Below, in pieces: positions 1 through 64,000 of a stretch of 64,000 bases of DNA (positions are counted from its first letter, which is position 1; the number at the start of each line of letters is the position of its first letter). The position numbers and the translations under genes are program-made. Location: assembly GCF_023953935.1 (NCBI RefSeq), contig NZ_JAMLIW010000003.1:228200-292199 (forward strand), read 5' to 3'. The notes beneath the pieces are model-generated. The model was not told the origin of the DNA and made no database searches. It worked only from the letters and a program-made list of their open reading frames with translations. Source of the DNA: Thermomonas sp. GTDB taxonomy: Bacteria; Pseudomonadota; Gammaproteobacteria; Xanthomonadales; Xanthomonadaceae.

Positions 1-296
1 CGGTGCAGCGGATGGCGTGGTTTACCCGTGGATTCATCGCGGCGCGGGTGGTCGATGACGATCTGCTGATCGATGATCTGCGCATGGGCAATGCGCCCGA
101 GTATTTCTTCAGTTTTCGGGTTGCCCGGCACGCCGAGGCTGGCTGGCGTGCCATTCCGGTAGCGGCGGTGCGTTCGCCGCCGCGCGACGTCGGTGCGCAG
201 TGGGATGCGGTCTGGCAGCGGATCTGGACGGAACCGGCAGGTCAGGCGGCAACGGGCAATTCCGGCGCCACCCCGGCGGCCAATGCGTCGAAGTAG
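1..296 (+). CDS. C-terminal end of a DUF457 (YdjM/YbcI-like) membrane-bound metal-dependent hydrolase, partial
   Basis: The frame is already open at the window edge and stops at TAG 294-296, so only about the last 97 residues are present. The visible part has a Trp-Phe-Thr-Arg-Gly-Phe segment followed by a beta-rich stretch (Leu-Arg-Met-Gly, then Tyr-Phe-Phe-Ser-Phe-Arg). This resembles the soluble tail of DUF457 (YdjM-type) inner-membrane proteins, which are annotated as metal-dependent hydrolases with no firmly known substrate. The last 20 residues are Ala/Gly/Thr-rich and probably disordered. The gene converges on dusB and the two coding ends overlap by 55 bases. Family assignment rests on the short tail only; the membrane segments and metal ligands lie outside the window. 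Confidence 0.5.
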   Translation, partial: VQRMAWFTRGFIAARVVDDDLLIDDLRMGNAPEYFFSFRVARHAEAGWRAIPVAAVRSPPRDVGAQWDAVWQRIWTEPAGQAATGNSGATPAANASK

Positions 297-1240
297 CTGC
301 GGGTCAGGCGGAGCTGCTCGTCCGCCGTCTGCGCGCGGTTGACCACGGCGCGAAACGCCGCATTTTCGGGGCGATCCTTGGCGTACCAGCCCAAATGCTT
401 GCGGGCGATGCGCACGCCCGACTCCTCGCCATAGTGCGCATGCAGCGCGTGCAGGTGGTCGATCAGGATGGCGCGTACCTGCGCCGGCTCCGGCTCGGGC
501 AGCAGCTCGCCGCTGGCAAGGTAGTGGGCGATCCGGCCCGGCAGCCACGGCCGGCCCTGTGCGGCGCGGCCGACCATGACCGCATCGCAGCCGGTGGCGT
601 GCAACACGAATGCTGCTTTCTGCGGTGAGTCGATATCGCCATTGGCGATTACCGGGATCGTCGCCACCGCTTTGATTTCAGTGATGGTGGCGTATTCGGC
701 GACCCCGGTGTAATGCTGGTCGCGGGTGCGGCCGTGCACGGCCAGCGCTTTGATCCCGGCGTCTTCGGCAATGCGCGCGATCTCCGGCGCGTTCTTGTGC
801 CGGGCATCCCAGCCGGTGCGGATTTTCAGCGTCACCGGCACGTTGACCGCCCGCAGGACCGCTTCGAGAATCCGCGCCACCAATAGCGGGTCGCGCATCA
901 GCGCTGAACCGGCCAGCACGTTGCAGACCTTCTTGGCCGGACAGCCCATGTTGATGTCGATGATCTGGGCGCCGTGGTCGACGTTGTAGCGCGCCGCGTC
1001 GGCCAGTGCGGCCGGATCGGTGCCGGCGATCTGCACGCTGATCGGGTCCGGCTCGCCGGAATGGTCCATCCGTGTGCGCGATTTGGCGGTACTCCAGAAG
1101 CGCGGATCGGAAATGGTCATTTCCGATACCGCCAGCCCGGCACCCAGCCGCTTGACCAGCTGCCGGAACGGCTTGTCGGTCACGCCGGCCATCGGGGCCA
1201 GCGCGACCGCCGGCTGGATGCTGTAGGGGCCGATCTGCAT
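242..1240 (-). CDS. dusB: tRNA-dihydrouridine synthase DusB
   Basis: This FMN-dependent enzyme reduces uridine to dihydrouridine in the D-loop of tRNA, using NADPH. At 332 residues it has the usual DusB length. The TIM-barrel start (Ala-Pro-Met-Ala-Gly-Val, about residue 15) binds FMN. The catalytic cysteine is C100 in Asn-Met-Gly-Cys-Pro-Ala-Lys-Lys-Val, which identifies the DusB branch, and the phosphate-binding region around residues 195-225 (Ala-Asn-Gly-Asp-Ile, Val-Gly-Arg-Ala-Ala) is intact. In many gammaproteobacteria dusB is followed by fis. Here it instead runs tail-to-tail into the DUF457 gene, so no dusB-fis operon exists at this locus. dps lies upstream on the same strand, 84 bases away. 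Confidence 0.93.
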   Translation of the reverse strand: MQIGPYSIQPAVALAPMAGVTDKPFRQLVKRLGAGLAVSEMTISDPRFWSTAKSRTRMDHSGEPDPISVQIAGTDPAALADAARYNVDHGAQIIDINMGCPAKKVCNVLAGSALMRDPLLVARILEAVLRAVNVPVTLKIRTGWDARHKNAPEIARIAEDAGIKALAVHGRTRDQHYTGVAEYATITEIKAVATIPVIANGDIDSPQKAAFVLHATGCDAVMVGRAAQGRPWLPGRIAHYLASGELLPEPEPAQVRAILIDHLHALHAHYGEESGVRIARKHLGWYAKDRPENAAFRAVVNRAQTADEQLRLTRSYFDALAAGVAPELPVAA

Positions 1241-1304
1241 CGGCGCATTGTACCGGCAGGGTGGGCCTGTCCTTGCGCCGATCAGGTGTGTCGGGGAACG
1301 ACAT

Positions 1305-1328
1305 CGCGCGCCTGCGGTGCGCTCCTAC
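1305..1328. repeat. Copy of a dispersed short repeat (CTGCGGTGCGCTCCTAC type)
   Basis: The string CTGCGGTGCGCTCCTAC ends this short repeat between dps and dusB and overlaps the last bases of dps, including its stop codon. Related copies occur at about 31857-31874 and 59325-59345, and the reverse-strand form (GTAGGAGTGCACC) at 31764-31815. It looks like a short interspersed palindromic family of this genome. No terminator-like T run is present. Confidence 0.5.
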
Positions 1329-1939
1329 TGCAGCAGCGAGCGCAGCATCCAGGCGTACTTTTCGTGGGTCTGCAGGCGCTGGGTCAGCAGGTCCTCGGTG
1401 GGGGCATCGTCGGCGTCATCGGCCACGTCCAGTGCCACTCGCGCGGTGCGGCAGAACGCTTCGTTGCCGTCCACCAGTTGCTGCACCATCTCGTGCCAGG
1501 CCGGGGCGGTGGTCATGCCGGGCTCTTCCTTGATGGAAGTGAGCCTGGCGAACTCGGCGTAGCTGCCGGGAGCGTTGAAGCCCAGCGCACGGATGCGCTC
1601 GGCGATTTCGTCCAGCGCCGCCCACTGCTCGGTGTACTGCGCTTCGAACAGGGTGTGCAGCGAATTGAACATCGGGCCTGTCACATTCCAGTGGAAGTTG
1701 TGGGTCTTCAGATACAAGGTGTAGGCATCGGCCAGCACATGCGCCAGCCCGGCGGCGATATCGGCGCGGTCCTTGGCGTTGATGCCGATGTCGATCTCGG
1801 GGGCACTGGCTGCGGGAACCTTGGCCGGTTTCTGCGCGGATTGCTTGACGGACTGCTTCGCGGACTGCTTGGCGGTCTTCTGGACAGGCTGCTTGGCGGT
1901 CTGCTCGGCGGGCTTGCCGGGGGATTTGCTCGTGGCCAC
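1325..1939 (-). CDS. dps: Dps/Dps-like ferritin with Lys-rich N-terminal tail
   Basis: Dps proteins form dodecameric mini-ferritins that oxidise Fe(II) with H2O2, store the iron, and often coat DNA in stress or stationary phase. The four-helix ferritin core spans about residues 55-204, with the ferroxidase signature Lys-Thr-His-Asn-Phe-His-Trp-Asn-Val and the downstream Asp-Glu-Ile-Ala-Glu helix. The first 50 residues are an extension with nine lysines and KQS-type repeats, only one acidic residue, and Ala/Pro spacing. That composition suits DNA binding, by analogy to Lys-tailed Dps proteins. The start is GTG at 1939, chosen for the AAGGAG ribosome site at 1946-1951. The gene is divergent from hrpA, with 91 bases between start codons. 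Other Dps-family proteins lack such a tail, so DNA binding is inferred. Confidence 0.9.
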   Translation of the reverse strand: MATSKSPGKPAEQTAKQPVQKTAKQSAKQSVKQSAQKPAKVPAASAPEIDIGINAKDRADIAAGLAHVLADAYTLYLKTHNFHWNVTGPMFNSLHTLFEAQYTEQWAALDEIAERIRALGFNAPGSYAEFARLTSIKEEPGMTTAPAWHEMVQQLVDGNEAFCRTARVALDVADDADDAPTEDLLTQRLQTHEKYAWMLRSLLQ

Positions 1940-2030
1940 GACGGACTCCTTTGTGCGGCGGGTAGGGGGAGTTGCGACAATAAGCGTAGTGCGTTTGACC
2001 GGGGAGCGGAAACCCCGCGGGTATCAATGG

Positions 2031-5000
2031 ATGGGGGCCGAGAAACCCAAACCCAAGCGACACCCTGAGCCGACGTTCAGACAAGCCCGGCGCGCCATCG
2101 AGGCCGCGCTGACGGGCGACCGTGGTCGCCTGCTGGGGCTGCTGAAACAATGGCAGGGCAAGCCGGCCGATGCGGCACTGCAGGCGGCGTTCGCGCACAA
2201 GCTGCAGGCTTCGATCGACGAGCGCGAACGGCGTGCGGCGCGGTTGCCGAAGGCGACGGTGAACGCGGATTTGCCGATCGCCGCGCACGCCGAGGACATC
2301 ATCACGCTGATTCGCTGGCACCAGGTGGTGGTGATCGCCGGCGAGACCGGCAGCGGCAAGACCACCCAGTTGCCCAAGTTGTGCCTTGCGGCCGGGCGCG
2401 GCGCAGCCGGGGTGATCGGTTGCACCCAGCCGCGGCGGCTGGCGGCGCGTTCGGTGGCGCGGCGGGTGGCGGAGGAGTTGCAGGTGCCGCTGGGCGGCGC
2501 GGTGGGCTTCCAGGTGCGCTTCAACGACGCGGTCAGCGAGCAGACCGCGATCAAGTTCATGACCGACGGCATCCTGCTGGCGGAAATCCAGCACGACCGC
2601 TGGCTGTCGAAGTACGACACCCTGATCATCGACGAGGCGCACGAGCGCAGCCTCAATATCGATTTCCTGCTCGGCTTTCTCAAGCAATTGCTGCCGCGCC
2701 GGCCTGATCTGAAATTGGTCGTCACTTCGGCCACCATCGATACCGAGCGCTTCGCTGCGCATTTCGGTGGTGCGCCGGTGGTGCAGGTGGAGGGGCGTGG
2801 CTATCCGGTGGAGCTGCGTTATCGGCCGCTGGATGAAATGGTGTCGGATGAAATGGTGTCGGATGAAATGGTGTCAGGGACAATTTCCGGCGATGCGAAG
2901 GCAATCGGTCGTACAGGTCGCGAAATTGTCCCTGACACCATTTCCGGCATCGTTGCCGCCTGCGACGAAATCCAGCGCGAAAAAGGCATCGGCGATGTGC
3001 TGGTGTTCCTGCCCGGCGAGCGCGAGATCCGCGATGCCCATCAGGCGCTGGAGAAGCGCAAATATCGCCACACCGAAGTGCTGCCGCTGTATGCGCGGCT
3101 ATCGGCCAAGGATCAGGACCGGGTGTTCCATCCCGGCCCTGTGCGGCGGATCGTGCTGGCCACCAATGTCGCGGAAACCTCGTTGACGGTGCCGCGCATC
3201 CATTACGTGATCGACCCCGGCGTGGCGCGGGTCAAGCGCTACAGCCCGCGGCAGAAGCTCGATCGGTTGCATATCGAAGACGTGGCGCAGGCCAGCGCCA
3301 ACCAGCGCGCCGGCCGCTGTGGGCGGATCGCGCCGGGGGTGTGCATCCGCTTGTATTCCGAAGCCGACTTCCAGTCGCGCGCGGAGTTCACCGATCCGGA
3401 AATCCGCCGCGCCGCACTGGCCGGAGTGATCCTGCGGATGCTGGCGCTGGGCTTGGGCGAGATCGAGAAATTCCCCTTTCTCGAAGCGCCGGACCCGCGT
3501 GCCATCGCCGACGGCTGGCAGCAGCTGGCCGAACTCGGCGCGGTCGACGGCGAGCGCAAGCTCACCCCCATCGGCCGCACGATGGCCAAGCTGCCGGTGG
3601 ATGTGAAACTTTCGCGCATGCTGGTCGCCGCGCAGGCGCACGGCGTGTTGCCGGATGTGCTGGTGATCGCCAGTTTCCTCGGCGTGCAGGACCCGCGCGA
3701 GCGCCCGGCCGATGCCCGCGCCGCCGCCGATGCCGCGCATGCGCAGTTCGCCGATGCCAAGTCGGAATTCGTCGGCATCCTCAATCTGTGGGAGGCCTAC
3801 CGTGCCGCGTACGAGGCGTCGAGCCAGTCGCAGCTGCGCAAATGGGCGGACCGACATTTCCTCGGCTTCCTGCGCCTGCGCGAGTGGCGGGAGCTGCATC
3901 GCCAGCTCAAGCTGCAATGCGAGGAACTCTTCCCGTCATCCCCGCAAAAGCGGGTCGCTTCTGACCGACGCGTGTCTGCCCAATCCATGGAAGTTTCAGC
4001 GAATCCGGAAACGTCCATGGACTCCCGTTTCCGCGGGAGTGACGGGCAACGCCATGAATACACCGCACTGCACCGCGCCCTGATCGCGGGCCTGCCCACC
4101 CAGATCGGTCACCGCGGCGAGAAGAACCAGTACGACGGCCCGCGCGGGCGCAAATTCGCGCTGTTCCCGGGATCGAAGCTGGCCAGCAAGCCGCCGCCGT
4201 GGGTGCTGTCGGCCACCCTGCTCGATACCGAAAAAGTGTGGGCACTGACCAATGCCGCGATCGAGCCGGAGTGGGCGATCGCCGAGCTGGCGCACCTGCT
4301 GGCGCGGCGCCCGCACGACCCGCACTGGTCGCGCGCGCAGGGCCGGGTGCTGGGCAGCGAGCAGATCAGCTTGTTCGGCTTGGTGCTGGCGCCGAAAAAA
4401 CCGATCCATTACGGTGCGCTGTTTCCCGAGGAAAGCCGGCAGATCTTCGTGCGCGAGGCGCTGCTGACCGGCGAGATCAATACCCGCTGCGCCTTCCTTG
4501 CGCGCAACCTGCGCACACTGGAGCAGGCCGGGCAGGAAGAAGCCAAGCAGCGTCGGGTGGGACTGGTGGTGGACGAGGACTGGCAGGCGCGCTGGTATCT
4601 GGACCGACTGCCGCCACACGTCCACAACGCGCAGGCGCTGGATGCCTGGTACGGCAAGTTGTCGAAGGACGCCAAGGCCGCACTGGAGTGGGCGCGCGAC
4701 GACCTGCTGGTGGCCGACCTGACCGACGCTGCGCGCTTCCCCGCCTATCTTGCGCTGGGTGATGCGCGGCTGGCGGTGCAGTACCGCTTCGAGCCGGGCG
4801 CGCTGGACGACGGCATGACCGTGGCGGTGCCGCTGCACCTGCTTGGCGCGCTGGATGCCGAACGGCTGTCGTGGCTGGCGCCGGGCTTCGTCGAGGACAA
4901 GGCGGCAGCGCTGATCAAATCGCTGCCAAAATCGCTGCGGCGCAACTTCGTGCCCGCGCCGGAGTTTGCCCGTGCGTTTGCGGAGGCGCATCCGCAGCCG

Positions 5001-6146
5001 GAGGCCGATGCCATCACGGGCGTGCTTGCCCGTTTCCTGAAAAAACTGTCGGGCGTCGAGTTGCTGCCCTCCGATTTCGACGAAGCGGCGCTGGAGCCGC
5101 ATCTGCGCGCCAACCTGCGCCTGCAGGACGGCAAGACGGTGCTGGCCGAATCGCGCGATCTTGCCGAGTTGCGCGCGCGCTTTGGCGCACGCGCCGCGCA
5201 GGCCTTCGCCAAACATGCGGCGCAGGACCTGGCACAGTCGGGGCTGCGGGAGTTCCCGGCGCGGCCGCTCCCGGACAGCGTGCCCGGCGCGGGTGGGGTG
5301 CCGGCGTATCCGGCGTTGCGTGATGACGGTGAATCGGTGTTGGTGGTGGTGCTGGCCCGGCGCGGCGACGCCGAGCGCCTGCACCCACAGGGCGTGCGGC
5401 GGCTGCTGGCCATCGCGCTGGCGGAGGCGTGCAAGCAGGCGCGCAAACAGTTGCCGATCCAGCCCAAGCTCTCGCTGCTGTATGCCGCGATCGCGGCAAG
5501 GGGGACGGACTCGCTTTTTCTTCGGCATGGGCACGAGGCGGCGCGGCACGGCTGGACAAGCGACCCTGACCCCCGTGCCCGCGATCGGTTGCGTGCGGAT
5601 CTGGTCGAGGGTGCTTTCAATGCGCTGGCGGCTGATGGCCTGCTTGCCGTACGCGATGCCGCGGCCTTCGCCTGCCGCCGGGAGGCCATCGGCCGGGAGC
5701 TGTTCGGCGAGGCCATGCGGCGGTTGGGACAAGCCGAAAACATCCTCGATCTGGTGGCCGAGGTACGCGCGAAGCTGGAATCACGGCTGATGGGCTGGGC
5801 GCGCGCCAATCTCGATGACATGCGGGCGCAGCTCGATGCGCTGGCCGGCCCCGACTTTCTGCTCACGACCCCGGCCGCCGCACTGGCCGAGTATCCGCGC
5901 TGGCTGAAGGCGCTGGCGCTGCGCGCCGAACGCGCCCAGCGCGATCCGGTCAAGGACCAGGCGCGGATGCTGGAGTTCAAGCCATTCCAGGATGCGCTGG
6001 CCGCTGCCGACGCCGATGCCCCGGAGGCGCAGGCCCTGCGCTGGGAGCTGGAAGAATTGCGGGTGTCGCTGTTTGCGCAGGAATTGGGGGTGAAGGGCCG
6101 GGTATCGGCCAAACGACTGGCGCAGCGGTTGCAGCGCCTGGCTTGA
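2031..6146 (+). CDS. hrpA: ATP-dependent RNA helicase HrpA (DEAH box) with two in-frame repeat insertions
   Basis: HrpA is a DEAH/RHA-type 3'-5' RNA helicase that in E. coli resolves stalled or collided ribosomes on mRNA. Start ATG 2031 gives about 1371 residues; E. coli HrpA has 1300. Walker A (Gly-Glu-Thr-Gly-Ser-Gly-Lys) is at 104-110, DEAH at 201-204, Ser-Ala-Thr near residue 233, and the QRAGRCGR motif VI near residue 424. The large C-terminal DUF3418 region typical of bacterial HrpA is present. The excess length is largely two insertions that do not resemble helicase sequence: residues about 268-306, between motif III and the second RecA domain, and about 634-673. Both are encoded by palindromic repeats and keep the frame open. 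The gene is divergent from dps and ends 44 bases before relA. Confidence 0.93.
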   Translation: MGAEKPKPKRHPEPTFRQARRAIEAALTGDRGRLLGLLKQWQGKPADAALQAAFAHKLQASIDERERRAARLPKATVNADLPIAAHAEDIITLIRWHQVVVIAGETGSGKTTQLPKLCLAAGRGAAGVIGCTQPRRLAARSVARRVAEELQVPLGGAVGFQVRFNDAVSEQTAIKFMTDGILLAEIQHDRWLSKYDTLIIDEAHERSLNIDFLLGFLKQLLPRRPDLKLVVTSATIDTERFAAHFGGAPVVQVEGRGYPVELRYRPLDEMVSDEMVSDEMVSGTISGDAKAIGRTGREIVPDTISGIVAACDEIQREKGIGDVLVFLPGEREIRDAHQALEKRKYRHTEVLPLYARLSAKDQDRVFHPGPVRRIVLATNVAETSLTVPRIHYVIDPGVARVKRYSPRQKLDRLHIEDVAQASANQRAGRCGRIAPGVCIRLYSEADFQSRAEFTDPEIRRAALAGVILRMLALGLGEIEKFPFLEAPDPRAIADGWQQLAELGAVDGERKLTPIGRTMAKLPVDVKLSRMLVAAQAHGVLPDVLVIASFLGVQDPRERPADARAAADAAHAQFADAKSEFVGILNLWEAYRAAYEASSQSQLRKWADRHFLGFLRLREWRELHRQLKLQCEELFPSSPQKRVASDRRVSAQSMEVSANPETSMDSRFRGSDGQRHEYTALHRALIAGLPTQIGHRGEKNQYDGPRGRKFALFPGSKLASKPPPWVLSATLLDTEKVWALTNAAIEPEWAIAELAHLLARRPHDPHWSRAQGRVLGSEQISLFGLVLAPKKPIHYGALFPEESRQIFVREALLTGEINTRCAFLARNLRTLEQAGQEEAKQRRVGLVVDEDWQARWYLDRLPPHVHNAQALDAWYGKLSKDAKAALEWARDDLLVADLTDAARFPAYLALGDARLAVQYRFEPGALDDGMTVAVPLHLLGALDAERLSWLAPGFVEDKAAALIKSLPKSLRRNFVPAPEFARAFAEAHPQPEADAITGVLARFLKKLSGVELLPSDFDEAALEPHLRANLRLQDGKTVLAESRDLAELRARFGARAAQAFAKHAAQDLAQSGLREFPARPLPDSVPGAGGVPAYPALRDDGESVLVVVLARRGDAERLHPQGVRRLLAIALAEACKQARKQLPIQPKLSLLYAAIAARGTDSLFLRHGHEAARHGWTSDPDPRARDRLRADLVEGAFNALAADGLLAVRDAAAFACRREAIGRELFGEAMRRLGQAENILDLVAEVRAKLESRLMGWARANLDDMRAQLDALAGPDFLLTTPAAALAEYPRWLKALALRAERAQRDPVKDQARMLEFKPFQDALAAADADAPEAQALRWELEELRVSLFAQELGVKGRVSAKRLAQRLQRLA
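2832..2944. repeat. REP/BIME-like inverted repeat plus tandem 15-bp repeats, embedded in hrpA
   Basis: Two 23-base arms, 2865-2887 and 2922-2944, are perfect reverse complements; the core of the left arm is AATGGTGTCAGGGACAATTT. They flank a 34-base loop. The sequence resembles REP-type palindromes that are normally intergenic and mobilised by RAYT transposases. Immediately before and into the left arm, a 15-base unit (GATGAAATGGTGTCG) is repeated three times in tandem (2832-2876). The whole block stays in frame in hrpA and encodes three Asp-Glu-Met-Val-Ser units followed by a Gly/Ile/Thr-rich stretch. Confidence 0.85.
3931..4048. repeat. Second interspersed palindromic repeat embedded in hrpA
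   Basis: The ends form an imperfect inverted repeat: CCCGTCATCCCCGCAAAAGC near 3932 pairs with the reverse complement of TTCCGCGGGAGTGACGGG ending near 4046. Internal CCATGG motifs at about 3985 and 4015 also pair. This matches the widespread proteobacterial intergenic element type (CGTCATTCCCGCGAAAGCGGG family). It is inserted in frame and contributes about 40 residues (Pro/Ser/Arg-rich) that do not fit HrpA family sequence on either side. Confidence 0.8.
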
Positions 6147-6190
6147 TCCGGAGGCTGGCCGAGCCGCATCGGCGCCGCTACTGTAGAGCC

Positions 6191-8353
6191 ATGCACGCCG
6201 CTGCCGTCCCCACCGTTTCCGGCTATGCCGACGCTCTGGCGCGCGTCCCGGAAGGCGCGCTGCCCGAGGCATTGGCGGCTTTCTGGCTGGAGCGGGCCAA
6301 CGCCGGCGCGGCGATGCGTGATCGCGGCGAAGTGCTGATCGATACCCTGACGATCCTGGATTCACTGCATGCCGATGCCGAGGTGATCGCGGCGGCACTG
6401 CTGGATGCCGCGATGGATCTGGCCGAGGCCACCCGGCAGGCCGGGCTCGACATCCCGGAGCGCCTGCGAATCCTGCTCGAAGGCCAACGCGCCGCCAGTC
6501 GGGTCTGGGCGCTGCACCGCAGCCACGGCGGCGGCCGCAATCCCGAGGGCATGCGTCGACTGCTGCTGGCGCTGGTGCGCGACTTGCGGGTGGTGACGAT
6601 CGTGCTGGCGCGCCAGCTGGCGCGCATGCGCGCGGCCTGGAGGCTGCCGGAACCCGAGCAGCAGGCGCTGGCGAAGCTGACCCGTGACATCCACGCGCCG
6701 CTGGCCAACCGGCTCGGTATCGGCCAACTGAAGTGGGAGCTGGAGGACCTCGCTTTCCGCATCCTGCAACCGGCGGACTACCTCCAGATCGCGCGGCTGC
6801 TGGACGACAGCCGCGGTGGTCGCGAGCGCTTCGTACTCAAGGTGGTCAAGCAACTTCGCGCCGCGCTGCTGGCGCAGGGCATGGACGCGGACGTGGCCGG
6901 TCGTCCGAAGCACATCTACAGCATCTGGCGGAAGATGCGGCGCAAAGGCGTGGGCATCGACGAACTCTATGACCTGCGCGCGGTGCGGGTGCTGGTGGAC
7001 GACGTCCCGTCCTGCTACGCCGCGCTGGGGCAGGTGCACGCGATGTGGGTACCGATCCCCAGCGAGTTCGACGACTACATTGCCAGACCGAAGCCGAACG
7101 GGTACCGTTCCTTGCATACCGCGGTGATCGGTCCGGAGGGCAAGACCCTCGAAGTCCAGATCCGCACCCGCGAGATGCATGCCCAGGCCGATCTGGGCGT
7201 GGCCGCCCACTGGCGCTACAAGGAAGGCAGCAGCGCCGGCGGGGCGGCGATGGACAAGCGCATCGCCTGGATGCGCAAGCTGCTGGAACAGGCCGCCGAG
7301 GCCGCCCGCGAAGGCGAGCCGGCGCCGCTGCAGGGCGTGGACAGTGACCTGATCGAAGACCGGGTGTATGCGCTCACGCCCAAGGGCGAAGTGATCGACC
7401 TGCCGCAGGGCGGCACCGTGCTCGATTTCGCATACGCGGTTCACACGATGGTCGGGCACCGCTGCCGGGGCGCCAAGGTCGACGGCCGGATCGTGCCGCT
7501 GTCGCATGCGCTGCACACCGGGCAACGGGTCGAGATCCTCACCGGCAAGATCCCCGACCCGAGCCGTGACTGGCTGCTGGCCAGTAGTGGCTTCCTCGCC
7601 AGCTCGCGCTCGCGAGAGAAAGTGCGCTCCTGGTTCAACAAGCTCGATCGCGAGCGCAATCTGCAGGCGGGGCGCGATTTGCTGGATCACGACCTGCGCC
7701 GGATGGGCCTGCTGCACGCCGACCTGGCGCCGGTGCTGGCACGCTTCAACGCCCAGACCGAGGACGACCTGCTGGTGGCGGTGGCGCTGGGGGACGTCGG
7801 GCCTGGCCAGGTCGGCCGGTCGCTGCTGGAACTGGAGAAACCCGCGCCACCGCCGGAGCCGCCGTCTGCGCCCCTCACGCCGGCCGAAGGCGTGACGGCG
7901 CGCAGCGCCGGCACCGTCACCGTGCAGGGCGTGGACAACCTGCTGGCGCAGGTAGCGCGCTGCTGCCAGCCGCTGCCGGGCGAGGCCATCGTCGGCTACC
8001 TGACCCGCGCGCGCGGGGTCAGCGTCCACCGCCCGGACTGCGCCGCTTTCCTGCGGCTGGTGGCGAAAGAGCCGGCGCGTGCGCTGCCGGTGGAGTGGGG
8101 CGCGCGCCAGAGCGGGCAGAGCGTGGCGATCCGGATCGAGGCGCTCGACCGCAAGGCTTTGCTCAAGGACATCACCACCCTGATGGCCCAGCTGGGGGTC
8201 CACGTCCTCGGGCTGAACGCGGAGCAGAGGCGCGGCGGCCATGGCCAGGTGCGGATCGCTCTGCATGCGCGGGTGGCCGATTTCGGCCAGCTCGGGCTGC
8301 TGCTGGCCCGGCTGGAATCGTTGCCCGGCGTGCGCTCGGCGCGCCGGGATTGA
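6191..8353 (+). CDS. relA: GTP/ATP pyrophosphokinase RelA ((p)ppGpp synthetase I)
   Basis: This is a ribosome-associated long RSH enzyme that transfers pyrophosphate from ATP to GDP/GTP in the stringent response. ATG 6191 gives 720 residues, normal for RelA. The N-terminal hydrolase-like domain (about 1-190) lacks the His-Asp pair needed for (p)ppGpp hydrolysis. The synthetase domain follows (Arg-Pro-Lys-His-Ile-Tyr-Ser-Ile, Tyr-Asp-Leu-Arg-Ala) with the RelA-type Glu-x-Asp-Asp motif beginning at E292, which distinguishes it from SpoT. TGS (about 389-450), a Cys-Cys-containing zinc-finger-like region (Arg-Cys-Cys-Gln-Pro-Leu-Pro-Gly) and a C-terminal ACT domain complete the architecture. An upstream in-frame start at 6143 would overlap hrpA and adds atypical sequence, so 6191 is preferred. 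Confidence 0.94.
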   Translation: MHAAAVPTVSGYADALARVPEGALPEALAAFWLERANAGAAMRDRGEVLIDTLTILDSLHADAEVIAAALLDAAMDLAEATRQAGLDIPERLRILLEGQRAASRVWALHRSHGGGRNPEGMRRLLLALVRDLRVVTIVLARQLARMRAAWRLPEPEQQALAKLTRDIHAPLANRLGIGQLKWELEDLAFRILQPADYLQIARLLDDSRGGRERFVLKVVKQLRAALLAQGMDADVAGRPKHIYSIWRKMRRKGVGIDELYDLRAVRVLVDDVPSCYAALGQVHAMWVPIPSEFDDYIARPKPNGYRSLHTAVIGPEGKTLEVQIRTREMHAQADLGVAAHWRYKEGSSAGGAAMDKRIAWMRKLLEQAAEAAREGEPAPLQGVDSDLIEDRVYALTPKGEVIDLPQGGTVLDFAYAVHTMVGHRCRGAKVDGRIVPLSHALHTGQRVEILTGKIPDPSRDWLLASSGFLASSRSREKVRSWFNKLDRERNLQAGRDLLDHDLRRMGLLHADLAPVLARFNAQTEDDLLVAVALGDVGPGQVGRSLLELEKPAPPPEPPSAPLTPAEGVTARSAGTVTVQGVDNLLAQVARCCQPLPGEAIVGYLTRARGVSVHRPDCAAFLRLVAKEPARALPVEWGARQSGQSVAIRIEALDRKALLKDITTLMAQLGVHVLGLNAEQRRGGHGQVRIALHARVADFGQLGLLLARLESLPGVRSARRD

Positions 8354-8447
8354 GGGCGCTGCCTGCGCGGGTTCAAGGCAGCGTCATCCGACTGCGCTAG
8401 ACTGCTCGCGGCTGTGCCAGTGACGCTCAGGAGTTCCCAGTTCGCCC

Positions 8448-10937
8448 ATGCCCCGGATCGAAGACGATGACCTGCGCGACGGGGACGACGACGAGGTCGG
8501 CGCGGACGATGAAGGCAGCGGTTGGCACGGCGGTCTGCTGCGCTTGGGACTGCTGGGCCTGGCCCTGCTGCTGGGTTTCCTGATTCCGTATCTGCTCTAT
8601 CTCAACCACGAGGTGGGCGAACGCTTCGGCAAATTGCGCTGGCAGGTGCCGACCCGGGTCTACGCCCGCCCGCTGGTGCTGCGGGACGGGCTGGCGATGG
8701 ACGCCCAGACCCTGCAAATCGAACTGCATGCGGCCGGCTACCGGGCCGGCAACGGCAAGGCGCCGGGCAGCTACGCCCGCGATGGCGCGCGCTGGCGGAT
8801 TTCCAGCCGTGGCTATGACGATATCGACGGCCGGGTGGCGCCGGCGGTGGTCGAGGTGACGCTGGCTGGCAGCACGGTGGCGACGATCCGCGATGTTTCC
8901 GGCAGGCGCATGCTGCGCAGCGCGCGCATGGATCCGGCCCGGATCGCGACCTTGTACGGCCAGCTGCAGGAGGAGCGCCGGCTGGTGCGGATCGACGAAG
9001 TCCCGGAGCTGCTGGTCACGGGGCTGCAGGCGGTGGAGGACCGCGATTTCAATCACCACATCGGCGTCGATTTCAGCGGCATGCTGCGCGCGGTCTTCGT
9101 CAACATCAAATCCGGCGGCGAGACCCGCCAGGGGGCCAGCACCCTGACCCAGCAGCTGGCGCGCAGCGGCCTGCTCGGGATCGGCAAGGAGCAGACTTAC
9201 CGGCGCAAGTTCAAGGAAATCCTGTTCGCGCTGCTGCTCGAGGCGCGCTACGACAAGCGCACGATCATGGAGGCCTACCTCAACCAGGTCGACCTTGGCC
9301 AGAACGGCGCCCAGTCCATCCGTGGCGTCGCCGCCGCATCCGAATTCTGGTTCGGCAAGGACCTGAAGAGCCTGTCGTCAGAACAAATCGCGCTGCTGAT
9401 CGGCATGGTCAAGGGACCGTCCTGGTACAACCCTCGGCGCAATCCGGAACGTGCGCTGGAACGCCGCAACTTCGTCCTCAAGCAGATGTTGGACACCCAC
9501 CTAATCGATGCGGCGAGCTACCACCGCGCGGTCGCGGCCCCGCTCGGCGTGACGGCCACGCCCGGCACGCCCAATGCCAATCGTTTCCCGGCCTACGTCG
9601 ATCTCGTGCGCAAGCAGCTGGCGCGCGATTACCCGGCGGACCAGCTTTCCGGCGCCGGCCTGATCGTGATGAGCGGCATGTCTCCTTCTGCCCAAGGCTA
9701 TGCCGAGGGGGCGGTGCAGCGCACCTTGACCGCGCTGGATCGCCGCGGCCGGCCGCCGCTGCAGACCGGGTTGGTGATGACCGATGTCCACAACGGCGAC
9801 GTGCTGGCGGTGGTCGGTTCCCGGGAGTTCACCCAGCCCGGCTTCAATCGCGCGGTGGATGCGCGACGCCCGGTCGGCTCGCTGTTGAAACCGTTCGTCT
9901 ACCTGCTGGCGTTTTCGCAACCGGACAAGTGGTCATTGGCGACGACCATCAGCGATGCCCCGGTCGAGGTCGGGCTCGGTCGTGGGCGGAAGTGGAAGCC
10001 GGGCAATGCCGACGGGCGCAGCCATGGCGACGTGGCCCTGGTCGATGCGCTGGCGCACAGCTACAACCAGGCAACCGTGCGGCTCGGGATGGCAGTGGGC
10101 ACGCAGCGGCTGGCGGATCTGATCCACGTCCTGACCGGGGTCACGACCAATCCGCAGCCCGCGCTGATCCTCGGGGCCACCGATCAGAGCCCGTTCATGA
10201 TGGCGCAGCTCTACGAGTTCCTCGCCTCGGAAGGCGAGATCCATCCACTGCACGCGGTGCGCGGTGTGCTCGATGCGCGGGGTCGCGCGATCAAGCGCTA
10301 CGACAGCTCGGTGCCGCCGGCGCAGCCGGGCGACTCGCTGGCCGCGCGCCTGGTCGGCAATGCGCTGCAATTCGTCGTCACCTCGGGAACCGCGACCGGA
10401 TTGCTGCGTGATGGCCTCGGGCGGCTGGCGCCGGCCGGCAAGACCGGCACCAGCAACGATGGCCGCGACAGCTGGTTCGCCGGCTATACCGGTGACCACC
10501 TCGCGGTGGTCTGGGTAGGCAATGACGAAAACAAGCCGACCGGGTTGTTCGGCGCGTCCGGCGGGATGCGGGTCTGGGCCGACATCTTCCGGCGCATGCC
10601 GAGCGCGCCGCTGCGGTTGTCCAACGCCGGCATCGACTGGCGCTGGGTGCTGGACGGCCAGAGCACCGATCCGGATTGTCCCGGCGCCCGGCACCTCCCG
10701 TTCGTGGCCGGGCACGCGCCCGCCTATCAGCCTTGCCAGTACCCACCGCCGCAGGAGTTCGATGAATTCGGCAACCCGCTGCCGTCGCCGGATGATGCCA
10801 GCGGCGATCCGCTGGAGCGTGCCGGTCAGTTCTTCCGGGGCCTGTTCGGCGGTGATGATCCGGCCAAACGGGAACCGCCGCCGCCGCAGCCGCCGGCACC
10901 GCCCCCGCAGACGCCCGTGGCGCCACCAGTCCAGTGA
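8448..10937 (+). CDS. mrcB: Penicillin-binding protein 1B (bifunctional transglycosylase/transpeptidase)
   Basis: A class A PBP that polymerises lipid II into glycan strands and cross-links them at the inner membrane. It has an acidic cytoplasmic N-terminus (Asp/Glu-rich, residues 4-23), one transmembrane helix at about 30-52, and a UB2H-like region typical of PBP1B. The GT51 transglycosylase follows, with catalytic Glu E197 in Val-Glu-Asp-Arg-Asp-Phe and the QGASTLTQQLAR motif. The transpeptidase has S478 (Ser-Leu-Leu-Lys), Ser-Tyr-Asn near 544 and Lys-Thr-Gly at K665. The C-terminus is a Pro-rich tail. At 829 residues it matches PBP1B. Its TGA overlaps the GTG of the next gene. Confidence 0.94.
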   Translation: MPRIEDDDLRDGDDDEVGADDEGSGWHGGLLRLGLLGLALLLGFLIPYLLYLNHEVGERFGKLRWQVPTRVYARPLVLRDGLAMDAQTLQIELHAAGYRAGNGKAPGSYARDGARWRISSRGYDDIDGRVAPAVVEVTLAGSTVATIRDVSGRRMLRSARMDPARIATLYGQLQEERRLVRIDEVPELLVTGLQAVEDRDFNHHIGVDFSGMLRAVFVNIKSGGETRQGASTLTQQLARSGLLGIGKEQTYRRKFKEILFALLLEARYDKRTIMEAYLNQVDLGQNGAQSIRGVAAASEFWFGKDLKSLSSEQIALLIGMVKGPSWYNPRRNPERALERRNFVLKQMLDTHLIDAASYHRAVAAPLGVTATPGTPNANRFPAYVDLVRKQLARDYPADQLSGAGLIVMSGMSPSAQGYAEGAVQRTLTALDRRGRPPLQTGLVMTDVHNGDVLAVVGSREFTQPGFNRAVDARRPVGSLLKPFVYLLAFSQPDKWSLATTISDAPVEVGLGRGRKWKPGNADGRSHGDVALVDALAHSYNQATVRLGMAVGTQRLADLIHVLTGVTTNPQPALILGATDQSPFMMAQLYEFLASEGEIHPLHAVRGVLDARGRAIKRYDSSVPPAQPGDSLAARLVGNALQFVVTSGTATGLLRDGLGRLAPAGKTGTSNDGRDSWFAGYTGDHLAVVWVGNDENKPTGLFGASGGMRVWADIFRRMPSAPLRLSNAGIDWRWVLDGQSTDPDCPGARHLPFVAGHAPAYQPCQYPPPQEFDEFGNPLPSPDDASGDPLERAGQFFRGLFGGDDPAKREPPPPQPPAPPPQTPVAPPVQ

Positions 10938-12949
10938 GTTCTCCAGCGCCCGGCCAGGAGCGGCTTGCGGTTGAGGTCAGTGCCGCGCTCGCGGCCGGCT
11001 CGGCGCTGGCCGGCTGTTTCCCCGGGTTCACGGAACGCCCGGCCCAGCAGCGGCTGGCCGCGGAAATCGCGGACACCGTCGAGGCACGCGCCATCCTGCT
11101 TGCCGAGGCCGGTACCGGCACCGGCAAGACCTTCGCCTATCTCGTCCCGATCCTGCTGTCGGGCGCCCGCACGATCGTTTCGACCGGAACCCGCGCGCTG
11201 CAGGACCAGTTGTTCCTGCGCGACCTGCCGCGGGTGCGCGAAGCGCTGGGCGTCGAGTGCAAGGTGGCGCTGCTCAAGGGGCGCGCCAATTACCTGTGCC
11301 ACTACCGCCTGGAACAGACCCGGGAGGATCCGCGTTTCCAGCGCGGCCCGCTGGCGGCACAATTGCAACAGATCGTCGACTGGAGCCGGCAGACCCGCAG
11401 CGGTGACCTGGCCGAGCTCGACGGTCTGCCGGAGGATTCACCGCTGCTGCCGCAGGTGACATCGACCGCCGAAAACTGCCTTGGCACCGCCTGCGCGTTC
11501 TGGAACGAGTGCTTCGTGGTGCGTGCCCGCCAGCGGGCGCAGGCCGCCGACCTGGTCGTGGTCAATCATCATCTCCTGCTGGCCGACCTGGCGCTGAAGG
11601 AGGAAGGCTTCGGTGAAATCCTGCCCGGCGCGCAGGCCTACGTGGTCGATGAAGCCCACCAGCTTCCCGAACTTGCCGCCCAGTTCTTCGGGGAAGCCAC
11701 CAGCCTGCGTGCGCTGACCGAGCTGGCCACCGATGTGATTGGCGAGTGCCGCCATCTGGCGGGCGCGTTGGCCAGCGTGCAGGGGCCGGCACGGGCGCTG
11801 GAGCTGGCGGCGCGTGCCGCCCGTGCGGCGATGGAAGTCCTGCCTGCGCGCGGCACCGCGTCGCGGGCGCTGGCGGCGGTGGACGTGGAGTCGGCCTTTG
11901 CGGCGCTGGTTGCGGCGCTGCGGAAGCTGTCGGACACACTGGAGCCGCTGCGCGAGGCGACGGCCGGATTCGATGCCTGCCGGCTGCGCGCGACGCTGTT
12001 GCTGGCCCGGCTCGAACGCTGGCTGGCAACACCGGAGGCAGCGCTGGCTCTTGATGAGGCCCGTGCCGATGCAGGCAACGCTGCGGCAGACGTGGACGCG
12101 GATCCCGACTTGCGTGTTTCCGTGCACTGGTACGAGCTGACCCCGCGCGGTTTCCGCTTGCAGCGCACGCCGCTGGACGTGTCCGAGCCGCTGCGGGCGC
12201 ACCGCGAACGCTCGCACGCGGCCTGGGTGTTCACATCGGCGACGCTCGCGGTGGCCGGCAGCTTTCGCCACGCCGCCCGTCGTCTTGGCATCAGCCAAGC
12301 GCGTGAGTTGATCGAACCCAGCCCCTTCGACTGGCCGCGGCAGGCGCTGTGCTACCTGCCGCCGAACCTGCCGGAGCCGTCCGCGCGCGACTACACGCGC
12401 AGCGTGGTCGCCGCAATACTGCCGGTGCTGGAGGCCTCCGGCGGTCGCGCATTTCTGCTGTTTGCCTCGCATCGTGCCCTGCGCGAGGCCGAGGACTGCC
12501 TGCGCGACGCCCCTTGGCCGCTGTTCGTGCAGGGCAGTGAACCGCGCCACGCGCTGCTGCAGCGCTTTCGTGCTTCCGGCAATGGCGTTCTGCTGGGCAC
12601 TGCCAGCTTCCGCGAGGGCGTGGACGTGGCCGGCGCGGCGCTCAGCGTGGTGGTGATCGACAAGCTGCCGTTCGCGGCGCCCGACGACCCGGTCTTCGAG
12701 GCCCGACTCGACGCGATCCGCCGGGCTGGCGGCAACCCGTTCCGCGACGAGCAGCTGCCGCAGGCGGTGATTGCGCTCAAGCAGGGCGCGGGGCGGCTGA
12801 TCCGCACCGAGACCGACCGCGGCGTGCTGGTGTTGTGCGACCCGCGGCTGCGCGGCCGATCCTACGGGCGCACTTTCCTCGATTCCCTGCCGCCGATGCC
12901 TTTGACCCAGTCCATTGGCGACGTGGCGGCATTTTTCGCTGGTTCATAA
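10934..12949 (+). CDS. yoaA: ATP-dependent helicase YoaA (DinG/XPD family, Fe-S)
   Basis: A superfamily 2 helicase of the XPD/DinG group; in E. coli YoaA partners with HolC in repair of stalled forks. The GTG start overlaps the mrcB stop (GTGA). Walker A is at 57-66 (Ala-Glu-Ala-Gly-Thr-Gly-Thr-Gly-Lys-Thr) and DEAH at 239-242. Four cysteines, C122, C182, C187 and C193, are placed as the Fe-S cluster ligands of this family. C-terminal motifs include Phe-Thr-Ser-Ala-Thr and Gln-Gly-Ala-Gly-Arg-Leu-Ile-Arg. At 671 residues it is slightly longer than E. coli YoaA. Adjacency to tsaB is also seen in E. coli (yoaA-yeaZ). DinG is the alternative name, but size and context favour YoaA. Confidence 0.88.
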   Translation: MSSPAPGQERLAVEVSAALAAGSALAGCFPGFTERPAQQRLAAEIADTVEARAILLAEAGTGTGKTFAYLVPILLSGARTIVSTGTRALQDQLFLRDLPRVREALGVECKVALLKGRANYLCHYRLEQTREDPRFQRGPLAAQLQQIVDWSRQTRSGDLAELDGLPEDSPLLPQVTSTAENCLGTACAFWNECFVVRARQRAQAADLVVVNHHLLLADLALKEEGFGEILPGAQAYVVDEAHQLPELAAQFFGEATSLRALTELATDVIGECRHLAGALASVQGPARALELAARAARAAMEVLPARGTASRALAAVDVESAFAALVAALRKLSDTLEPLREATAGFDACRLRATLLLARLERWLATPEAALALDEARADAGNAAADVDADPDLRVSVHWYELTPRGFRLQRTPLDVSEPLRAHRERSHAAWVFTSATLAVAGSFRHAARRLGISQARELIEPSPFDWPRQALCYLPPNLPEPSARDYTRSVVAAILPVLEASGGRAFLLFASHRALREAEDCLRDAPWPLFVQGSEPRHALLQRFRASGNGVLLGTASFREGVDVAGAALSVVVIDKLPFAAPDDPVFEARLDAIRRAGGNPFRDEQLPQAVIALKQGAGRLIRTETDRGVLVLCDPRLRGRSYGRTFLDSLPPMPLTQSIGDVAAFFAGS

Positions 12950-13671
12950 TGTCAGCGATGAGACTGCTTGCCTTTGAAACCGCGACCGAAGCCTGTTCGG
13001 TCGCCGTCTGGGCCGATGGCCAGGTGCTGGAACGTTTCGAGATCGCCCCGCGCCGGCACGCGGAGCTGGCCTTGCCCTGGGCCGAGGCGCTGCTTGCCGA
13101 AGCCGGACTGGTGCGCGCGCAGCTGGATGCGATCGCGGTCAGCCGGGGCCCGGGCGCATTTACCGGGGTGCGGCTCGGGATCGGGGTGGCCCAGGGGATC
13201 GCGCTGGCGCTGGATCGTCCGGTGGTCGCGGTTTCGACGCTGGCGGCGCTGGCGGCGAGCGCGTCCGGACCTGCGCAGGCGGCGGCCGGCCACGATATCC
13301 GCGTCCTCGCCGCCATCGACGCGCGCATGGGCGAGGTCTATTTGGGACGCTTTGCGCTGCGGGCAGGCGAGGTGGCCGGGCTGGGGCCGGAGTCGGTGCT
13401 GCGCCCGGACGCCGTCGAGCCCTTGGAAGGTGTCGGCTGGCTGGCTGTGGGCACCGGGTTTGCCGCGGCTGGGGGCGTGTTGCAGGCCCGGTTCGCGGGT
13501 GCGCTGGCGGGCGTGGACGCACAGGCCATGCCGCACGCAGGCGCAGTGGCAAGGCTGGCTGCGGCCGCGTTCGCGCGCGGCGAAGCCGTGGCGCCGGAGC
13601 GGATCGAACCTGCCTACCTGCGCGACAACGTGGCGCTCACCCTGGCTGAACAGCGGCGGCGTGCGCCCTGA
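12949..13671 (+). CDS. tsaB: tRNA threonylcarbamoyladenosine biosynthesis protein TsaB
   Basis: TsaB is the inactive ASKHA-fold paralogue that scaffolds TsaD and TsaE in making t6A37 of ANN-decoding tRNAs. ATG 12949 overlaps the preceding TAA (TAATG), giving 240 residues; a second ATG at 12958 is an alternative that begins directly with Met-Arg-Leu-Leu-Ala-Phe-Glu-Thr. The family signature Glu-Thr-Ala-Thr-Glu-Ala-Cys-Ser-Val-Ala lies at the N-terminus, and Arg-Gly-Pro-Gly-Ala-Phe-Thr-Gly-Val-Arg-Leu-Gly follows near residue 66. Translational coupling to yoaA is likely. Confidence 0.93.
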   Translation: MSAMRLLAFETATEACSVAVWADGQVLERFEIAPRRHAELALPWAEALLAEAGLVRAQLDAIAVSRGPGAFTGVRLGIGVAQGIALALDRPVVAVSTLAALAASASGPAQAAAGHDIRVLAAIDARMGEVYLGRFALRAGEVAGLGPESVLRPDAVEPLEGVGWLAVGTGFAAAGGVLQARFAGALAGVDAQAMPHAGAVARLAAAAFARGEAVAPERIEPAYLRDNVALTLAEQRRRAP

Positions 13672-13733
13672 GCCTCACGGGCCGTCACTTTGCGTTATCC
13701 TTCGGGAACGAGCCCCTTGATGCAAGCGAATTG

Positions 13734-14237
13734 ATGCAAGCAAAACCCGTGACGTCGAGACATCTGATTTTCCTCGCCGCATTGGCCCTGGCTCCGGCAT
13801 TCGCCGCTGACGTGCCCTACAACGGACACACGCTGGAAATTGCCGATGGTCAGGACAATGGCCCGATCCAGCGCATGCTCAGCGCGCAGTACACCATCCC
13901 GGGAACCGGCGCCGACATCATCAATAAAGCGCAGACCTGTGCGGGCGGGGTTGCCGGCCTGACCGTGGAATCGTCCGCGCCCGAGGCTGGCACGCTGGTG
14001 CTGCGGGCCACGACCGATTACCGCTCGGGGTTTTCGAGCTGGACGATTCGCAGCCGGCTCGATTTTGGCGCGGCCGATGCCGCTTTCCGCATCGCCGCCA
14101 CGGAGATCGCGGTTCGGCAGGGCTCGGGAGACGAGGCGGCCTTCGCGCCGCTGGCCAAGGGCGCCTCCGGCTGGGAGAAAGGCCTGGACGCCCTGCTCGG
14201 GGTGGAAAACAAGCTGGTCGACTGCCTGTACCGCTGA
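13734..14237 (+). CDS. Exported hypothetical protein
   Basis: Not recognised as a named family. ATG 13734 yields 167 residues with a signal peptide: basic start, hydrophobic core Leu-Ile-Phe-Leu-Ala-Ala-Leu-Ala-Leu-Ala, and cleavage after Ala-Phe-Ala-Ala near residue 25. The mature part is soluble, predicted mainly beta then helical, with two cysteines (Thr-Cys-Ala-Gly-Gly and the near-terminal Asp-Cys-Leu-Tyr-Arg) that could pair in the periplasm. A 13-base direct duplication (TTGATGCAAGC at 13718 and 13731) sits on the start region; only the second ATG opens this frame, as the first meets TGA after four codons. It lies downstream of tsaB and converges on the TonB-like gene. Confidence 0.7.
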   Translation: MQAKPVTSRHLIFLAALALAPAFAADVPYNGHTLEIADGQDNGPIQRMLSAQYTIPGTGADIINKAQTCAGGVAGLTVESSAPEAGTLVLRATTDYRSGFSSWTIRSRLDFGAADAAFRIAATEIAVRQGSGDEAAFAPLAKGASGWEKGLDALLGVENKLVDCLYR

Positions 14238-14281
14238 AGTTCGGGCGCCTGAGCGCGCCGGGAAGCTCGGCCCTGCGCAGG

Positions 14282-15169
14282 TCAGCGATCGATCAGCTCG
14301 CCGCCCGGCAGGAATTGCCAGGTGCGGGTGACGTGGAGGATGTCGGGGTCCTCGCGGGTCTTGGGCAGCGGCGCGAACGGCTCGGACAGGCGGACGATCC
14401 GTTGCGCGGCCTCGTCCAGCATGGGGATGTGGCTGGAGCGGATGATCTTGATGCTTTCGACGCTGCCGTCGCGGCGCACTCCGACGCTGATCACCACAAC
14501 CCCGCCGATGTGGCGACGGCGCGCCTCGTCCGGGTAATTCAGGTTGCCCACCCGCTCCACCCGGTTCACCCAGCCGCGCAGGTATTGCGCCCATTCGTAT
14601 TCCTTGGTGCTGGCCGACACGAACTTGCGTTTGGGACGGCGCGCATACTGCTCGGAACGCAGCTCAATTTCCGCGGCCAGCCGCGCCATTTCGATGTCGT
14701 GATCGATCTTCTCGCGCCCGCGCGGCGCGGTGGTGGCATCGGCGTCGGGGCGGCTCAGTGGCTCGGGCAATGCGGTCTCGCCGCGCGTCGAGGCGACGAT
14801 GCGGTCGCGCGGTGGCGGGCTCGGGGCCGGCGACTGCACGTGCAGCGGGCGCGGCGCCAGTCCGTCCTCCGGCTGCGGCAATGGCCCGGCCTGCGGGGCG
14901 CTGGGGCGACTGCTCTTGTCGTGCTCGCCGCCGCCCTGGTTGCTGGCCTGGGCGAGGAAGTCCGCCTGCTTTGGCGTCAGCGGGGTCTGGACCCGGGTCT
15001 GGATCACGTCCAGGGTGGGCACCAGCGGCGCCGCGTCCTCGAGGGTGAAGCCGATGCCGAAGATCACCATCGCATGCACCAGCACCGACAGCACCACGGT
15101 CGCGCGCATCCGCTCGACCTCGCCGATGCGCGGCGGTGGCGGAACGACCGGGGCGGGCGTGCTGGCCAT
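14282..15169 (-). CDS. TonB-family energy transducer-like protein
   Basis: TonB proteins couple the proton motive force, via ExbB/ExbD, to outer-membrane receptors. This 295-residue protein has a short Pro-rich cytoplasmic start, one transmembrane helix at about 23-42, a long Pro/Gln/Arg periplasmic linker (about 50-185) and a C-terminal TonB domain (about 200-292) with Tyr-Pro-Asp-Glu-Ala-Arg-Arg and Gly-Gly-Val-Val-Val-Ile-Ser-Val. No exbB or exbD is nearby. Its ATG shares one base with the gshB stop (TGATG), so it is translationally coupled to glutathione synthetase, a pairing known in xanthomonads. The partner receptor is unknown. A role specific to the neighbouring pilus system is conjecture. 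Confidence 0.82.
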   Translation of the reverse strand: MASTPAPVVPPPPRIGEVERMRATVVLSVLVHAMVIFGIGFTLEDAAPLVPTLDVIQTRVQTPLTPKQADFLAQASNQGGGEHDKSSRPSAPQAGPLPQPEDGLAPRPLHVQSPAPSPPPRDRIVASTRGETALPEPLSRPDADATTAPRGREKIDHDIEMARLAAEIELRSEQYARRPKRKFVSASTKEYEWAQYLRGWVNRVERVGNLNYPDEARRRHIGGVVVISVGVRRDGSVESIKIIRSSHIPMLDEAAQRIVRLSEPFAPLPKTREDPDILHVTRTWQFLPGGELIDR

Positions 15170-16131
15170 CAGCCGCCGACCAGCGCTTCGATGCGGTCGA
15201 ACAGGGTGCCGGCGATGTTCAGGCCGAACTGTTTGTCCAGTTCACGGATGCAGGTCGGGCTGGTGACGTTGACTTCGGTGAGATGGTCGCCGATCACGTC
15301 CAGGCCGACGAACAGCATCCCGCGTTCACGCATCAGCGGTCCGACCTGGGCGGCGATCCAGCGGTCGCGGTCGCTCAGCGGGCGACCCTCGCCGCGGCCA
15401 CCGGCAGCGAGGTTGCCGCGGAACTCATCTCCCTGCGGGATCCGCGCCAGGCAGTAGTCCACCGGTTCGCCGTCAACCAGCAGGATGCGTTTGTCGCCGG
15501 CGGCGATCTCGGGCAGGTAGCGCTGCGCAAGCGCGAGCTGGCGCCCGCCTTCAGTCAGGGTTTCCAGGATCACGTTGAGGTTGGGGTCGCCGGCATGGGT
15601 GCGGAAGATCGAACGCCCGCCCATGCCGTCCAGCGGCTTCAGGATTGCCTCGCCCAGTTCGTGCACGAAGGCCTTGAGCGCCTTGCCATCGCGGCTGACC
15701 AGGGTGGGCGGGATGCACTGCGGGAACAGCAGCGCCGCCAGCTTTTCATTGAAATCGCGCAGCCCCTGCGGATCGTTCACCACCCGCGCGCCCTGGCGCT
15801 GGGCCAGGCCGAGGATCTGGGTGTCGTGCAGATAGGCGGCATCGACCGGCGGGTCGGTGCGCATCAGCACCACCTGGCCGGGACCGAGGTCCAGCGTGGT
15901 CCAATCGCCCCGGCTGAAATGGTCGCCGTGGATGTCGCGGACGGTCAGCGCGGCGGCGCTGGCAACGGCGCGCCCGGCCCGCACCGCCAGCCCGCCGGGG
16001 CGGACGTAGTGCAGGCGGTGGCCGCGCAGTTGCGCCTCCAGCAACATCGCGAAAGTGGAGTCCTTGGCGGTCTTGATGGATTCGATCGGGTCCATCACCA
16101 CCACGACGTCAAGCGCGCTGGATTGCGGCAT
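15169..16131 (-). CDS. gshB: Glutathione synthetase
   Basis: ATP-grasp ligase joining gamma-glutamylcysteine and glycine to form glutathione, in the cytosol. ATG 16131 gives 320 residues, close to the 316 of E. coli GshB; the longer open frame upstream adds a Pro/Arg-rich leader without family similarity. The N-terminus Val-Val-Met-Asp-Pro-Ile-Glu-Ser-Ile is characteristic, followed by Leu-Lys-Pro-Leu-Asp-Gly-Met-Gly-Gly near 170 and Phe-Val-Gly-Leu-Asp-Val-Ile-Gly plus Glu-Val-Asn-Val-Thr-Ser-Pro-Thr in the C-terminal lobe. It is divergent from pilG across 154 bases and coupled downstream to the TonB-like gene. Confidence 0.95.
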   Translation of the reverse strand: MPQSSALDVVVVMDPIESIKTAKDSTFAMLLEAQLRGHRLHYVRPGGLAVRAGRAVASAAALTVRDIHGDHFSRGDWTTLDLGPGQVVLMRTDPPVDAAYLHDTQILGLAQRQGARVVNDPQGLRDFNEKLAALLFPQCIPPTLVSRDGKALKAFVHELGEAILKPLDGMGGRSIFRTHAGDPNLNVILETLTEGGRQLALAQRYLPEIAAGDKRILLVDGEPVDYCLARIPQGDEFRGNLAAGGRGEGRPLSDRDRWIAAQVGPLMRERGMLFVGLDVIGDHLTEVNVTSPTCIRELDKQFGLNIAGTLFDRIEALVGG

Positions 16132-16142
16132 ACGGGCCTTCC

Positions 16143-16161
16143 GGGATGGGGATGGGGATGG
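16143..16161. repeat. G-rich hexamer repeat (GGGATG)3 upstream of gshB
   Basis: Three contiguous GGGATG units lie 11 bases before the gshB start codon, in its 5' untranslated region; the gshB mRNA would carry the C-rich complement. A similar array, (GGTTGG)4, stands just upstream of ahpC at 58287-58310. Confidence 0.7.
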
Positions 16162-16202
16162 TAGCAGGCTGCGACCGGCTGCCGGTTTCGGCCATGCGGC
16201 GC

Positions 16203-16233
16203 TTGACAGTCCGTGCGCGTGCTGGAATATAGG
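16203..16233 (+). promoter_or_regulatory. Candidate sigma-70-like promoter for the pil-chp operon
   Basis: A perfect TTGACA is at 16203-16208. Candidate -10 sequences are AATATA at 16226 (17-base spacer) or TATAGG at 16228 (19-base spacer). The -10 area is also a short palindrome (GGAATATAGGTATTCC, 16224-16239) that could be an operator. The ribosome site AAAGGGG (16274-16280) precedes pilG. Only the -35 box is a strong match; no experiment supports it. Confidence 0.4.
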
Positions 16234-16285
16234 TATTCCGCAATGCGTCGGTGCGTTGCGGCAGGCAATCGCCAAAGGGGACTAC

Positions 16286-16687
16286 ATGGCGCAGCAAGGC
16301 GACTCCGATTCGGGCCTCAAGGGTCTGAGGGTGATGATCATCGATGACTCGAGGACGATCCGGCGCACGGCGGAGACCCTGTTGTCGCGCGAAGGTTGCG
16401 ATGTTGTCACCGCGACCGATGGGTTCGAGGCCTTGTCCAAGATCGCGGACCACACCCCGCAGATCATTTTCGTGGACATCATGATGCCCAGGCTCGACGG
16501 CTATCAGACCTGTGCGCTGATCAAGAACAACCAGACCTTCAAAAACGTGCCGGTGATCATGCTTTCGTCGAAAGATGGTTTGTTCGACAAGGCGCGAGGC
16601 CGTATTGTCGGGTCGGAGCAGTATCTCACCAAGCCGTTCACTCGGGAGGAGCTGCTCGGAGCGATTCGAACTTACGTGAACGCCTGA
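16286..16687 (+). CDS. pilG: Type IV pilus response regulator PilG
   Basis: A single-domain CheY-like receiver that in Pseudomonas and Xanthomonas is phosphorylated by ChpA/PilL and promotes pilus extension and cAMP/c-di-GMP-linked outputs. It has 133 residues. The acidic pocket (Ile-Ile-Asp-Asp-Ser, 18-22), phospho-acceptor D64 in Ile-Phe-Val-Asp-Ile-Met-Met-Pro, Ser-Ser near 97-98 and Thr-Lys-Pro near 117-119 are all present. ATG 16286 follows AAAGGGG. It is the first gene of pilG-pilH-pilI-pilJ-chpA-chpB-like-chpC. Confidence 0.93.
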   Translation: MAQQGDSDSGLKGLRVMIIDDSRTIRRTAETLLSREGCDVVTATDGFEALSKIADHTPQIIFVDIMMPRLDGYQTCALIKNNQTFKNVPVIMLSSKDGLFDKARGRIVGSEQYLTKPFTREELLGAIRTYVNA

Positions 16688-16703
16688 CCAGGGGAAGGCA
16701 ATC

Positions 16704-17069
16704 GTGGCCCGCATTTTGTTGATCGAAGATTCACCGACCGAGACCGCCGTGATGGTCCAGTTGCTCGAACGCAACGGCCATCAGGTGACGACCTCGGGCA
16801 GCGCCGAGGACGGCATCGAAGCCTGTCGGCGCGGCAAGCCGGATCTGGTCCTGATGGACGTGATCCTGCCGGGCATGAACGGTTTCCAGGCCACCCGCCT
16901 GCTGTCCCGCGATGCCGAGACCAAGCACATTCCCGTTCTCATCGTGAGCACCAAGGGCCTGGACACCGACCGGGTCTGGGGGATGCGCCAGGGGGCGAAG
17001 GATTACATCGTCAAACCACCGCGCGAGAGTGACCTGATCGCGCGCATCAATGCACTGATCGGACACTGA
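16704..17069 (+). CDS. pilH: Type IV pilus response regulator PilH
   Basis: Second CheY-like receiver of the Chp pathway, thought to act in retraction or as a phosphate sink opposing PilG. It has 121 residues from GTG 16704, preceded by GGGGAAGG. Key residues: Glu-Asp at 8-9, phospho-acceptor D52 in Leu-Met-Asp-Val-Ile-Leu-Pro-Gly, and Val-Lys-Pro-Pro near 106-109. It begins 16 bases after pilG and ends 3 bases before pilI. Confidence 0.93.
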   Translation: MARILLIEDSPTETAVMVQLLERNGHQVTTSGSAEDGIEACRRGKPDLVLMDVILPGMNGFQATRLLSRDAETKHIPVLIVSTKGLDTDRVWGMRQGAKDYIVKPPRESDLIARINALIGH

Positions 17070-17072
17070 CGC

Positions 17073-17975
17073 ATGGCCAAGCGCGGCAAGCAGAAGCAGA
17101 AGCAGAAAGGCAAGCCGGCGGCAGCCCCCGCGGACAAGGCTGGGCAGGTTGCCGCTTCCGCTGCCGATGCGCCCGTGGACACCGAAGCAGACTCGGGTGC
17201 GGTGGCGGAAGCGGAAGTCAGCGCCGAAGCCGACGCCGTTGCCGAGGGAAGCGATGCGTCCGAGGCCGTCGTCGCGGCCGCCGAGGAAGTCGCGGCGGCC
17301 GCTGCCGACAGCGACTCGCAATCGGAGCCGGCCGCCGACGAAGCAGAAACCGTGGCCGAGCTTGACGCCGGCGCGGCTGATGCCGGTCTGGCGGAGCCAG
17401 TCGAAGTGCCGGCACCGCGGCCGCGCCGGGCCCGCCCGCGCGACCAGCGCTCACCGTTCCTGGTATTGGCCGACTACGAGCAGCGCAGCCTGGCGCACGT
17501 GGCCGGCCTGCCCGAACAGCTCGATGCGCCCGGGCTCTGGCGCGGCGTGGCCTACCGCATCGGGTCCCGCCGGCTGGCGTCCGGGTTCGATGAGGTGCTG
17601 GAAATCCTGCCGATGCCGGTCGTCACCCATATCCCCGGATCCATGCCGTGGATGCTGGGCGTGGCCAACATCCGCGGCACCCTGCTGCCGGTGGTCGACC
17701 TCAAGCAGTTCCTCGAGGGCGAGCGCACCGTGCTGCAGGAAAAGCAGCGGGTGCTGGTGGTCCACCAGCCTGGCGGCGACGTTGCCGTCACCATCGACGA
17801 ACTCTACGGGCAGCGCAGTTTCATCGATGCCCAGGGCGTCGATGCCGCCGTGATTGCCGATGGCCGCTATGCGCATTTCGTCGAGCGCGCCTACCGATAC
17901 GGTGATTTCGATTGGGGCGTGTTCAGCCTCAGCCGTCTCGCCCGAACCCCTGAATTCCGCCAAGCCGCCGCCTAA
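17073..17975 (+). CDS. pilI: PilI, CheW-like adaptor with a long low-complexity N-terminal extension
   Basis: CheW-type scaffold linking the PilJ receptor to the ChpA kinase. The CheW domain occupies about residues 127-296 (Tyr-Arg-Ile-Gly, Pro-Gly-Ser-Met-Pro-Trp-Met-Leu-Gly-Val-Ala-Asn-Ile-Arg-Gly). P. aeruginosa PilI is about 178 residues; this one has 300. The extra N-terminal part starts with a Lys/Gln run (residues 3-14), continues as an Ala/Glu/Asp-rich acidic stretch (about 28-112) and ends in an Arg/Pro patch (113-126). It is probably disordered. ATG 17073 lies 3 bases after pilH. Confidence 0.9.
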   Translation: MAKRGKQKQKQKGKPAAAPADKAGQVAASAADAPVDTEADSGAVAEAEVSAEADAVAEGSDASEAVVAAAEEVAAAAADSDSQSEPAADEAETVAELDAGAADAGLAEPVEVPAPRPRRARPRDQRSPFLVLADYEQRSLAHVAGLPEQLDAPGLWRGVAYRIGSRRLASGFDEVLEILPMPVVTHIPGSMPWMLGVANIRGTLLPVVDLKQFLEGERTVLQEKQRVLVVHQPGGDVAVTIDELYGQRSFIDAQGVDAAVIADGRYAHFVERAYRYGDFDWGVFSLSRLARTPEFRQAAA

Positions 17976-18008
17976 TCCGCGGACTTCACTGCAAGCCGAG
18001 GTTTCAAC

Positions 18009-20024
18009 ATGAGCACGATGATGGATACTGCCGCCGGCAAGGGCCGCAATCTCAGCACCAACTTCTGGATCTGGATGCTGATCGGTTCGCTGGTCGTATT
18101 TGCGGGCAATACCCTGTACGCCACGACCAAGGCTTCGCGCCTGGGCGGTGCCAGTACCTCGGCATCACGGCTGCAGCTGAACTCGCAGCGCATGGCCAAC
18201 CAGAGCCGTGAGGCCATCGACGGCAATGCGCAGGCCTTCGATGCCTTCAAGGCGACCCGGGCGGAAATCGACGAGGACATCAAGTCCCTGAACGATCGCT
18301 TCGGTGATACCGCCGGCGTTGCCGGGCCGATCCGCAGCGTGTCCGCGACCTGGGCGCCGCTGGCCAAGCGCGCCGACGAAGTGCAGGCCTCGCAGTCGGC
18401 GGTGCTGGCGCTGGCCGGCCACGCCGACAGCTTCACCTCCAAGGTGCCGCAGCTGCAGGCCCAGCTCAGCGAGGCGGTGCGCGGACTGGCGTCCGGCGGT
18501 GCGACCTCGGCGCAGCTGTTCACCGCGCTGAACCAGGTGGTGACCTCGGCTTCGATGGCCCGCCGCATCGCCGAACTGCGCGCCGGTGGCGAAGGCGCGC
18601 AGGTGGCGGCCGATGCGCTTGGCCGCGACGCGGCGGTGTTCGAGCGTCAGCTCAGCGCCCTGCGCGAGGGCGGTGGCGACATCGCCAAGGTGACCGCAGC
18701 CGGCGCGCTGGCGCCGCTCAACCAGGCCGCCGCGATGTGGGTGGGCATGAAGAAGGACCTGGACGCGATCGTCAGCGACTCCGGCAAGCTGATCGGCGCG
18801 CAAACCTCGGCGGCGGCGCTCGGCAGTGGCTCCGACAAGCTGCTTTCGGACAGCGAGAGCCTGTTCGCGGCCTTCACCTCGTTCGGCTCGCTGAAGGACA
18901 CCAGCATCATCGGCGGCGTCTGGGTCAGCATCCTGTCCGGCGTGGTGGCGCTGTTCTCGATCGTCGGCCTGCTCTGGGCCCTGGGCCGCGCGCAGCGCGT
19001 CCGCTACCAGACCACCAAGGAACTGAATGACCGCAACCAGGAGGCGATCATGCGCCTGCTGGACGAAATGGGTTCGCTCGCGGAAGGCGACCTCACCGTG
19101 AAGGCGACCGTGACCGAGGACATGACCGGCGCGATCGCGGACTCGATCAACTTCGCGGTCGAACAGCTGCGTACCCTGGTGACCACGATCAATGACACCT
19201 CGGTGCAGGTGGCGTCGAACGCGCAGGAAACCCAGGCCACCGCCATGCACCTGGCCGACGCGGCCGAGCACCAGGCGCAGGAAATCAACTCCGCCACCGA
19301 CCGCATCAACGAAATCGCGGCCAGCATCAACCAGGTGTCGCGCAACTCCGCCGACTCCGCCGAGGTGGCGCGGCGCTCGGTGCAGATCGCGACCAATGGT
19401 GCCGGCGTGGTGCGTCAAACCATCGCCGGCATGGACAGCATCCGCGACCAGATCCAGGAAACCTCGAAGCGCATCAAGCGCCTCGGCGAGTCCTCGCAGG
19501 AAATCGGCTCGATCGTGGAACTGATCAACGACATTTCCGAGCAGACCAACATCCTCGCGCTGAACGCGGCCATCCAGGCGGCCTCGGCCGGTGAAGCGGG
19601 CCGCGGGTTCGCGGTGGTGGCGGACGAAGTGCAGCGCCTCGCGGAACGTTCCTCCAACGCGACCAAGCGAATCGAATCGCTGGTGCAGACCATTCAGGCC
19701 GATACCAACGAAGCGGTCAGCTCGATGGAGCAGACGACCTCGGAAGTGGTCGCGGGTGCGCGCCTCGCCGAAGACGCGGGTACCGCGCTGGGCGAGATCG
19801 AAAAGGTGTCCTCCGACTTGTCCGGGTTGATTGAAGGCATCTCGGTGGCGGCGCAGGAGCAGTCCTCGGCGGCCTCCAACATCACCCAGGCCATGAACAC
19901 GATTCAGGCCATTACCGCGCAGACCTCGCAGGGCGCCAGCCAGACCGCCGAATCGATCGGAAACCTGGCCCAGCTCGCGTCCGACCTGCGGCGTTCGGTC
20001 GCCGACTTCAAGCTGCCTGCCTGA
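18009..20024 (+). CDS. pilJ: Type IV pilus methyl-accepting chemotaxis protein PilJ
   Basis: Membrane chemoreceptor for the Chp pathway. It has 671 residues, a transmembrane helix at about 19-38, a helical periplasmic region to about 298, a second transmembrane helix at about 302-325, a HAMP-like segment, and a cytoplasmic signalling coiled coil. The conserved hairpin tip is [15 protein letters not shown]. In Pseudomonas PilJ senses PilA or surface contact. Candidate methylation helices remain, but no methyltransferase gene is in this operon. Confidence 0.94.
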
Positions 20025-20048
20025 TCCGGAGTGCACAGAGGAAACGGA

Positions 20049-20108
20049 ATGAACAGCACTCGCCAGGCCATCCCCGCGGCGCGGGGTCCTAACGGAGCCT
20101 CGACATGA
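20049..20108 (+). CDS. Possible 19-residue leader peptide coupled to chpA
   Basis: A short frame ATG 20049 to TGA 20106-20108, encoding 19 residues, is preceded by a good purine-rich ribosome site (AGAGGAAACGG). Its TGA overlaps the chpA ATG (ATGA), the arrangement of translational coupling. The peptide is hydrophilic with no recognised motif. In Pseudomonas this position, between pilJ and chpA, holds pilK (a CheR methyltransferase), so this could be a relic or simply a coupling ORF. An internal GC-rich palindrome (CCCCGCGGCGCGGGG) is at 20073-20087. Confidence 0.35.
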
Positions 20109-23100
20109 CGACGGCACTGCGGGACGCCATCGACCAAACCGCGCTCGGCTGGGTGAAGCCGGAAATCGACGAGACCCTGCGGCAGACGCGGATCGACCTG
20201 GAAACATTCGCCGATGCGCCGGATGACGCCTCGTCGATGAATTCCTGCATCAGCGGCCTGCACCAGGTGGCTGGCACCCTGCAGATGCTGGAATTGCAGG
20301 CGCCGACGCTGGTTGCCGGGGAAATGGAGCAAGTGGCGGTGGCCCTGCTCGGCGGTGCCGTGCAGCAGCGCGACGAAGCGCTGGCGGCGCTGATGCGCGG
20401 CATGGTGCAGCTGCCGGATTATCTGGAGCGCCTGCAGGGCGGTCACCGCGACATCCCGATCGTGCTGCTGCCGTTGATCAACGAGCTGCGCGCCGCGCGC
20501 GGCGCCGAGCCGATGGCGCAGGAAGATCTGCCCGCGCTGGTGGTTGCACCGACCGAAGCCGAACTCGAACACGCCCGCGGCAGCCTGGCCGGGCGCAACC
20601 GCGCCCTGCTCGACACGGTGTCGGCGGCGATCAAGGAAGACCTGCTGCGGGTCAAGGATGCGTTGGACCTGTTCCTGCGCGGCACCCGGGAAAATGTCGG
20701 TGACCTGATCCCGCAGGCCGAGGCACTGGACCGGATCGGCGACACCTTGGGCATGATCGGCCTGGACGGTGCGCGGACCACCGTGCATGCCCAGCGCCAG
20801 ATCGTGCAGGACATTGCCACCGGCGCACGGCCCTCGAGCGAGGCTGACCTGATCGAGGTCGCCGGCGCGCTGATCACCATCGAACATTCCCTGGATGACC
20901 AGGTGGCCGACATCGGCAGCGGCAGCTCGGGCGGCGCCGAGGAAGACCAGCTGGCGCAGGAATCGCGCAAGGTCATGGGCGTGCTGTCGCGCGCCGCAGC
21001 GGCCAACTTTGCCGAAGTGCGCGGGGCGTTCGTCGCGTTCATCGAGACCAATTGGGACCATGCCGCACTGAAGAAGGTCCCGGACATGCTGACCGAGGTC
21101 AGCGGCGCGATGCGCATCCTCGAACTGCCGGAACCGGCGGGGTATCTGGATGCACTGCGGGCCTATTCCGAACGTGAACTGATCGCCAGAAAACGCGTGC
21201 CCGACGGTGTCCAGCTCGATACCCTCGCCGACGCCCTGTCGAGCATGGAGTATTTCCTGGAATCGCTGCGCGACCCGCGCGACACCCGCACCGATCTGCT
21301 CGGAAAGGCGCGTTCCAGCCTGGAGGCGCTGAGCTACTGGCCCATCCCCGAGCCGGAGGCCTTGCCCGAAGTGGAGGCGGCGCCAGAAGTCGAGGCGAGC
21401 GTCGAGGCGAGCGTCGGGACGACGGTCGAGGTGTCGGCCGGCGAAGCCGCCGCTGCGGCGACCGCCCAGGCGAGCGTCGAGGAGGACGAGGAAGCCGGCG
21501 CGCCGGAGGCCGCAGCGGCCACCGTCGCACTTGCGCAGGGCGGTTCCGGCCTGGATGCCGGATTCATCACCGCGGGCGAGGAAATCGACGACGAAATCCG
21601 CGAAATCTTCGTCGAGGAGTTCCAGGAAGAGCTCGCCAACCTCGACCAGCTGCTGCCACCGTGGCGGCTGCAGCCGGACGATGTCGAGCTGCTGCGCCCG
21701 ATCCGGCGCGTGTTCCACACCCTCAAAGGCAGCGGGCGCCTGGTGGGTGCCAAGGTGCTGGGCGAGTTCAGCTGGCACGTCGAGAACATGCTCAACCGCG
21801 TGCTCGACGGCACTCGCCCGGCCAGCTATGCGGTCGTGGCCTTCGTCGGTGAGGTCAACGGCGTGCTGCCCAAGCTGCATGCGGCGCTGCGCGGCGAGCC
21901 CGGGTTCGACGTGGATATCCCCACTTTCGAGTCCGTGGCCGATCGTTTGGCGGCGGGCGAAGACGTGTTGCTGCAGGCGGCGGCGCCGGTGGCGGCAGAA
22001 GCCGTGCCGGAAGCGGCGGTCGAGCCGGTTTCCGAACCGCCGGCGGCGGCGGAAGCCGAGACCGCAGCCGTGGCAGTCGATCCGGTTCTGCTCGAAATTC
22101 TGGGCTCGGAAGTCGGCGGCCACCTCGAGACCATCGATGCCTGGCTGGCAGCTGCCCGCAGTGGCAATGCCCAGCCTACCGATGGGTTGGTGCGCGCCAT
22201 CCACACCCTGAACGGTGCCTTCGCGATGACCGAAGTGCCGTCCGTCACCGAGTTCACGGCGCCGGCCGAGGGCTACGTGCGCCGGCTCATCGCGGCGCGC
22301 CAGACCCCGGATGCGGATGGCATCGCAACCATCGGCGAGATGGCCGATGCGGTGCGCGCGTCCACGGCGGCGTTGCAAAACACGCCCGATCGGGTGCCGC
22401 TGTATGCCGCTCTGGCCGGGCGCATGGCGGCCCTGCGCGATACGCTGCCGGAGCCCAGTGTGCCGTTCATCGACCATGCCGCAGCCGAAGCGCTGCGCGA
22501 GGCCGAAGCGGAGGCAGAAGAGGCCGAGCGCCTGGCGGCGGAGCAGGCGGCAGCGGAAGAGGCGGCGCGCCTGGAAGCCGAACGCGTCGCGGCCGAACAG
22601 GCCGAAGCCGAGCGCGTCGCGGCTGAACAGGCCGAAGCCGAACGTGCCGCGGCGGAGCAGGCGGAAGCCGAGCGCGTCGCGGCCGAACAGGCCGAAGCCG
22701 AACGCGTCGCAGCCGAACAGGCCGAAGCCGAGCGCGTTGCGACCGAACAGGCCGAGGCCGAGCGACTCGCTGCTGAACAGTCCGAAGCGGAACGGGCGGA
22801 AGCGGAACGGGCGGAAGCCGAGCGCGTGGCGGCCGAGCAGGCCGAAGCCGAACGCGTGGCGGCGGAACAGGCCGCAGCGGAGGCAGAAGAGGCCGAGCGC
22901 GTCGCGGCGGAGCAGGCGGCGGCGGAAGAGGCGGCCCGCCTCGAAGCCGAGCGCGTTGCGGCCGAGCAAGCCGAAGCCGAACGCGTGGCAGCGGAACAGG
23001 CCGAAGCCGAGCGCGTTGCAGCCGAGCAGGCCGAAGCCGAACGCGTGGCAGCGGAACAGGCCGAGGCCGAGCGCGTGGCAGCCGAGCAAGCCGAAGCCGA

Positions 23101-25891
23101 ACGCGTGGCAGCGGAACAGGCCGAGGCCGAGCGCGTGGCGGCCGAACAGGCGGCGGCGCAGGAAGCGGCACGTCTGGAGGCCGAGCGCCAGGAAGTCGAA
23201 CGCATCGCTGCGGCCCGCGCGGCCGCGGAAAAAGCCGAGGCCGAGCGGATTGCGGCCGAGCGCAGGGAAGCGGACCGGCGCGAAGCCGAACGGCGTGCGG
23301 CCGAGGCGGCCGCTGCCGCCAAGGCGCGCGAAGATGCCGCGCTGGCATCGTTGCTGGCAACCGCGACCGCGGCCGAAGACCCGGACGCGCCGCTCGATAC
23401 CAGCGATCTCGACGTCGAATTGATCGATATCTTCGTCGAAGAAGGCAACGATCTGCTCGATCATTCCGACGGCCTGCTGGCGCAGTTGCGCGATGCCCCG
23501 GACGACAATGAGCTGATCGTGGGCTTGCAACGCGACCTGCACACCTTCAAGGGTGGCGCGCGCATGGCCGGCATGATGACGGTTGGCGAACTGGGCCATG
23601 CCATGGAGTCGCTGCTGGAAGCCGTGGCGGTCCAGCGCGCCGAGCTCGGGGACGATGGCGTGCGTCTGCTGGAGCGCGGCTTCGATCGCCTGCGCGACAT
23701 GGTGACCCGGGTGACGGCGCGACGTGCGGTCGGCTTGCCGGCCATGCTGATCGAGGAATTCGTCGCCCGTTCCGAAAACCGGGCCTACGAAGCGCCTGCG
23801 GCGGCCGAGCCGCAGCCTGCCCGCCAGCCGGAGGCGGTCGAGCCGCCGGAAGTGGACGCGACACAGGCGGCCGAGGCCGGCAGCGATGCGGCCCCGGCCC
23901 AGGCCGACGCGGCCCCGGCAAGCGCCGATTCAACGGCAGAGGAAGCGACGCCCCGGGCTGCGGAAGTCCCTGCGCCGGCCAAGGTTGCCGCCCTCAAGCC
24001 GCTGTCGGCACCGATCGACGAGCGGGCGTTTGCCGGCGACGACGATGCCGCCGTGCGCGCGCCGCAGGAACAGGTCCGCATCCGCGCCGACCTGCTCGAC
24101 CGGCTGGTGAATTACGCCGGCGAAGTCGCGATCTACCGCGCGCGCCTCGAACAGCAGCTTGCCGCGTTCCGCGCCACCGCGCAGGAAATGGAACGCACCA
24201 ACATCCGCCTGCGCGACCAGCTGCGCCGCCTCGATTCCGAGACCGAAGCGCAGATCATGGCGCGCTACCAGCGCCAGGGCGAGACCGGGGATGAATCCTT
24301 CGATCCGCTGGAACTGGACCGTTTCAGCACCCTGCAGCAGCTCTCGCGCGGTCTGGCCGAATCGGCCGCCGACTTGCAGAGCCTGCATGATTCGATGGAC
24401 GACCTCACCCGCCAGTACGAGACACTGCTGACGCAGCAGTCGCGGGTGAGCTCGGACCTGCAGGAAGGCCTCATGCGCACGCGCATGCTGCCGCTGGACT
24501 CCTTGCTGCCGCGTCTGCGTCGGGTGGTGCGCCAGGCCGCGGGCGAGACCGGCAAGCAGGCGGTGCTCAAGGTCGACGGGGCGCAGGGCGAACTCGATCG
24601 CAGCGTGCTGGAGCGTATGACCGCGCCGCTGGAGCACATGCTGCGCAACGCCGTGGCGCACGGGCTGGAAGCGCCCGATCGGCGCGCCCAGGCCGGCAAG
24701 TCGCTGGAAGGCGCGATTCGGATCGCGGTCCGCAACGAGGGATCGGAAGTGGTGCTGGAGGTCGGCGACGATGGCGCCGGCCTCAACCGCGATGCCATCC
24801 GCAAGCGGGCGACCGAGCGCAGCCTGATCCAGGCCGACGCGGTCATGACCGACGCCGAGCTCGATCGGATGATCTTCGAGCCGGGCTTCTCGACCGCCGA
24901 GTCGGTCAGTCGCCTCGCCGGCCGCGGCGTCGGCATGGACGTGGTGGCGAGCGAAGTCCGCCAGCTCGGCGGTTCGATCGAGATCCAGTCCAAGCCGGGC
25001 GAGGGCACCAACTTCGTGCTGCGCCTGCCGCAGACGCTGGCGGTGACGCAGGCGGTGTTCGTCAAGATCGGCGAGACCGAATACGCGGTGCCGATCGCCT
25101 CGGTGCGCGGCGTCGGCCGCATCCCGCGCGAGGATCTGGCCAAGCCGGATGCGGTGTACCGTTATGGCGGCGAGGATTACGCCCTGCACGATCTCGGCGC
25201 GCTGGTCGGTGCACCGACGGCGAAGGCCGAAGGCCAGATCCAGATGCCGCTGCTGCTGATCGGCTCCGGCGAGTTGCGCGCGGCGGTGGCGATCGACCAG
25301 GTGGTTGGCAGCCGCGAAATCGTGGTCAAGGACGGCGGCCCGCAGCTGGCTTCGCTGCCCGGCGTGTTCGGTGCGACCATCATGGGTGACGGCCGCGTGG
25401 TCGTCATTCTCGACATCGCGCCGATGGTGCGCCGCTACGTTTCGATGGCGCACCTGGAGGTTCCGGTCGAGGAAGCGCCGGCCGAAGAGCAGCGCAAGGT
25501 GCCGCTGGTCATGGTGGTCGACGACTCGGTGACGATGCGCAAGGTCAGCGGCCGCGTGCTGGAACGCCACGGCTTCGAGGTGGCGACGGCGAAGGACGGC
25601 CTCGATGCGCTGGAGCACTTGATCGATATCGTGCCGGATCTGATGCTGCTGGACATCGAAATGCCGCGCATGGACGGCTACGAGCTGGCCACGGCGATGA
25701 AGGCCGATCCGCGCCTTCGCAACGTGCCGATCATCATGATCACCTCGCGCACCGGCGACAAGCATCGCCAGCGCGCGATCGATATCGGCGTCGAACGCTA
25801 TCTCGGCAAGCCTTACCAGGAAGCCGAGCTGATGCGCAACGTGTTCGAGCTGCTCAAGCTGGAGCGCGTGGGCGACGGTAGCCTGCAATGA
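20105..25891 (+). CDS. pilL: ChpA/PilL hybrid chemosensory histidine kinase
   Basis: Multidomain CheA-type kinase that phosphorylates PilG and PilH. It has 1928 residues. Three histidine-phosphotransfer-like sites are visible: H538 (Phe-His-Thr-Leu-Lys-Gly-Ser-Gly), H700 (His-Thr-Leu-Asn-Gly-Ala) and H1146 (His-Thr-Phe-Lys-Gly-Gly-Ala-Arg). The N-terminal 400 residues are helical, as in ChpA, and lack obvious His-phosphotransfer motifs. Residues about 799-1079 are a charged AERVAAEQ-type repeat. The CheA core follows: dimerisation helices (about 1320-1470), ATPase ([10 protein letters not shown]; Gly-Arg-Gly-Val-Gly-Met-Asp), CheW-like domain, and a C-terminal receiver with D1850. P. aeruginosa ChpA is about 2470 residues with more Hpt domains. 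Confidence 0.94.
22500..23340. repeat. Degenerate 30-bp tandem repeat region inside chpA ([10 protein letters not shown] units)
   Basis: A roughly 10-residue unit, [10 protein letters not shown], recurs more than 20 times over about 280 residues with small variations. The DNA repeats with a 30-base period, and near-identical copies cluster at 22980-23150. The composition predicts a long, continuous, highly charged alpha-helix or coiled coil between phosphotransfer domains. Confidence 0.85.
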
Positions 25892-26865
25892 CAGGCCGGA
25901 AGGTGGTCGTGCTGGCGAAAGCCGGCGCCGCCTGTGACCGGACCGTCACGGCGGTCCGGCAGTCCGGCGCCGAGTTGCTGGCCACACTTGACCCGGCGTC
26001 GGTGGCCGAGGCCGACGTTCGCGCCAGTGCGCCCGAGGCGCTGCTGGTCGTGCTGGATGCGGCCACCGAGGCGGCACTGGGCAAGTTCGATGACCTGTTC
26101 GCGGATCCGACGCTGGAAGTGCTGTTTGATGATGCCGAGGTTGCCGCCAAGCGCACCGGTTGGGAGGAAGCCCGCTGGGCGCGGCATCTGAAGGCCAAGC
26201 TGTCCGGCAGTGGCAACGTGCTGCCCGAGCCGGTGGGCAGTGCTGCGGGAGACGGCGGGTTCGAGGCCGAGATGCAGGCGTTGACGCTGGCGGTGGCAAC
26301 GCTGCCCAGCGAACCGATGCCGTCGCGACATGCCCCCAAGCTTGCCGACGGGTGCGTCGTGATCGTGGCGGGCGTGGGCGGGCCCGATGCGGTGCGCCAG
26401 CTGCTGGGCGCGCTGCCGGCCGGGTTCCCGCGGGCGTTGCTGTTGCGACAGCGCATCGAAGGCGCGCAGTACGATCGCCTGGTGCGGCAAATGCAGCGGG
26501 CGACCCCGCTGCCGGTTGTGCTGGTCCAGCCAGGCGATGTGCCACAGCACGGCACGGTGCACGTCCTTCCGGATGGCGTGGACGTGGAGACCGGGGAAGC
26601 CGGGCTGGTTTTCGCCGCGGCCAACGGCGAGCCGCGCTTTGCCGCTCTGCGCCAGAGTGACAGCGCGATGCTCCTGCTCAGCGGCGCCGATCCGGCGATG
26701 GTAGACGTGGCGCTGACGCTGTCACTGGCCGGCGGTCTGGCGCTGGGCCAGGCCCCGGAAAACTGCTTTGATTCAACCGCCACCCAGGCGCTGGTCGCGC
26801 GCGGTGGTGATTCGCGCAGCCTGACCATCATGGCGCGTCAACTCCTGGAACGCTGGTCACCCTGA
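25888..26865 (+). CDS. ChpB-like CheB methylesterase homologue, apparently catalytically degenerate
   Basis: The position directly after chpA (4-base ATGA overlap) and the alpha/beta pattern of the C-terminal half match the CheB methylesterase ChpB. The normal catalytic serine motif (Gly-Ala-Ser-Thr-Gly-Gly-Pro) reads Val-Ala-Gly-Val-Gly-Gly-Pro at 160-166, so Ser is replaced by Gly at 162. The active-site His after the second strand is replaced by Arg (R189 in Leu-Arg-Gln-Arg-Ile). The N-terminal ~140 residues show no receiver phosphorylation motif. At 325 residues the length is normal. It may be a structural or regulatory remnant. Assignment rests on position and alignment by eye. Confidence 0.7.
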
Positions 26866-26873
26866 GGACTCCC

Positions 26874-27347
26874 ATGGCCGATCTTGCCCACATCATCCGC
26901 GGCGTGTTGATCCAGGTGGCTGGCGCGCGCCTGCTGCTGCCCAACGCGGCGATTGCCGAAGTGTTGTCCTACGCGCCGCCGGATCCGATTGCGGGTGCGC
27001 CCGATTGGCTGCTCGGCCGCATTCGCTGGCGCGGCTGGGCGCTGCCGCTGATCGCGTTCTCGCGCTTCTCCGGCATTGCCGAAGAACAGGGCGGGCTGGG
27101 CAGCAAGGTGATCGTGCTCAAAGCCTTGGGCGGCGATACCAAGCACCCGTACTTCGCGGTGCTGACCCAGGGCTTCCCGCGCTTGGTGACGGTGACCGAT
27201 ACCGCCCTGACGCGGCTCGATGAAAGCGGCGAGGAATTGCCCGAAGGCGTGCTGTCACGGGTGCGGCTGAACGAAGACAATGCGTTCGTCCCGGACCTCG
27301 AAGACCTGGAAACCAGCCTGCGCGAAGCGCTGGAACTGGTCGCCTGA
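26874..27347 (+). CDS. chpC: ChpC, CheW-like adaptor
   Basis: A 157-residue CheW-fold protein that would link additional receptors to ChpA. CheW features include Leu-Leu-Leu-Pro-Asn-Ala-Ala-Ile-Ala-Glu-Val near 20-30, Trp-Leu-Leu-Gly-Arg-Ile-Arg-Trp-Arg-Gly near 43-52, and the C-terminal strand Gly-Phe-Pro-Arg-Leu-Val. The ATG follows GAGGACTCCC by a few bases and lies 8 bases after the cheB-like gene. It is the last gene of the operon and converges on rsmE across 31 bases. Confidence 0.87.
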   Translation: MADLAHIIRGVLIQVAGARLLLPNAAIAEVLSYAPPDPIAGAPDWLLGRIRWRGWALPLIAFSRFSGIAEEQGGLGSKVIVLKALGGDTKHPYFAVLTQGFPRLVTVTDTALTRLDESGEELPEGVLSRVRLNEDNAFVPDLEDLETSLREALELVA

Positions 27348-27378
27348 CAGGTTGCTTGATCGCAGACGCGGCGCGGCT

Positions 27379-28110
27379 CTAACCCAGATCCCCTGCCAGC
27401 GCTTGCAGTACCGCGATCGCCGCGATTCCAGCGGTTTCCGTGCGCAGCACGCGCGGACCCAGCCGCAGACCGCCGAAACCGGCGGCGCGCAGTTGCTCCA
27501 GGTCGCGCGGTGACCACCCGCCTTCGGGCCCGATCGCCAGCGTGCACGCCCGTTGCAGCGACGCCGCGACGCTGCGGGCAGAGCCTTCCGCCAACGGATC
27601 GAGGACGAAGCCGGGACCGTCGCGCAATCCCGCGGCCTGTGCCAGCGGTTGCGGTGGCGCCAGCTCCGGCAGCAGCGCGCGCTCGCTTTGCTCGCAGGCC
27701 GAGACCGCGACCTCGCGCCAATGCGCCAGCCGGCGTTCGGCACGCTCGCCATTGAGGCGGACTTCGCTGCGTTCGCTGAGCACTGGCAGGATCCGCGCCA
27801 CGCCCAATTCGGTCGCCTTCTGCACGATCCAGTCCATCTTCTCGCCGCGCGCGATGCCCTGCAGCAGGGTGATTCGCAGCGGGGATTCGTTTTCGATCAG
27901 GCGACGCGCGGTGATCTCGACCCGCGCCTCGCGCTTGCCGACAGCGACGATGCGGGCATCGCAGTCATGCCCATCGCCATTGAACAGTACGCAGGCATCG
28001 CCTTCGCGCAGGCGCAGCACGCGCAACAGGTGCTGGGCGATGGCCTCGGGCAACACCGCCGTCGTGCCGACGGCCAGCGGCTGGTCGAGATGGCAGCGAG
28101 TCAGTCGCAT
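27379..28110 (-). CDS. rsmE: 16S rRNA m3U1498 methyltransferase RsmE
   Basis: SPOUT-class methyltransferase modifying U1498 of 16S rRNA in the 30S subunit. ATG 28110 starts at Met-Arg-Leu-Thr-Arg-Cys and gives 243 residues, the usual length. It has an N-terminal PUA-like domain (His-Leu-Leu-Arg-Val-Leu-Arg-Leu) and the SPOUT trefoil knot with Ile-Gly-Pro-Glu-Gly-Gly-Trp and Leu-Gly-Pro-Arg-Val-Leu-Arg-Thr-Glu-Thr-Ala near the C-terminus. It is on the same strand as bioA, 43 bases downstream. Confidence 0.95.
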   Translation of the reverse strand: MRLTRCHLDQPLAVGTTAVLPEAIAQHLLRVLRLREGDACVLFNGDGHDCDARIVAVGKREARVEITARRLIENESPLRITLLQGIARGEKMDWIVQKATELGVARILPVLSERSEVRLNGERAERRLAHWREVAVSACEQSERALLPELAPPQPLAQAAGLRDGPGFVLDPLAEGSARSVAASLQRACTLAIGPEGGWSPRDLEQLRAAGFGGLRLGPRVLRTETAGIAAIAVLQALAGDLG

Positions 28111-28153
28111 CGGCAGGCCCCTGCACGCAAAGTGGAATCGAAACGATGGCGCG

Positions 28154-29560
28154 TCATGACGCCGCCGCCGTGAGCGCCGCGCGCGTCGCCTGTGCCAGCT
28201 GCTCCAGCTGCGCAGCATCGACGCAGTAGGGCGGCAGCCAGTACAGCACGTCGCCCAGCGGGCGCAGCAATACGCCATGCTCCAGCGCGGCGCGGTACAT
28301 GCGCAGGCCACGGGAGCCGGAGATTTCCACCGCATGGCCGTCCTCGCGGTTGTCCGGCTCCGGATGCAGCTCGATGGCCAGAATCATCCCGGTCTGGCGC
28401 ACTTCCGCCACCCGCGGGTGCGCGGTCAGCGGTGCGGCCAGTTCCGCCATGCGCACAGCGGTACCGTGGTTGCGCTCGAGCACGCCATCGGTATCGAAGA
28501 TGCGCAGCGACGCCAGTGCCGCCGCGCAGGCCAGCGGATTGCCGCTGTAGCTGTGCGAATGCAGGAAGGCGCGCTCGCGCGAATCGTCGAGGAAGCCGTC
28601 GTAGATCGCCTGTGTCGCCAGCACCGCGCACAGCGGCAGGAAGCCACCGGTCAGGCCCTTCGACAGGCACAGCAGGTCGGGCTGGATGCCGCCTTGTTCG
28701 CAGGCAAACAGGGTGCCGGTGCGGCCGAAGCCGACCGCGATCTCGTCGGCGATCAGGAAGATGCCGTGCGCATCGCACAGCTCACGCGCGCGCCGCAGAT
28801 AGGCCGGAGGGTGCATGCGCATGCCGCCCGCGCATTGCACCAGCGGTTCGAGGATGAAGGCACAGATCTCCCCGGCATGCGCCTGGAACAGCTGTTCCAG
28901 CGCATCGGCGGCGGCGTGGGCGCATTGCTCGGCGCTGGCGGAATCGCGGCTGCCGAAAGCGTCGGGCGAGGGTGCAAACAGCGCCTCGGGCAGCAGTGGG
29001 GCATACACGCGCCGGTACAGGGGCAGGTCGCCGACCGCCAAGGCGCCGATGGTCTCACCGTGGTAGCTGCCGCGCAGGGCGACGAAGCGGGTGCGACCGC
29101 GATCGCCGCGGTTGTGGAACCAGTGGAAGGCCATCTTCAGCGCGACCTCGACCCCGGAGGAGCCGTTGTCGGCATAGAACACCTTGGCCAGCGGGGCGCG
29201 CCCGGCTTGCCGGGGCGCGACAGCGAGCAGGCGTTCGGCCAGTTCCACCGCCGGCGGGTGCGAACAGCCGGCGAGGATGACCTGTTCAAGCGTCTGCGCC
29301 TGGCGGGCGATGGCGGCGGCGATCCGCGGCTCGGCGTGGCCGTGCAGATTGGTCCACCAGCTGCTCACCGCGTCCAGCACGCGGCGACCGTCGTGGCCGA
29401 TCAGCCACGCGCCTTCCCCGCGCGCCACCGACAGCAGTGGCAGCGCGGCGCTGTCCTGGCCCGTCGCCGGCAAGCCGACGCCGTGCTCGCGCATCTGCGT
29501 GCACGGATGCCACAGCACCGCGAGATCGCGCGCGCGCCAGCGCTGCGCGGCCGCTATCAT
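28154..29560 (-). CDS. bioA: Adenosylmethionine-8-amino-7-oxononanoate aminotransferase BioA
   Basis: PLP-dependent class III aminotransferase of biotin synthesis, converting KAPA to DAPA with SAM as amino donor. ATG 29560 (Met-Ile-Ala-Ala-Ala-Gln) gives 468 residues; an in-frame start eight codons upstream is an alternative. Signatures are Leu-Trp-His-Pro-Cys-Thr-Gln-Met, Trp-Trp-Thr-Asn-Leu-His-Gly-His, [33 protein letters not shown] and the PLP lysine in Leu-Ser-Lys-Gly-Leu-Thr-Gly-Gly. No other bio genes are near. It is divergent from nudE with only 53 bases between starts, so promoters overlap. Confidence 0.95.
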   Translation of the reverse strand: MIAAAQRWRARDLAVLWHPCTQMREHGVGLPATGQDSAALPLLSVARGEGAWLIGHDGRRVLDAVSSWWTNLHGHAEPRIAAAIARQAQTLEQVILAGCSHPPAVELAERLLAVAPRQAGRAPLAKVFYADNGSSGVEVALKMAFHWFHNRGDRGRTRFVALRGSYHGETIGALAVGDLPLYRRVYAPLLPEALFAPSPDAFGSRDSASAEQCAHAAADALEQLFQAHAGEICAFILEPLVQCAGGMRMHPPAYLRRARELCDAHGIFLIADEIAVGFGRTGTLFACEQGGIQPDLLCLSKGLTGGFLPLCAVLATQAIYDGFLDDSRERAFLHSHSYSGNPLACAAALASLRIFDTDGVLERNHGTAVRMAELAAPLTAHPRVAEVRQTGMILAIELHPEPDNREDGHAVEISGSRGLRMYRAALEHGVLLRPLGDVLYWLPPYCVDAAQLEQLAQATRAALTAAAS

Positions 29561-29613
29561 GTCGTCATCGTGACGTCCTTCCATTCCGCCATTATCGCCG
29601 CCAAGGCGCTCGC

Positions 29614-30168
29614 ATGAGTCGCCGCCTGCCGACCATCCACGGCATCACCGAGCAGGACGCCGGCCCGTACCGGATGGAGCGGCTCGACCTCGAATTCGAC
29701 AACGGCGAGCGCCGCCTGTACGAGCGCCTGCACGGGCGCGGCCACGGTGCGGTGGCGGTGGTGCCGATGCTGGATGCCGACACCGTGCTGTTGATCCGTG
29801 AATACGCGGCCGGCGTGCACCGCTACGAACTCGGCCTGGTGAAGGGCCGCATCGACGCCGGCGAGTCGCCCGAGCAGGCGGCCAACCGGGAATTGATGGA
29901 GGAGGCCGGCTACGGCGCGCGCGAGGTCCGGGTGCTGCGCAGCCTGACCCTGGCGCCAACCTACATGAGCCACCAGACCCATCTGGTGCTGGCGCGTGAC
30001 CTGTATCCGCAGCGCCTGCCGGGCGACGAACCGGAACCGCCGGAAGTGGTGCCGTGGAAGCTGGCCGAGCTGGACCAGCTGATCCTGCGGGAAGATTTCT
30101 CCGAAGGCCGCACGATCGCCGGCCTGTTCATCGTTCGGGAGTGGCTGCAACAGCATGGACATCAATGA
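29614..30168 (+). CDS. nudE: ADP compounds hydrolase NudE (Nudix)
   Basis: Nudix hydrolase acting on ADP-ribose, NADH and Ap3A. ATG 29614 gives 184 residues, against 186 in E. coli. The Nudix box is Gly-Arg-Ile-Asp-Ala-Gly-Glu-Ser-Pro-Glu-Gln-Ala-Ala-Asn-Arg-Glu-Leu-Met-Glu-Glu near residues 73-92, with all metal-binding glutamates. Its end overlaps cysQ by 14 bases, forming a nudE-cysQ-mazG nucleotide-housekeeping operon. Confidence 0.92.
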   Translation: MSRRLPTIHGITEQDAGPYRMERLDLEFDNGERRLYERLHGRGHGAVAVVPMLDADTVLLIREYAAGVHRYELGLVKGRIDAGESPEQAANRELMEEAGYGAREVRVLRSLTLAPTYMSHQTHLVLARDLYPQRLPGDEPEPPEVVPWKLAELDQLILREDFSEGRTIAGLFIVREWLQQHGHQ

Positions 30169-30946
30169 CGAGCTGCGTGAAGGCGTGATCGCACTGGCGC
30201 GGCAGGCCGCCGAGGCCATCCTCGCGGTGTACGAGGGCAGCGACTTCGGGGTGCAGGAGAAATCCGACCATTCGCCGCTGACCGCCGCCGACATGGCCGC
30301 GCATCGCTGCATTACGGCGGGCTTGCAGGCGTTGACGCCAGAAGTTCCGGTGCTGTCGGAAGAGTCCAAGGGCGTGGACATCGCCGAGCGCAGGACCTGG
30401 CGAACCTTGTGGCTGGTGGATCCGCTCGACGGCACCCGCGAATTTATCAAGCGCAATGGCGAATTCACCATCAATATTGCGCTGGTCGAAGATGGCGTCG
30501 CGAGCTTTGGCCTGATCCAGCAGCCGGTGACGGGCGGGCTCTGGCATGGCGGTGCCCACGGCGCGTTCCGTCGCGACGGCGAGCGCGATGTCGCCATCCA
30601 CACCCGCAAGCCGGCCATCGCGCCGCTGCGGGTGGCGGCCAGCCGCTCGCATCGCGACGCCCGCACCCAGGCCTTGCTGGACGCGCTGCCGGGTGCGGAA
30701 GTCATCGGCTGCGGTTCGGCGCTCAAGTTCTGCAAACTCGCCGAAGGCGGCATCGACCTGTACCCGCGCTTCGGGCCGACCAGCGAATGGGACACCGGCG
30801 CCGGCCAGGCCATCCTCGAAGCCGCCGGTGGCGCGGTGCTGGATCCGCAGGGGCGGCCGTTCCGTTACAACCAGCGCGACGGCCTGCTCAACGGCGATTT
30901 CATCGCCTTGGGTGACGCGGAGCTGCGCGCAAGGCTGCCGACGTGA
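30155..30946 (+). CDS. cysQ: 3'(2'),5'-bisphosphate nucleotidase CysQ
   Basis: Mg-dependent inositol-monophosphatase-family enzyme that hydrolyses PAP (and PAPS) in sulfur assimilation. It has 263 residues. The metal motif Trp-Leu-Val-Asp-Pro-Leu-Asp-Gly-Thr-Arg-Glu-Phe (about 86-97), an upstream Glu-Glu in Leu-Ser-Glu-Glu-Ser, and the C-terminal Trp-Asp-Thr-Gly-Ala-Gly-Gln-Ala motif are present. It starts within nudE and overlaps mazG by 4 bases (GTGA). Confidence 0.94.
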   Translation: MDINDELREGVIALARQAAEAILAVYEGSDFGVQEKSDHSPLTAADMAAHRCITAGLQALTPEVPVLSEESKGVDIAERRTWRTLWLVDPLDGTREFIKRNGEFTINIALVEDGVASFGLIQQPVTGGLWHGGAHGAFRRDGERDVAIHTRKPAIAPLRVAASRSHRDARTQALLDALPGAEVIGCGSALKFCKLAEGGIDLYPRFGPTSEWDTGAGQAILEAAGGAVLDPQGRPFRYNQRDGLLNGDFIALGDAELRARLPT

Positions 30947-31767
30947 GCCCGCAGCACGCGATCGACGACCTGCTGGCCATCATGGCCAGGCTGCGTGACC
31001 CGGCGACCGGCTGCCCGTGGGACAAGCAGCAGACCTTCGCCACGATCGCGCCCTACACCATCGAGGAAGCCTACGAGGTGGCCGATGCGATCGACCGCGG
31101 CGACATGGCCGACCTCAAGGACGAGTTGGGCGACCTGCTGCTGCAAGTGGTGTTCCACGCGCGGATGGCGCAGGATGCCGGCGCGTTCGCGTTCGGCGAT
31201 GTGGTCGCAGCCATCTGCGACAAGATGACCCGTCGCCATCCGCATGTGTTCGGCGATGCCAGTTTCGAAGACGCCGAAGCCCAACTGGCCGATTGGGAAG
31301 CGCGCAAGCGCGCCGAGCGTGCGGCCAAGGGGGAGTCCGATGCGTCGGCGCTGGCCGGAATCGCGCGCGGCATGCCGGAATGGCAGCGGGCGGTGAAGTT
31401 GCAGCACAAGGCCGCCAAGGTCGGTTTCGACTGGCCGGGGCCGGAGCCCGTGCTGGAAAAATTGGCGGAGGAAATCGCCGAGGTGCGCGCCGAATTTGCC
31501 GCGGTCGCCCGTGCGCCGGACGATGCGCAAGCGCGTGATCGGCTGGAAGACGAGATCGGCGACGTGCTGTTCGTCTGCGCCAATCTTGCCCGCCATGCCA
31601 AGGTCGACGTGGGCAGTGCGTTGCGCCGCGCCAACCATAAATTCGAGCGCCGGTTCCGGGCGATGGAAGCGCTGGCCGATGTCGACGGCGGATTGGCGGG
31701 CAAGTCACTGGCCGCGCAGGACGCCTATTGGGATCGCGCCAAGGCTGCCGAACGCAAGCGCCCGTAG
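30943..31767 (+). CDS. mazG: Nucleoside triphosphate pyrophosphohydrolase MazG
   Basis: Tandem-domain all-alpha NTP pyrophosphatase that hydrolyses NTPs/dNTPs to NMPs and in E. coli modulates (p)ppGpp levels. GTG 30943 gives 274 residues. The first domain has Cys-Pro-Trp-Asp-Lys-Gln-Gln-Thr, then Ile-Glu-Glu-Ala-Tyr-Glu and Lys-Asp-Glu-Leu-Gly-Asp; the second has Glu-Glu-Ile-Ala-Glu and Glu-Asp-Glu-Ile-Gly-Asp metal motifs. The stop codon TAG at 31765-31767 is part of an interspersed repeat unit (GTAGGAGTGCACC), so the extreme C-terminus may have been set by repeat insertion. Confidence 0.94.
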   Translation: MSPQHAIDDLLAIMARLRDPATGCPWDKQQTFATIAPYTIEEAYEVADAIDRGDMADLKDELGDLLLQVVFHARMAQDAGAFAFGDVVAAICDKMTRRHPHVFGDASFEDAEAQLADWEARKRAERAAKGESDASALAGIARGMPEWQRAVKLQHKAAKVGFDWPGPEPVLEKLAEEIAEVRAEFAAVARAPDDAQARDRLEDEIGDVLFVCANLARHAKVDVGSALRRANHKFERRFRAMEALADVDGGLAGKSLAAQDAYWDRAKAAERKRP

Positions 31768-31874
31768 GAGTGCACCGAGGCCGCAGGCTGTAGGAGTGCA
31801 CCGAGGCCGCAGGCCGAGGGGCGCGAAACGCCCGACGCTCGCAATGCCAGTCGCGCTCCTGCGGTGCGCTCCCA
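31764..31874. repeat. Interspersed repeat: two 26-bp direct units and an inverted end copy
   Basis: Units at 31764-31789 and 31790-31815 (GTAGGAGTGCACCGAGGCCG...) are identical except for the last base. A reverse-oriented related end (CTCCTGCGGTGCGCTCCCAC) lies at about 31855-31874, so the block could fold into a long hairpin. It fills most of the mazG to Mpo1-like gap. Related single ends occur near 1312 and 59327. Confidence 0.7.
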
Positions 31875-31925
31875 CAATCCGGGTCGGCAAGTGCAATCAT
31901 GGCGGCCGCTGCAGGGAGAAAATCG

Positions 31926-32231
31926 ATGAGCGAGCGCTTTGCCAGCTTCCGCGAGTTCTATCCGTTTTATCTGGGCGAACATCGCAACCGCACCTGCCGG
32001 CGCCTGCACTTCGTCGGGACGAGTTTTTCGATCGGCTTCATCGTGCTGGCGCTCAAGTCGATGCAGCCGTGGTGGCTGTTGGCGTCGCTGGTGTCCGGCT
32101 ATGCCTTCGCCTGGGTCGGGCATTTCTTCTTCGAGAAAAACCGCCCGGCCACCTTCAAGCATCCGCTGTACTCATTCATCGGCGATTGGGTGATGTACAA
32201 GGACATCCTGATCGGGCGCATCCCGTTCTGA
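31926..32231 (+). CDS. Mpo1-like (DUF962/YGL010w family) membrane protein
   Basis: Small membrane protein, 101 residues from ATG 31926, with ribosome site CAGGGAG. Family hallmarks are Arg-Thr-Cys-Arg-Arg-Leu-His-Phe-Val-Gly-Thr (H28) and Gly-His-Phe-Phe-Phe-Glu-Lys-Asn-Arg-Pro-Ala-Thr-Phe-Lys-His-Pro (H66, H79), with hydrophobic helices at about 29-43 and 47-65. Yeast Mpo1 is an Fe(II) dioxygenase for alpha-oxidation of 2-hydroxy fatty acids and uses conserved histidines; whether short bacterial members do the same is unproven. It stands alone between mazG and a two-component system. Confidence 0.82.
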   Translation: MSERFASFREFYPFYLGEHRNRTCRRLHFVGTSFSIGFIVLALKSMQPWWLLASLVSGYAFAWVGHFFFEKNRPATFKHPLYSFIGDWVMYKDILIGRIPF

Positions 32232-32253
32232 GGGAATCACCCAAAGGCAAGAG

Positions 32254-32365
32254 GCATCCGCGCGGCCGGCTTCACTCGGGGACCATCGGCGGCAGGGATG
32301 CCGCCGATGAGCCTACATGGATGTATTCACGGCGTGTCCCCGAGTGAAGCCGGCCGCACGGATGC
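32254..32365. repeat. Large structured inverted repeat, 30-bp arms with nested hairpin
   Basis: Arms at 32254-32283 and 32336-32365 are reverse complements with a single mismatch. Inside, 32284-32294 and 32299-32309 (CATCGGCGGCA / TGCCGCCGATG) form a second perfect 11-bp stem. The loop contains GCCTACATGGATGTATTCAC, a string I associate with dispersed repeats in Xanthomonadaceae genomes. It lies just downstream of the Mpo1-like gene, in a 352-base gap before the response regulator. Apart from the repeat, nothing distinctive is visible in 32366-32583. It could act as a transcript end or attenuator; there is no T run. Confidence 0.8.
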
Positions 32366-32583
32366 ACGCGAGCCACGCAGTCGCCCCACGGAAATCAATC
32401 ACGCCGAGGTGGCCGGACCAGGCAAACATCCCGAACAAAGAGGGGCACATCAGTCGTCACAGGATCAACAAGCGCGCGGGCAGGTCGGGCGTCTCGTGAT
32501 CGCCGGAGAGTAGGGGCCGCCTTCACGCCCTTTCGACCGTGCGGGCCGCATCTTGCACGCAACGGAGTGGACAGGTGCGGCGC

Positions 32584-33285
32584 ATGCAGGACAAGGAACA
32601 GGCGGGCTTGGTGCTCATCATCGAGGACAACCGCAACATTTCCGAAATGGTCGGCGAATACCTCGAGAGCCGGGGCTTCGAAGTGGACTATGCGGCCGAC
32701 GGCGTCGATGGCTATCGCCTGGCCTCGGAGAATACCTACGATGCCATCGTGCTCGATTTGATGCTGCCGCGACTGGACGGGGTCGAGGTCTGCAAGCGGC
32801 TGCGCGGGGAAGCGCGCAGGGCGACGCCCATCCTGATGCTGACCGCGCGCGATACCCTCGATGACAAACTCACCGGGCTGTCCTCCGGCGCCGACGATTA
32901 CCTGACCAAACCATTCGCGATCCGCGAACTGGAAGCGCGCCTGCATGCCCTGATCCGCCGCGACCGCCGCCAGATCGGCGCGGAGGCGCTGCGCATCGGC
33001 GACCTCGAATTGGATCCCGGCGCGATGCGGGCCACCCGCGCGGGCGTTGAATTGCAGCTCTCGCCGATCGGACTGCGGCTGCTGTCGATCCTGATGCGCG
33101 AATCGCCGCGCGTGGTCAGCCGGCAGGAAATCGAGCGCGAGATCTGGGGCGATGACCTGCCCGATTCGGACACCCTGCGCAGCCACCTGTACAACCTGCG
33201 CAAGGTGGTCGACAAACCCTTCGGCCGTCCGCTGCTGCACACCGTCCAGAGTGCCGGCTATCGCGTCGCCGACCTGGCGGCGTGA
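32584..33285 (+). CDS. OmpR/PhoB-family response regulator
   Basis: Two-component DNA-binding regulator, 233 residues from ATG 32584; an alternative start 15 codons upstream lacks family similarity. Receiver domain residues: Glu-Asp at 14-15, phospho-acceptor D58 (Ile-Val-Leu-Asp-Leu-Met-Leu-Pro), Thr near 86 and Lys-Pro near 108-109. The C-terminal winged helix (about 130-230) has Tyr-Asn-Leu-Arg-Lys-Val-Val-Asp and ends with Ser-Ala-Gly-Tyr-Arg-Val. Its kinase follows after 15 bases and an ABC export system after that, so it probably controls the efflux genes and/or envelope stress. Confidence 0.9.
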   Translation: MQDKEQAGLVLIIEDNRNISEMVGEYLESRGFEVDYAADGVDGYRLASENTYDAIVLDLMLPRLDGVEVCKRLRGEARRATPILMLTARDTLDDKLTGLSSGADDYLTKPFAIRELEARLHALIRRDRRQIGAEALRIGDLELDPGAMRATRAGVELQLSPIGLRLLSILMRESPRVVSRQEIEREIWGDDLPDSDTLRSHLYNLRKVVDKPFGRPLLHTVQSAGYRVADLAA

Positions 33286-33300
33286 ATCACGGCGGCTGTC

Positions 33301-34350
33301 GTGACGACCTGGCAATACCGCGTTCGCAGGATCTTCTTCCTGCAGCTGGCCCTGCTGATTGCCGTCGCCGCCGGTGGGCTGGCGGCGTTGGCGTGGTATG
33401 GCAGCGCGTTGCGGTCGTGGCTTCCGCCGCTGGTGTTTTTCGTCGCGGCGCTGATGATGCTGGCGGTCATCTGGATCGGCGACCGTGCTGCCCGCCGTGC
33501 GATTGCGCCGGTGTGCTGGATCCTGCGCGAAGTCGGCGCCTGGGATCCGCGCCGCCCGAACCCGGATGCGTTGGCGCCCGAGCGGTTGCCCAAAGGCATT
33601 CGTGATGACGTGCGCACGCTTGCGGATGCCTTGCATGGCTTCGGTTTGCGCCTGCGCGAGCACGCCGCGCGCGAACGCGAGTTCACCCGCGCCGCCAGCC
33701 ATGAGCTGCGGACGCCGCTGACGGTGATCCGGGTCGCCGGTGACCTGATCGGTCATGACGAGACGCTGTCGGAGGCGTCGCGTCGCTCGCTGGAGCGGAT
33801 CCAGTCGTCGGCCGTCGGAATGGAGGCGATCATCGACGCCCTGCTGCTGCTGGCGCGCAGCGAGGAAGTGGAGCCCGAAGCCGAGGATTTTGCCGTGGCC
33901 GAGCTGCTGGAGCGGGAGCTGGATCGGGTCCGGCCCGTCGCCGAAGGCAAAGGTCTGGCCTTGCGAATGGAGCGCAGCCACGATCTGGAACTGCATGCGC
34001 CGCCGCGGGTGCTGCAAATCGTGCTCGGGCGCCTGCTCGACAACGCAATCCGCTATACCCGGGAAGGTGAGGTGCAGGTCCGCCTGCTGGCGGACCGTTT
34101 GCAGGTGTGCGACAGCGGCATCGGCATGGACGCGGCGACGCTGGAGCATGCCGTGGAGCCGTTCTACTGCGGTTCGGGTCCCTGCGATGCCTCCGGGCCG
34201 GGGTTGGGACTGACCATCGCCCATCGGCTCGCCGAACGCTGCGGGTGGTCGCTGGCACTGGAAAGCACGCCAGGCCGCGGCACCTGCGCCAGCGTGGTGT
34301 TCCAGCCCGATCGAGAGGCAATGGTCTCGGCGCGCCCGACCGCCGAGTGA
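33301..34350 (+). CDS. Sensor histidine kinase
   Basis: Inner-membrane kinase of 349 residues, GTG start. Two transmembrane helices at about 11-33 and 40-60 are separated by only a few residues, so there is almost no periplasmic sensor domain; signals are likely intramembrane. H134 lies in Ala-Ser-His-Glu-Leu-Arg-Thr-Pro-Leu. The ATP-binding domain has Leu-Leu-Asp-Asn-Ala-Ile-Arg-Tyr-Thr (N box), Cys-Asp-Ser-Gly-Ile-Gly-Met (G1) and Gly-Pro-Gly-Leu-Gly-Leu-Thr-Ile (G2). It pairs with the upstream response regulator. No clear HAMP was recognised between the second helix and the dimerisation helices. Confidence 0.9.
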   Translation: MTTWQYRVRRIFFLQLALLIAVAAGGLAALAWYGSALRSWLPPLVFFVAALMMLAVIWIGDRAARRAIAPVCWILREVGAWDPRRPNPDALAPERLPKGIRDDVRTLADALHGFGLRLREHAAREREFTRAASHELRTPLTVIRVAGDLIGHDETLSEASRRSLERIQSSAVGMEAIIDALLLLARSEEVEPEAEDFAVAELLERELDRVRPVAEGKGLALRMERSHDLELHAPPRVLQIVLGRLLDNAIRYTREGEVQVRLLADRLQVCDSGIGMDAATLEHAVEPFYCGSGPCDASGPGLGLTIAHRLAERCGWSLALESTPGRGTCASVVFQPDREAMVSARPTAE

Positions 34351-34509
34351 GGCCATCTCGGGGCTGAACGACGCGGGAAGATGCGGGCCGGACCATCCCG
34401 AATGGCACGGTGCATGAATGCGCGGTCCGGGTAGCATCCGCAGCCTGTCAACCTTTGCGGCACGCATGCGTTGAGTGAGGCGTTGCCGTCTTTCCGGACC
34501 TTGGACCGC

Positions 34510-36078
34510 ATGAACAAATCCGCTCGTTCCCGCAACCTGTTCAGCCCGCGTCGGTTGGGCGTGGCCGCCGTCGTCATTGCCGCCCTTGCCGGTGCCTGGT
34601 ATCTGTGGGGGCCGCGCGGCGCCAGCGCCGGGGATGGTGGTTATCGCACCGAAACCGTACAGCGCGGCAACATCCGGGTGACGATCTCCTCCACCGGCAC
34701 GCTCAGCGCCATCTCCACCGTCACCGTCGGCAGCCAGATCTCCGGTCAGGTGACCGATGTGCTGGTCGATTTCAACTCGCCGGTGAAAAAGGGCGACATC
34801 CTGGCGCGGATCGATCCGTCCACCTATCGGGCCCAGCTGGAACAGGGCAATGCCTCGATTGCCAGCGCCCGCGCCCAGCTCGCGCAGGCGCAGGCCTCGC
34901 TGCGCAATGCCAGCCTGGATTTCCAGCGCAAGCAGGACCTGGCCGATCAGAAGCTGATCGCCCGCAGCGATTTCGACCTGGCACGAGCCGCGCTGGATCA
35001 GGCGCGGGCGCAGGTGAGCTCGGCGCAGGCGCAAATCCGCCAGCAGACCGCGTCGGTCCAGAACACCCAGGTCAACATCGATCGTGCGGTCATCACCTCC
35101 CCGGTCGATGGCGTGGTGCTGACCCGCAAGATCGACCCCGGCCAGACCGTGGCGGCGAGTTTCTCGGCGCCGGAGTTGTTCACCATCGCCGAAGACCTGT
35201 CGAAGATGCAGATCCAGCTGGCGGTGGACGAGTCCGACATTGGCCAGATCCGGGTCGGCCAGCAGGTCAGTTTCACCGCCGACGCCTTCCCGGATCGCCA
35301 GTTCAAGGGCGTGGTCGGACAAGTGCGGATGGCGGCCACGACCACCAACAACGTCGTCACCTATCCGGTGATCGTCACCGTGGACAACAGCGACGGTACT
35401 CTGCTGCCGGGGCTGACCGTGAATGCCGAGATCGAGGTCAGCAGCCGTGAAAACGTTCTCAAGCTCGGCAACGCGGCGCTGCGCTTCAAGCCCGGTGATG
35501 ATTCGCCGCTGGCCGAGCTGCAACCGGAAGGGGCCAGTGGCGGCCCGCCCGGCGCCGGCGGCGGCAGCGCCGACATGAGCCAGGATTGGCAGGCATTGGC
35601 GACTTCGTTGGGCCTGAACGCCGAGCAGAAAGCGGCATTCGACCAGGCGCTGCAGGAAATGAAGCAGCGCCAGGCCGAGCGTGCGGCGCAGTGGCAGCAA
35701 AACAACGCTTCGCAGCAGGGTGGCGGCAACCGCTTGTTCGGCGGCGGTCGCGGCTTCGGGCGGCCTGGCGGTGGTGGCGGCGGCGACCCCAACATGATGG
35801 CGCAGATGCGTGCGCGCATGCGCGACCGGCTCAACCAGCAGTTCACCGCGTTCGTGGCAACCCTGAGCCCCGAGCAGCGCGGCAAGTGGAGCGCCGGCGT
35901 GGATGCCCAGCTCAGCGCGCGGCGGGTGACGGTCTATCGTTCGAGCAACGGCAAGCCTGAGGCCATTTCGATCAAGATCGGCGCCAGCGACGGCACCAGC
36001 ACCGAGGTCTCGGGGCCGAACATCCGCGAAGGTGACCTGATCATTTCGGGTGAACGTGCTGCCGCGGGGAGCAAGTAA
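34510..36078 (+). CDS. MacA-like periplasmic adaptor (RND/HlyD family) with a 140-residue insertion
   Basis: Membrane-fusion subunit of a MacAB-type tripartite exporter, 522 residues from ATG 34510 (a TTG at 34471 is an alternative). It has a signal-anchor helix (about 18-34), a barrel-sandwich half with Gly-Ser-Gln-Ile-Ser-Gly-Gln-Val, an alpha-hairpin (about 105-190) and a beta-barrel. E. coli MacA has 371 residues. The extra length lies at about 333-470: a Gly/Pro linker, a helix with Leu-Gly-Leu-Asn-Ala-Glu-Gln-Lys, a Gly-rich tract near 412-427, and a second helix with Thr-Leu-Ser-Pro-Glu-Gln-Arg. These resemble LTxxQ motifs of Spy/CpxP chaperones. The stop overlaps the next ATG (TAATG). 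Confidence 0.85.
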   Translation: MNKSARSRNLFSPRRLGVAAVVIAALAGAWYLWGPRGASAGDGGYRTETVQRGNIRVTISSTGTLSAISTVTVGSQISGQVTDVLVDFNSPVKKGDILARIDPSTYRAQLEQGNASIASARAQLAQAQASLRNASLDFQRKQDLADQKLIARSDFDLARAALDQARAQVSSAQAQIRQQTASVQNTQVNIDRAVITSPVDGVVLTRKIDPGQTVAASFSAPELFTIAEDLSKMQIQLAVDESDIGQIRVGQQVSFTADAFPDRQFKGVVGQVRMAATTTNNVVTYPVIVTVDNSDGTLLPGLTVNAEIEVSSRENVLKLGNAALRFKPGDDSPLAELQPEGASGGPPGAGGGSADMSQDWQALATSLGLNAEQKAAFDQALQEMKQRQAERAAQWQQNNASQQGGGNRLFGGGRGFGRPGGGGGGDPNMMAQMRARMRDRLNQQFTAFVATLSPEQRGKWSAGVDAQLSARRVTVYRSSNGKPEAISIKIGASDGTSTEVSGPNIREGDLIISGERAAAGSK

Positions 36079-36800
36079 TGGTCGCTGCCGCTTCCACCGT
36101 TCCGGTGATCCGGACGCGCAGCCTCGGCAAGGTGTATTCGGCCGGGACCGAGGCCGAGGTGGTGGCGCTGCGCGGCGTGGACCTGACGATCGAGCGCGGC
36201 GGCTTCGTGGCGATCATGGGGCCGTCGGGCTCAGGCAAATCGACCCTGATGAACCTGCTGGGCTGCCTCGATCGGCCGACGTCGGGCAGCTACGAATGCG
36301 ACGGCGTGGACGTGGCGACGCTGGACGCCGAAGCGCTGGCCCAGCTGCGTCGCGAAAAGATCGGTTTCGTGTTCCAGGGTTTCCACCTGCTGCCGCGGAT
36401 GGACGCCACCGACAACGTGGCGATGCCTCTGGGCTATGCGCGCATCCCGCACCACGAGCGCCGGACGCGGGCCTTGGCGGCACTGGCCTCGGTGGGTCTG
36501 GCGGAGCGCGCCGACCACCGCCCGAATGAGCTGTCCGGCGGCCAGCAGCAGCGCGTGGCGATCGCGCGCGCACTGGTCAACCATCCGCCGATCCTGCTGG
36601 CGGACGAACCGACCGGCGCGCTCGACAGCAAGTCGGGTGAAGAAGTCCTGGCGCTGTTCAAGCGCCTGCGCGATGACGGCCACACGGTGATCCTGATCAC
36701 CCACGATGCCCACGTCGCCGCGCATGCCGATCGCACCTATGTGATGCACGATGGCGCATTGGTCGCGGCCACGGCGGCCACGCCGGAGCCGCAGCCATGA
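36078..36800 (+). CDS. MacB-type ABC transporter ATP-binding protein
   Basis: Cytoplasmic ATPase of 240 residues: Walker A Gly-Pro-Ser-Gly-Ser-Gly-Lys-Ser at about 48-55, Q-loop Phe-Gln-Gly-Phe-His, signature Leu-Ser-Gly-Gly-Gln-Gln-Gln-Arg near 154-161, Walker B Ile-Leu-Leu-Ala-Asp-Glu-Pro-Thr-Gly-Ala-Leu-Asp and H-loop Ile-Thr-His-Asp. This is the LolD/MacB group. In E. coli MacB the ATPase and permease are fused; here they are separate, with the permease starting 4 bases inside this gene. Confidence 0.92.
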   Translation: MVAAASTVPVIRTRSLGKVYSAGTEAEVVALRGVDLTIERGGFVAIMGPSGSGKSTLMNLLGCLDRPTSGSYECDGVDVATLDAEALAQLRREKIGFVFQGFHLLPRMDATDNVAMPLGYARIPHHERRTRALAALASVGLAERADHRPNELSGGQQQRVAIARALVNHPPILLADEPTGALDSKSGEEVLALFKRLRDDGHTVILITHDAHVAAHADRTYVMHDGALVAATAATPEPQP

Positions 36801-38032
36801 CCTGGGGCGATGTCCTGCGCACCGCGTTCTTCGCCCTGCGTGGCAACTGGGCGCGCAGCGCGCTGACCTCGCTGGGCGTGATCATCGGCATTGCCGCCGT
36901 CATCGTGATGGTGTCGATCGGGCAGGGCACGCAGGCCGAGATCGACAAGATGGTCTCGGGGCTGGGCTCGCAGCGGCTCGACATCAGCAGCTTCGGCGGG
37001 ATGGGGCCGGGTGGGGCGCGAATGGCGCAGGGCAGCCGCTGGACCCTGACCGTGGGTGACGTGGAAGCGATCCGCAACGAGGTGCCGGAAGTGCAGTACG
37101 CCGCCGGTTCGCTGCGCGGCGGTGCGCAAATCGTTTCCGGCGTGAACAACACCTCGACCCAGTGGCAGGGCGTGCAGCCGGACTGGTTTTCGATCAACGA
37201 TTGGCAGATCGCGCAGGGCAGCGGTTTTGACGCGGCGGACTACGGCGGCGGTTCGAAGTCCGTGCTGATCGGCGAAACCGTGCGCAAGACCCTGTTCGGC
37301 GATGATTCCGGGATCGGCCAGAGCATCCGGATCGGGCGGGTGCCGTTCACCGTGGTCGGCGTGCTCGGCTCGAAGGGGCAAGGCGGCTTCGGCCAGGATC
37401 AGGACGACATCGTGGTGGTGCCGCTGGAAACGGCCCGGCGCCGGCTGTCCAGTTCGACCGACATGCCGCCGGGCACGGTCCAGCAGATTGCCGTCGGGGT
37501 CGACGATGCGCGCAACCTCGACAGCGCGCAGAGCGAGATCGAGGGCCTGCTGCGCCAGCGCCACAAGATCGAGCCCGGCGCCGACGATGACTTCGCGGTG
37601 CGCAACATCAGCCAGATCGTCGCCACCCGCACCGCCACCACCAACCTGATGTCGAAGCTGCTGGGCGCGGTCGCCGGGATCTGCCTGATCATCGGCGGCA
37701 TCGGGATCATGAACATCATGCTGGTGTCGGTGACCGAGCGCATTCGCGAGATCGGTTTGCGGATGGCGGTCGGCGCCGGCCCCTCCGACGTGCGCCGGCA
37801 GTTCCTGGCCGAGGCGATGCTCATTTCGCTGGGCGGCGGCGTGATCGGGATCGCCATCGGCATCGTCGGCGCGCTGATCGTGGGCAAGATCGGTGACCTG
37901 CCGGTTCAGCTCGACACCCAGGTCGTGCTGCTGGCCGCCGCGTTCTCGATCTGCACCGGCCTGTTCTTCGGCTACTACCCGGCGCGCAAGGCCTCGCTGC
38001 TCGATCCGATCGAGGCGCTGCGTTCGCAATAA
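36797..38032 (+). CDS. MacB-type ABC transporter permease
   Basis: Inner-membrane permease of 411 residues in the FtsX/MacB fold: transmembrane helix 1 at about 20-42, a large periplasmic MacB_PCD domain (about 50-270), then three helices near 286-312, 335-360 and 373-392. Conserved pieces include Ser-Ala-Leu-Thr-Ser-Leu-Gly-Val-Ile-Ile-Gly-Ile-Ala and Glu-Arg-Ile-Arg-Glu-Ile-Gly-Leu-Arg-Met-Ala-Val-Gly-Ala. With the ATPase and adaptor it should form a mechanotransmission exporter; substrate (peptide, lipopeptide, heme or macrolide) cannot be read from sequence. Confidence 0.92.
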   Translation: MTWGDVLRTAFFALRGNWARSALTSLGVIIGIAAVIVMVSIGQGTQAEIDKMVSGLGSQRLDISSFGGMGPGGARMAQGSRWTLTVGDVEAIRNEVPEVQYAAGSLRGGAQIVSGVNNTSTQWQGVQPDWFSINDWQIAQGSGFDAADYGGGSKSVLIGETVRKTLFGDDSGIGQSIRIGRVPFTVVGVLGSKGQGGFGQDQDDIVVVPLETARRRLSSSTDMPPGTVQQIAVGVDDARNLDSAQSEIEGLLRQRHKIEPGADDDFAVRNISQIVATRTATTNLMSKLLGAVAGICLIIGGIGIMNIMLVSVTERIREIGLRMAVGAGPSDVRRQFLAEAMLISLGGGVIGIAIGIVGALIVGKIGDLPVQLDTQVVLLAAAFSICTGLFFGYYPARKASLLDPIEALRSQ

Positions 38033-38176
38033 AGACGCGTGCGCGAGCCCCGCCCAGCGCGCTGGCGCCGGGTTGTGGCAAAATTGCAGGGACAAAGCGG
38101 GTCCTGCCGCCGGTTGCGATCCGCACGATGCCCGTTCCAACGCCCGATATGCCAGCCGATTGCGGGGTTTGCCCGA

Positions 38177-38563
38177 ATGGCTGATGTCCATGGGCATCTT
38201 CCGCGCAGTCCCGCCGGCGTTTGGCGCGCGCTGCGCTGGTCCCTGCTGGGGCTGCGGGCGGCCTGGCTGCACGAATCCTCGTTCCGGCTGGAGGTCTATC
38301 TGCTGGCCATCCTCGGGCCGCTGGGTTGGTACCTCGGTGAAACCGGAATCGAGCGCGCCCTGTTGATCGGCAGCTGCCTGCTGGTGCTGGCGATGGAGCT
38401 GATGAACTCCTCGATGGAAGCGGTGATCGAGCGTTTCGGTCCGGAGCGGCACGAACTTTCAGGCCGGGCCAAGGACATGGGGTCGGCAGCGGTGTTCGTG
38501 CTGATGATGAACGTGGTGTTGGTGTGGGCGCTGTTGCTGTTGCCCCGCGTGTCGTTGTTTTGA
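38177..38563 (+). CDS. dgkA: Diacylglycerol kinase DgkA
   Basis: Small trimeric inner-membrane kinase that recycles diacylglycerol from membrane-derived oligosaccharide or LPS modification. ATG 38177 (Met-Ala-Asp-Val-His) gives 128 residues. The family motif Glu-Leu-Met-Asn-Ser-Ser-Met-Glu-Ala-Val-Ile-Glu-Arg is followed by Ala-Lys-Asp-Met-Gly-Ser-Ala-Ala-Val-Phe, with hydrophobic helices before and after. The longer upstream frame is Arg-rich and unlike DgkA. Confidence 0.9.
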   Translation: MADVHGHLPRSPAGVWRALRWSLLGLRAAWLHESSFRLEVYLLAILGPLGWYLGETGIERALLIGSCLLVLAMELMNSSMEAVIERFGPERHELSGRAKDMGSAAVFVLMMNVVLVWALLLLPRVSLF

Positions 38564-38590
38564 CGGCCGGGATGATCGGGTGAGAATGAA

Positions 38591-39340
38591 ATGGATCTGA
38601 GTTTTCTGGCCAGCCCCGACGCCTGGCTTACCCTGGTGACCTTGAGCGCGCTCGAGATCGTGCTCGGCATCGACAATCTGGTGTTCATTTCGATTGCGGT
38701 CGGTCGATTGCCGGAGAACCGCAAGTCGCTGGCGCGCCGGCTCGGCATCGCCGCTGCCTGCATCACCCGGGTGCTGCTGCTGGTGACGCTCGCGCATCTG
38801 GCACACATGCACAAGAACGTGTTCGAGATCGGCGGGATGGGGATCTCGATCCGCGACCTTGTCCTGATCCTGGGCGGAGCTTTCCTGCTGTACAAGGGCA
38901 CGGTCGAGATCCGCGAACTGATCAGCGGTGGCGAGGATGAAGACCCCCGGACCACCAAGACCTCGGCGGTGTTCGGCATGGTCATCGCGCAGATTGCGGT
39001 GATCGACATCGTGTTCTCGCTGGATTCGGTCATCACCGCGGTCGGCATCGCCGAGCACGTACCGATCATGGTGGCGGCGATCCTCGCGGCGGTCGCCATC
39101 ATGCTGCTGGCGGCTGACCCGCTGGGCACCTTCATCGACAACAACCCGACCGTGAAGATGCTGGCGCTGGCGTTCATCCTGCTGGTGGGCGCCGTGCTGA
39201 TCCTCGACGGAATCGAGATCCACGTGCCCAAGCCCTACATCTATTTCGCGATGGGCTTCTCGGTGCTGGTCGAGTGGCTGAACCTGCTGATGCGGCGCAA
39301 GGCGGCGGCCAATTACATCCCGGGTGCGGGTGAATGGTGA
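38591..39340 (+). CDS. TerC-family integral membrane protein
   Basis: A polytopic protein of 249 residues with about seven helices. The paired TerC motifs are Glu-Ile-Val-Leu-Gly-Ile-Asp-Asn-Leu-Val-Phe (about 18-28) and Asp-Ile-Val-Phe-Ser-Leu-Asp-Ser-Val-Ile-Thr-Ala (about 139-150), each with an acidic residue in a membrane helix. Members of this family have been linked to Mn(II) export and to metal loading of exoenzymes. No yybP-ykoY riboswitch was recognised in the 27-base gap after dgkA. The specific ion is not determinable here. Confidence 0.88.
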   Translation: MDLSFLASPDAWLTLVTLSALEIVLGIDNLVFISIAVGRLPENRKSLARRLGIAAACITRVLLLVTLAHLAHMHKNVFEIGGMGISIRDLVLILGGAFLLYKGTVEIRELISGGEDEDPRTTKTSAVFGMVIAQIAVIDIVFSLDSVITAVGIAEHVPIMVAAILAAVAIMLLAADPLGTFIDNNPTVKMLALAFILLVGAVLILDGIEIHVPKPYIYFAMGFSVLVEWLNLLMRRKAAANYIPGAGEW

Positions 39341-39382
39341 GCGGGGCGGCTTACAATGTGCGCTGACCCGAGCCGTTGACGC

Positions 39383-40267
39383 ATGATGCCGTATCTGGAC
39401 CAGATCGACCCGATTGCCGTTTCGCTGGGGCCGGTCAAGGTGCACTGGTACGGGCTGATGTACCTGCTCGGCTTCGCCGTGGCCTGGTGGCTGGGCGCGC
39501 GGCGCGCGCGCGCGGGGCGGCTGCCGGGCGTGACCGAGGCGGGATTCTCCGACCTGATGTTCTACACCATGCTGGGCGTGGTGCTGGGCGGGCGGATCGG
39601 CTACATGCTGTTTTACGGATTCGCCGACCTGCTGAACGACCCGCTGTCGCTCTTCCGTGTCTGGGAGGGCGGCATGAGCTTCCATGGCGGGCTGCTGGGC
39701 GTGTTGGTGGCAATCGGCTGGTGGTCGCGCAAGCATCGGCTGCACTATTTCGATACGGTGGATTTCATCGCACCGCTGGTGCCGGCGGGTCTGGGTTTTG
39801 GCAGGATCGGCAACTACATCGGCGGCGAGTTGTGGGGCAAGCCGACCGCAGGCACGGTCTTCGATGGCTGGGGCGTGGTGTTCCCGCGCGCCTTGCCGGA
39901 ACCGTTCGCCTCGATGAGCCCGGCCGCGCTGCGGGCGCAGTTCGAAACCGGCGCGCTCAACGCCTTCGCCCGCCACCCTTCGCAGCTCTACCAGGCCGCG
40001 CTGGAAGGCCTGGTCCTGTTCTGCGTGCTGGTCTGGTATTCGCGCAAGCCGCGCCCGCGCTATGCCGTTTCGGGTTGGTTCGCGCTGCTGTATGGCTGCT
40101 TCCGCTTCCTGGTCGAGTTCGTGCGCGAACCCGATGCCCAGCTCGGCTACCTGGCGTTTGGCTGGCTGACCATGGGCCAGTTGCTGAGCACGCCGCTGAT
40201 CCTGCTGGGCCTGTATTGGCTGTGGAAATCGCGTTCCAGCCCGACCCTGGAGCCGGAGTCGCGCTGA
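39383..40267 (+). CDS. lgt: Prolipoprotein diacylglyceryl transferase
   Basis: Inner-membrane enzyme that attaches diacylglycerol from phosphatidylglycerol to the lipobox cysteine. It has 294 residues and seven hydrophobic segments. The catalytic region contains Met-Ser-Phe-His-Gly-Gly-Leu-Leu-Gly near 98-106, and the Lgt signature [10 protein letters not shown] lies near 139-148. Its TGA overlaps the thyA ATG, the lgt-thyA pairing also seen in E. coli. Confidence 0.95.
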
Positions 40268-41061
40268 TGCGGCAATACCTGGACCTGCTGCAGCACGTGC
40301 TGGAACACGGCGGCGAGAAGACCGACCGCACCGGCACCGGCACCCGCAGCGTGTTCGGCTGGCAGCTGCGCTTCGACCTGCGCGCAGGCTTCCCGCTGGT
40401 GACGACCAAGAAGCTGCACCTGCGCTCGATCATCCACGAGTTGCTGTGGTTCCTGCAGGGCAGCACCAATGTCGCCTACCTGCGCGACAACGGCGTCAGC
40501 ATCTGGGACGAGTGGGCCGATGCCGAGGGCGAGCTGGGCCCGGTCTACGGCAAGCAGTGGCGCAGCTGGGCAGGCGCGGACGGGCAGGCGATCGACCAGA
40601 TCCAGTGGGTCATCGACGAGATCAAGCGCAATCCCGATTCGCGGCGCCTGATCGTCTCGGCCTGGAACGTGGCTGATCTGCCGAAGATGGCGCTGATGCC
40701 TTGCCACAGCCTGTTCCAGTTCTACGTCATCGACGGCAGGCTCAGTTGCCAGCTGTACCAGCGCAGCGGCGACATCTTCCTCGGCGTGCCCTTCAACATC
40801 GCCAGTTATGCCCTGCTGACCCACATGGTGGCGCAGGCCTGCGGGCTGGGAGTGGGCGATTTCGTCCACACACTCGGCGATGCACACCTGTATTCCAATC
40901 ATTTCAAGCAGGCGCGCACGCAACTCGCACGTAGCCCGCGCGCCTTGCCGGCTCTGCGTCTGAATCCGGACGTGCAAGACATTTTAGATTTCCGCTATGA
41001 GGACATCGCCATCGAAGGTTACGATCCGCTGCCTGCGATCAAGGCCCCGGTGGCGGTGTGA
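40267..41061 (+). CDS. thyA: Thymidylate synthase
   Basis: Converts dUMP to dTMP with methylene-tetrahydrofolate. 264 residues, identical in length to E. coli ThyA. The catalytic cysteine is C146 in [10 protein letters not shown]. Other conserved parts are Arg-Thr-Gly-Thr near 21-24, Arg-Arg-Leu-Ile-Val-Ser-Ala-Trp-Asn and Gly-Asp-Ala-His-Leu-Tyr. It is coupled to lgt upstream; folA, which regenerates its folate, follows. Confidence 0.97.
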
Positions 41062-41075
41062 GGAGACGGGAGACG

Positions 41076-41205
41076 GTGATTCGTGATTGGTGATTCGAAA
41101 GAGCCTGGGGGCGGTGCGGTTGATGGCGCTAAGGCGCCGGGAGATGGCGTGCCTGCCGAAGGCTCTTGCAAATCACGAATCACCCATCACGAATCACCCA
41201 TCACC
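41076..41205. repeat. Inverted repeat and GTGATTCG-type tandem repeats covering the folA start
   Basis: Tandem GTGATTCG/GTGATTGG units (41076-41097) are mirrored by AATCACGAATCACCC units (41171-41205). Arms 41090-41106 and 41160-41176 pair with three mismatches, and an inner GGCGC-TAAG-GCGCC hairpin lies at 41126-41139. The element occupies the whole thyA-folA gap and the apparent folA start. Confidence 0.75.
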
Positions 41206-41685
41206 CTCCTCGCCGCGCTGGATCGCAATTACGCCATCGGCAAGGGCAATGACCTGCCTTGGCATCTGCCGGATGACCTCAAGCGCTTCAAGGCGCTGAC
41301 GCTGGGCAAGACGGTGCTGATGGGGCGCAAGACCGCGGAATCACTGGGGCGCGCGCTGCCGAACCGGCGCAACCTGGTGCTGACTCGAAGCGGACAGCTG
41401 CCGCATGCCGGCATGCAGGCCGTGGGCACGCTGGAGCAGGCGGTCGCGCTGGCGACGGCGGCGGGCAGCGAACTGTGCGTGATCGGTGGCGGCGAGGTGT
41501 TCGCGCTGGCCTTGCCGCTGGCCACCCAGATGTTCCTGACTTGGGTCGATGTCGAGGTCGAAGGTGCGAACGCATACTTCCCGCGCTTCGATCCCGGCCA
41601 GTGGCGGGAAACCGCGCGCAGCCGGCACCCGGCCGACGCCCGCCACGCGCTGGCTTTCGCATTCGTCGACTACGTCCGGTCCTGA
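41083..41685 (+). CDS. folA: Dihydrofolate reductase (start region altered by a repeat)
   Basis: NADPH-dependent reduction of dihydrofolate. The DHFR core begins at Ile-Thr-Leu-Leu-Ala-Ala-Leu-Asp-Arg-Asn-Tyr-Ala-Ile-Gly (from about 41203), with Asn-Asp-Leu-Pro-Trp-His-Leu-Pro-Asp-Asp-Leu, Gly-Arg-Lys-Thr and Val-Ile-Gly-Gly-Gly-Glu-Val-Phe. Normal DHFRs start a few residues before this. No ATG, GTG or TTG lies in frame near the core; the nearest is GTG 41083, which gives a 200-residue protein with a 40-residue Gly/Ala/Ser/His tail encoded by the repeat. Either the protein is N-terminally extended or it starts at a non-canonical codon such as ATC. The 3' end overlaps apaH by 16 bases, convergent. 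Confidence 0.88.
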   Translation: MIGDSKEPGGGAVDGAKAPGDGVPAEGSCKSRITHHESPITLLAALDRNYAIGKGNDLPWHLPDDLKRFKALTLGKTVLMGRKTAESLGRALPNRRNLVLTRSGQLPHAGMQAVGTLEQAVALATAAGSELCVIGGGEVFALALPLATQMFLTWVDVEVEGANAYFPRFDPGQWRETARSRHPADARHALAFAFVDYVRS

Positions 41686-42617
41686 TCCGTGGTGACAGGC
41701 GTGCCGGCGTTCGACTGCGGGCCGCGCGGATCACGTGGGCCATGGTGGCGTCGGGGTTGCGGCCGCGCCTGCGGCCGCGCCTTGTGCAGCGCGGCAGGCA
41801 CATCGCGGCCCGGCACCTGCACGATCTCCAGGCGGTCCGTATCCAGCCGCAGCGCGGTGAGCGGCCCGCCCCAGACCGCGCCGGTGTCGATCGCGTGGAC
41901 GCCGTGGCCGATGAACAGCCCCAGCGTGCTCCAGTGGCCGCTGACGATCTTCAGGTCGCGCGGCGCGTGGCCGGGGACCGCATACCACGGGTACAGGCCG
42001 GGCGGCTGGCTGCCGGGCGCACCTTTCTGGTCGAAGGCGATACGCCCGCGCGGACTGCAATAGCGCATCCGCGTGCAGGCGTTGATGATCGCCCGCGCGC
42101 GTTCGACCCCATGCAGCTGCGGTGACCAGTCCGGCCGATCGCCGTACATGTTGCGCAGCAGGGAGCGGAAGCCGTCGCCGCGCAGCCGCGCCTCAACTTC
42201 GCGCGCGTGCTTTTCCGCTTGCAGGGTCGTCCACTTCGGCGCCAGCCCGGCGTGCACCATCATCCAACCCAGTTCGCGGTCGCTGTGGATGAGTTCGCAG
42301 CCGCGCAGCCAGGCCAGCAGCTCGGGCGCGTCTTCGGCAAACAGGACGCCCTGCAGATCCGGGTTGACCCGGCGCTGCTCGTCGGGCGTGCGCTGGGCAA
42401 TCGCCAGCAGCGACAGGTCGTGGTTGCCGAGCACGACGTGGCTGACTTCGCGCAACGAATGCACCAGGCGCAGGGTCTCGATCGACTGCCCGCCGCGATT
42501 GACCAGGTCGCCGCAGAACCAGAGGCGATCCACGGCCGGGTCGAAGCGGATGCGTTCGAGCAGACGCTGCGTCACGTCGTGGCAGCCCTGCAGGTCGCCG
42601 ATTGCCCAGACCGCCAT
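41670..42617 (-). CDS. apaH: Symmetrical bis(5'-nucleosyl)-tetraphosphatase ApaH
   Basis: Metallophosphatase that splits Ap4A into two ADP and removes Np4 caps from RNA. ATG 42617 starts Met-Ala-Val-Trp-Ala-Ile-Gly-Asp-Leu-Gln-Gly-Cys and gives 315 residues; E. coli has 280. The PPP motifs Gly-Asp-Leu-Gln-Gly, Gly-Asp-Leu-Val-Asn-Arg-Gly and Gly-Asn-His-Asp are intact. The extra length is an Arg/Pro/Gln-rich C-terminal tail of about 35 residues. Last gene of the lptD-to-apaH cluster, starting 1 base after apaG. Confidence 0.95.
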   Translation of the reverse strand: MAVWAIGDLQGCHDVTQRLLERIRFDPAVDRLWFCGDLVNRGGQSIETLRLVHSLREVSHVVLGNHDLSLLAIAQRTPDEQRRVNPDLQGVLFAEDAPELLAWLRGCELIHSDRELGWMMVHAGLAPKWTTLQAEKHAREVEARLRGDGFRSLLRNMYGDRPDWSPQLHGVERARAIINACTRMRYCSPRGRIAFDQKGAPGSQPPGLYPWYAVPGHAPRDLKIVSGHWSTLGLFIGHGVHAIDTGAVWGGPLTALRLDTDRLEIVQVPGRDVPAALHKARPQARPQPRRHHGPRDPRGPQSNAGTPVTTDQDRT

Positions 42618-42618
42618 C

Positions 42619-42999
42619 TCAGTGCAGCGTGCGCGGGATGGACAGGGTGAACTGCGGGATCGGCGCCGCGAATCGGGAACCATCGTCGGCGAGCAGGTCA
42701 TAACTGCCGCACATCACCCCGGTATCGGTTTCCAGCACCGCGCCCGAGGTGTACTCGAAGCCTTCGCCAGGGCGCAGCCAGGGCTGTTCGCCGACCACGC
42801 CCTCACCGCGCACTTCCTCGATCTTGCCGTTGCCGTCGGTGATCTGCCAGCGGCGGCCGAGCAGGCGTGCGGCAACGGTGCCGCGGTTGTGGATGCGCAC
42901 GGTGTAGGCGAACACGTAGCGCCCGGACTCCGGGGCCGACTGCTCGTCCAGGAAGCAGGCGTCGACGGCGATGTCGAACCTGTAATCGTTCTCGTTCAT
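42619..42999 (-). CDS. apaG: ApaG (DUF525) protein
   Basis: A 126-residue immunoglobulin-like beta-sandwich protein, usual length. The core holds [11 protein letters not shown], Arg-Trp-Gln-Ile-Thr-Asp and Gly-Val-Val-Gly-Glu-Gln-Pro with Met-Cys-Gly-Ser-Tyr. The biochemical role is unsettled. It sits between rsmA (78-base gap) and apaH, as in E. coli. Confidence 0.94.
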
Positions 43000-43077
43000 G
43001 CGGCCATTCTAGCGGTCGCAAGGCCGCAGCACGATCACCCCGCGTACATCACCCCGCGCCGCGCCGCATTGCCGTGT

Positions 43078-43920
43078 TCACCTGGCAGCCAGTCGGTTGG
43101 CCAATTGCACGAAGCCGGTGACGGCCACCTGCTCGGCGCGGGCATTGGCCGAAATCCCCGCCGATTCGATTTCCGCCGCCTCGGCCAGGCCCTTGAGCGC
43201 ATTGCGCAGTGTCTTGCGCCGCTGGCCGAAGGCGGCCCGGACAAGCTGGGCGAACAGCGCGGGATCGGCGATGCCGACCTGTGTGGAAGGTCGCGGCACC
43301 AGCCGGACCACCGCAGAATCCACCTTGGGTGCCGGCCGGAAGGCGCCCGGCGGGACGGTGAACAGCGGCGTCACCGTCGCAAAGGCTTGCAGCATCACCG
43401 ACAGCCGGCCGTAGACCTTGCTGCCATGCGCGGCCGCCATCCGGTCAACCACTTCCTTTTGCAGCATGAAGTGCATGTCGACGATGGCGCGCGCGTGGGA
43501 CAGCGCGTGGAACAGGATCGGCGAGCTGAGGTTGTAGGGCAGGTTGCCGACCAGGCGGATGCGGCCGCCGGGGGCGTTCAGTTCGGCGGCCAGCGCGCTG
43601 AAGTCCACCTCCAGCACGTCGCCCTCGATCAGCCGGAGCTGGCCATGGGCGCGAGCGGCGGCCTGCAGCGGTGCGTGCAGGTCGCGGTCGAATTCGATCG
43701 CGGTCAGCGCAGCGTGCCGATCCAGCAGCGGAAACGTCAATGCCCCTTGGCCGGGGCCGATCTCGACCAGGGCGTCGCCGGGCTTGGGTGCAATGGCCTG
43801 GACGATTTTTTCGATCACGTCGCGCGCGTGCAGGAAGTTCTGCCCGAGGTGCTTCTTGGCGCCGGGCTGGAAACCCTGCGAGGGCCCGGCGTTTGCAGGC
43901 GGTCGGTGGCCGGCGCTCAC
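43078..43920 (-). CDS. rsmA: 16S rRNA dimethyladenosine transferase RsmA (KsgA)
   Basis: SAM-dependent enzyme dimethylating A1518 and A1519 in late 30S assembly. GTG 43920 is preferred: it overlaps the TGA of the csaA-like gene and gives 280 residues (E. coli 273). The longer open frame upstream is a shadow. Motifs: Lys-Lys-His-Leu-Gly-Gln-Asn-Phe-Leu, [10 protein letters not shown] (SAM) and catalytic Asn-Leu-Pro-Tyr-Asn. First residues (Ser-Ala-Gly-His-Arg-Pro-Pro) form a short tail. Confidence 0.95.
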
Positions 43921-44255
43921 AGCAGGCGCGTCCCGAGCGGCACGTCCCGATCCGGCACGCACAGCACCACCGCGCCGTCGGCGTCGTGGAAGCCGGTCAC
44001 CAGACACTGCGACATCAGCGGGCCGATTTGCTTGTCCGGGAAATTGACCACGGCCACCACCTGCCGCCCGACCAGATCTTCCGGTGAATAATGTGCGGTG
44101 ATCTGGGCGCTGGACTTGCGCACGCCCAGTTCGGGGCCGAAGTCGATTTGCAGCACAAAGGCCGGCTTGCGGGCCTGCGGGAAGGGTTCGGCCGACAATA
44201 CCCGCCCCACCCGCAGCTCGACTTTCAGGAAATCCTCGAAACCGATCGTGTCCAT
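43917..44255 (-). CDS. csaA: CsaA-like tRNA-binding-domain protein
   Basis: A 112-residue stand-alone OB-fold protein of the EMAP-II/Arc1p tRNA-binding domain family (CsaA/MetG C-terminal type). Conserved strings are Val-Glu-Leu-Arg-Val-Gly-Arg-Val, Lys-Ser-Ser-Ala-Gln-Ile-Thr and Val-Val-Asn-Phe-Pro. In Bacillus CsaA has been reported to behave as a secretion chaperone; structure shows a tRNA-binding-like dimer. It lies between pdxA (1-base overlap) and rsmA (4-base overlap), so it is cotranscribed with them. E. coli has pdxA directly before rsmA. Confidence 0.85.
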
Positions 44256-45229
44256 CAGGCAATCACGTTGCGCATGGCCAGTCGTGCGCAGGTCGCGATC
44301 GCCGCGAACAGGCTGGACGGATCGGCCCGGCCGCTGCCGGCCAGCTCCAGCGCGGTGCCGTGATCCACGGCCACCCGCGAGTAAGGCAGGCCGAGGGTGA
44401 TGTTCACCGCGTGGGCGAAGTCGGCGTGTTTGAGCACCGGCAGGCCCTGGTCGTGGTACATCGCCAGCACCGCGTCGAAGCCGCGCAGCTTGTCGGGCAG
44501 GAAGGCGGTGTCGGCGGGGAGCGGCCCAACCAGCTGCATGCCTTGTCCGCGCAGGCGTTCGAGCACGGGGATGAGGATGTCCAGCTCTTCGCGGCCGAGC
44601 AAGCCATCCTCGCCAGCGTGCGGATTCAGGCCCAGCACGGCAATCACCGGTTCGCGGATGCCGAACTGCACGCGCAGCGCGCGCGCGAGGATGTGCAGGG
44701 CATCGGCAAGCGCCTCTGCGGTGATCCGATCCGCAACCTCGCGCAGCGGAATATGGACGGTCTGCAGCGCCACACGAACCACCGGATTGGCCAGCATCAT
44801 TAGCACCTGGCAGCCGGCCTGCGCCGCCAGCAGTCCGGTGGTGCCGGTATACGGAATGCCGCCGGCGTTGATGACGGCCTTGTGTACCGGGCCGGTGACA
44901 AGGCCGTCGAGTTCGCCGTTGAGGCAGGCCTGGCCGGCTTGGGTCAGGCTGGCGACGACCGATGCCGCGTTGGCGGGCTCCGGCGTTCCCGGCGTTGCGG
45001 CCACCGGGTGCGGGAGGTCACGAATTTCCAGGCTGCACGGATCGCGCGGCGTTTCGCCGCGGGCGTGCAGCCGCAGCGGCAGGTCCAGGCGGGACGCTGC
45101 CTGCTGCAGCGATGCGGCATCCCCGAAGATGACCAGCTCGGCGTCCCAGGTGCGCTGCGCCGCACGCACCACCAGCTCCGGGCCGATGCCCGCCGGTTCC
45201 CCGGGGACGAGGGCGAGCCGCGGGCGCAT
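44255..45229 (-). CDS. pdxA: 4-hydroxythreonine-4-phosphate dehydrogenase PdxA
   Basis: NAD- and metal-dependent oxidation step of DXP-dependent pyridoxal phosphate synthesis. 324 residues. Signatures: Gly-Glu-Pro-Ala-Gly-Ile-Gly-Pro-Glu near 9-17, Thr-Gly-Pro-Val-His-Lys near 111-116, His-Ala-Gly-Glu-Asp-Gly near the middle, and Met-Tyr-His-Asp-Gln-Gly in the C-terminal half, including metal-binding histidines. It follows surA by 6 bases. Confidence 0.96.
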
Positions 45230-45235
45230 GGTGGA

Positions 45236-46660
45236 TCAGAACCGACCGGTCGGGTCGCTCAAGCGGGGGTCGGTCGAGGGCGGCCGGGTCGGCGTCTCCG
45301 GTGCGGTCTGCGGCAGCTCGGGACGGGTGGAATGGCCCTGGGCATCGCGAATGTCGACATAGGCCTCGCTGCGCATTTCGCGCAGGAAGCGGCCCCATTC
45401 CTCTTCCATCTTGCGACGGCCGATGGTTTCGCGAATCTGGCCACGCAGCGCATCGTTGCCGGCGGCGATCTCGCGGGACCCCGAGCGCTGCACGATGGCC
45501 CAGCCTTCGTCGGTCTTGAAGGGCGCGGAGGTCTGGCCGTCGGCAAGTGCGGCCACCTGCATGCCCAGCGCCGCGCCGTGCGAATCCGCGGTGAACCAGC
45601 CAAGGTCACCGCCGCGCAGGCGGGTGGTCTGGTCATCGGAGTTCTCGCGTGCCAGCTTGGCGAAATCGCCGCCACCGGCAAGCTGGGCGGCAATCGCGTC
45701 GATTTTGGCCTTGGCGGCATCGTCGCTGGTGTCGGCGTCGATCCGAATCAGGATCTCGCGGGCGGAATACTGGGTCACCTTTTCGCCCGCGGCCGGCACC
45801 TGGTCGCGTGCATCAACCAGCTGCAGCAGCTGGAAACCGCTGGCGCCGCGAATGGGGCCGATCACCTGGCCGGGCTGCATCTGCTGGATCGCGGTGGAGA
45901 AGGCGGGCGGAATTTCGTTGGCGCCGCGCCAGCCCAGGTCACCGCCTTCCAGGGCATTGGGGCTGTTGGAGTAGCGAACCGCAGCGGCGGCGAAGGTGAA
46001 GGTGCCGCGTTCGATCTGGTTCTTGATGCCCTCGGCTTTCTGTACTGCCGCCTGCACCTGGTCGGCGCTGGCATTGTCGGGGATGGAAATCAGGATATGC
46101 GCCAGATGGAACTGGCGAATGGCCGTGTTCGCCGCATTGGCGAGGGCGGCATCGACCTCGGCCTCGCTGACGTTGATGCGGCTCTGGGCGAAGCTCTGCT
46201 GCAGTTTCTGGCTGATGATCTCGTCGCGCAGGTTGGCCCGGAATTCGGCGGGACTCAGGCCGTCTTTGGCCACCCGTTCCAGCAACTGGGGCAAGCTGAG
46301 CCGGTTTTGCTGGGCGATGCTGTTCATCGCATTGTCGATGTCCGCATCGGTGGCGGTGATTCCGGCCGCAGTCGCACGGTCGAGTTCCAGCCGTTGCAGG
46401 ATCAACCGTTCGAGTACCTGGCGCTCGAGCACGGCCGGCGGTGGCAGCATGTTGGGGCGGTCGGCGTACTGGGCGCGGATGTTGGCGATTGCGCGTTCCA
46501 GATCGCTGCGCAGGATCACGTTGTCATCCACCACGGCGGCGATGCTCTCCACCGGCTGGATGTCGCTGGATTGTGCCAGGGCGGCCCCGGCCAACAGCAG
46601 GAGTGGCAGCAGGGCGGTGGCGAGGCGGCGCGGTTTGCACGTATGGGAAGAAAGCATCAT
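45236..46660 (-). CDS. surA: Periplasmic chaperone and peptidyl-prolyl isomerase SurA
   Basis: Main periplasmic escort for outer-membrane beta-barrel proteins, including LptD. 474 residues (E. coli 428). Signal peptide with cleavage after Ala-Leu-Ala near residue 29, an N-terminal SurA domain (about 38-180), then two parvulin domains, the first around 185-290 with Leu-Gly-Trp-Arg and the second around 300-400 with Gly-Gly-Asp-Leu-Gly-Trp. The C-terminus is Pro/Thr-rich and longer than usual. Start overlaps the lptD stop by 4 bases. Confidence 0.95.
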   Translation of the reverse strand: MMLSSHTCKPRRLATALLPLLLLAGAALAQSSDIQPVESIAAVVDDNVILRSDLERAIANIRAQYADRPNMLPPPAVLERQVLERLILQRLELDRATAAGITATDADIDNAMNSIAQQNRLSLPQLLERVAKDGLSPAEFRANLRDEIISQKLQQSFAQSRINVSEAEVDAALANAANTAIRQFHLAHILISIPDNASADQVQAAVQKAEGIKNQIERGTFTFAAAAVRYSNSPNALEGGDLGWRGANEIPPAFSTAIQQMQPGQVIGPIRGASGFQLLQLVDARDQVPAAGEKVTQYSAREILIRIDADTSDDAAKAKIDAIAAQLAGGGDFAKLARENSDDQTTRLRGGDLGWFTADSHGAALGMQVAALADGQTSAPFKTDEGWAIVQRSGSREIAAGNDALRGQIRETIGRRKMEEEWGRFLREMRSEAYVDIRDAQGHSTRPELPQTAPETPTRPPSTDPRLSDPTGRF

Positions 46661-48957
46661 GGGTTGGCGCTGGTCCGGTCCGGCGAGGGGGGTTGGCCCG
46701 TCGCAGTTTGCGGCGGAACCAGATAGAGATCATCGCGATTGTAGCCGAGGATGGCCCGGCGCAACGTGCTGCGGGTGTCCTGACCGGCTCCGCCAAGGCC
46801 CTTGAGCTCGATTTCCAGCATCAAGGTGTTGTCGAGGCGACCATCGCGGTTGCGCATGTAGCGGCGGCCGACCAGCCGGACGGCGACGCAGCAGCTGTCC
46901 CACTGCACGCCGACCAGGCTTTCCAGGGTCTTGCGGTCGCGCAGCGAGTAATAGTGGCGTCCGACCAGGCTCCAGGTCGGATTGATCGGGTACAGGAAGG
47001 AGAAGTCCACCTGTTCCAGCAGGGTGCGGCGGTAGCGGTAGGACAGGTTGATCACGCCGTCGTTCGGGAACAGGTAGCGGGCGCGCAGGCTGGCCAGATC
47101 GGTGTGGCGGAACTTGGGATCGCGCTGGTAGGAGGCGCCGATGGTCCAGCGGTCGGTGGGCGCGTAGTTCACGTCGGCCACCCACGCCGAGCGACCCTGC
47201 TGGGTGATCGGTTCACCGGGCAGGCGCACCCGCGAGTCGCGGAAGTAGCGGATTTGGCCGAGACTGGCGGAAAAGCGCTCGCGTCCGTCCGCTTCGCGGA
47301 TCATCCGGGTACTGACGGCCAGGGTCAGCTGGTTGGCATCGGCTTGGCGGTCGGCGCCGGAATAGCGGTTGTCGCGGAACAGCTGCGGCCAGCTGAAGGT
47401 CATGGGCTGGGTGTCGAACACCGGCATGTCGCTCTGGTCGGTGTAGGGCACGTTCAGGTAATACAGCCGCGGCTCGATTGTCTGCAGGTAGCTGCGACCC
47501 TTGGCTTGGACCTGGCGGTCGAAGAACAGTCCGGCGTCCAGGCTGAAGATCGACTGCCCGCGCGAAGGCGAGGCGCTGCCGAGGGCTTGGGCCAGGGCGT
47601 GGTCCAGCGTGTAGCCGGTCTGGCGGAAGGCGAGGGTCGGACGCAGGAACCAGGCGTTGCCTTCGAGCGGAACGCTGATCCACGGCTTGAGGTCGAACCG
47701 GGTGCCGGCCGGGAACAGCGGATGATGGAAGCGCACGGCTTCGGCGTCGATGCCGAAGCGCACCGGGCCGGCGCCCAGCGGGCGCTCCCAATGGGCAGCG
47801 GCGCGCGGCATCCGGTCGTAGGGCAGGACCCAATCATTGAGCGTGTAATCGGCCAGTTGCCAGTGGTCGGCGCTGAGCGAAACCGTCCAGTTTGACCCGC
47901 GGCCGTACAAGCCGACCGCGCTGTAGGCCGTGGACTGTGACAGGCCCTCGATGCTGTTGCTGAAGTCCTCGAAATAGCGCGGGTCGCTGATCCAGTTGAC
48001 GTTGGCGCGGGCCTGCCAATGGTCGTCGATGTCCTGGTGGGCGTCGAAATGCACCCGCCAGCGGTTGCGGTCACGCAGCCGGTCATGCGGCATCCACAGG
48101 GCATCGAAAGTCCCTTGGCCGCGCTCCTCGAGGTAGCGGAACTGGGTGCTCAGCAAGGTGCCGCGACGGGACATGAACCGTGGGCTGATGGTCATGTCAC
48201 GGTTCGGCGCCAGATTCAGGTAGATCGGCTGGGCCCAGTCGAGGCCGTTGCGGCCAGAGTTGGAAATCTTCGGGTAGAGCAGACCGCTGCGGCGGCGATC
48301 GTCGGTGGGGAACATCAGCCACGGCAGGTACAGCACCGGGATCTTGCCCAGTTTGAGGCTGGCGCCGTGGGCGGTGGCCATGCCGGTGGTCTGGTTGATG
48401 TCGATCCGGCGCGCGCTCAGCTCCCAGTGGCGCGCTTCCGGCGCGCAGGTCGAATAGGTCGCGCCGTACAGGCTGCCGGTATCTCCGGTCAGGTTGGCGC
48501 TTTTGGCGGTGCCGTTGCCGCGCCGCGACAGCAGCTGGTAGCGGATGTCCTCGAGCGTATGGGTGTCGGTGTTCTGGTTGCCCTCGGCGCGGTCGGCACG
48601 CAGGCGCAGCCCCGGGGCCTGATAGCGGATGTTGCCTTCGGCGGTGTAGCGGCCTTGTTCCTGGTCGTAGGTGATTTCGTCCGCGCCCATGAACTGGGCG
48701 CCGCTGCGCATGGTCACGTTGCCACGGAAAATCGGGTTCGCGTCGGTGCCGGTGAGCTGGTCGCCCTCGATGTCGGTGGCTTGACCCTTGCTGTCGATGT
48801 CCAGACCTTCCGGCGCCTGCAGCGCTTCGGCGAACTGCGGGATCACGTCAACGATCGGGCACAGGCCCCAATTCTGCGGGCTGTCGTCGCGGGCCTGCGC
48901 TTGCAACGACAGGCCGATCAGCAGGGGCAGGGCAAGAAGGCGCGGGGCTGGGCGCAC
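46657..48957 (-). CDS. lptD: LPS-assembly protein LptD
   Basis: Outer-membrane beta-barrel that inserts LPS into the outer leaflet with LptE. 766 residues from GTG 48957 with a signal peptide cleaved after Gln-Ala-Gln-Ala near residue 22. A periplasmic beta-jellyroll (OstA, about 60-200) precedes the barrel. Four cysteines, C33, C171, C689 and C690, fit the disulfide pattern needed for LptD maturation. Many Trp/Tyr-rich alternating strands follow. It leads the lptD-surA-pdxA-csaA-rsmA-apaG-apaH cluster. Confidence 0.95.
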   Translation of the reverse strand: MRPAPRLLALPLLIGLSLQAQARDDSPQNWGLCPIVDVIPQFAEALQAPEGLDIDSKGQATDIEGDQLTGTDANPIFRGNVTMRSGAQFMGADEITYDQEQGRYTAEGNIRYQAPGLRLRADRAEGNQNTDTHTLEDIRYQLLSRRGNGTAKSANLTGDTGSLYGATYSTCAPEARHWELSARRIDINQTTGMATAHGASLKLGKIPVLYLPWLMFPTDDRRRSGLLYPKISNSGRNGLDWAQPIYLNLAPNRDMTISPRFMSRRGTLLSTQFRYLEERGQGTFDALWMPHDRLRDRNRWRVHFDAHQDIDDHWQARANVNWISDPRYFEDFSNSIEGLSQSTAYSAVGLYGRGSNWTVSLSADHWQLADYTLNDWVLPYDRMPRAAAHWERPLGAGPVRFGIDAEAVRFHHPLFPAGTRFDLKPWISVPLEGNAWFLRPTLAFRQTGYTLDHALAQALGSASPSRGQSIFSLDAGLFFDRQVQAKGRSYLQTIEPRLYYLNVPYTDQSDMPVFDTQPMTFSWPQLFRDNRYSGADRQADANQLTLAVSTRMIREADGRERFSASLGQIRYFRDSRVRLPGEPITQQGRSAWVADVNYAPTDRWTIGASYQRDPKFRHTDLASLRARYLFPNDGVINLSYRYRRTLLEQVDFSFLYPINPTWSLVGRHYYSLRDRKTLESLVGVQWDSCCVAVRLVGRRYMRNRDGRLDNTLMLEIELKGLGGAGQDTRSTLRRAILGYNRDDLYLVPPQTATGQPPSPDRTSANP

Positions 48958-49046
48958 GGGGCAGTCACAGGCGAAAACAAGCCGCTAGCTTGCCGGAACC
49001 GGCGGGTTGCGGCAAACCCCGGCCTCGCCGAATCGCGCGACTGCGT

Positions 49047-49987
<941 letters not shown>

Positions 49988-49991
<4 letters not shown>

Positions 49992-50554
49992 GGGGCCGCG
50001 GGTCGGCGCCGGCGTTCGTGGTTCCACATCACTTCGCCATGGCCGGAGGCCAGCGCCAGCACCCGTGCCAGCACGAACAAAAGGTCCGACAGCCGGTTGA
50101 GGTAGCGCCGCGGCTGCGGCCGGATCTCCTCGGCCTGCGCCAGGGTGACGGTGGCCCGCTCGGCCCGGCGCACCACGGTGCGGGCAACGTGGCAGCGCGC
50201 CGAGGCTTCGCCGCCGCCGGGCAGGATGAATTCCTTGAGGTACGGCAGGCCCGCGTTGTAGTGATCAAGCTGGTGTTCCAGCGCTTCGACGTCGGCGTCG
50301 AAAATCGCCTCCGAACCCGGGATGCACAGCTCGCCGCCCAGATCGAACAATTGGTGTTGGATATGGATCAGCAGTTCGCGCACGTCGTCTTGCAGCTCGG
50401 CCTGGAGCAGCAGGCCGATCGCGCAGTTGGCTTCGTCCACGGTGCCGAACGCTTCGACCCGCAGGGAATCCTTGGCCACCCGCGAACCGTCACCCAGGCC
50501 GGTGGTGCCGTCATCACCGGTGCGGGTGTAGATCTTGCTGAGTCGATTGCCCAT
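49988..50554 (-). CDS. PduO-type cob(I)yrinic acid a,c-diamide/cob(I)alamin adenosyltransferase
   Basis: Adenosylates Co(I) corrinoids to make coenzyme B12. 188 residues, trimeric helical-bundle family. Signatures: Thr-Arg-Thr-Gly-Asp-Asp-Gly-Thr-Thr-Gly-Leu-Gly-Asp-Gly near 10-23, Gly-Thr-Val-Asp-Glu-Ala-Asn, and Arg-Thr-Val-Val-Arg-Arg-Ala-Glu-Arg with Tyr-Leu-Asn-Arg-Leu-Ser-Asp-Leu-Leu-Phe in the last helices. No B12 synthesis genes are nearby, so it probably activates salvaged corrinoids. No cobalamin riboswitch was seen upstream. Confidence 0.92.
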
Positions 50555-50614
50555 GCCTTGTGTACCGGCGCTCCGCCTTGGCTGAAGTCGATTGGAAACG
50601 CCCGGTGGCGACGC

Positions 50615-51181
50615 TTAAGCGGTCTGCGCGCGCAGCGCCGGATGGCGGTTGCGCAACAGCTCAAAGCCACCGAACAGCAGCGCCGAATAGAACAGGGTGC
50701 CGGCGACGGTCCACTGGAAGAAGGGGATGCCGGCAATGTAGGCCGCCGCCAGGCCCGCACCTGTCTGCGGATACAGCGCCCCACCCAGCCAGGTGCCGAA
50801 GTTGGTGACGAGGAAGAACAACACCGAGCCGGCCAGCGAATAGCCGAGCACGCGGCCGCCGCTGACCTTGCCGCGCAGGCCGAAGCCGAGCAGGGTGGAC
50901 AGGGCGATGCAGGCGTACACCATCAGGTAGCCGGCGCTGGCGAAGTAGCTCCAGTAGATCCCGCCGTTCACCAGCCCAAGCACGAGGTCGGAAGCGAACA
51001 TCGCCAGCAGTGGCACCACCAGCGCCCAGCCGCGCGGAATGAAGTAGGCGCCGCCGAACAGTGCGACCGCTTCGATCGGCGAGAAGTTCGGCGGATGCGG
51101 GATCACCCGGCTCAGGGCGGCCGCGAAGATCAGCGCGGCGAGGATCAGGGGGGCGGCAGCGAGCGTGGCGGGGCGATTCAT
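50615..51181 (-). CDS. DUF6580-like integral membrane protein
   Basis: Hydrophobic protein of 188 residues (ATG 51181) with about six helices. Distinctive segments are Pro-His-Pro-Pro-Asn-Phe-Ser-Pro-Ile-Glu-Ala, Met-Phe-Ala-Ser-Asp-Leu-Val-Leu-Gly, Thr-Asn-Phe-Gly-Thr-Trp-Leu-Gly and Tyr-Pro-Gln-Thr; I match these to DUF6580 from memory. Size and topology resemble S-components of ECF vitamin transporters, and it sits 60 bases upstream of the corrinoid adenosyltransferase on the same strand. A corrinoid or vitamin transport role is therefore a hypothesis only. Confidence 0.7.
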   Translation of the reverse strand: MNRPATLAAAPLILAALIFAAALSRVIPHPPNFSPIEAVALFGGAYFIPRGWALVVPLLAMFASDLVLGLVNGGIYWSYFASAGYLMVYACIALSTLLGFGLRGKVSGGRVLGYSLAGSVLFFLVTNFGTWLGGALYPQTGAGLAAAYIAGIPFFQWTVAGTLFYSALLFGGFELLRNRHPALRAQTA

Positions 51182-51243
51182 GGCGGCAAGAAAATCACGA
51201 CGACGGAGTCGCAAGCATAGCGCAACCACCCCCGGACTCGGCG

Positions 51244-52332
51244 TCAATCGTGCCGTCGCCGCGGCAACGCTTCATTGCGGGTCGTGATGGGGGTGGCGAA
51301 AACGGTGATCTCCTCGCGGTCGTGGTAGAGCTGGCGGGCGCGGATGGTCAGGGGTTTTTGCGCCTGCTGGGCGAACAGGTCGAGGCACAGGGCGGTTTCC
51401 TGCCAGCGCTTCTTCATCGGCAGTTTCAGGTTGAAGATCGTGTGCCGGCACCAGCCTTCACGCAGCCAGGTGGCCATCCGCTCGGCCACCCGGCGCGGTT
51501 GCTCCACCATGTCGCAGACCATCCAGTCCAGCGGGTGCGGCGGTTGCCAGGAAAAGCCGTCGGCGCGCAGGTGCTGCACCAGGCCGGTGTCGAGCACGCT
51601 CTGCCGCAGCGGGCCATTGTCGACCGCGGTCACCCGCAGGCGGTGGTGGGTCAGCACCCAGCTCCAGCCGCCGGGGGCGGCGCCGAGGTCGGCGGCGACC
51701 ATGCCTTCCTTCAGCAGGCGGGCGCGCTCCTCCGCATCCAGCAGCACCAGCAGGGCTTCTTCGAGCTTGAGTGCCGAGCGCGAGGGTGCATCCTTGTGCG
51801 TCTTCAGGCGCGGGATGCCGAGCGGCCACGGCGCACTGTCGGCGGCCACGCTGCGCGCCAGCAGGGCGTGATCGCCGGCGAGCACGCACACATGCAGGCG
51901 CGGCAGGCCGGGGTTGTCCTTGGCGGTCAGCAAGCCCGCCTTGCGCAGGGCCGACCGCAACGCATTGCCAAGGCTGCGTGCCAGCCCGGCCAGCGGTTTG
52001 CCGGCCTCACTGTCCGGGTATTCCATGACCAATTCGCCGAAGCGCCCGCCCTCGGCCAGCGCCGCCAGCATGGGAGTGATGCGGTCGTTCGGGTCGAGCC
52101 CGGGCAACTCGGCCAGCAGGCGCAATTTCTGCCGCGCGAAAATCAGGGTGGAGAACGGCAGCGCGCGATCCAGCGTCGCGCCGTCCGCGCACAGGAACAG
52201 CACATGCCCCGCGTCGCGCTCGGTGCGCGCGTAGCCGGCAATCCCGGCCATCGCCGCGCGTTCGGTCAGCTCGGCCGCCAGCTCCGGCTCGAAGCCCTGG
52301 CGGCAGTAGCACAGCAGGCCGGTTGCGGTCAT
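51244..52332 (-). CDS. rlmM: 23S rRNA 2'-O-ribose C2498 methyltransferase RlmM
   Basis: SAM-dependent methylation of C2498 in 23S rRNA. ATG 52332 (Met-Thr-Ala-Thr-Gly-Leu-Leu-Cys-Tyr-Cys-Arg-Gln-Gly-Phe-Glu) gives 362 residues; E. coli 366. An N-terminal THUMP domain precedes a Rossmann methyltransferase with Ala-Asp-Leu-Gly-Ala-Ala-Pro-Gly-Gly-Trp-Ser and Asp-Trp-Met-Val-Cys-Asp-Met. The catalytic Lys lies in Phe-Asn-Leu-Lys-Leu-Pro-Met-Lys. The extended upstream frame is a shadow of the deaminase gene. Confidence 0.94.
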   Translation of the reverse strand: MTATGLLCYCRQGFEPELAAELTERAAMAGIAGYARTERDAGHVLFLCADGATLDRALPFSTLIFARQKLRLLAELPGLDPNDRITPMLAALAEGGRFGELVMEYPDSEAGKPLAGLARSLGNALRSALRKAGLLTAKDNPGLPRLHVCVLAGDHALLARSVAADSAPWPLGIPRLKTHKDAPSRSALKLEEALLVLLDAEERARLLKEGMVAADLGAAPGGWSWVLTHHRLRVTAVDNGPLRQSVLDTGLVQHLRADGFSWQPPHPLDWMVCDMVEQPRRVAERMATWLREGWCRHTIFNLKLPMKKRWQETALCLDLFAQQAQKPLTIRARQLYHDREEITVFATPITTRNEALPRRRHD

Positions 52333-52357
52333 GAGACGGGTGACGGCTGGCGCGGGA

Positions 52358-52927
52358 TCAATAGTTCGGCCCGCCCAGTTCGCCGTAGGCCTTGAGCACT
52401 TCGCGGGCGGTGTCACGCTCGACGTCGCGCACGACTTCGATTCCGCGCTTGTTGAGCTCACCCACCCAATCCGCCGGCAATGGGCCTTCGTCGAACGCAG
52501 TCAGCGCCATCACGTCTTCGGCGCGCGCGCCGATCAGCAGGCGGTCGATGCCGGCCCACATCGTCGCGCCGTAGCACTGGCAGCAGGGCTGGGCCGAGGT
52601 CGCCAGCGTCACCGGGCCGCCCAGCGCGTTGAGGCGGAACTGCTGCAGGCGCTGCTGGGCCAGCATGTAGGCCATGGTTTCGGCGTGCGCCAGCGAACAG
52701 CTCTGGCGCACCACGCGGTTGACGCCCACGGCGATCAGCTGGTCCTGCGCGCTGAACACCGCGGCGCCGAACGGGCCGCCGCTCTGGCGCTCGATATTGC
52801 GCCTGGACAATTCGATGGCGAAGCCGACCTTGGCGGCATCGGTGCTGAAATCGCGCCCGCCCACATCCAGTTCCAGCACCCAGATCGGCAGAGTGATATG
52901 CAGCTGTGCAGGCAGGGGCATCGGCAT
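52358..52927 (-). CDS. Nucleoside/guanine deaminase-like protein (CDA fold)
   Basis: Zinc-dependent cytidine-deaminase-superfamily protein of 189 residues. Catalytic His-Ala-Glu lies in Leu-Ala-His-Ala-Glu-Thr and the two zinc cysteines in Pro-Cys-Cys-Gln-Cys-Tyr-Gly-Ala. Gly-Gly-Pro-Phe-Gly-Ala-Ala-Val lies upstream, as in guanine and tRNA-adenosine deaminases. The longer N-terminus and C-terminal helix suit guanine deaminase (GuaD-like) rather than TadA. Substrate is not proven. It is 6 bases downstream of glnS. Confidence 0.8.
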   Translation of the reverse strand: MPMPLPAQLHITLPIWVLELDVGGRDFSTDAAKVGFAIELSRRNIERQSGGPFGAAVFSAQDQLIAVGVNRVVRQSCSLAHAETMAYMLAQQRLQQFRLNALGGPVTLATSAQPCCQCYGATMWAGIDRLLIGARAEDVMALTAFDEGPLPADWVGELNKRGIEVVRDVERDTAREVLKAYGELGGPNY

Positions 52928-52933
52928 GCGTGA

Positions 52934-54703
52934 TTACACCTTCTGCGCCCAGGTGTCGCGCAGCGTCACGCTGCGGTTGAACACCGGCGCGTCGGCCTTG
53001 TGGTCGTAACGGTCGGCGACGAAGTAGCCCAGCCGCTCGAACTGGAAACTCTGTTCCGGCGCGGCGCGGGCGGCTTCCGGCTCCACGTAGGCGGTGACCA
53101 CCTTGCGCGAATCCGGGTTCAGATGATCGACGAAGGTCTTGCCGTCTGCATCGCTGTCCGGATCGGGCACCCGGAACAGGCGGTCGTACAAGCGCACTTC
53201 GGCGGCCACGGCGTGGCGAGCGCTGACCCAGTGGATGGTGCCCTTGACCTTGCGGTTGGCGCCTTCCATGCCGGGACGCGACTCCAGATCCAGCGTGCAG
53301 CGCAGCTCGGTCACGCGGCCGTCGGCATCCTTGATCGCTTCGTCGCAGCGGATGATGCCGGCCCCGCGCAGGCGCACTTCGCCGCCCAGGGTGAGGCGCT
53401 TGAAGCCCTTCGGCGGCACTTCCTCGAAGTCCTCGCGCTCGATCCACAGCTCGCGCCCGAACGGGATGTCGCGCATGCCCTGCGCGTCGTCCTTGGGGTG
53501 GTTGGAGAAACGCAGCATTTCCGTGTGCGCGGCGTCGAGGTTGGCAAGCACCACTTTGAGTGGTTCGAGTACCGCCATCCGCCGCGGCGCGTGCGCGTCC
53601 AGATCGTCGCGCAGCGCGCCTTCGAGGATGGAGATGTCCAGCAATGAATTCTGTTTGCTGATGCCGACGCGCTCGACCATCAGCTTCAGCGCGGAGGCGG
53701 TGTAGCCGCGGCGACGGATGCCCTGCAGGGTGGGCATGCGCGGATCGTCCCAGCCGTCCACCAGTTTGTCGGTGACCAGCTGCATCAATTTGCGCTTGCT
53801 CATCACCAGATAATTGAAATTGAGCCGCGAGAACTCGATCTGGCGCGGCTTGGCGGCTTCCTTCGGCAGACCCTTGGTGGCCAGCGGTTCCAGCAGCTCG
53901 GGGTGGCCGGCCAGATCCACGTTGTCCACGCACCAGTCGTACAGCGGGCGGTGGTCTTCGAACTCCAGCGTGCACAGCGAGTGGGTGATGCCTTCAATGG
54001 CATCGCCCAGCGCGTGCGCCATGTCGTACATCGGATAGATCGGCCACTCGCTGCCGGTGTTCTGGTGTTCGACGTGCTTGATCCGGTACAGCGCCGGGTC
54101 GCGCAGGTTCATGTTCCCGCTTTGCATGTCGATCCTGGCGCGCAGGGTGCGCGCGCCGTCCGGGAATTCGCCGGCGCGCATGCGGCGGAACAGGTCGAGG
54201 TTTTCCTCGACGCTGCGCTCGCGGAAGGGCGAGTTGCGTCCGGGCTCGGTCAGCGTGCCGCGGTATTCGCGCACCTGTTCCTGCGACAGGTCGCAGACGA
54301 ACGCCTTGCCGTCCTTGATGAGTTTTTCGCAGGCTAGGTAATACACGCCGAAGTAGTCCGAGGCGTGGCGCAGGCTGTGCCAGTCGAAGCCCAGCCAGCG
54401 CACGTCGTCCTGGATCGCGCGCACGTACTCGGGGTCTTCACGCGCGGGGTTGGTGTCGTCCAGGCGCAGGTTGCAGACCCCGCCGAATTCGGCGGCGATG
54501 CCGAAGTCCAGACAGATCGCCTTGGCGTGGCCGATATGCAGATAGCCGTTGGGCTCCGGTGGGAAGCGGGTCTTGATCGCACCGTGTTTGCCGCTGGCCA
54601 GGTCCTCGCGGACGATCTGGCGGATGAAGTCGGTGCGGACGGGGGCGTCGGTGGCTTCAGGAAGTTGAGAGGACACGGGCGGATGGGCTGTGAAGGCGAC
54701 CAT
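52934..54703 (-). CDS. glnS: Glutaminyl-tRNA synthetase
   Basis: Class I aminoacyl-tRNA synthetase, 589 residues including a 20-residue N-terminal extension relative to E. coli. HIGH motif: [14 protein letters not shown]. KMSKS variant: Val-Met-Ser-Lys-Arg-Lys. C-terminal anticodon-binding beta-barrels are present. The presence of GlnRS means direct charging of tRNA-Gln. ATG 54703 is used; divergent DUF2007 gene starts 72 bases away. Confidence 0.96.
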
Positions 54704-54775
54704 CTAGTCTAGCGGACAGGCAGCGCGGCGGTGTTCCCTTCCGGCCTTGACATCGACCTTGCTAGGCTGCCGCCC

Positions 54776-55045
54776 ATGCGCAGCGTCTATGTGGCCGAAA
54801 ATCTGATCGATGCCCATCTGGTGAAGCACGCGCTGGAGGCCGAGGGCATCCCGGCCTGGGTGCGCGGGGAAGCTTTGACCGGCGGCATCGGCGAGCTGGG
54901 CGTATTCGGTCTGGTCGGCGTGATGGTTCCGGATCTGGCGGTACCGCGGGCGCGTCAGATCATTGCCGAACTGCATCTTGGCGAACAGCCGGGCGCCGTC
55001 GCGCCGGAGGCCGACGAAGGCCTGCCTGGCGCATTGCCGGCCTGA
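54776..55045 (+). CDS. DUF2007-family small protein
   Basis: Soluble protein of 89 residues from ATG 54776. The N-terminal Met-Arg-Ser-Val-Tyr-Val-Ala-Glu-Asn-Leu-Ile-Asp-Ala-His-Leu-Val is followed by Gly-Ile-Pro-Ala-Trp-Val-Arg-Gly, the typical ferredoxin-like putative signal-transducing domain (DUF2007). The C-terminus is acidic and Gly/Ala-rich. Function unknown. It stands alone between glnS (divergent) and oxyR (convergent). Confidence 0.8.
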   Translation: MRSVYVAENLIDAHLVKHALEAEGIPAWVRGEALTGGIGELGVFGLVGVMVPDLAVPRARQIIAELHLGEQPGAVAPEADEGLPGALPA

Positions 55046-55068
55046 CCCTGCCGGAGGGCTTGCTGCGA

Positions 55069-55974
55069 TCAACCGGCGCGCAGCAGCGGTGTCACCTTGC
55101 CGGCGATGTCCTGGCCGATCTTGCCGAGAAAATCGTCGAGCGCCGAAGATTTGCGCCAGACCAGCGCAATCCGGCGGCTGGGCGCGGGTTTGCGGAACTT
55201 CACGAGCTGCAGGCCGGACGGCTGGACGATCGGTTCAAGCACCGACAGCAATGGCAACAGGGTCACGCCGACGCCGGAGGCCACCATCTGCCGCAGGGTT
55301 TCCAGACTGGTGGCGCGGAAACCCGGCGTTTCGTGGGCGCCGGCCAGGCGGCACACGTCCAGCGCCTGATCGCGCAGGCAGTGGCCGTCTTCCAGCAGCA
55401 GCAGGCTTTCCTTGTCCAGCGATTCGACGGTCAGGGTCTTGTGCGCGGCCAGCGGATGGCCCTCAGGCGCGGCCAGCCGGAAGGGTTCTTCGAACAGGAA
55501 CTGCGCGTGCAGCCGGTCGTCGTGGATGGGCAATGCGAGCAGGGCAGCGTCCAGCGCGCCGTCGCGCAGGCGCTGCAGCAGGATGTCGCTTTTCTCCTCG
55601 GTCAGCAGCAGCTCGAGCCCGGGATAGCGTGCGTGCAATTCCGGCACCACGTGCGGCAGCAGATAAGGCGCCAGCGTCGGAAACACGCCCAGCCGCAGTC
55701 GGCCGACCTCCGGGTTGATGCAGCGCCGCGCCGCCTCGCGCAGTTCTTCGACCTCGGCCAGGATCCGGCGCGCGCGCTGGGCCGCGTCCTGTCCGGCCGC
55801 GGTCAACATCACCCGCCGCGGCGCGCGTTCGACCAGCTTCACACCCAGCTCTTCCTCCAGCTTCATGATCTGGGCGGACAGGGTCGGTTGGCTGATGAAG
55901 CAGGCCTTGGCGGCTTTGCCGAAGTGGCGCAGGTCGCCCAGGGCCACCAGATATTTCAGATCGCGCAGGTTCAT
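55069..55974 (-). CDS. oxyR: Hydrogen peroxide sensor and transcription factor OxyR
   Basis: LysR-type regulator activated by a reversible disulfide. 301 residues. N-terminal winged helix with Ser-Gln-Pro-Thr-Leu-Ser-Ala-Gln-Ile. The redox cysteines are C199 and C208 in Glu-Asp-Gly-His-Cys-Leu-Arg-Asp-Gln-Ala-Leu-Asp-Val-Cys, the same numbering as E. coli OxyR. It begins 3 bases after ahpF, so it is cotranscribed with its target, as in Xanthomonas (ahpF-oxyR). Confidence 0.97.
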   Translation of the reverse strand: MNLRDLKYLVALGDLRHFGKAAKACFISQPTLSAQIMKLEEELGVKLVERAPRRVMLTAAGQDAAQRARRILAEVEELREAARRCINPEVGRLRLGVFPTLAPYLLPHVVPELHARYPGLELLLTEEKSDILLQRLRDGALDAALLALPIHDDRLHAQFLFEEPFRLAAPEGHPLAAHKTLTVESLDKESLLLLEDGHCLRDQALDVCRLAGAHETPGFRATSLETLRQMVASGVGVTLLPLLSVLEPIVQPSGLQLVKFRKPAPSRRIALVWRKSSALDDFLGKIGQDIAGKVTPLLRAG

Positions 55975-55977
55975 GGT

Positions 55978-57558
55978 TCAGGCGGCCTTGGCGGTTTCGG
56001 CCGGGGCCGAGTGGCGGATCAGGTGATCGAAGGCCGACAGCGCGGCGGTGGAGCCGCCGCCCATGGCGATGGCAATCTGCTTGAACGGCTCGGTGGTGGC
56101 ATCGCCGGCGGCGAACACCCCCGGCAGGTTGGTGCGGCCGGCTGCGTCGATCACGATTTCCCCGCGCGGTGAGAGCGCTACGGTGCGCTGCAGCCATTCG
56201 GTGTTGGGCAGCAATCCAATTTGCACGAATACACCGCCCAGATCCAGCTCATGCGCCTGGCCACTGTGGCGATCGGTGTAGCGCAGGCCGGTGAGCTTGC
56301 TGCCGTCACCCAGCATCGCGGTGGTCTGCGCGTTCAGGCGGACGGCGGTGTTGGGCAGGCTGCGCAGCTTGCGCTGCAACACCTCGTCGGCGCGCAGCTT
56401 GCCGTCGAATTCCAGCACCGTCACATGGTCGACCACGCCGGCCAGATCGATCGCCGCTTCGATCCCGGAGTTGCCGCCGCCGATCACCGCCACCTTCCTG
56501 CCCTTGAACAGCGGACCGTCGCAGTGCGGGCAGTAGGTGACGCCCTTGGTGCGGTAGTCGGCTTCGCCGGGCACGCCGGTCTGGCGCCAACGCGCGCCGG
56601 GGGCGAGGATCACGGCCTTGGCGCGCAGGGTGGCGCCGCTTTCGAGCTCGATTCCCGTCAGCGCATCCGCCGCGGCTGCCGGATGCAGCGCCTTGGCGCG
56701 CTGGGCGGTGATCACCTCGACGCCATAACTGCGCACATGCGCCTCCAGCGCCGCGGCCAGCTTCGGGCCTTCGGTGTATTCCACCGACGGGAAGTTCTCG
56801 ATCGACAGGGTGTCCTGCACCTGGCCGCCGAAACGCTCGGCGACCAAGCCGGTACGGATGCCCTTGCGCGCGGCGTAGATCGCCGCCGCCGCGCCCGCCG
56901 GGCCGCCACCGACGATCAGGACATCATAGGGTTCCCGTTCATTCAAGGCCTCCGCCACCCGCGCCGCTGCGCCAGTATCGAGCTTGGCGAGGATCTGTTC
57001 GACGCTCATCCGCCCGGCATCAAATTCCTCGCCATTCAAGTAGACCGTCGGCACGGACAGGATTTGCCTGGCAGCCACTTCTTCCTCGAACAGCGCGCCG
57101 TCGATGGCGACATGGCGAATGCGCGGATTCAGCACGCTCATCATGTTCAGCGCCTGCACGGTATCCGGGCAGCTCTGGCAATGCAGCGACATGTAGGTTT
57201 CGAACTGGAAGTCGCCTGGCAGTGCGCGCACCTGCGCGGCCAGCGCCTCGTCCAGCTTCATCGGATGGCCGCCCACGTGCAGCAACGCCAGCACCAGCGA
57301 GGTGAATTCGTGGCCGAGCGGAATGCCAGCGAAGGCGACGGCGATCTCGGTGCCGGTGCGGCGGATTTCGAACGAAGGCCGGCGCGGGGCATTGCCTTCG
57401 ACGCGGCTGATCTTCGGCGACAGTGCGGCGATTTCGCTAAGCAAATCGTCCAGCTCGCGTGCCGCTTCCGATGCGTCCAGCGAGGCCGCCAGGGTGATCG
57501 GAAACTGGAGCTTTTCCAGATAGGCGGCCAGTTGGTTCTTGAGCGAGGTGTCCAGCAT
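55978..57558 (-). CDS. ahpF: Alkyl hydroperoxide reductase subunit F
   Basis: Flavoprotein that passes electrons from NADH to AhpC. ATG 57558, preceded by AAGGAGACC, gives 526 residues (E. coli 521). N-terminal tandem thioredoxin-like domain with C127 and C130 (His-Cys-Gln-Ser-Cys-Pro), FAD site Gly-Gly-Gly-Pro-Ala-Gly near 217-222, and redox pair C343/C346 (Tyr-Cys-Pro-His-Cys-Asp-Gly). NADH site Gly-Gly-Gly-Asn-Ser-Gly-Ile-Glu. It lies 152 bases after ahpC. Confidence 0.97.
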
Positions 57559-57670
57559 CGTGGTCTCCTTCAGGCGCAGGACGTTGTCCCGCGTGGCAGT
57601 CGGGGGCGCTTGAAAAGGGTTGCGGGAAGTCGGCTTCGAACACGGGGTGCTGGGCGCCGCATTCCCGCAG

Positions 57671-57691
57671 CCCTCTCCGGAATGGAGAGGG
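57671..57691. promoter_or_regulatory. Hairpin between ahpC and ahpF
   Basis: CCCTCTCC and GGAGAGGG form a perfect 8-bp stem around a 5-base loop, 20 bases after the ahpC stop. No T run follows, so it is more likely an RNA-stability or partial termination element that lets ahpC be expressed above ahpF. The rest of the 152-base gap shows nothing else. Confidence 0.45.
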
Positions 57692-57710
57692 TGCGAACGC
57701 GCTGTGGCGG

Positions 57711-58274
57711 TCAGATCTTGCCGACCAGATCCAGCGACGGGGTGATGGTCTTGGCGCCTTCCTTCCACTTGGCCGGGCAGACTTCGTTCGGGTGGCTGGC
57801 GACGAACTGCGCGGCCTTGAGCTTGCGCAGGGTTTCGCTGACATCGCGGGCGATCGCGTTGTCGTGCACTTCCATGGTCTTGATGGTGCCGCTGGGGTCG
57901 ATCACGAAGGTGCCGCGCAGGGCGAGTCCGGCTTCCGGGATATGCACACCGAACATGTTGGTCAGCGCATGGGTGGGATCGCCGACCAGCGGGAACTGCG
58001 CCTTGCCCACCGCCGGGCTGGTTTCGTGCCAGACCTTGTGGCTGAAGTGGGTGTCGGTGGTGACGATGTAGACCTCGGCGCCGGCCTTCTGGAACTCGGC
58101 ATAATGCTCGGCGGCGTCTTCGATTTCGGTCGGGCAATTGAAGGTGAAGGCGGCCGGCATGAAGATCATCACCGACCACTTGCCCTTGAGATCGGCATCG
58201 GTGACCTGGATGAACTTGCCGTTATGGAAGGCGTCGGCCTTGAAGGGCTGGACTTGGGTATTGATCAGGGACAT
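57711..58274 (-). CDS. ahpC: Alkyl hydroperoxide reductase subunit C (2-Cys peroxiredoxin)
   Basis: Reduces H2O2 and organic hydroperoxides. 187 residues from ATG 58274, identical in length to E. coli AhpC. Peroxidatic C47 in Phe-Thr-Phe-Asn-Cys-Pro-Thr-Glu and resolving C167 in Asn-Glu-Val-Cys-Pro-Ala-Lys-Trp. Ribosome site GGAGAAG. Expression should be OxyR-driven from the operator at 58356-58392. The 5' untranslated region carries a (GGTTGG)4 array. Confidence 0.97.
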
Positions 58275-58286
58275 TTCACTTCTCCA

Positions 58287-58310
58287 GGTTGGGGTTGGGG
58301 TTGGGGTTGG
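58287..58310. repeat. Hexamer tandem repeat (GGTTGG)4 in the ahpC leader
   Basis: Four perfect GGTTGG units end 12 bases before the ahpC start and abut its ribosome site. The G-rich strand (plus) is the template for ahpC and has runs of four Gs that could fold as a G-quadruplex. Confidence 0.8.
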
Positions 58311-58355
58311 AATTGCGAACACATGCAGGTTAGGCAGAATTGATAGATAAGTGAA

Positions 58356-58392
58356 ATCGTTTGTTTTTATCATATAGATAGATATCAGCTAT
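58356..58392 (-). promoter_or_regulatory. OxyR operator upstream of ahpC
   Basis: The OxyR consensus is two ATAGnTnnnAnCTAT motifs separated by 7 bases. Site 58378-58392 reads ATAGATATCAGCTAT, matching all ten fixed positions. Exactly 7 bases away, 58356-58370 reads ATCGTTTGTTTTTAT and matches seven of ten. This suits a tetramer site about 80-120 bases before the ahpC ATG, in the ahpC-prmC divergent gap. Confidence 0.85.
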
Positions 58393-58441
58393 CAACTATC
58401 TCTGCCTGAACGGGCGGCAGCCTTGCGGGTACCATCCCTGC

Positions 58442-59296
58442 ATGCAGACCCCGGACAATTCATTGCGCGCACGGCTTGCGCAGGCGCGCAGCCGGATCGA
58501 TGCCGCCGATGCGGAAATCCTGCTGGCACACGTCCTCGGCCAGCCGCGCAGCTGGCTGATCGCGCATGGAGAGGCGGTGCCGAGCCACGGGCAGGCGGCG
58601 GCATTCGACCGCTTGCTGGAACGCCGGGAGGCGGGCGAGCCGGTGGCCTATCTGACCGGTACCCGCGGTTTCTGGACGTTGGAGCTGGCGGTCACGCCGG
58701 CCACTCTGGTGCCGCGCCCGGAAACCGAATTGCTGGTCGAACAGGCCTTGGCGAAGATTCCCGCCGATGTTGCGTGGCGCTTGGCGGATCTGGGCACCGG
58801 CAGCGGTGCGATCGCGCTGGCGCTGGCCAGGGAGCGCCCGCGCGCACAGGTGCTGGCCACCGACCTGAGTGAAGAAGCGCTGGCGGTGGCGCTTGGCAAT
58901 GCGGCGCGCAACGGCATCGACAACGTCGAATTCCGCGCCGGCAGCTGGCTGGCGCCGCTGGCTGGCGAAAGTTTCGATTTGATCGCCAGCAACCCGCCGT
59001 ATGTCGCCGACGGCGACCCGCACCTCGCCCAGGGCGACCTGCGCTTCGAGCCGGCGCTGGCGCTGTCCTGCGGCAGCGATGGGCTGAACGCGATCCGCGG
59101 GATCGTCGCGGATGCGCCGCCCCTGCTGCGCGCCGGCGGCTGGCTGCTGCTGGAGCACGGGCTGGATCAGGGCGCGGCGGTGCGCGCGCTGCTGGTCGCG
59201 GCGGGCTTCGTCGGGGTCGAAACCGCACGCGATCTGGAAGGCCGCGAGCGGGTGACGCTGGGGCAGCGACCGCGGGAGCGCGCCGCAGCGGCGTAA
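58442..59296 (+). CDS. prmC: Peptide chain release factor N5-glutamine methyltransferase PrmC
   Basis: Methylates the GGQ glutamine of RF1 and RF2. 284 residues (E. coli 277). An N-terminal helical domain is followed by a SAM site ([11 protein letters not shown]) and the catalytic Ser-Asn-Pro-Pro-Tyr-Val. It is divergent from ahpC. prfA is not adjacent. A short repeat end (CTCCTGCAGTGCGCTTCTAC, 59325-59345) follows before pip. Confidence 0.94.
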
Positions 59297-59378
59297 TCCG
59301 GCGTGGGGCCGTCGAAAGTGATCGCTCTCCTGCAGTGCGCTTCTACAATGGGGAACCCGAATCCCAGGGAGGTGTCCC

Positions 59379-60323
59379 ATGCGCACGCTGTATCCCGAAA
59401 TCACGCCGTACCAGACCGGTACGCTGGCCGTGGACGATCGCCACACCCTGTATTGGGAGCAGTGCGGCAACCCCGACGGCAAGCCGGTGGTGCTGCTGCA
59501 CGGCGGGCCGGGCGGCGGCTGCAGCGACAACATGCGCCGCTTCCACGATCCGGCCAAGTACCGGATCATCCTGTTCGACCAGCGCGGCGCCGGCCGCAGC
59601 ACCCCGCACGCCGATCTGATCGACAACACCACCTGGGATCTGGTCGCGGACATCGAGAAATTGCGCGAGCACCTCGCCGTCGAGCGCTGGCAGGTATTCG
59701 GCGGCAGCTGGGGCTCGACGCTCGCCCTGGCCTATGCCGAAACCCATCCGCAGCGTGTCACCGAGCTGGTGCTGCGCGGCATCTTCCTGCTGCGGCGCTG
59801 GGAGCTGGAGTGGTTCTATCAGGAAGGCACCTCGCGGCTGTTCCCGGATGCCTGGCAGCATTACATCGAAGCGATCCCGGAAGTGGAGCGCGCCGACCTG
59901 ATCTCGGCCTTCCACCGCCGCCTGACCTCGGACGACAGTGCGGTGCGGCTGGCGGCGGCGCGCGCCTGGGCAATCTGGGAAGGCGGCACCAGCTACCTCG
60001 AAATTCCGCCCGACTATGCCGACACCCACGGCGATGCCGAATTCGCGCTGGCGTTCGCGCGGATCGAAAATCACTACTTCGTCAACGGCGGCTTCTTCGA
60101 GGTGGAAGGCCAGTTGCTGCGCGATGCCCACAGGATCGCCGAGATCCCTGGAGTAATCGTGCACGGCCGCTATGACGTGGTCTGCCCGGTGCAAAATGCC
60201 TTTGATCTGCACGCGGTTTGGCCGCAAGGCGAGCTGCGCATTTCCCCGCACTCCGGGCATTCGATGTTCGAGGCGGAAAACACCGCTGCGCTGGTCGAAG
60301 CGACCGACCGATTTACTGATTGA
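59379..60323 (+). CDS. pip: Proline iminopeptidase
   Basis: Alpha/beta-hydrolase (family S33) that removes N-terminal proline from peptides, in the cytosol. 314 residues, close to the 313 typical of Xanthomonas Pip. Oxyanion His-Gly-Gly-Pro-Gly-Gly near 41-46; nucleophile S110 in Gly-Gly-Ser-Trp-Gly; catalytic Asp in His-Gly-Arg-Tyr-Asp and His in Ser-Gly-His-Ser. Ribosome site GGGAGG. Three palindromic repeats follow its stop. Confidence 0.94.
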   Translation: MRTLYPEITPYQTGTLAVDDRHTLYWEQCGNPDGKPVVLLHGGPGGGCSDNMRRFHDPAKYRIILFDQRGAGRSTPHADLIDNTTWDLVADIEKLREHLAVERWQVFGGSWGSTLALAYAETHPQRVTELVLRGIFLLRRWELEWFYQEGTSRLFPDAWQHYIEAIPEVERADLISAFHRRLTSDDSAVRLAAARAWAIWEGGTSYLEIPPDYADTHGDAEFALAFARIENHYFVNGGFFEVEGQLLRDAHRIAEIPGVIVHGRYDVVCPVQNAFDLHAVWPQGELRISPHSGHSMFEAENTAALVEATDRFTD

Positions 60324-60352
60324 TCGAACGCGGGGAACGCTTGTCAGGTTTT

Positions 60353-60453
60353 CCTTCTCCCCGCTGCGCGGGGAGTCGTGCTTGTTTCTTCCTTCTCCCC
60401 GCTGCGCGGGGAGTCACGCTTTCTTTCCTTCTCCCCGCTGGGCGGGGAGAAGG
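60353..60453. repeat. Three tandem palindromic repeats (CTTCTCCCCGC...GCGGGGAG type) after pip
   Basis: Copies at 60353-60375, 60391-60413 and 60427-60453 share CCTTCTCCCCGCTG followed by CGCGGGGAG or GGCGGGGAGAAGG. Each is a 7-9 bp hairpin, spaced about 37 bases apart. The rest of the 197-base gap (to 60520) continues with GGCGCGAAGCGCCGGATGAGG, another known companion of this repeat type. They lie between convergent genes and may act as a bidirectional transcript end. Confidence 0.75.
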
Positions 60454-60520
60454 TGGCGCGAAGCGCCGGATGAGGGGCACCCGGATGCCGGATGCGGGGC
60501 GCCCGGAGGCCGCTGGCGAG

Positions 60521-61063
60521 CTATCCCACCGCGCTGCCGTCCGGATTGCGTTCGATCATCCACAGTCCGGCCCACAGCTTGAGGTCCAGCTCGTAGCCTT
60601 CGGCCTGCTTTTGCATCAGCCACTGCGGCACCTGTGCGCGCGGGATCGCGTGGACGACGATGTTTTCATCGTCCACCCCGCCGCCGGCGCCGACCCGGAC
60701 CAGATCGCGGGCGCGCACGAAGGCGATGCGCTCGTTGCTCATGCCGGCGCTGGTCGGGCCGGTGAGCAGCACGTCCACGCGCCCCGGTGACCAGCCGGTT
60801 TCCTCGATCAGTTCGCGGCGCGCGGCTTCGACCAGTGAGTCCTCGGCGCGGTCATCCCCCACCAGCCCGGCCGGCATCTCGATCGTGCGGGCGCCCAGCG
60901 GCACCCGATACTGTTCGACGAACAACACATCATCGGCAGGCGTGACGGCGATCACGATCACCGCCATGCCCTGGCCGTGGGTGCGCTCGCACGATTCCCA
61001 GGTCCCGATCCGCACCAGCCGCAGCCAGCGGCCTTCGAACAAGGTCTGTTTCAGATTTCCCAT
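60521..61063 (-). CDS. Nudix hydrolase (NudF/ADP-ribose pyrophosphatase-like)
   Basis: 180 residues. The box is Gly-Leu-Val-Gly-Asp-Asp-Arg-Ala-Glu-Asp-Ser-Leu-Val-Glu-Ala-Ala-Arg-Arg-Glu-Leu followed by Ile-Glu-Glu-Thr-Gly, preceded by Glu-Met-Pro-Ala, as in ADP-sugar hydrolases. The first Glu of the canonical Gx5Ex7REUXEE box appears as Asp (Asp-Ser-Leu), a conservative change, but the catalytic Arg-Glu-Leu-x-Glu-Glu is intact. Substrate not assigned. It is downstream of the exonuclease gene, separated by a 97-base inverted repeat. Confidence 0.85.
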   Translation of the reverse strand: MGNLKQTLFEGRWLRLVRIGTWESCERTHGQGMAVIVIAVTPADDVLFVEQYRVPLGARTIEMPAGLVGDDRAEDSLVEAARRELIEETGWSPGRVDVLLTGPTSAGMSNERIAFVRARDLVRVGAGGGVDDENIVVHAIPRAQVPQWLMQKQAEGYELDLKLWAGLWMIERNPDGSAVG

Positions 61064-61113
61064 GTCGTGATGCTAGCGCAGGCGGATGGCGAAAATGAGG
61101 AGAGAAAGGAGTT

Positions 61114-61210
61114 GCCCGCCAGAGCGTGGTTCGAGCGCGCCATGGATGGCGCGCGGCCGCGCATCGGAGCCGGACGCGGAGCCTAAGCGGCGAACCACGC
61201 TCTGGCGGGC
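61114..61210. repeat. Inverted repeat, 20-bp perfect arms with internal palindrome
   Basis: Arms GCCCGCCAGAGCGTGGTTCG (61114-61133) and its exact reverse complement (61191-61210) enclose a perfect 20-bp palindrome GCGCGCCATGGATGGCGCGC (61135-61154) and a short spacer. It fills the gap between the exonuclease stop and the Nudix start. Form and nesting resemble the element at 32254-32365, though the sequence differs. Confidence 0.8.
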
Positions 61211-61235
61211 AGCGCCTGTGCGCGATGGCAATCGT

Positions 61236-62129
61236 TCAAGCGGATAGTCCAGCCGCCTCGGTCAGCCGCTTGCGGGTGAACTCTCCGAATCCCAGCCAGT
61301 TCGCCAGCGCGTCAAGTTCCTCGCCGTCGCCCTGCCGCCGCGCGAAGCCGCCCTCCGGCAGCGGCGCATCCAGTGCGATGGTGGTCAGCTGTCGCCACAG
61401 CAGCACCTGCGGTTGCTGCTCGCGCAGGCGCGCGGCCATCTGCGCCGCACCGCGCAGGCGCAGGAAAGGCACCTCGTCGACTCGCTCCAGCAAAGCGTCC
61501 AAGGTTTCGAAATGGCCCAGCAGGACTGCGGCAGACTTCGGCCCGATCCCGCTGACGCCGGGGATGTTGTCCACCGCGTCGCCAGCCAGCGCGAGGTAAT
61601 CCGGAATCTGCTCGGCGCGCACTCCGTGCCGCGCCTTGACGCCGGCCTCGCCCCAGCGCTGGCCCTTGGCGAAATCGTACTGTTCGTCGCCTGCGCGCAG
61701 CAGCTGCGAGAGATCCTTGTCGGCGGACACGATGACGCTGCGAAAGCCCTGGCCGCGCTGCGCGTGCGCGGCGCTGCCGATCAGGTCATCGGCCTCGTAT
61801 TCGGGATGGGCCAGCGTCACCAGCCCCAGCGCCTGGCACAGCGCCTTGCACCAGGCGAACTGGCGCTTGAGCTCCGGCGGCGCCGGGTCGCGGTTGGCCT
61901 TGTAGGCCGGGTACAGCGCGTGGCGGAAATTGCTGCCCAGGCTCTCGTCGAAGGCGATGGCGATGTGCTGCGGACGTTCGCGCTCCAGCAGTTCCAGCAG
62001 GAAGCGCGCGAAGCCGTGCACCGCATGGGTCGGCCAGCCGTCTTCGTCGCGGAAGTCATCCGGCATCGAATGCCAGGCCCGGAACACGTAGAGCGAAGCA
62101 TCGACGAGGTGGAGAGTGGGCGCGGACAT
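61236..62129 (-). CDS. Stand-alone 5'-3' exonuclease (Xni/PolA N-domain family)
   Basis: 297 residues from ATG 62129 (a TTG one codon upstream is the alternative). PIN/FEN-type nuclease with His-Leu-Val-Asp-Ala-Ser near the start, Ala-Phe-Asp-Glu, Tyr-Glu-Ala-Asp-Asp-Leu-Ile-Gly, Ser-Ala-Asp-Lys-Asp-Leu-Ser-Gln-Leu and the helix-hairpin-helix Asp-Asn-Ile-Pro-Gly-Val-Ser-Gly-Ile-Gly-Pro-Lys. It equals the 5'-nuclease domain of DNA polymerase I without polymerase. E. coli Xni (251 aa) is shorter and lacks some metal-binding residues; this copy seems to keep most, so true exonuclease activity is likely. Role: flap processing or Okazaki maturation. Confidence 0.88.
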   Translation of the reverse strand: MSAPTLHLVDASLYVFRAWHSMPDDFRDEDGWPTHAVHGFARFLLELLERERPQHIAIAFDESLGSNFRHALYPAYKANRDPAPPELKRQFAWCKALCQALGLVTLAHPEYEADDLIGSAAHAQRGQGFRSVIVSADKDLSQLLRAGDEQYDFAKGQRWGEAGVKARHGVRAEQIPDYLALAGDAVDNIPGVSGIGPKSAAVLLGHFETLDALLERVDEVPFLRLRGAAQMAARLREQQPQVLLWRQLTTIALDAPLPEGGFARRQGDGEELDALANWLGFGEFTRKRLTEAAGLSA

Positions 62130-62188
62130 CAAGGCATTGTAGGTGCATGCCGGAGGCGGAACGCCTTCCCGGTGCTTGCGTCAGCGCC

Positions 62189-62280
62189 GGGGGGGGGGGG
62201 GGGGGGCCCCACCCGCCCCCGCCGGGCCCCCCGGGCCCGGCGGTTGGGGTTGGGTGGGGTGGTATGGGGCGGCGCCCCGT
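62189..62280. other. 18-G homopolymer and G/C low-complexity block; possible assembly junction
   Basis: Eighteen consecutive Gs (62189-62206) run into alternating C and G blocks (62207-62241) and then GGTTGGGG-type sequence (62242-62262). Neither side reads as coding. Everything downstream is less GC-rich and has a different gene style. Such a run is characteristic of two-colour sequencing artefacts, but a real G-tract cannot be excluded. Confidence 0.6.
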
Positions 62281-62563
62281 CCTCCCCTTATCGATATTCA
62301 AAAAATCAAAGCAACAAGCAATCGCGTATCCATGCGCTTCGCGCGACGATATCGCGAGCGAGGGCCGCCACACACAAGCGACCAAGTGGTAGATTGGAAG
62401 ATGCTGTTCATCCGGCACAGGTTCGTGCCCGATAAGCCAATTCGCCGCTTCGGAGGCTTTGGCACCTGCTCGGCCTTTAGCGCTTGACGTCATTTGCCAG
62501 CTGTGAGGCAATGATTGTGCGGCGCTTCTCGCCGAGACAATCCATCAAAAGAAAGTACGGCTC
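62281..62563. other. Stretch without a supported gene
   Basis: Between the G/C block and the next ORF I see no convincing coding frame, RNA gene or attachment site. A short frame from ATG 62511 lacks a ribosome site and family features. The composition is visibly nearer 50-55 percent GC than the rest of the window. Confidence 0.4.
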
Positions 62564-62959
62564 ATGGAAGCCTTGCAAGCCTTGGTGCTGACGAACGTTC
62601 AATTGCGCGAGATGCTGACGGATGCGGCGAAACAAGGGGCCCTGCTCGCCGTCCAAGACCTCCGCGCTGAACTTCACCAATCTCCAGACGACGCTACGCT
62701 CCAAAAGCTCCGCGCCTACCTGGCCGATCCCGCATCCCTGCCCAATCCGCACGAGCATTGGGCCCATGCGGGGCTGATCCGCCAGATCCAGTTGACGGCT
62801 CGCAACAAACCGAAATCGACGGCGTGGTTCATGAAGTTCCAGAAACTTACCGGCCTCGTCGGCTGTCAGACCCGCTCGAGTCCCGCGTTCGGCCGACGCC
62901 GGGAATGGCGGTTTTCCGATATCAAGCTGGCATGGGGCGCGTATTACCGTAGCGGGTGA
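62564..62959 (+). CDS. Hypothetical protein
   Basis: Not recognised. 131 residues. The N-terminal half is helical and hydrophilic (Leu-Arg-Glu-Met-Leu-Thr-Asp-Ala-Ala and a Leu-Gln-Lys-Leu-Arg-Ala-Tyr-Leu-Ala-Asp helix). The C-terminal half is strongly basic and Trp/Phe-containing (Phe-Gly-Arg-Arg-Arg-Glu-Trp-Arg-Phe), as in small DNA-binding proteins. The ribosome site (AAAGAAAG) is weak. It is the largest ORF after the low-complexity block and may be a foreign or cargo gene. Confidence 0.45.
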   Translation: MEALQALVLTNVQLREMLTDAAKQGALLAVQDLRAELHQSPDDATLQKLRAYLADPASLPNPHEHWAHAGLIRQIQLTARNKPKSTAWFMKFQKLTGLVGCQTRSSPAFGRRREWRFSDIKLAWGAYYRSG

Positions 62960-63134
62960 AAAGGCGTCAATTTCCGAAGGTCAGGCAACGTCGGCATTTA
63001 GGCTGACTTTGCGGATTCACGATTCGCGCCAGCGTGGCAGAGCAGGCCCGAAAATCCTCGGCAAACCGCCCAAGAATCAGCTATTTAGCGTCTTGGCGCT
63101 TACTGGCTTGCGTCGTCCGCGCTACGACGATGAA

Positions 63135-63221
63135 ATGCGGGGGCCGTTGGTGGCACTGATGCTGATCACGATATGCATGACGATCTGTGCCTTTGTTTTG
63201 GTAGCGTGGGATGAAGGATAA
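63135..63221 (+). CDS. Possible single-pass micro-protein
   Basis: From ATG 63135 the frame encodes 28 residues, nearly all one hydrophobic helix (Leu-Val-Ala-Leu-Met-Leu-Ile-Thr-Ile-Cys-Met-Thr-Ile-Cys) ending Ala-Trp-Asp-Glu-Gly. The longer upstream frame from 63009 is Arg/Gly-rich and unlikely. No strong ribosome site. A 6-bp hairpin (CGTCGG/CCGACG) lies at 63222-63242. Confidence 0.3.
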   Translation: MRGPLVALMLITICMTICAFVLVAWDEG

Positions 63222-63274
63222 GCGTCGGCTCTTGCATCCGACGATTTCGGCGCAATCCATCAGATTGCTCGATT

Positions 63275-63526
63275 CTAAAATGGACAGATGCAATCGAACG
63301 CGTCGGATTGTGCCGCTTCGATCGTAGGGTAAGGGCCGCAAATGATGGGCGCCGCACCGTGGCGCTCGATATACTGCATACGCCAACCGTTCTGCGTGCT
63401 TCTTACCTGGGCTTGCGCTCCCGCGTGTTCGATCTGCCAGACACCATCCTCAATGAGTTTCCACTGAGGCTGTCGGCGCTGGAATGGTCTGCCACAAAGG
63501 ATTAGCAACGTTTTTGCCAACCTCAT
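63275..63526 (-). CDS. Hypothetical small protein
   Basis: Not recognised. 83 residues from ATG 63526. Likely a small beta-rich domain: Trp-Lys-Leu-Ile-Glu-Asp-Gly-Val-Trp-Gln-Ile, then Ala-Gln-Val-Arg-Ser, then Gly-Trp-Arg-Met-Gln-Tyr-Ile, with Pro-Tyr-Pro-Thr-Ile-Glu-Ala-Ala-Gln near the end, as in proteins with a two- to three-strand sheet and a helix. Ends Cys-Ile-Cys-Pro-Phe. The frame is coherent in amino-acid composition, which supports coding. Confidence 0.45.
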   Translation of the reverse strand: MRLAKTLLILCGRPFQRRQPQWKLIEDGVWQIEHAGAQAQVRSTQNGWRMQYIERHGAAPIICGPYPTIEAAQSDAFDCICPF

Positions 63527-63582
63527 GACAATTCAAGCCACATCTTGTGAACATACGGTTGATCGGAGGGTCTCCTGCGGCT

Positions 63583-63729
63583 TCAGAGCGGCCAGCCGTA
63601 GCGGCCAAAGGCGACCGCCGCCAGAACAAGGACCAACGGAAAAAGCAGATCGAACAACCAGCCAAGCACGGGCTTCGGCTTCCCGCGTTCCACTCGCCGA
63701 TCGTAGTCCGTGCCGAGATTCTTCGTCAT
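63583..63729 (-). CDS. Small membrane protein, hypothetical
   Basis: 48 residues from ATG 63729 (Met-Thr-Lys-Asn-Leu-Gly-Thr-Asp-Tyr-Asp-Arg-Arg), preceded by GGAAGG ten bases before. A charged N-terminus is followed by a single transmembrane helix at about 22-42 and ends Gly-Arg-Tyr-Gly-Trp-Pro-Leu. No family recognised. The good ribosome site and positive-inside charge pattern support expression. Between 63769 and 63854 nothing else is evident. Confidence 0.45.
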   Translation of the reverse strand: MTKNLGTDYDRRVERGKPKPVLGWLFDLLFPLVLVLAAVAFGRYGWPL

Positions 63730-63854
63730 CTTGGTGAACCTTCCAATGCTTGGAATAGTGACATTCAAGGGTTAATGGAGAATTTCACAGTTTAACGTTG
63801 TGCGGGCAATGGTGCATCCTTGAAACCGCGCGGATGGTTTCTGTGGCGCTTCCA

Positions 63855-64000
63855 TCAAAAAATGTCTTGGTGCCCGGCAAGCTTGCGACAGCGCTCGATC
63901 AGCGCGATTTGGTCAGACCGGAGCTGAAGTATCAATCGAGGATGTATCGCGCCAAAAGCAACAGGCGATCGGCTTTTCGTATGCCTACGTTTCCTCACAG
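63855..64000 (-). CDS. Possible C-terminal end of a gene running off the window
   Basis: On the minus strand an open frame enters from the right edge and stops at TGA 63857-63855, giving about 47 residues that include Leu-Ile-Leu-Gln-Leu-Arg-Ser-Asp-Gln-Ile-Ala-Leu-Ile-Glu-Arg-Cys. The composition looks protein-like, but no family can be named and length is too short to be certain. Confidence 0.25.
   Translation of the reverse strand, partial: VRKRRHTKSRSPVAFGAIHPRLILQLRSDQIALIERCRKLAGHQDIF

Follow-up and report, generated by a model that had tools for sequence, protein, structure and literature searches.

The hrpA locus and its in-frame palindrome

The window, i.e. the whole 64-kb stretch of Thermomonas DNA analysed here, harbours an intact hrpA gene encoding a DEAH-box RNA helicase (Table 1), which was identified by its match to TIGR01967 (1386 bits vs a cut-off of 722.75) and contains the Pfam domains DEAD, Helicase_C, HA2, OB and DUF3418. 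Within the gene lies a palindrome of two 23-nt arms that are 100% complementary and separated by 34 nt. The hrpA frame runs open through this palindrome, which corresponds to HrpA residues 279-305. As the Pfam DEAD domain ends at residue 237 and Helicase_C starts at residue 311, the palindrome is located in the interdomain linker, and an alignment with E. coli HrpA (PDB 9ggr) places 25 additional residues at this site in the HrpA of the window. A first-pass annotation of this DNA had described two perfect 23-base arms with a 34-base loop, in frame within hrpA and between motif III and the second RecA domain; all of this was borne out, with the 1371-aa frame staying open.

Table 1. Window coordinates of hrpA, of its inserts and of the tract it has in common with genome G006
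Feature	Position	Strand	Remarks
hrpA, DEAH-box RNA helicase	2031..6146	+	1371 aa, frame intact from ATG 2031
Tract common with G006	2445..3226		95.7% identity; core 2532-3007 with three mismatches outside the repeat region
15-nt unit GGATGAAATGGTGTC, three perfect tandem copies	2831..2875	+	Third copy extends into the left arm
Left arm (site 1)	2865..2887	+	23 nt; with the next base codes EMVSGTIS
Spacer (loop)	2888..2921		34 nt; near-identical in G006, other sequence in G010 and other copies
Right arm (site 1)	2922..2944	-	23 nt; with the next base codes EIVPDTIS on the + strand
hrpA site 2, second inverted repeat, in frame	3932..4046		Arms 23 nt, 78% complementary; other dispersed family
hrpA site 3, degenerate inverted repeat, in frame	5495..5579		Arms 22 nt, 77% complementary

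The RNA of positions 2845-2964 is predicted to fold at -65.6 kcal/mol, against a mean of -38.2 for shuffled sequences (z -7.6; 0/200 shuffles equal or better), and when up to three mismatches are allowed, the 18-nt core of the arm has two matches within the window, against 0.02 expected. A chance inverted repeat was rejected on the basis of this fold, of the excess of core matches in the window and of the zero control matches obtained in 25 genomes. An assembly or sequencing artefact was also considered, given that inverted repeats are prone to misassembly and that several of the relatives are metagenome bins. However, independent assemblies (our own, G006 and G010) agree on the class and the site of the palindrome, with a different spacer in G010, and we therefore rejected assembly error, the probability of an artefact being negligible.

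The 15-nt tandem unit GGATGAAATGGTGTC covers HrpA residues 267-282 and is present in three copies in the window vs one in the near-identical allele of G006. By eye, small tandem duplications beside the arms, i.e. the one in the window and those at L005 (~1950-2015), L083 (~2267) and L013 (hrpA site 2), start or stop at GTC|A, where nicking or slippage may occur.

The gene contains two more inverted repeats that keep its frame (sites 2 and 3), and the inserts at both sites vary from species to species in the genus. With up to three mismatches allowed, the left arm of site 2 has 14 places in the genome, itself counted; a similar insert at this site was seen in G016. At site 3, alignments revealed related filled alleles in G006, G017 and G018, and the alleles of four scattered species (L010, L011, L075 and the window) have a related spacer, LRHG..AAR..W. 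Close relatives, among them G021, G024 and G002, have this site empty. In the assemblies of G016 (L024; 1107/724 aa) and G009 (L022; 1251/186 aa), hrpA is split over two frames.

Copies of the arm and the resident transposase

The arm core GTGTCAGGGACAATT occurs at 14 exact places in the 2.59-Mb genome of the window, both hrpA arms counted. The same genome contains one Y1 transposase gene with the same motif, GGTGTCAGGGACAATT, on either side, the end of the transposase frame extending into one of the motif copies. Thus, both the arm copies and the RAYT-kind transposase gene that the first-pass annotation had proposed to search for are present. The transposase matches Pfam PF01797 with 52.7 bits (cut-off 23) and NCBIfam NF047646, the REP-associated tyrosine transposase, with 62.8 bits, which is below the equivalog cut-off of 80. 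It is related to RAYT proper yet fails its equivalog threshold; with an IS200-like Y1 transposase gene and matching flanks in the genome, the palindrome is a RAYT-associated element.

A second full pair of arms is located in frame in icmF, encoding the fused isobutyryl-CoA mutase (NF045497, 1628 bits vs a cut-off of 1500). The same left arm reads EMVSGTIS in HrpA and KRCQGQF in IcmF, i.e. two frames are used in one genome, and the shared thing is therefore the DNA and not a protein motif. A pure protein motif was rejected on these grounds and because the arms are also found outside genes. This icmF (L001:5121-8795) has two further in-frame inserts that resemble repeats, SPPGRG...PHPNPSPEGRG and PVRGELVEPRA. 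Other frames of the same genome show weak similarity to the region of the former. Six single arms of the window's class form three pairs about 2 kb apart (L002, L003 and L004), beside sequences resembling RHS/YD-repeat genes.

Matches to PF01797 are present in 18/25 genomes of the genus. The transposase is flanked by the window's class in four genomes, with a variant arm on one side in G017, and wherever hrpA site 1 is occupied by this class, i.e. in three genomes, a transposase gene with such flanks is present as well. Of 33 occupants, 15 have the class of a transposase in their own genome, compared with a mean of 4.8 on permutation (p 0.0002); the permutation takes no account of relatedness and uses class labels read by hand from the flanks. 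For 3/24 transposase loci no frame was obtained, and for several no clear class; five class E occupants, in which GGTCAG alone is present and one of which (G004) looks like chance, stand outside the 33. The other 18 occupants match no transposase class assigned in their genome, which may be due to lost transposases, to spread by recombination or to wrong labels.

Relation to known repeat elements

The REP-type, RAYT-mobilised nature proposed in the first-pass annotation holds only in part. While a RAYT-kind transposase with the same motif is indeed present, a REP in the strict sense is not supported: the 23-nt arm has neither GTAG nor GTGG, the head that defines canonical REPs (PMC2817692; here and below, published systems are given according to the accessible parts of the cited papers), the self-palindromy of single arms appears weak or absent, and the transposase stays below the RAYT cut-off. 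On its own, the window's arm folds at -2.7 kcal/mol, with 13/200 shuffles as good, and four other arms at -1.4, -0.2, 0 and 0 kcal/mol. Judged by sequence, the arms would be a better fit to a TIR type than to canonical REPs. TIR-flanked transposases (TIRtrons, TIRYT repeats) with the motif GGGGWSAS have been reported (PMC3733652), a motif to which GGGGTCAG of the sister classes conforms and from which the window's class, GGTGTCAG, is one base off. As here, these systems comprise a transposase gene between terminal inverted repeats as well as paired and dispersed copies; unlike here, the accessible text does not report TIR families from within genes (PMC3733652).

In structure, the palindrome corresponds to a REPIN, i.e. 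an inverted pair with a spacer forming one hairpin. Published REPINs share this organization of two inverted repeats and a spacer in one long hairpin as well as the link to RAYTs, but were studied in extragenic space, with more than 1000 repeat units in one genome (PMC3116915), compared with 0 to 7 exact pairs per genome here. As an in-frame coding palindrome in a gene of known function with empty orthologues, it also appears RPE-like. The Rickettsia RPEs are the classic coding palindromes (PMC10969869) and, as here, lie in frame in unrelated genes and code for extra peptides; they differ in being about 150 bp long and present in many genes, whereas we found 46-80 bp between core ends, few genes and other bacteria, along with a transposase with matching flanks (PMC10969869, PMC3733652).

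The first-pass annotation had further taken REPs to be established as intergenic, which is contradicted by the REPs inside genes, often repair genes, reported by Di Nocera et al. (2013, PMC3733652). These GTAG/CGTC REPs are, like ours, in-frame palindromes in known genes, the GTAG types being tied to tyrosine transposases, and their hosts include repair genes and, in O. terrae, RNA helicases; different REPs were described at about the same recB site in two Xanthomonas, and neutral insertion in flexible linkers was offered as an explanation (PMC3733652). Here, there is no GTAG/CGTC head and the same sites recur across genera. Neither hrpA, icmF nor priA is named in the accessible text of PMC3733652, the gene list being in its supplement. 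With these REPs and the Rickettsia RPEs already in print, the hrpA case is not a first. In the open PubMed Central literature we found nothing nearer than PMC3733652 and no account of the HrpA, IcmF and PriA sites, of the phase bias or of the interspecies tract described below.

Occupancy of HrpA site 1 in the genus

Among 23 HrpA orthologues of the genus, 11 keep the native loop at site 1 in the alignment, seven hold a palindrome of this type, in three arm classes, three have another insert and two a degraded form. The window's class was found in our own genome (G000), in G006 and, with a different spacer, in G010, and other GGKGTCAG-type classes in G017, G024, G020 and G022. These seven were classed by script, while the third insert (G011, G012 and G018) and the degraded forms (G003 and G019) were assigned by eye, the loop of G003 being no longer than an empty one; G016, with a longer loop that lacks a palindrome, was counted as empty, and G005 and G023 had no usable hrpA. 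The loop is variable among orthologues, in line with the tolerant loop suggested at first, and neither of the outcomes that would have spoken against a mobile element, i.e. the stretch in all close orthologues or arms unique in the genome, was found, the stretch being missing from 11/23.

The native loop is mostly lost in the filled alleles, although the third insert retains part of it, which amounts to replacement rather than clean insertion. Occupancy tracks the tree poorly: the 12 filled alleles at site 1 require at least 10 class changes (shuffled mean 11.5, with states entered by hand), a value as low being reached in 7% of shuffles, and at three other sites in all shuffles. Together with the different arm classes at one site and the related site 3 spacers of four scattered species, this poor fit is what might be expected if filling took place early in the family and the first occupants were subsequently replaced or converted in place by other elements. 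Yet the empty alleles have a similar native loop in 10/11 empty members of the genus (the longer loop of G016 being the exception), so that early filling would need many reversions, and we consider such a founder insertion rather unlikely.

A tract shared with G006

The allele of the window lies in a tract shared with G006 (Table 1), whose near-identical part extends over about 0.5-0.8 kb around the element. The identity is 95.7% over the tract, 83.3% over 2031-2540 and 88.8% over 3021-3900; in steps of 100 bases it amounts to 99-100% at 2600-2999, compared with 80-89% at 2100-2499 and 80-96% at 3000-3899. The best-scoring segment, which delimits the tract, has a score of 403 vs a permutation maximum of 79 (reached in 0/1000). 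Without the repeat region, where mismatches mostly result from gap placement by the aligner, 664 positions of this segment contain 22 mismatches vs G006, 64 vs G021 and 70 vs G014. By eye, a single base distinguishes the two elements once the extra 15-mers are set aside, and our genome and G006 rank first of 253 genome pairs for excess flank identity at site 1 (0.144; next 0.094).

G021, which the tree places together with G006 (support 0.997 and 0.966), has an empty loop, as does G014; our own genome is placed with low support (0.677 in the joint tree). The tract identity and these empty loops point to transfer of the element with its flanks by homologous recombination, in either direction, as the best reading of the sequences, though both alleles might still go back to a common ancestor, G021 and G014 having lost the element. 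The mobile insertion of the first-pass annotation, understood as direct transposition into hrpA, is not supported, the tract pointing to allele exchange instead. As a general rule for shared elements, recombination was rejected, since in five other shared pairs (G006/G024 and G020/G002 in icmF; G018/G011, G011/G012 and G018/G012 in hrpA) no excess of flank similarity over the average of the genes was seen on both sides. Recombination is thus supported for one case, i.e. our genome and G006.

In-frame palindromes across the family

The paired-arm pattern, which in its exact form favours young copies, matched 33 elements in 14/25 genomes of the genus (0 to 7 per genome) and gave zero control matches; with our own icmF copy, whose longer spacer escapes the pattern, the total is 34. 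Of these, 21 are in frame in genes (hrpA 8, icmF 10, and one each in genes for an IspA-type synthetase, PriA and ScpB) and 13 are not. Nineteen of the 21 were called by script, on the basis of one best frame common to the two sides without a stop, while two were added by hand, i.e. site 3 of the G006 hrpA (L075:4703, inside a 1332-aa frame) and the tail of ScpB (L070).

When 296 genomes of the family were scanned, matches were obtained in 35. Outside the genus there were 57 elements in 25 genomes, of which 44 distinct ones were examined (one at a contig edge was left unscored and one place was met twice), the other 13 belonging to G181 (11) and G071 (2). In frame were 17/43 scored copies (IcmF 9, HrpA 4, PriA 1, TPR proteins 2, phosphoesterase 1), and 26/43 were not. 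In a wide scan of named genomes (13 loci), a codon model trained on the genus Thermomonas placed the copies of Rhodanobacter and Rhodanobacteraceae out of frame with any gene. IcmF was recognized by family search at L152, L153 and L181 and by flanking residues at L154-L158 and L163. For the whole family this gives 38 in-frame copies among 77 scored paired elements, partly called by hand (HrpA 12, IcmF 19, PriA 2, others 5).

The sites recur outside the genus: IcmF sites A (L152), B (seven loci) and C (L181) as well as HrpA sites 1 (L178) and 2 (L165, L166 and L168) were found filled, and one PriA linker is filled in both G005 and G104, all sites being assigned by eye from flanking residues. 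They are variable linkers, located between Pfam domains in HrpA and PriA. Most of a bacterial genome is coding; what is striking is therefore the narrow list of genes and sites and not the intragenic position as such, which is no enrichment in itself. Such a pattern might reflect nothing but the survival of neutral debris, i.e. of REP-like elements in tolerant linkers, as would fit the variable sites, the 13/34 and 26/43 copies that are not in frame in a gene, and the proposal of neutral insertion in flexible linkers in PMC3733652. On the other hand, 31 of the 38 in-frame copies lie in two genes, which make up 7.8 kb of 2.59 Mb in the genome of the window, and at sites recurring across genera; tolerance alone hardly accounts for so narrow a list, even if kinship lowers the number of independent events below 31. 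We regard neutral debris as a serious possibility, with somewhat less than an even chance.

The phase of the 3' arm is identical in 38/38 in-frame copies (37 by script and ScpB by hand, where the script had picked a longer, different frame and the ScpB frame was used instead), although shared descent makes for fewer than 38 independent cases. Of the two open phases, the one used yields DSDP, PDT or SDT peptides and the other was never seen, just as the 5' arm was never in the GVRV phase. On sequence grounds, this bias fits selection against hydrophobic linkers, and hence translation, without proving it. The first base outside the core pairs in 33/34 elements of the genus, the cross-pair expectation being 0.25. 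The bases just outside the core vary between elements of the genus, yet pair within each.

Taken with the strong hairpin, the phase bias and the outer pairing could also be read as signs that the host has selected for a functional peptide or for an mRNA hairpin, e.g. for slower translation between the RecA domains. But spacers and classes vary freely and about half of the orthologues in the genus have no insert; moreover, the first outer base is paired in 12/13 non-coding copies, i.e. nearly as often, so that the pairing belongs to the element and not to the host gene. We therefore hold a host-selected function to be highly improbable.

Proposed origin and implications

Very probably, the palindrome in the HrpA linker is a short non-autonomous element of mobile type that came from elsewhere by the action of a transposase and was passed between species by recombination. 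The element consists of two inverted arms like those flanking the resident IS200-like tyrosine transposase gene and would have arisen elsewhere through the transposase. One lineage would then have acquired it in hrpA at the expense of the native loop, and homologous recombination would have passed it, together with its flanks, between species. The peptide that it adds to HrpA is most likely soluble and tolerated as part of the linker, with no function that the host requires. HrpA sites 1-3, IcmF sites A-C and the one PriA site may thus represent recurrent safe harbours, and mobile DNA at these linkers seems, as far as the sequences tell, to have repeatedly become part of proteins.

A bolder idea, which we consider improbable, is that the enzyme linkers are evolved docking sites, with spread mainly by nick-started allele replacement, i.e. 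a homing-like drive without a classical homing endonuclease. There, a nick at the element, perhaps at GTC|A, would start the recombination that carries the element and its flanks into empty alleles. If the transposase-derived element passed on by recombination is the right explanation, mobile-type DNA would have been turned into protein again and again at the same HrpA, IcmF and PriA linkers throughout the family, and the natural empty and filled alleles would make the entry of palindromes into proteins, and the choice of these proteins, a testable question.
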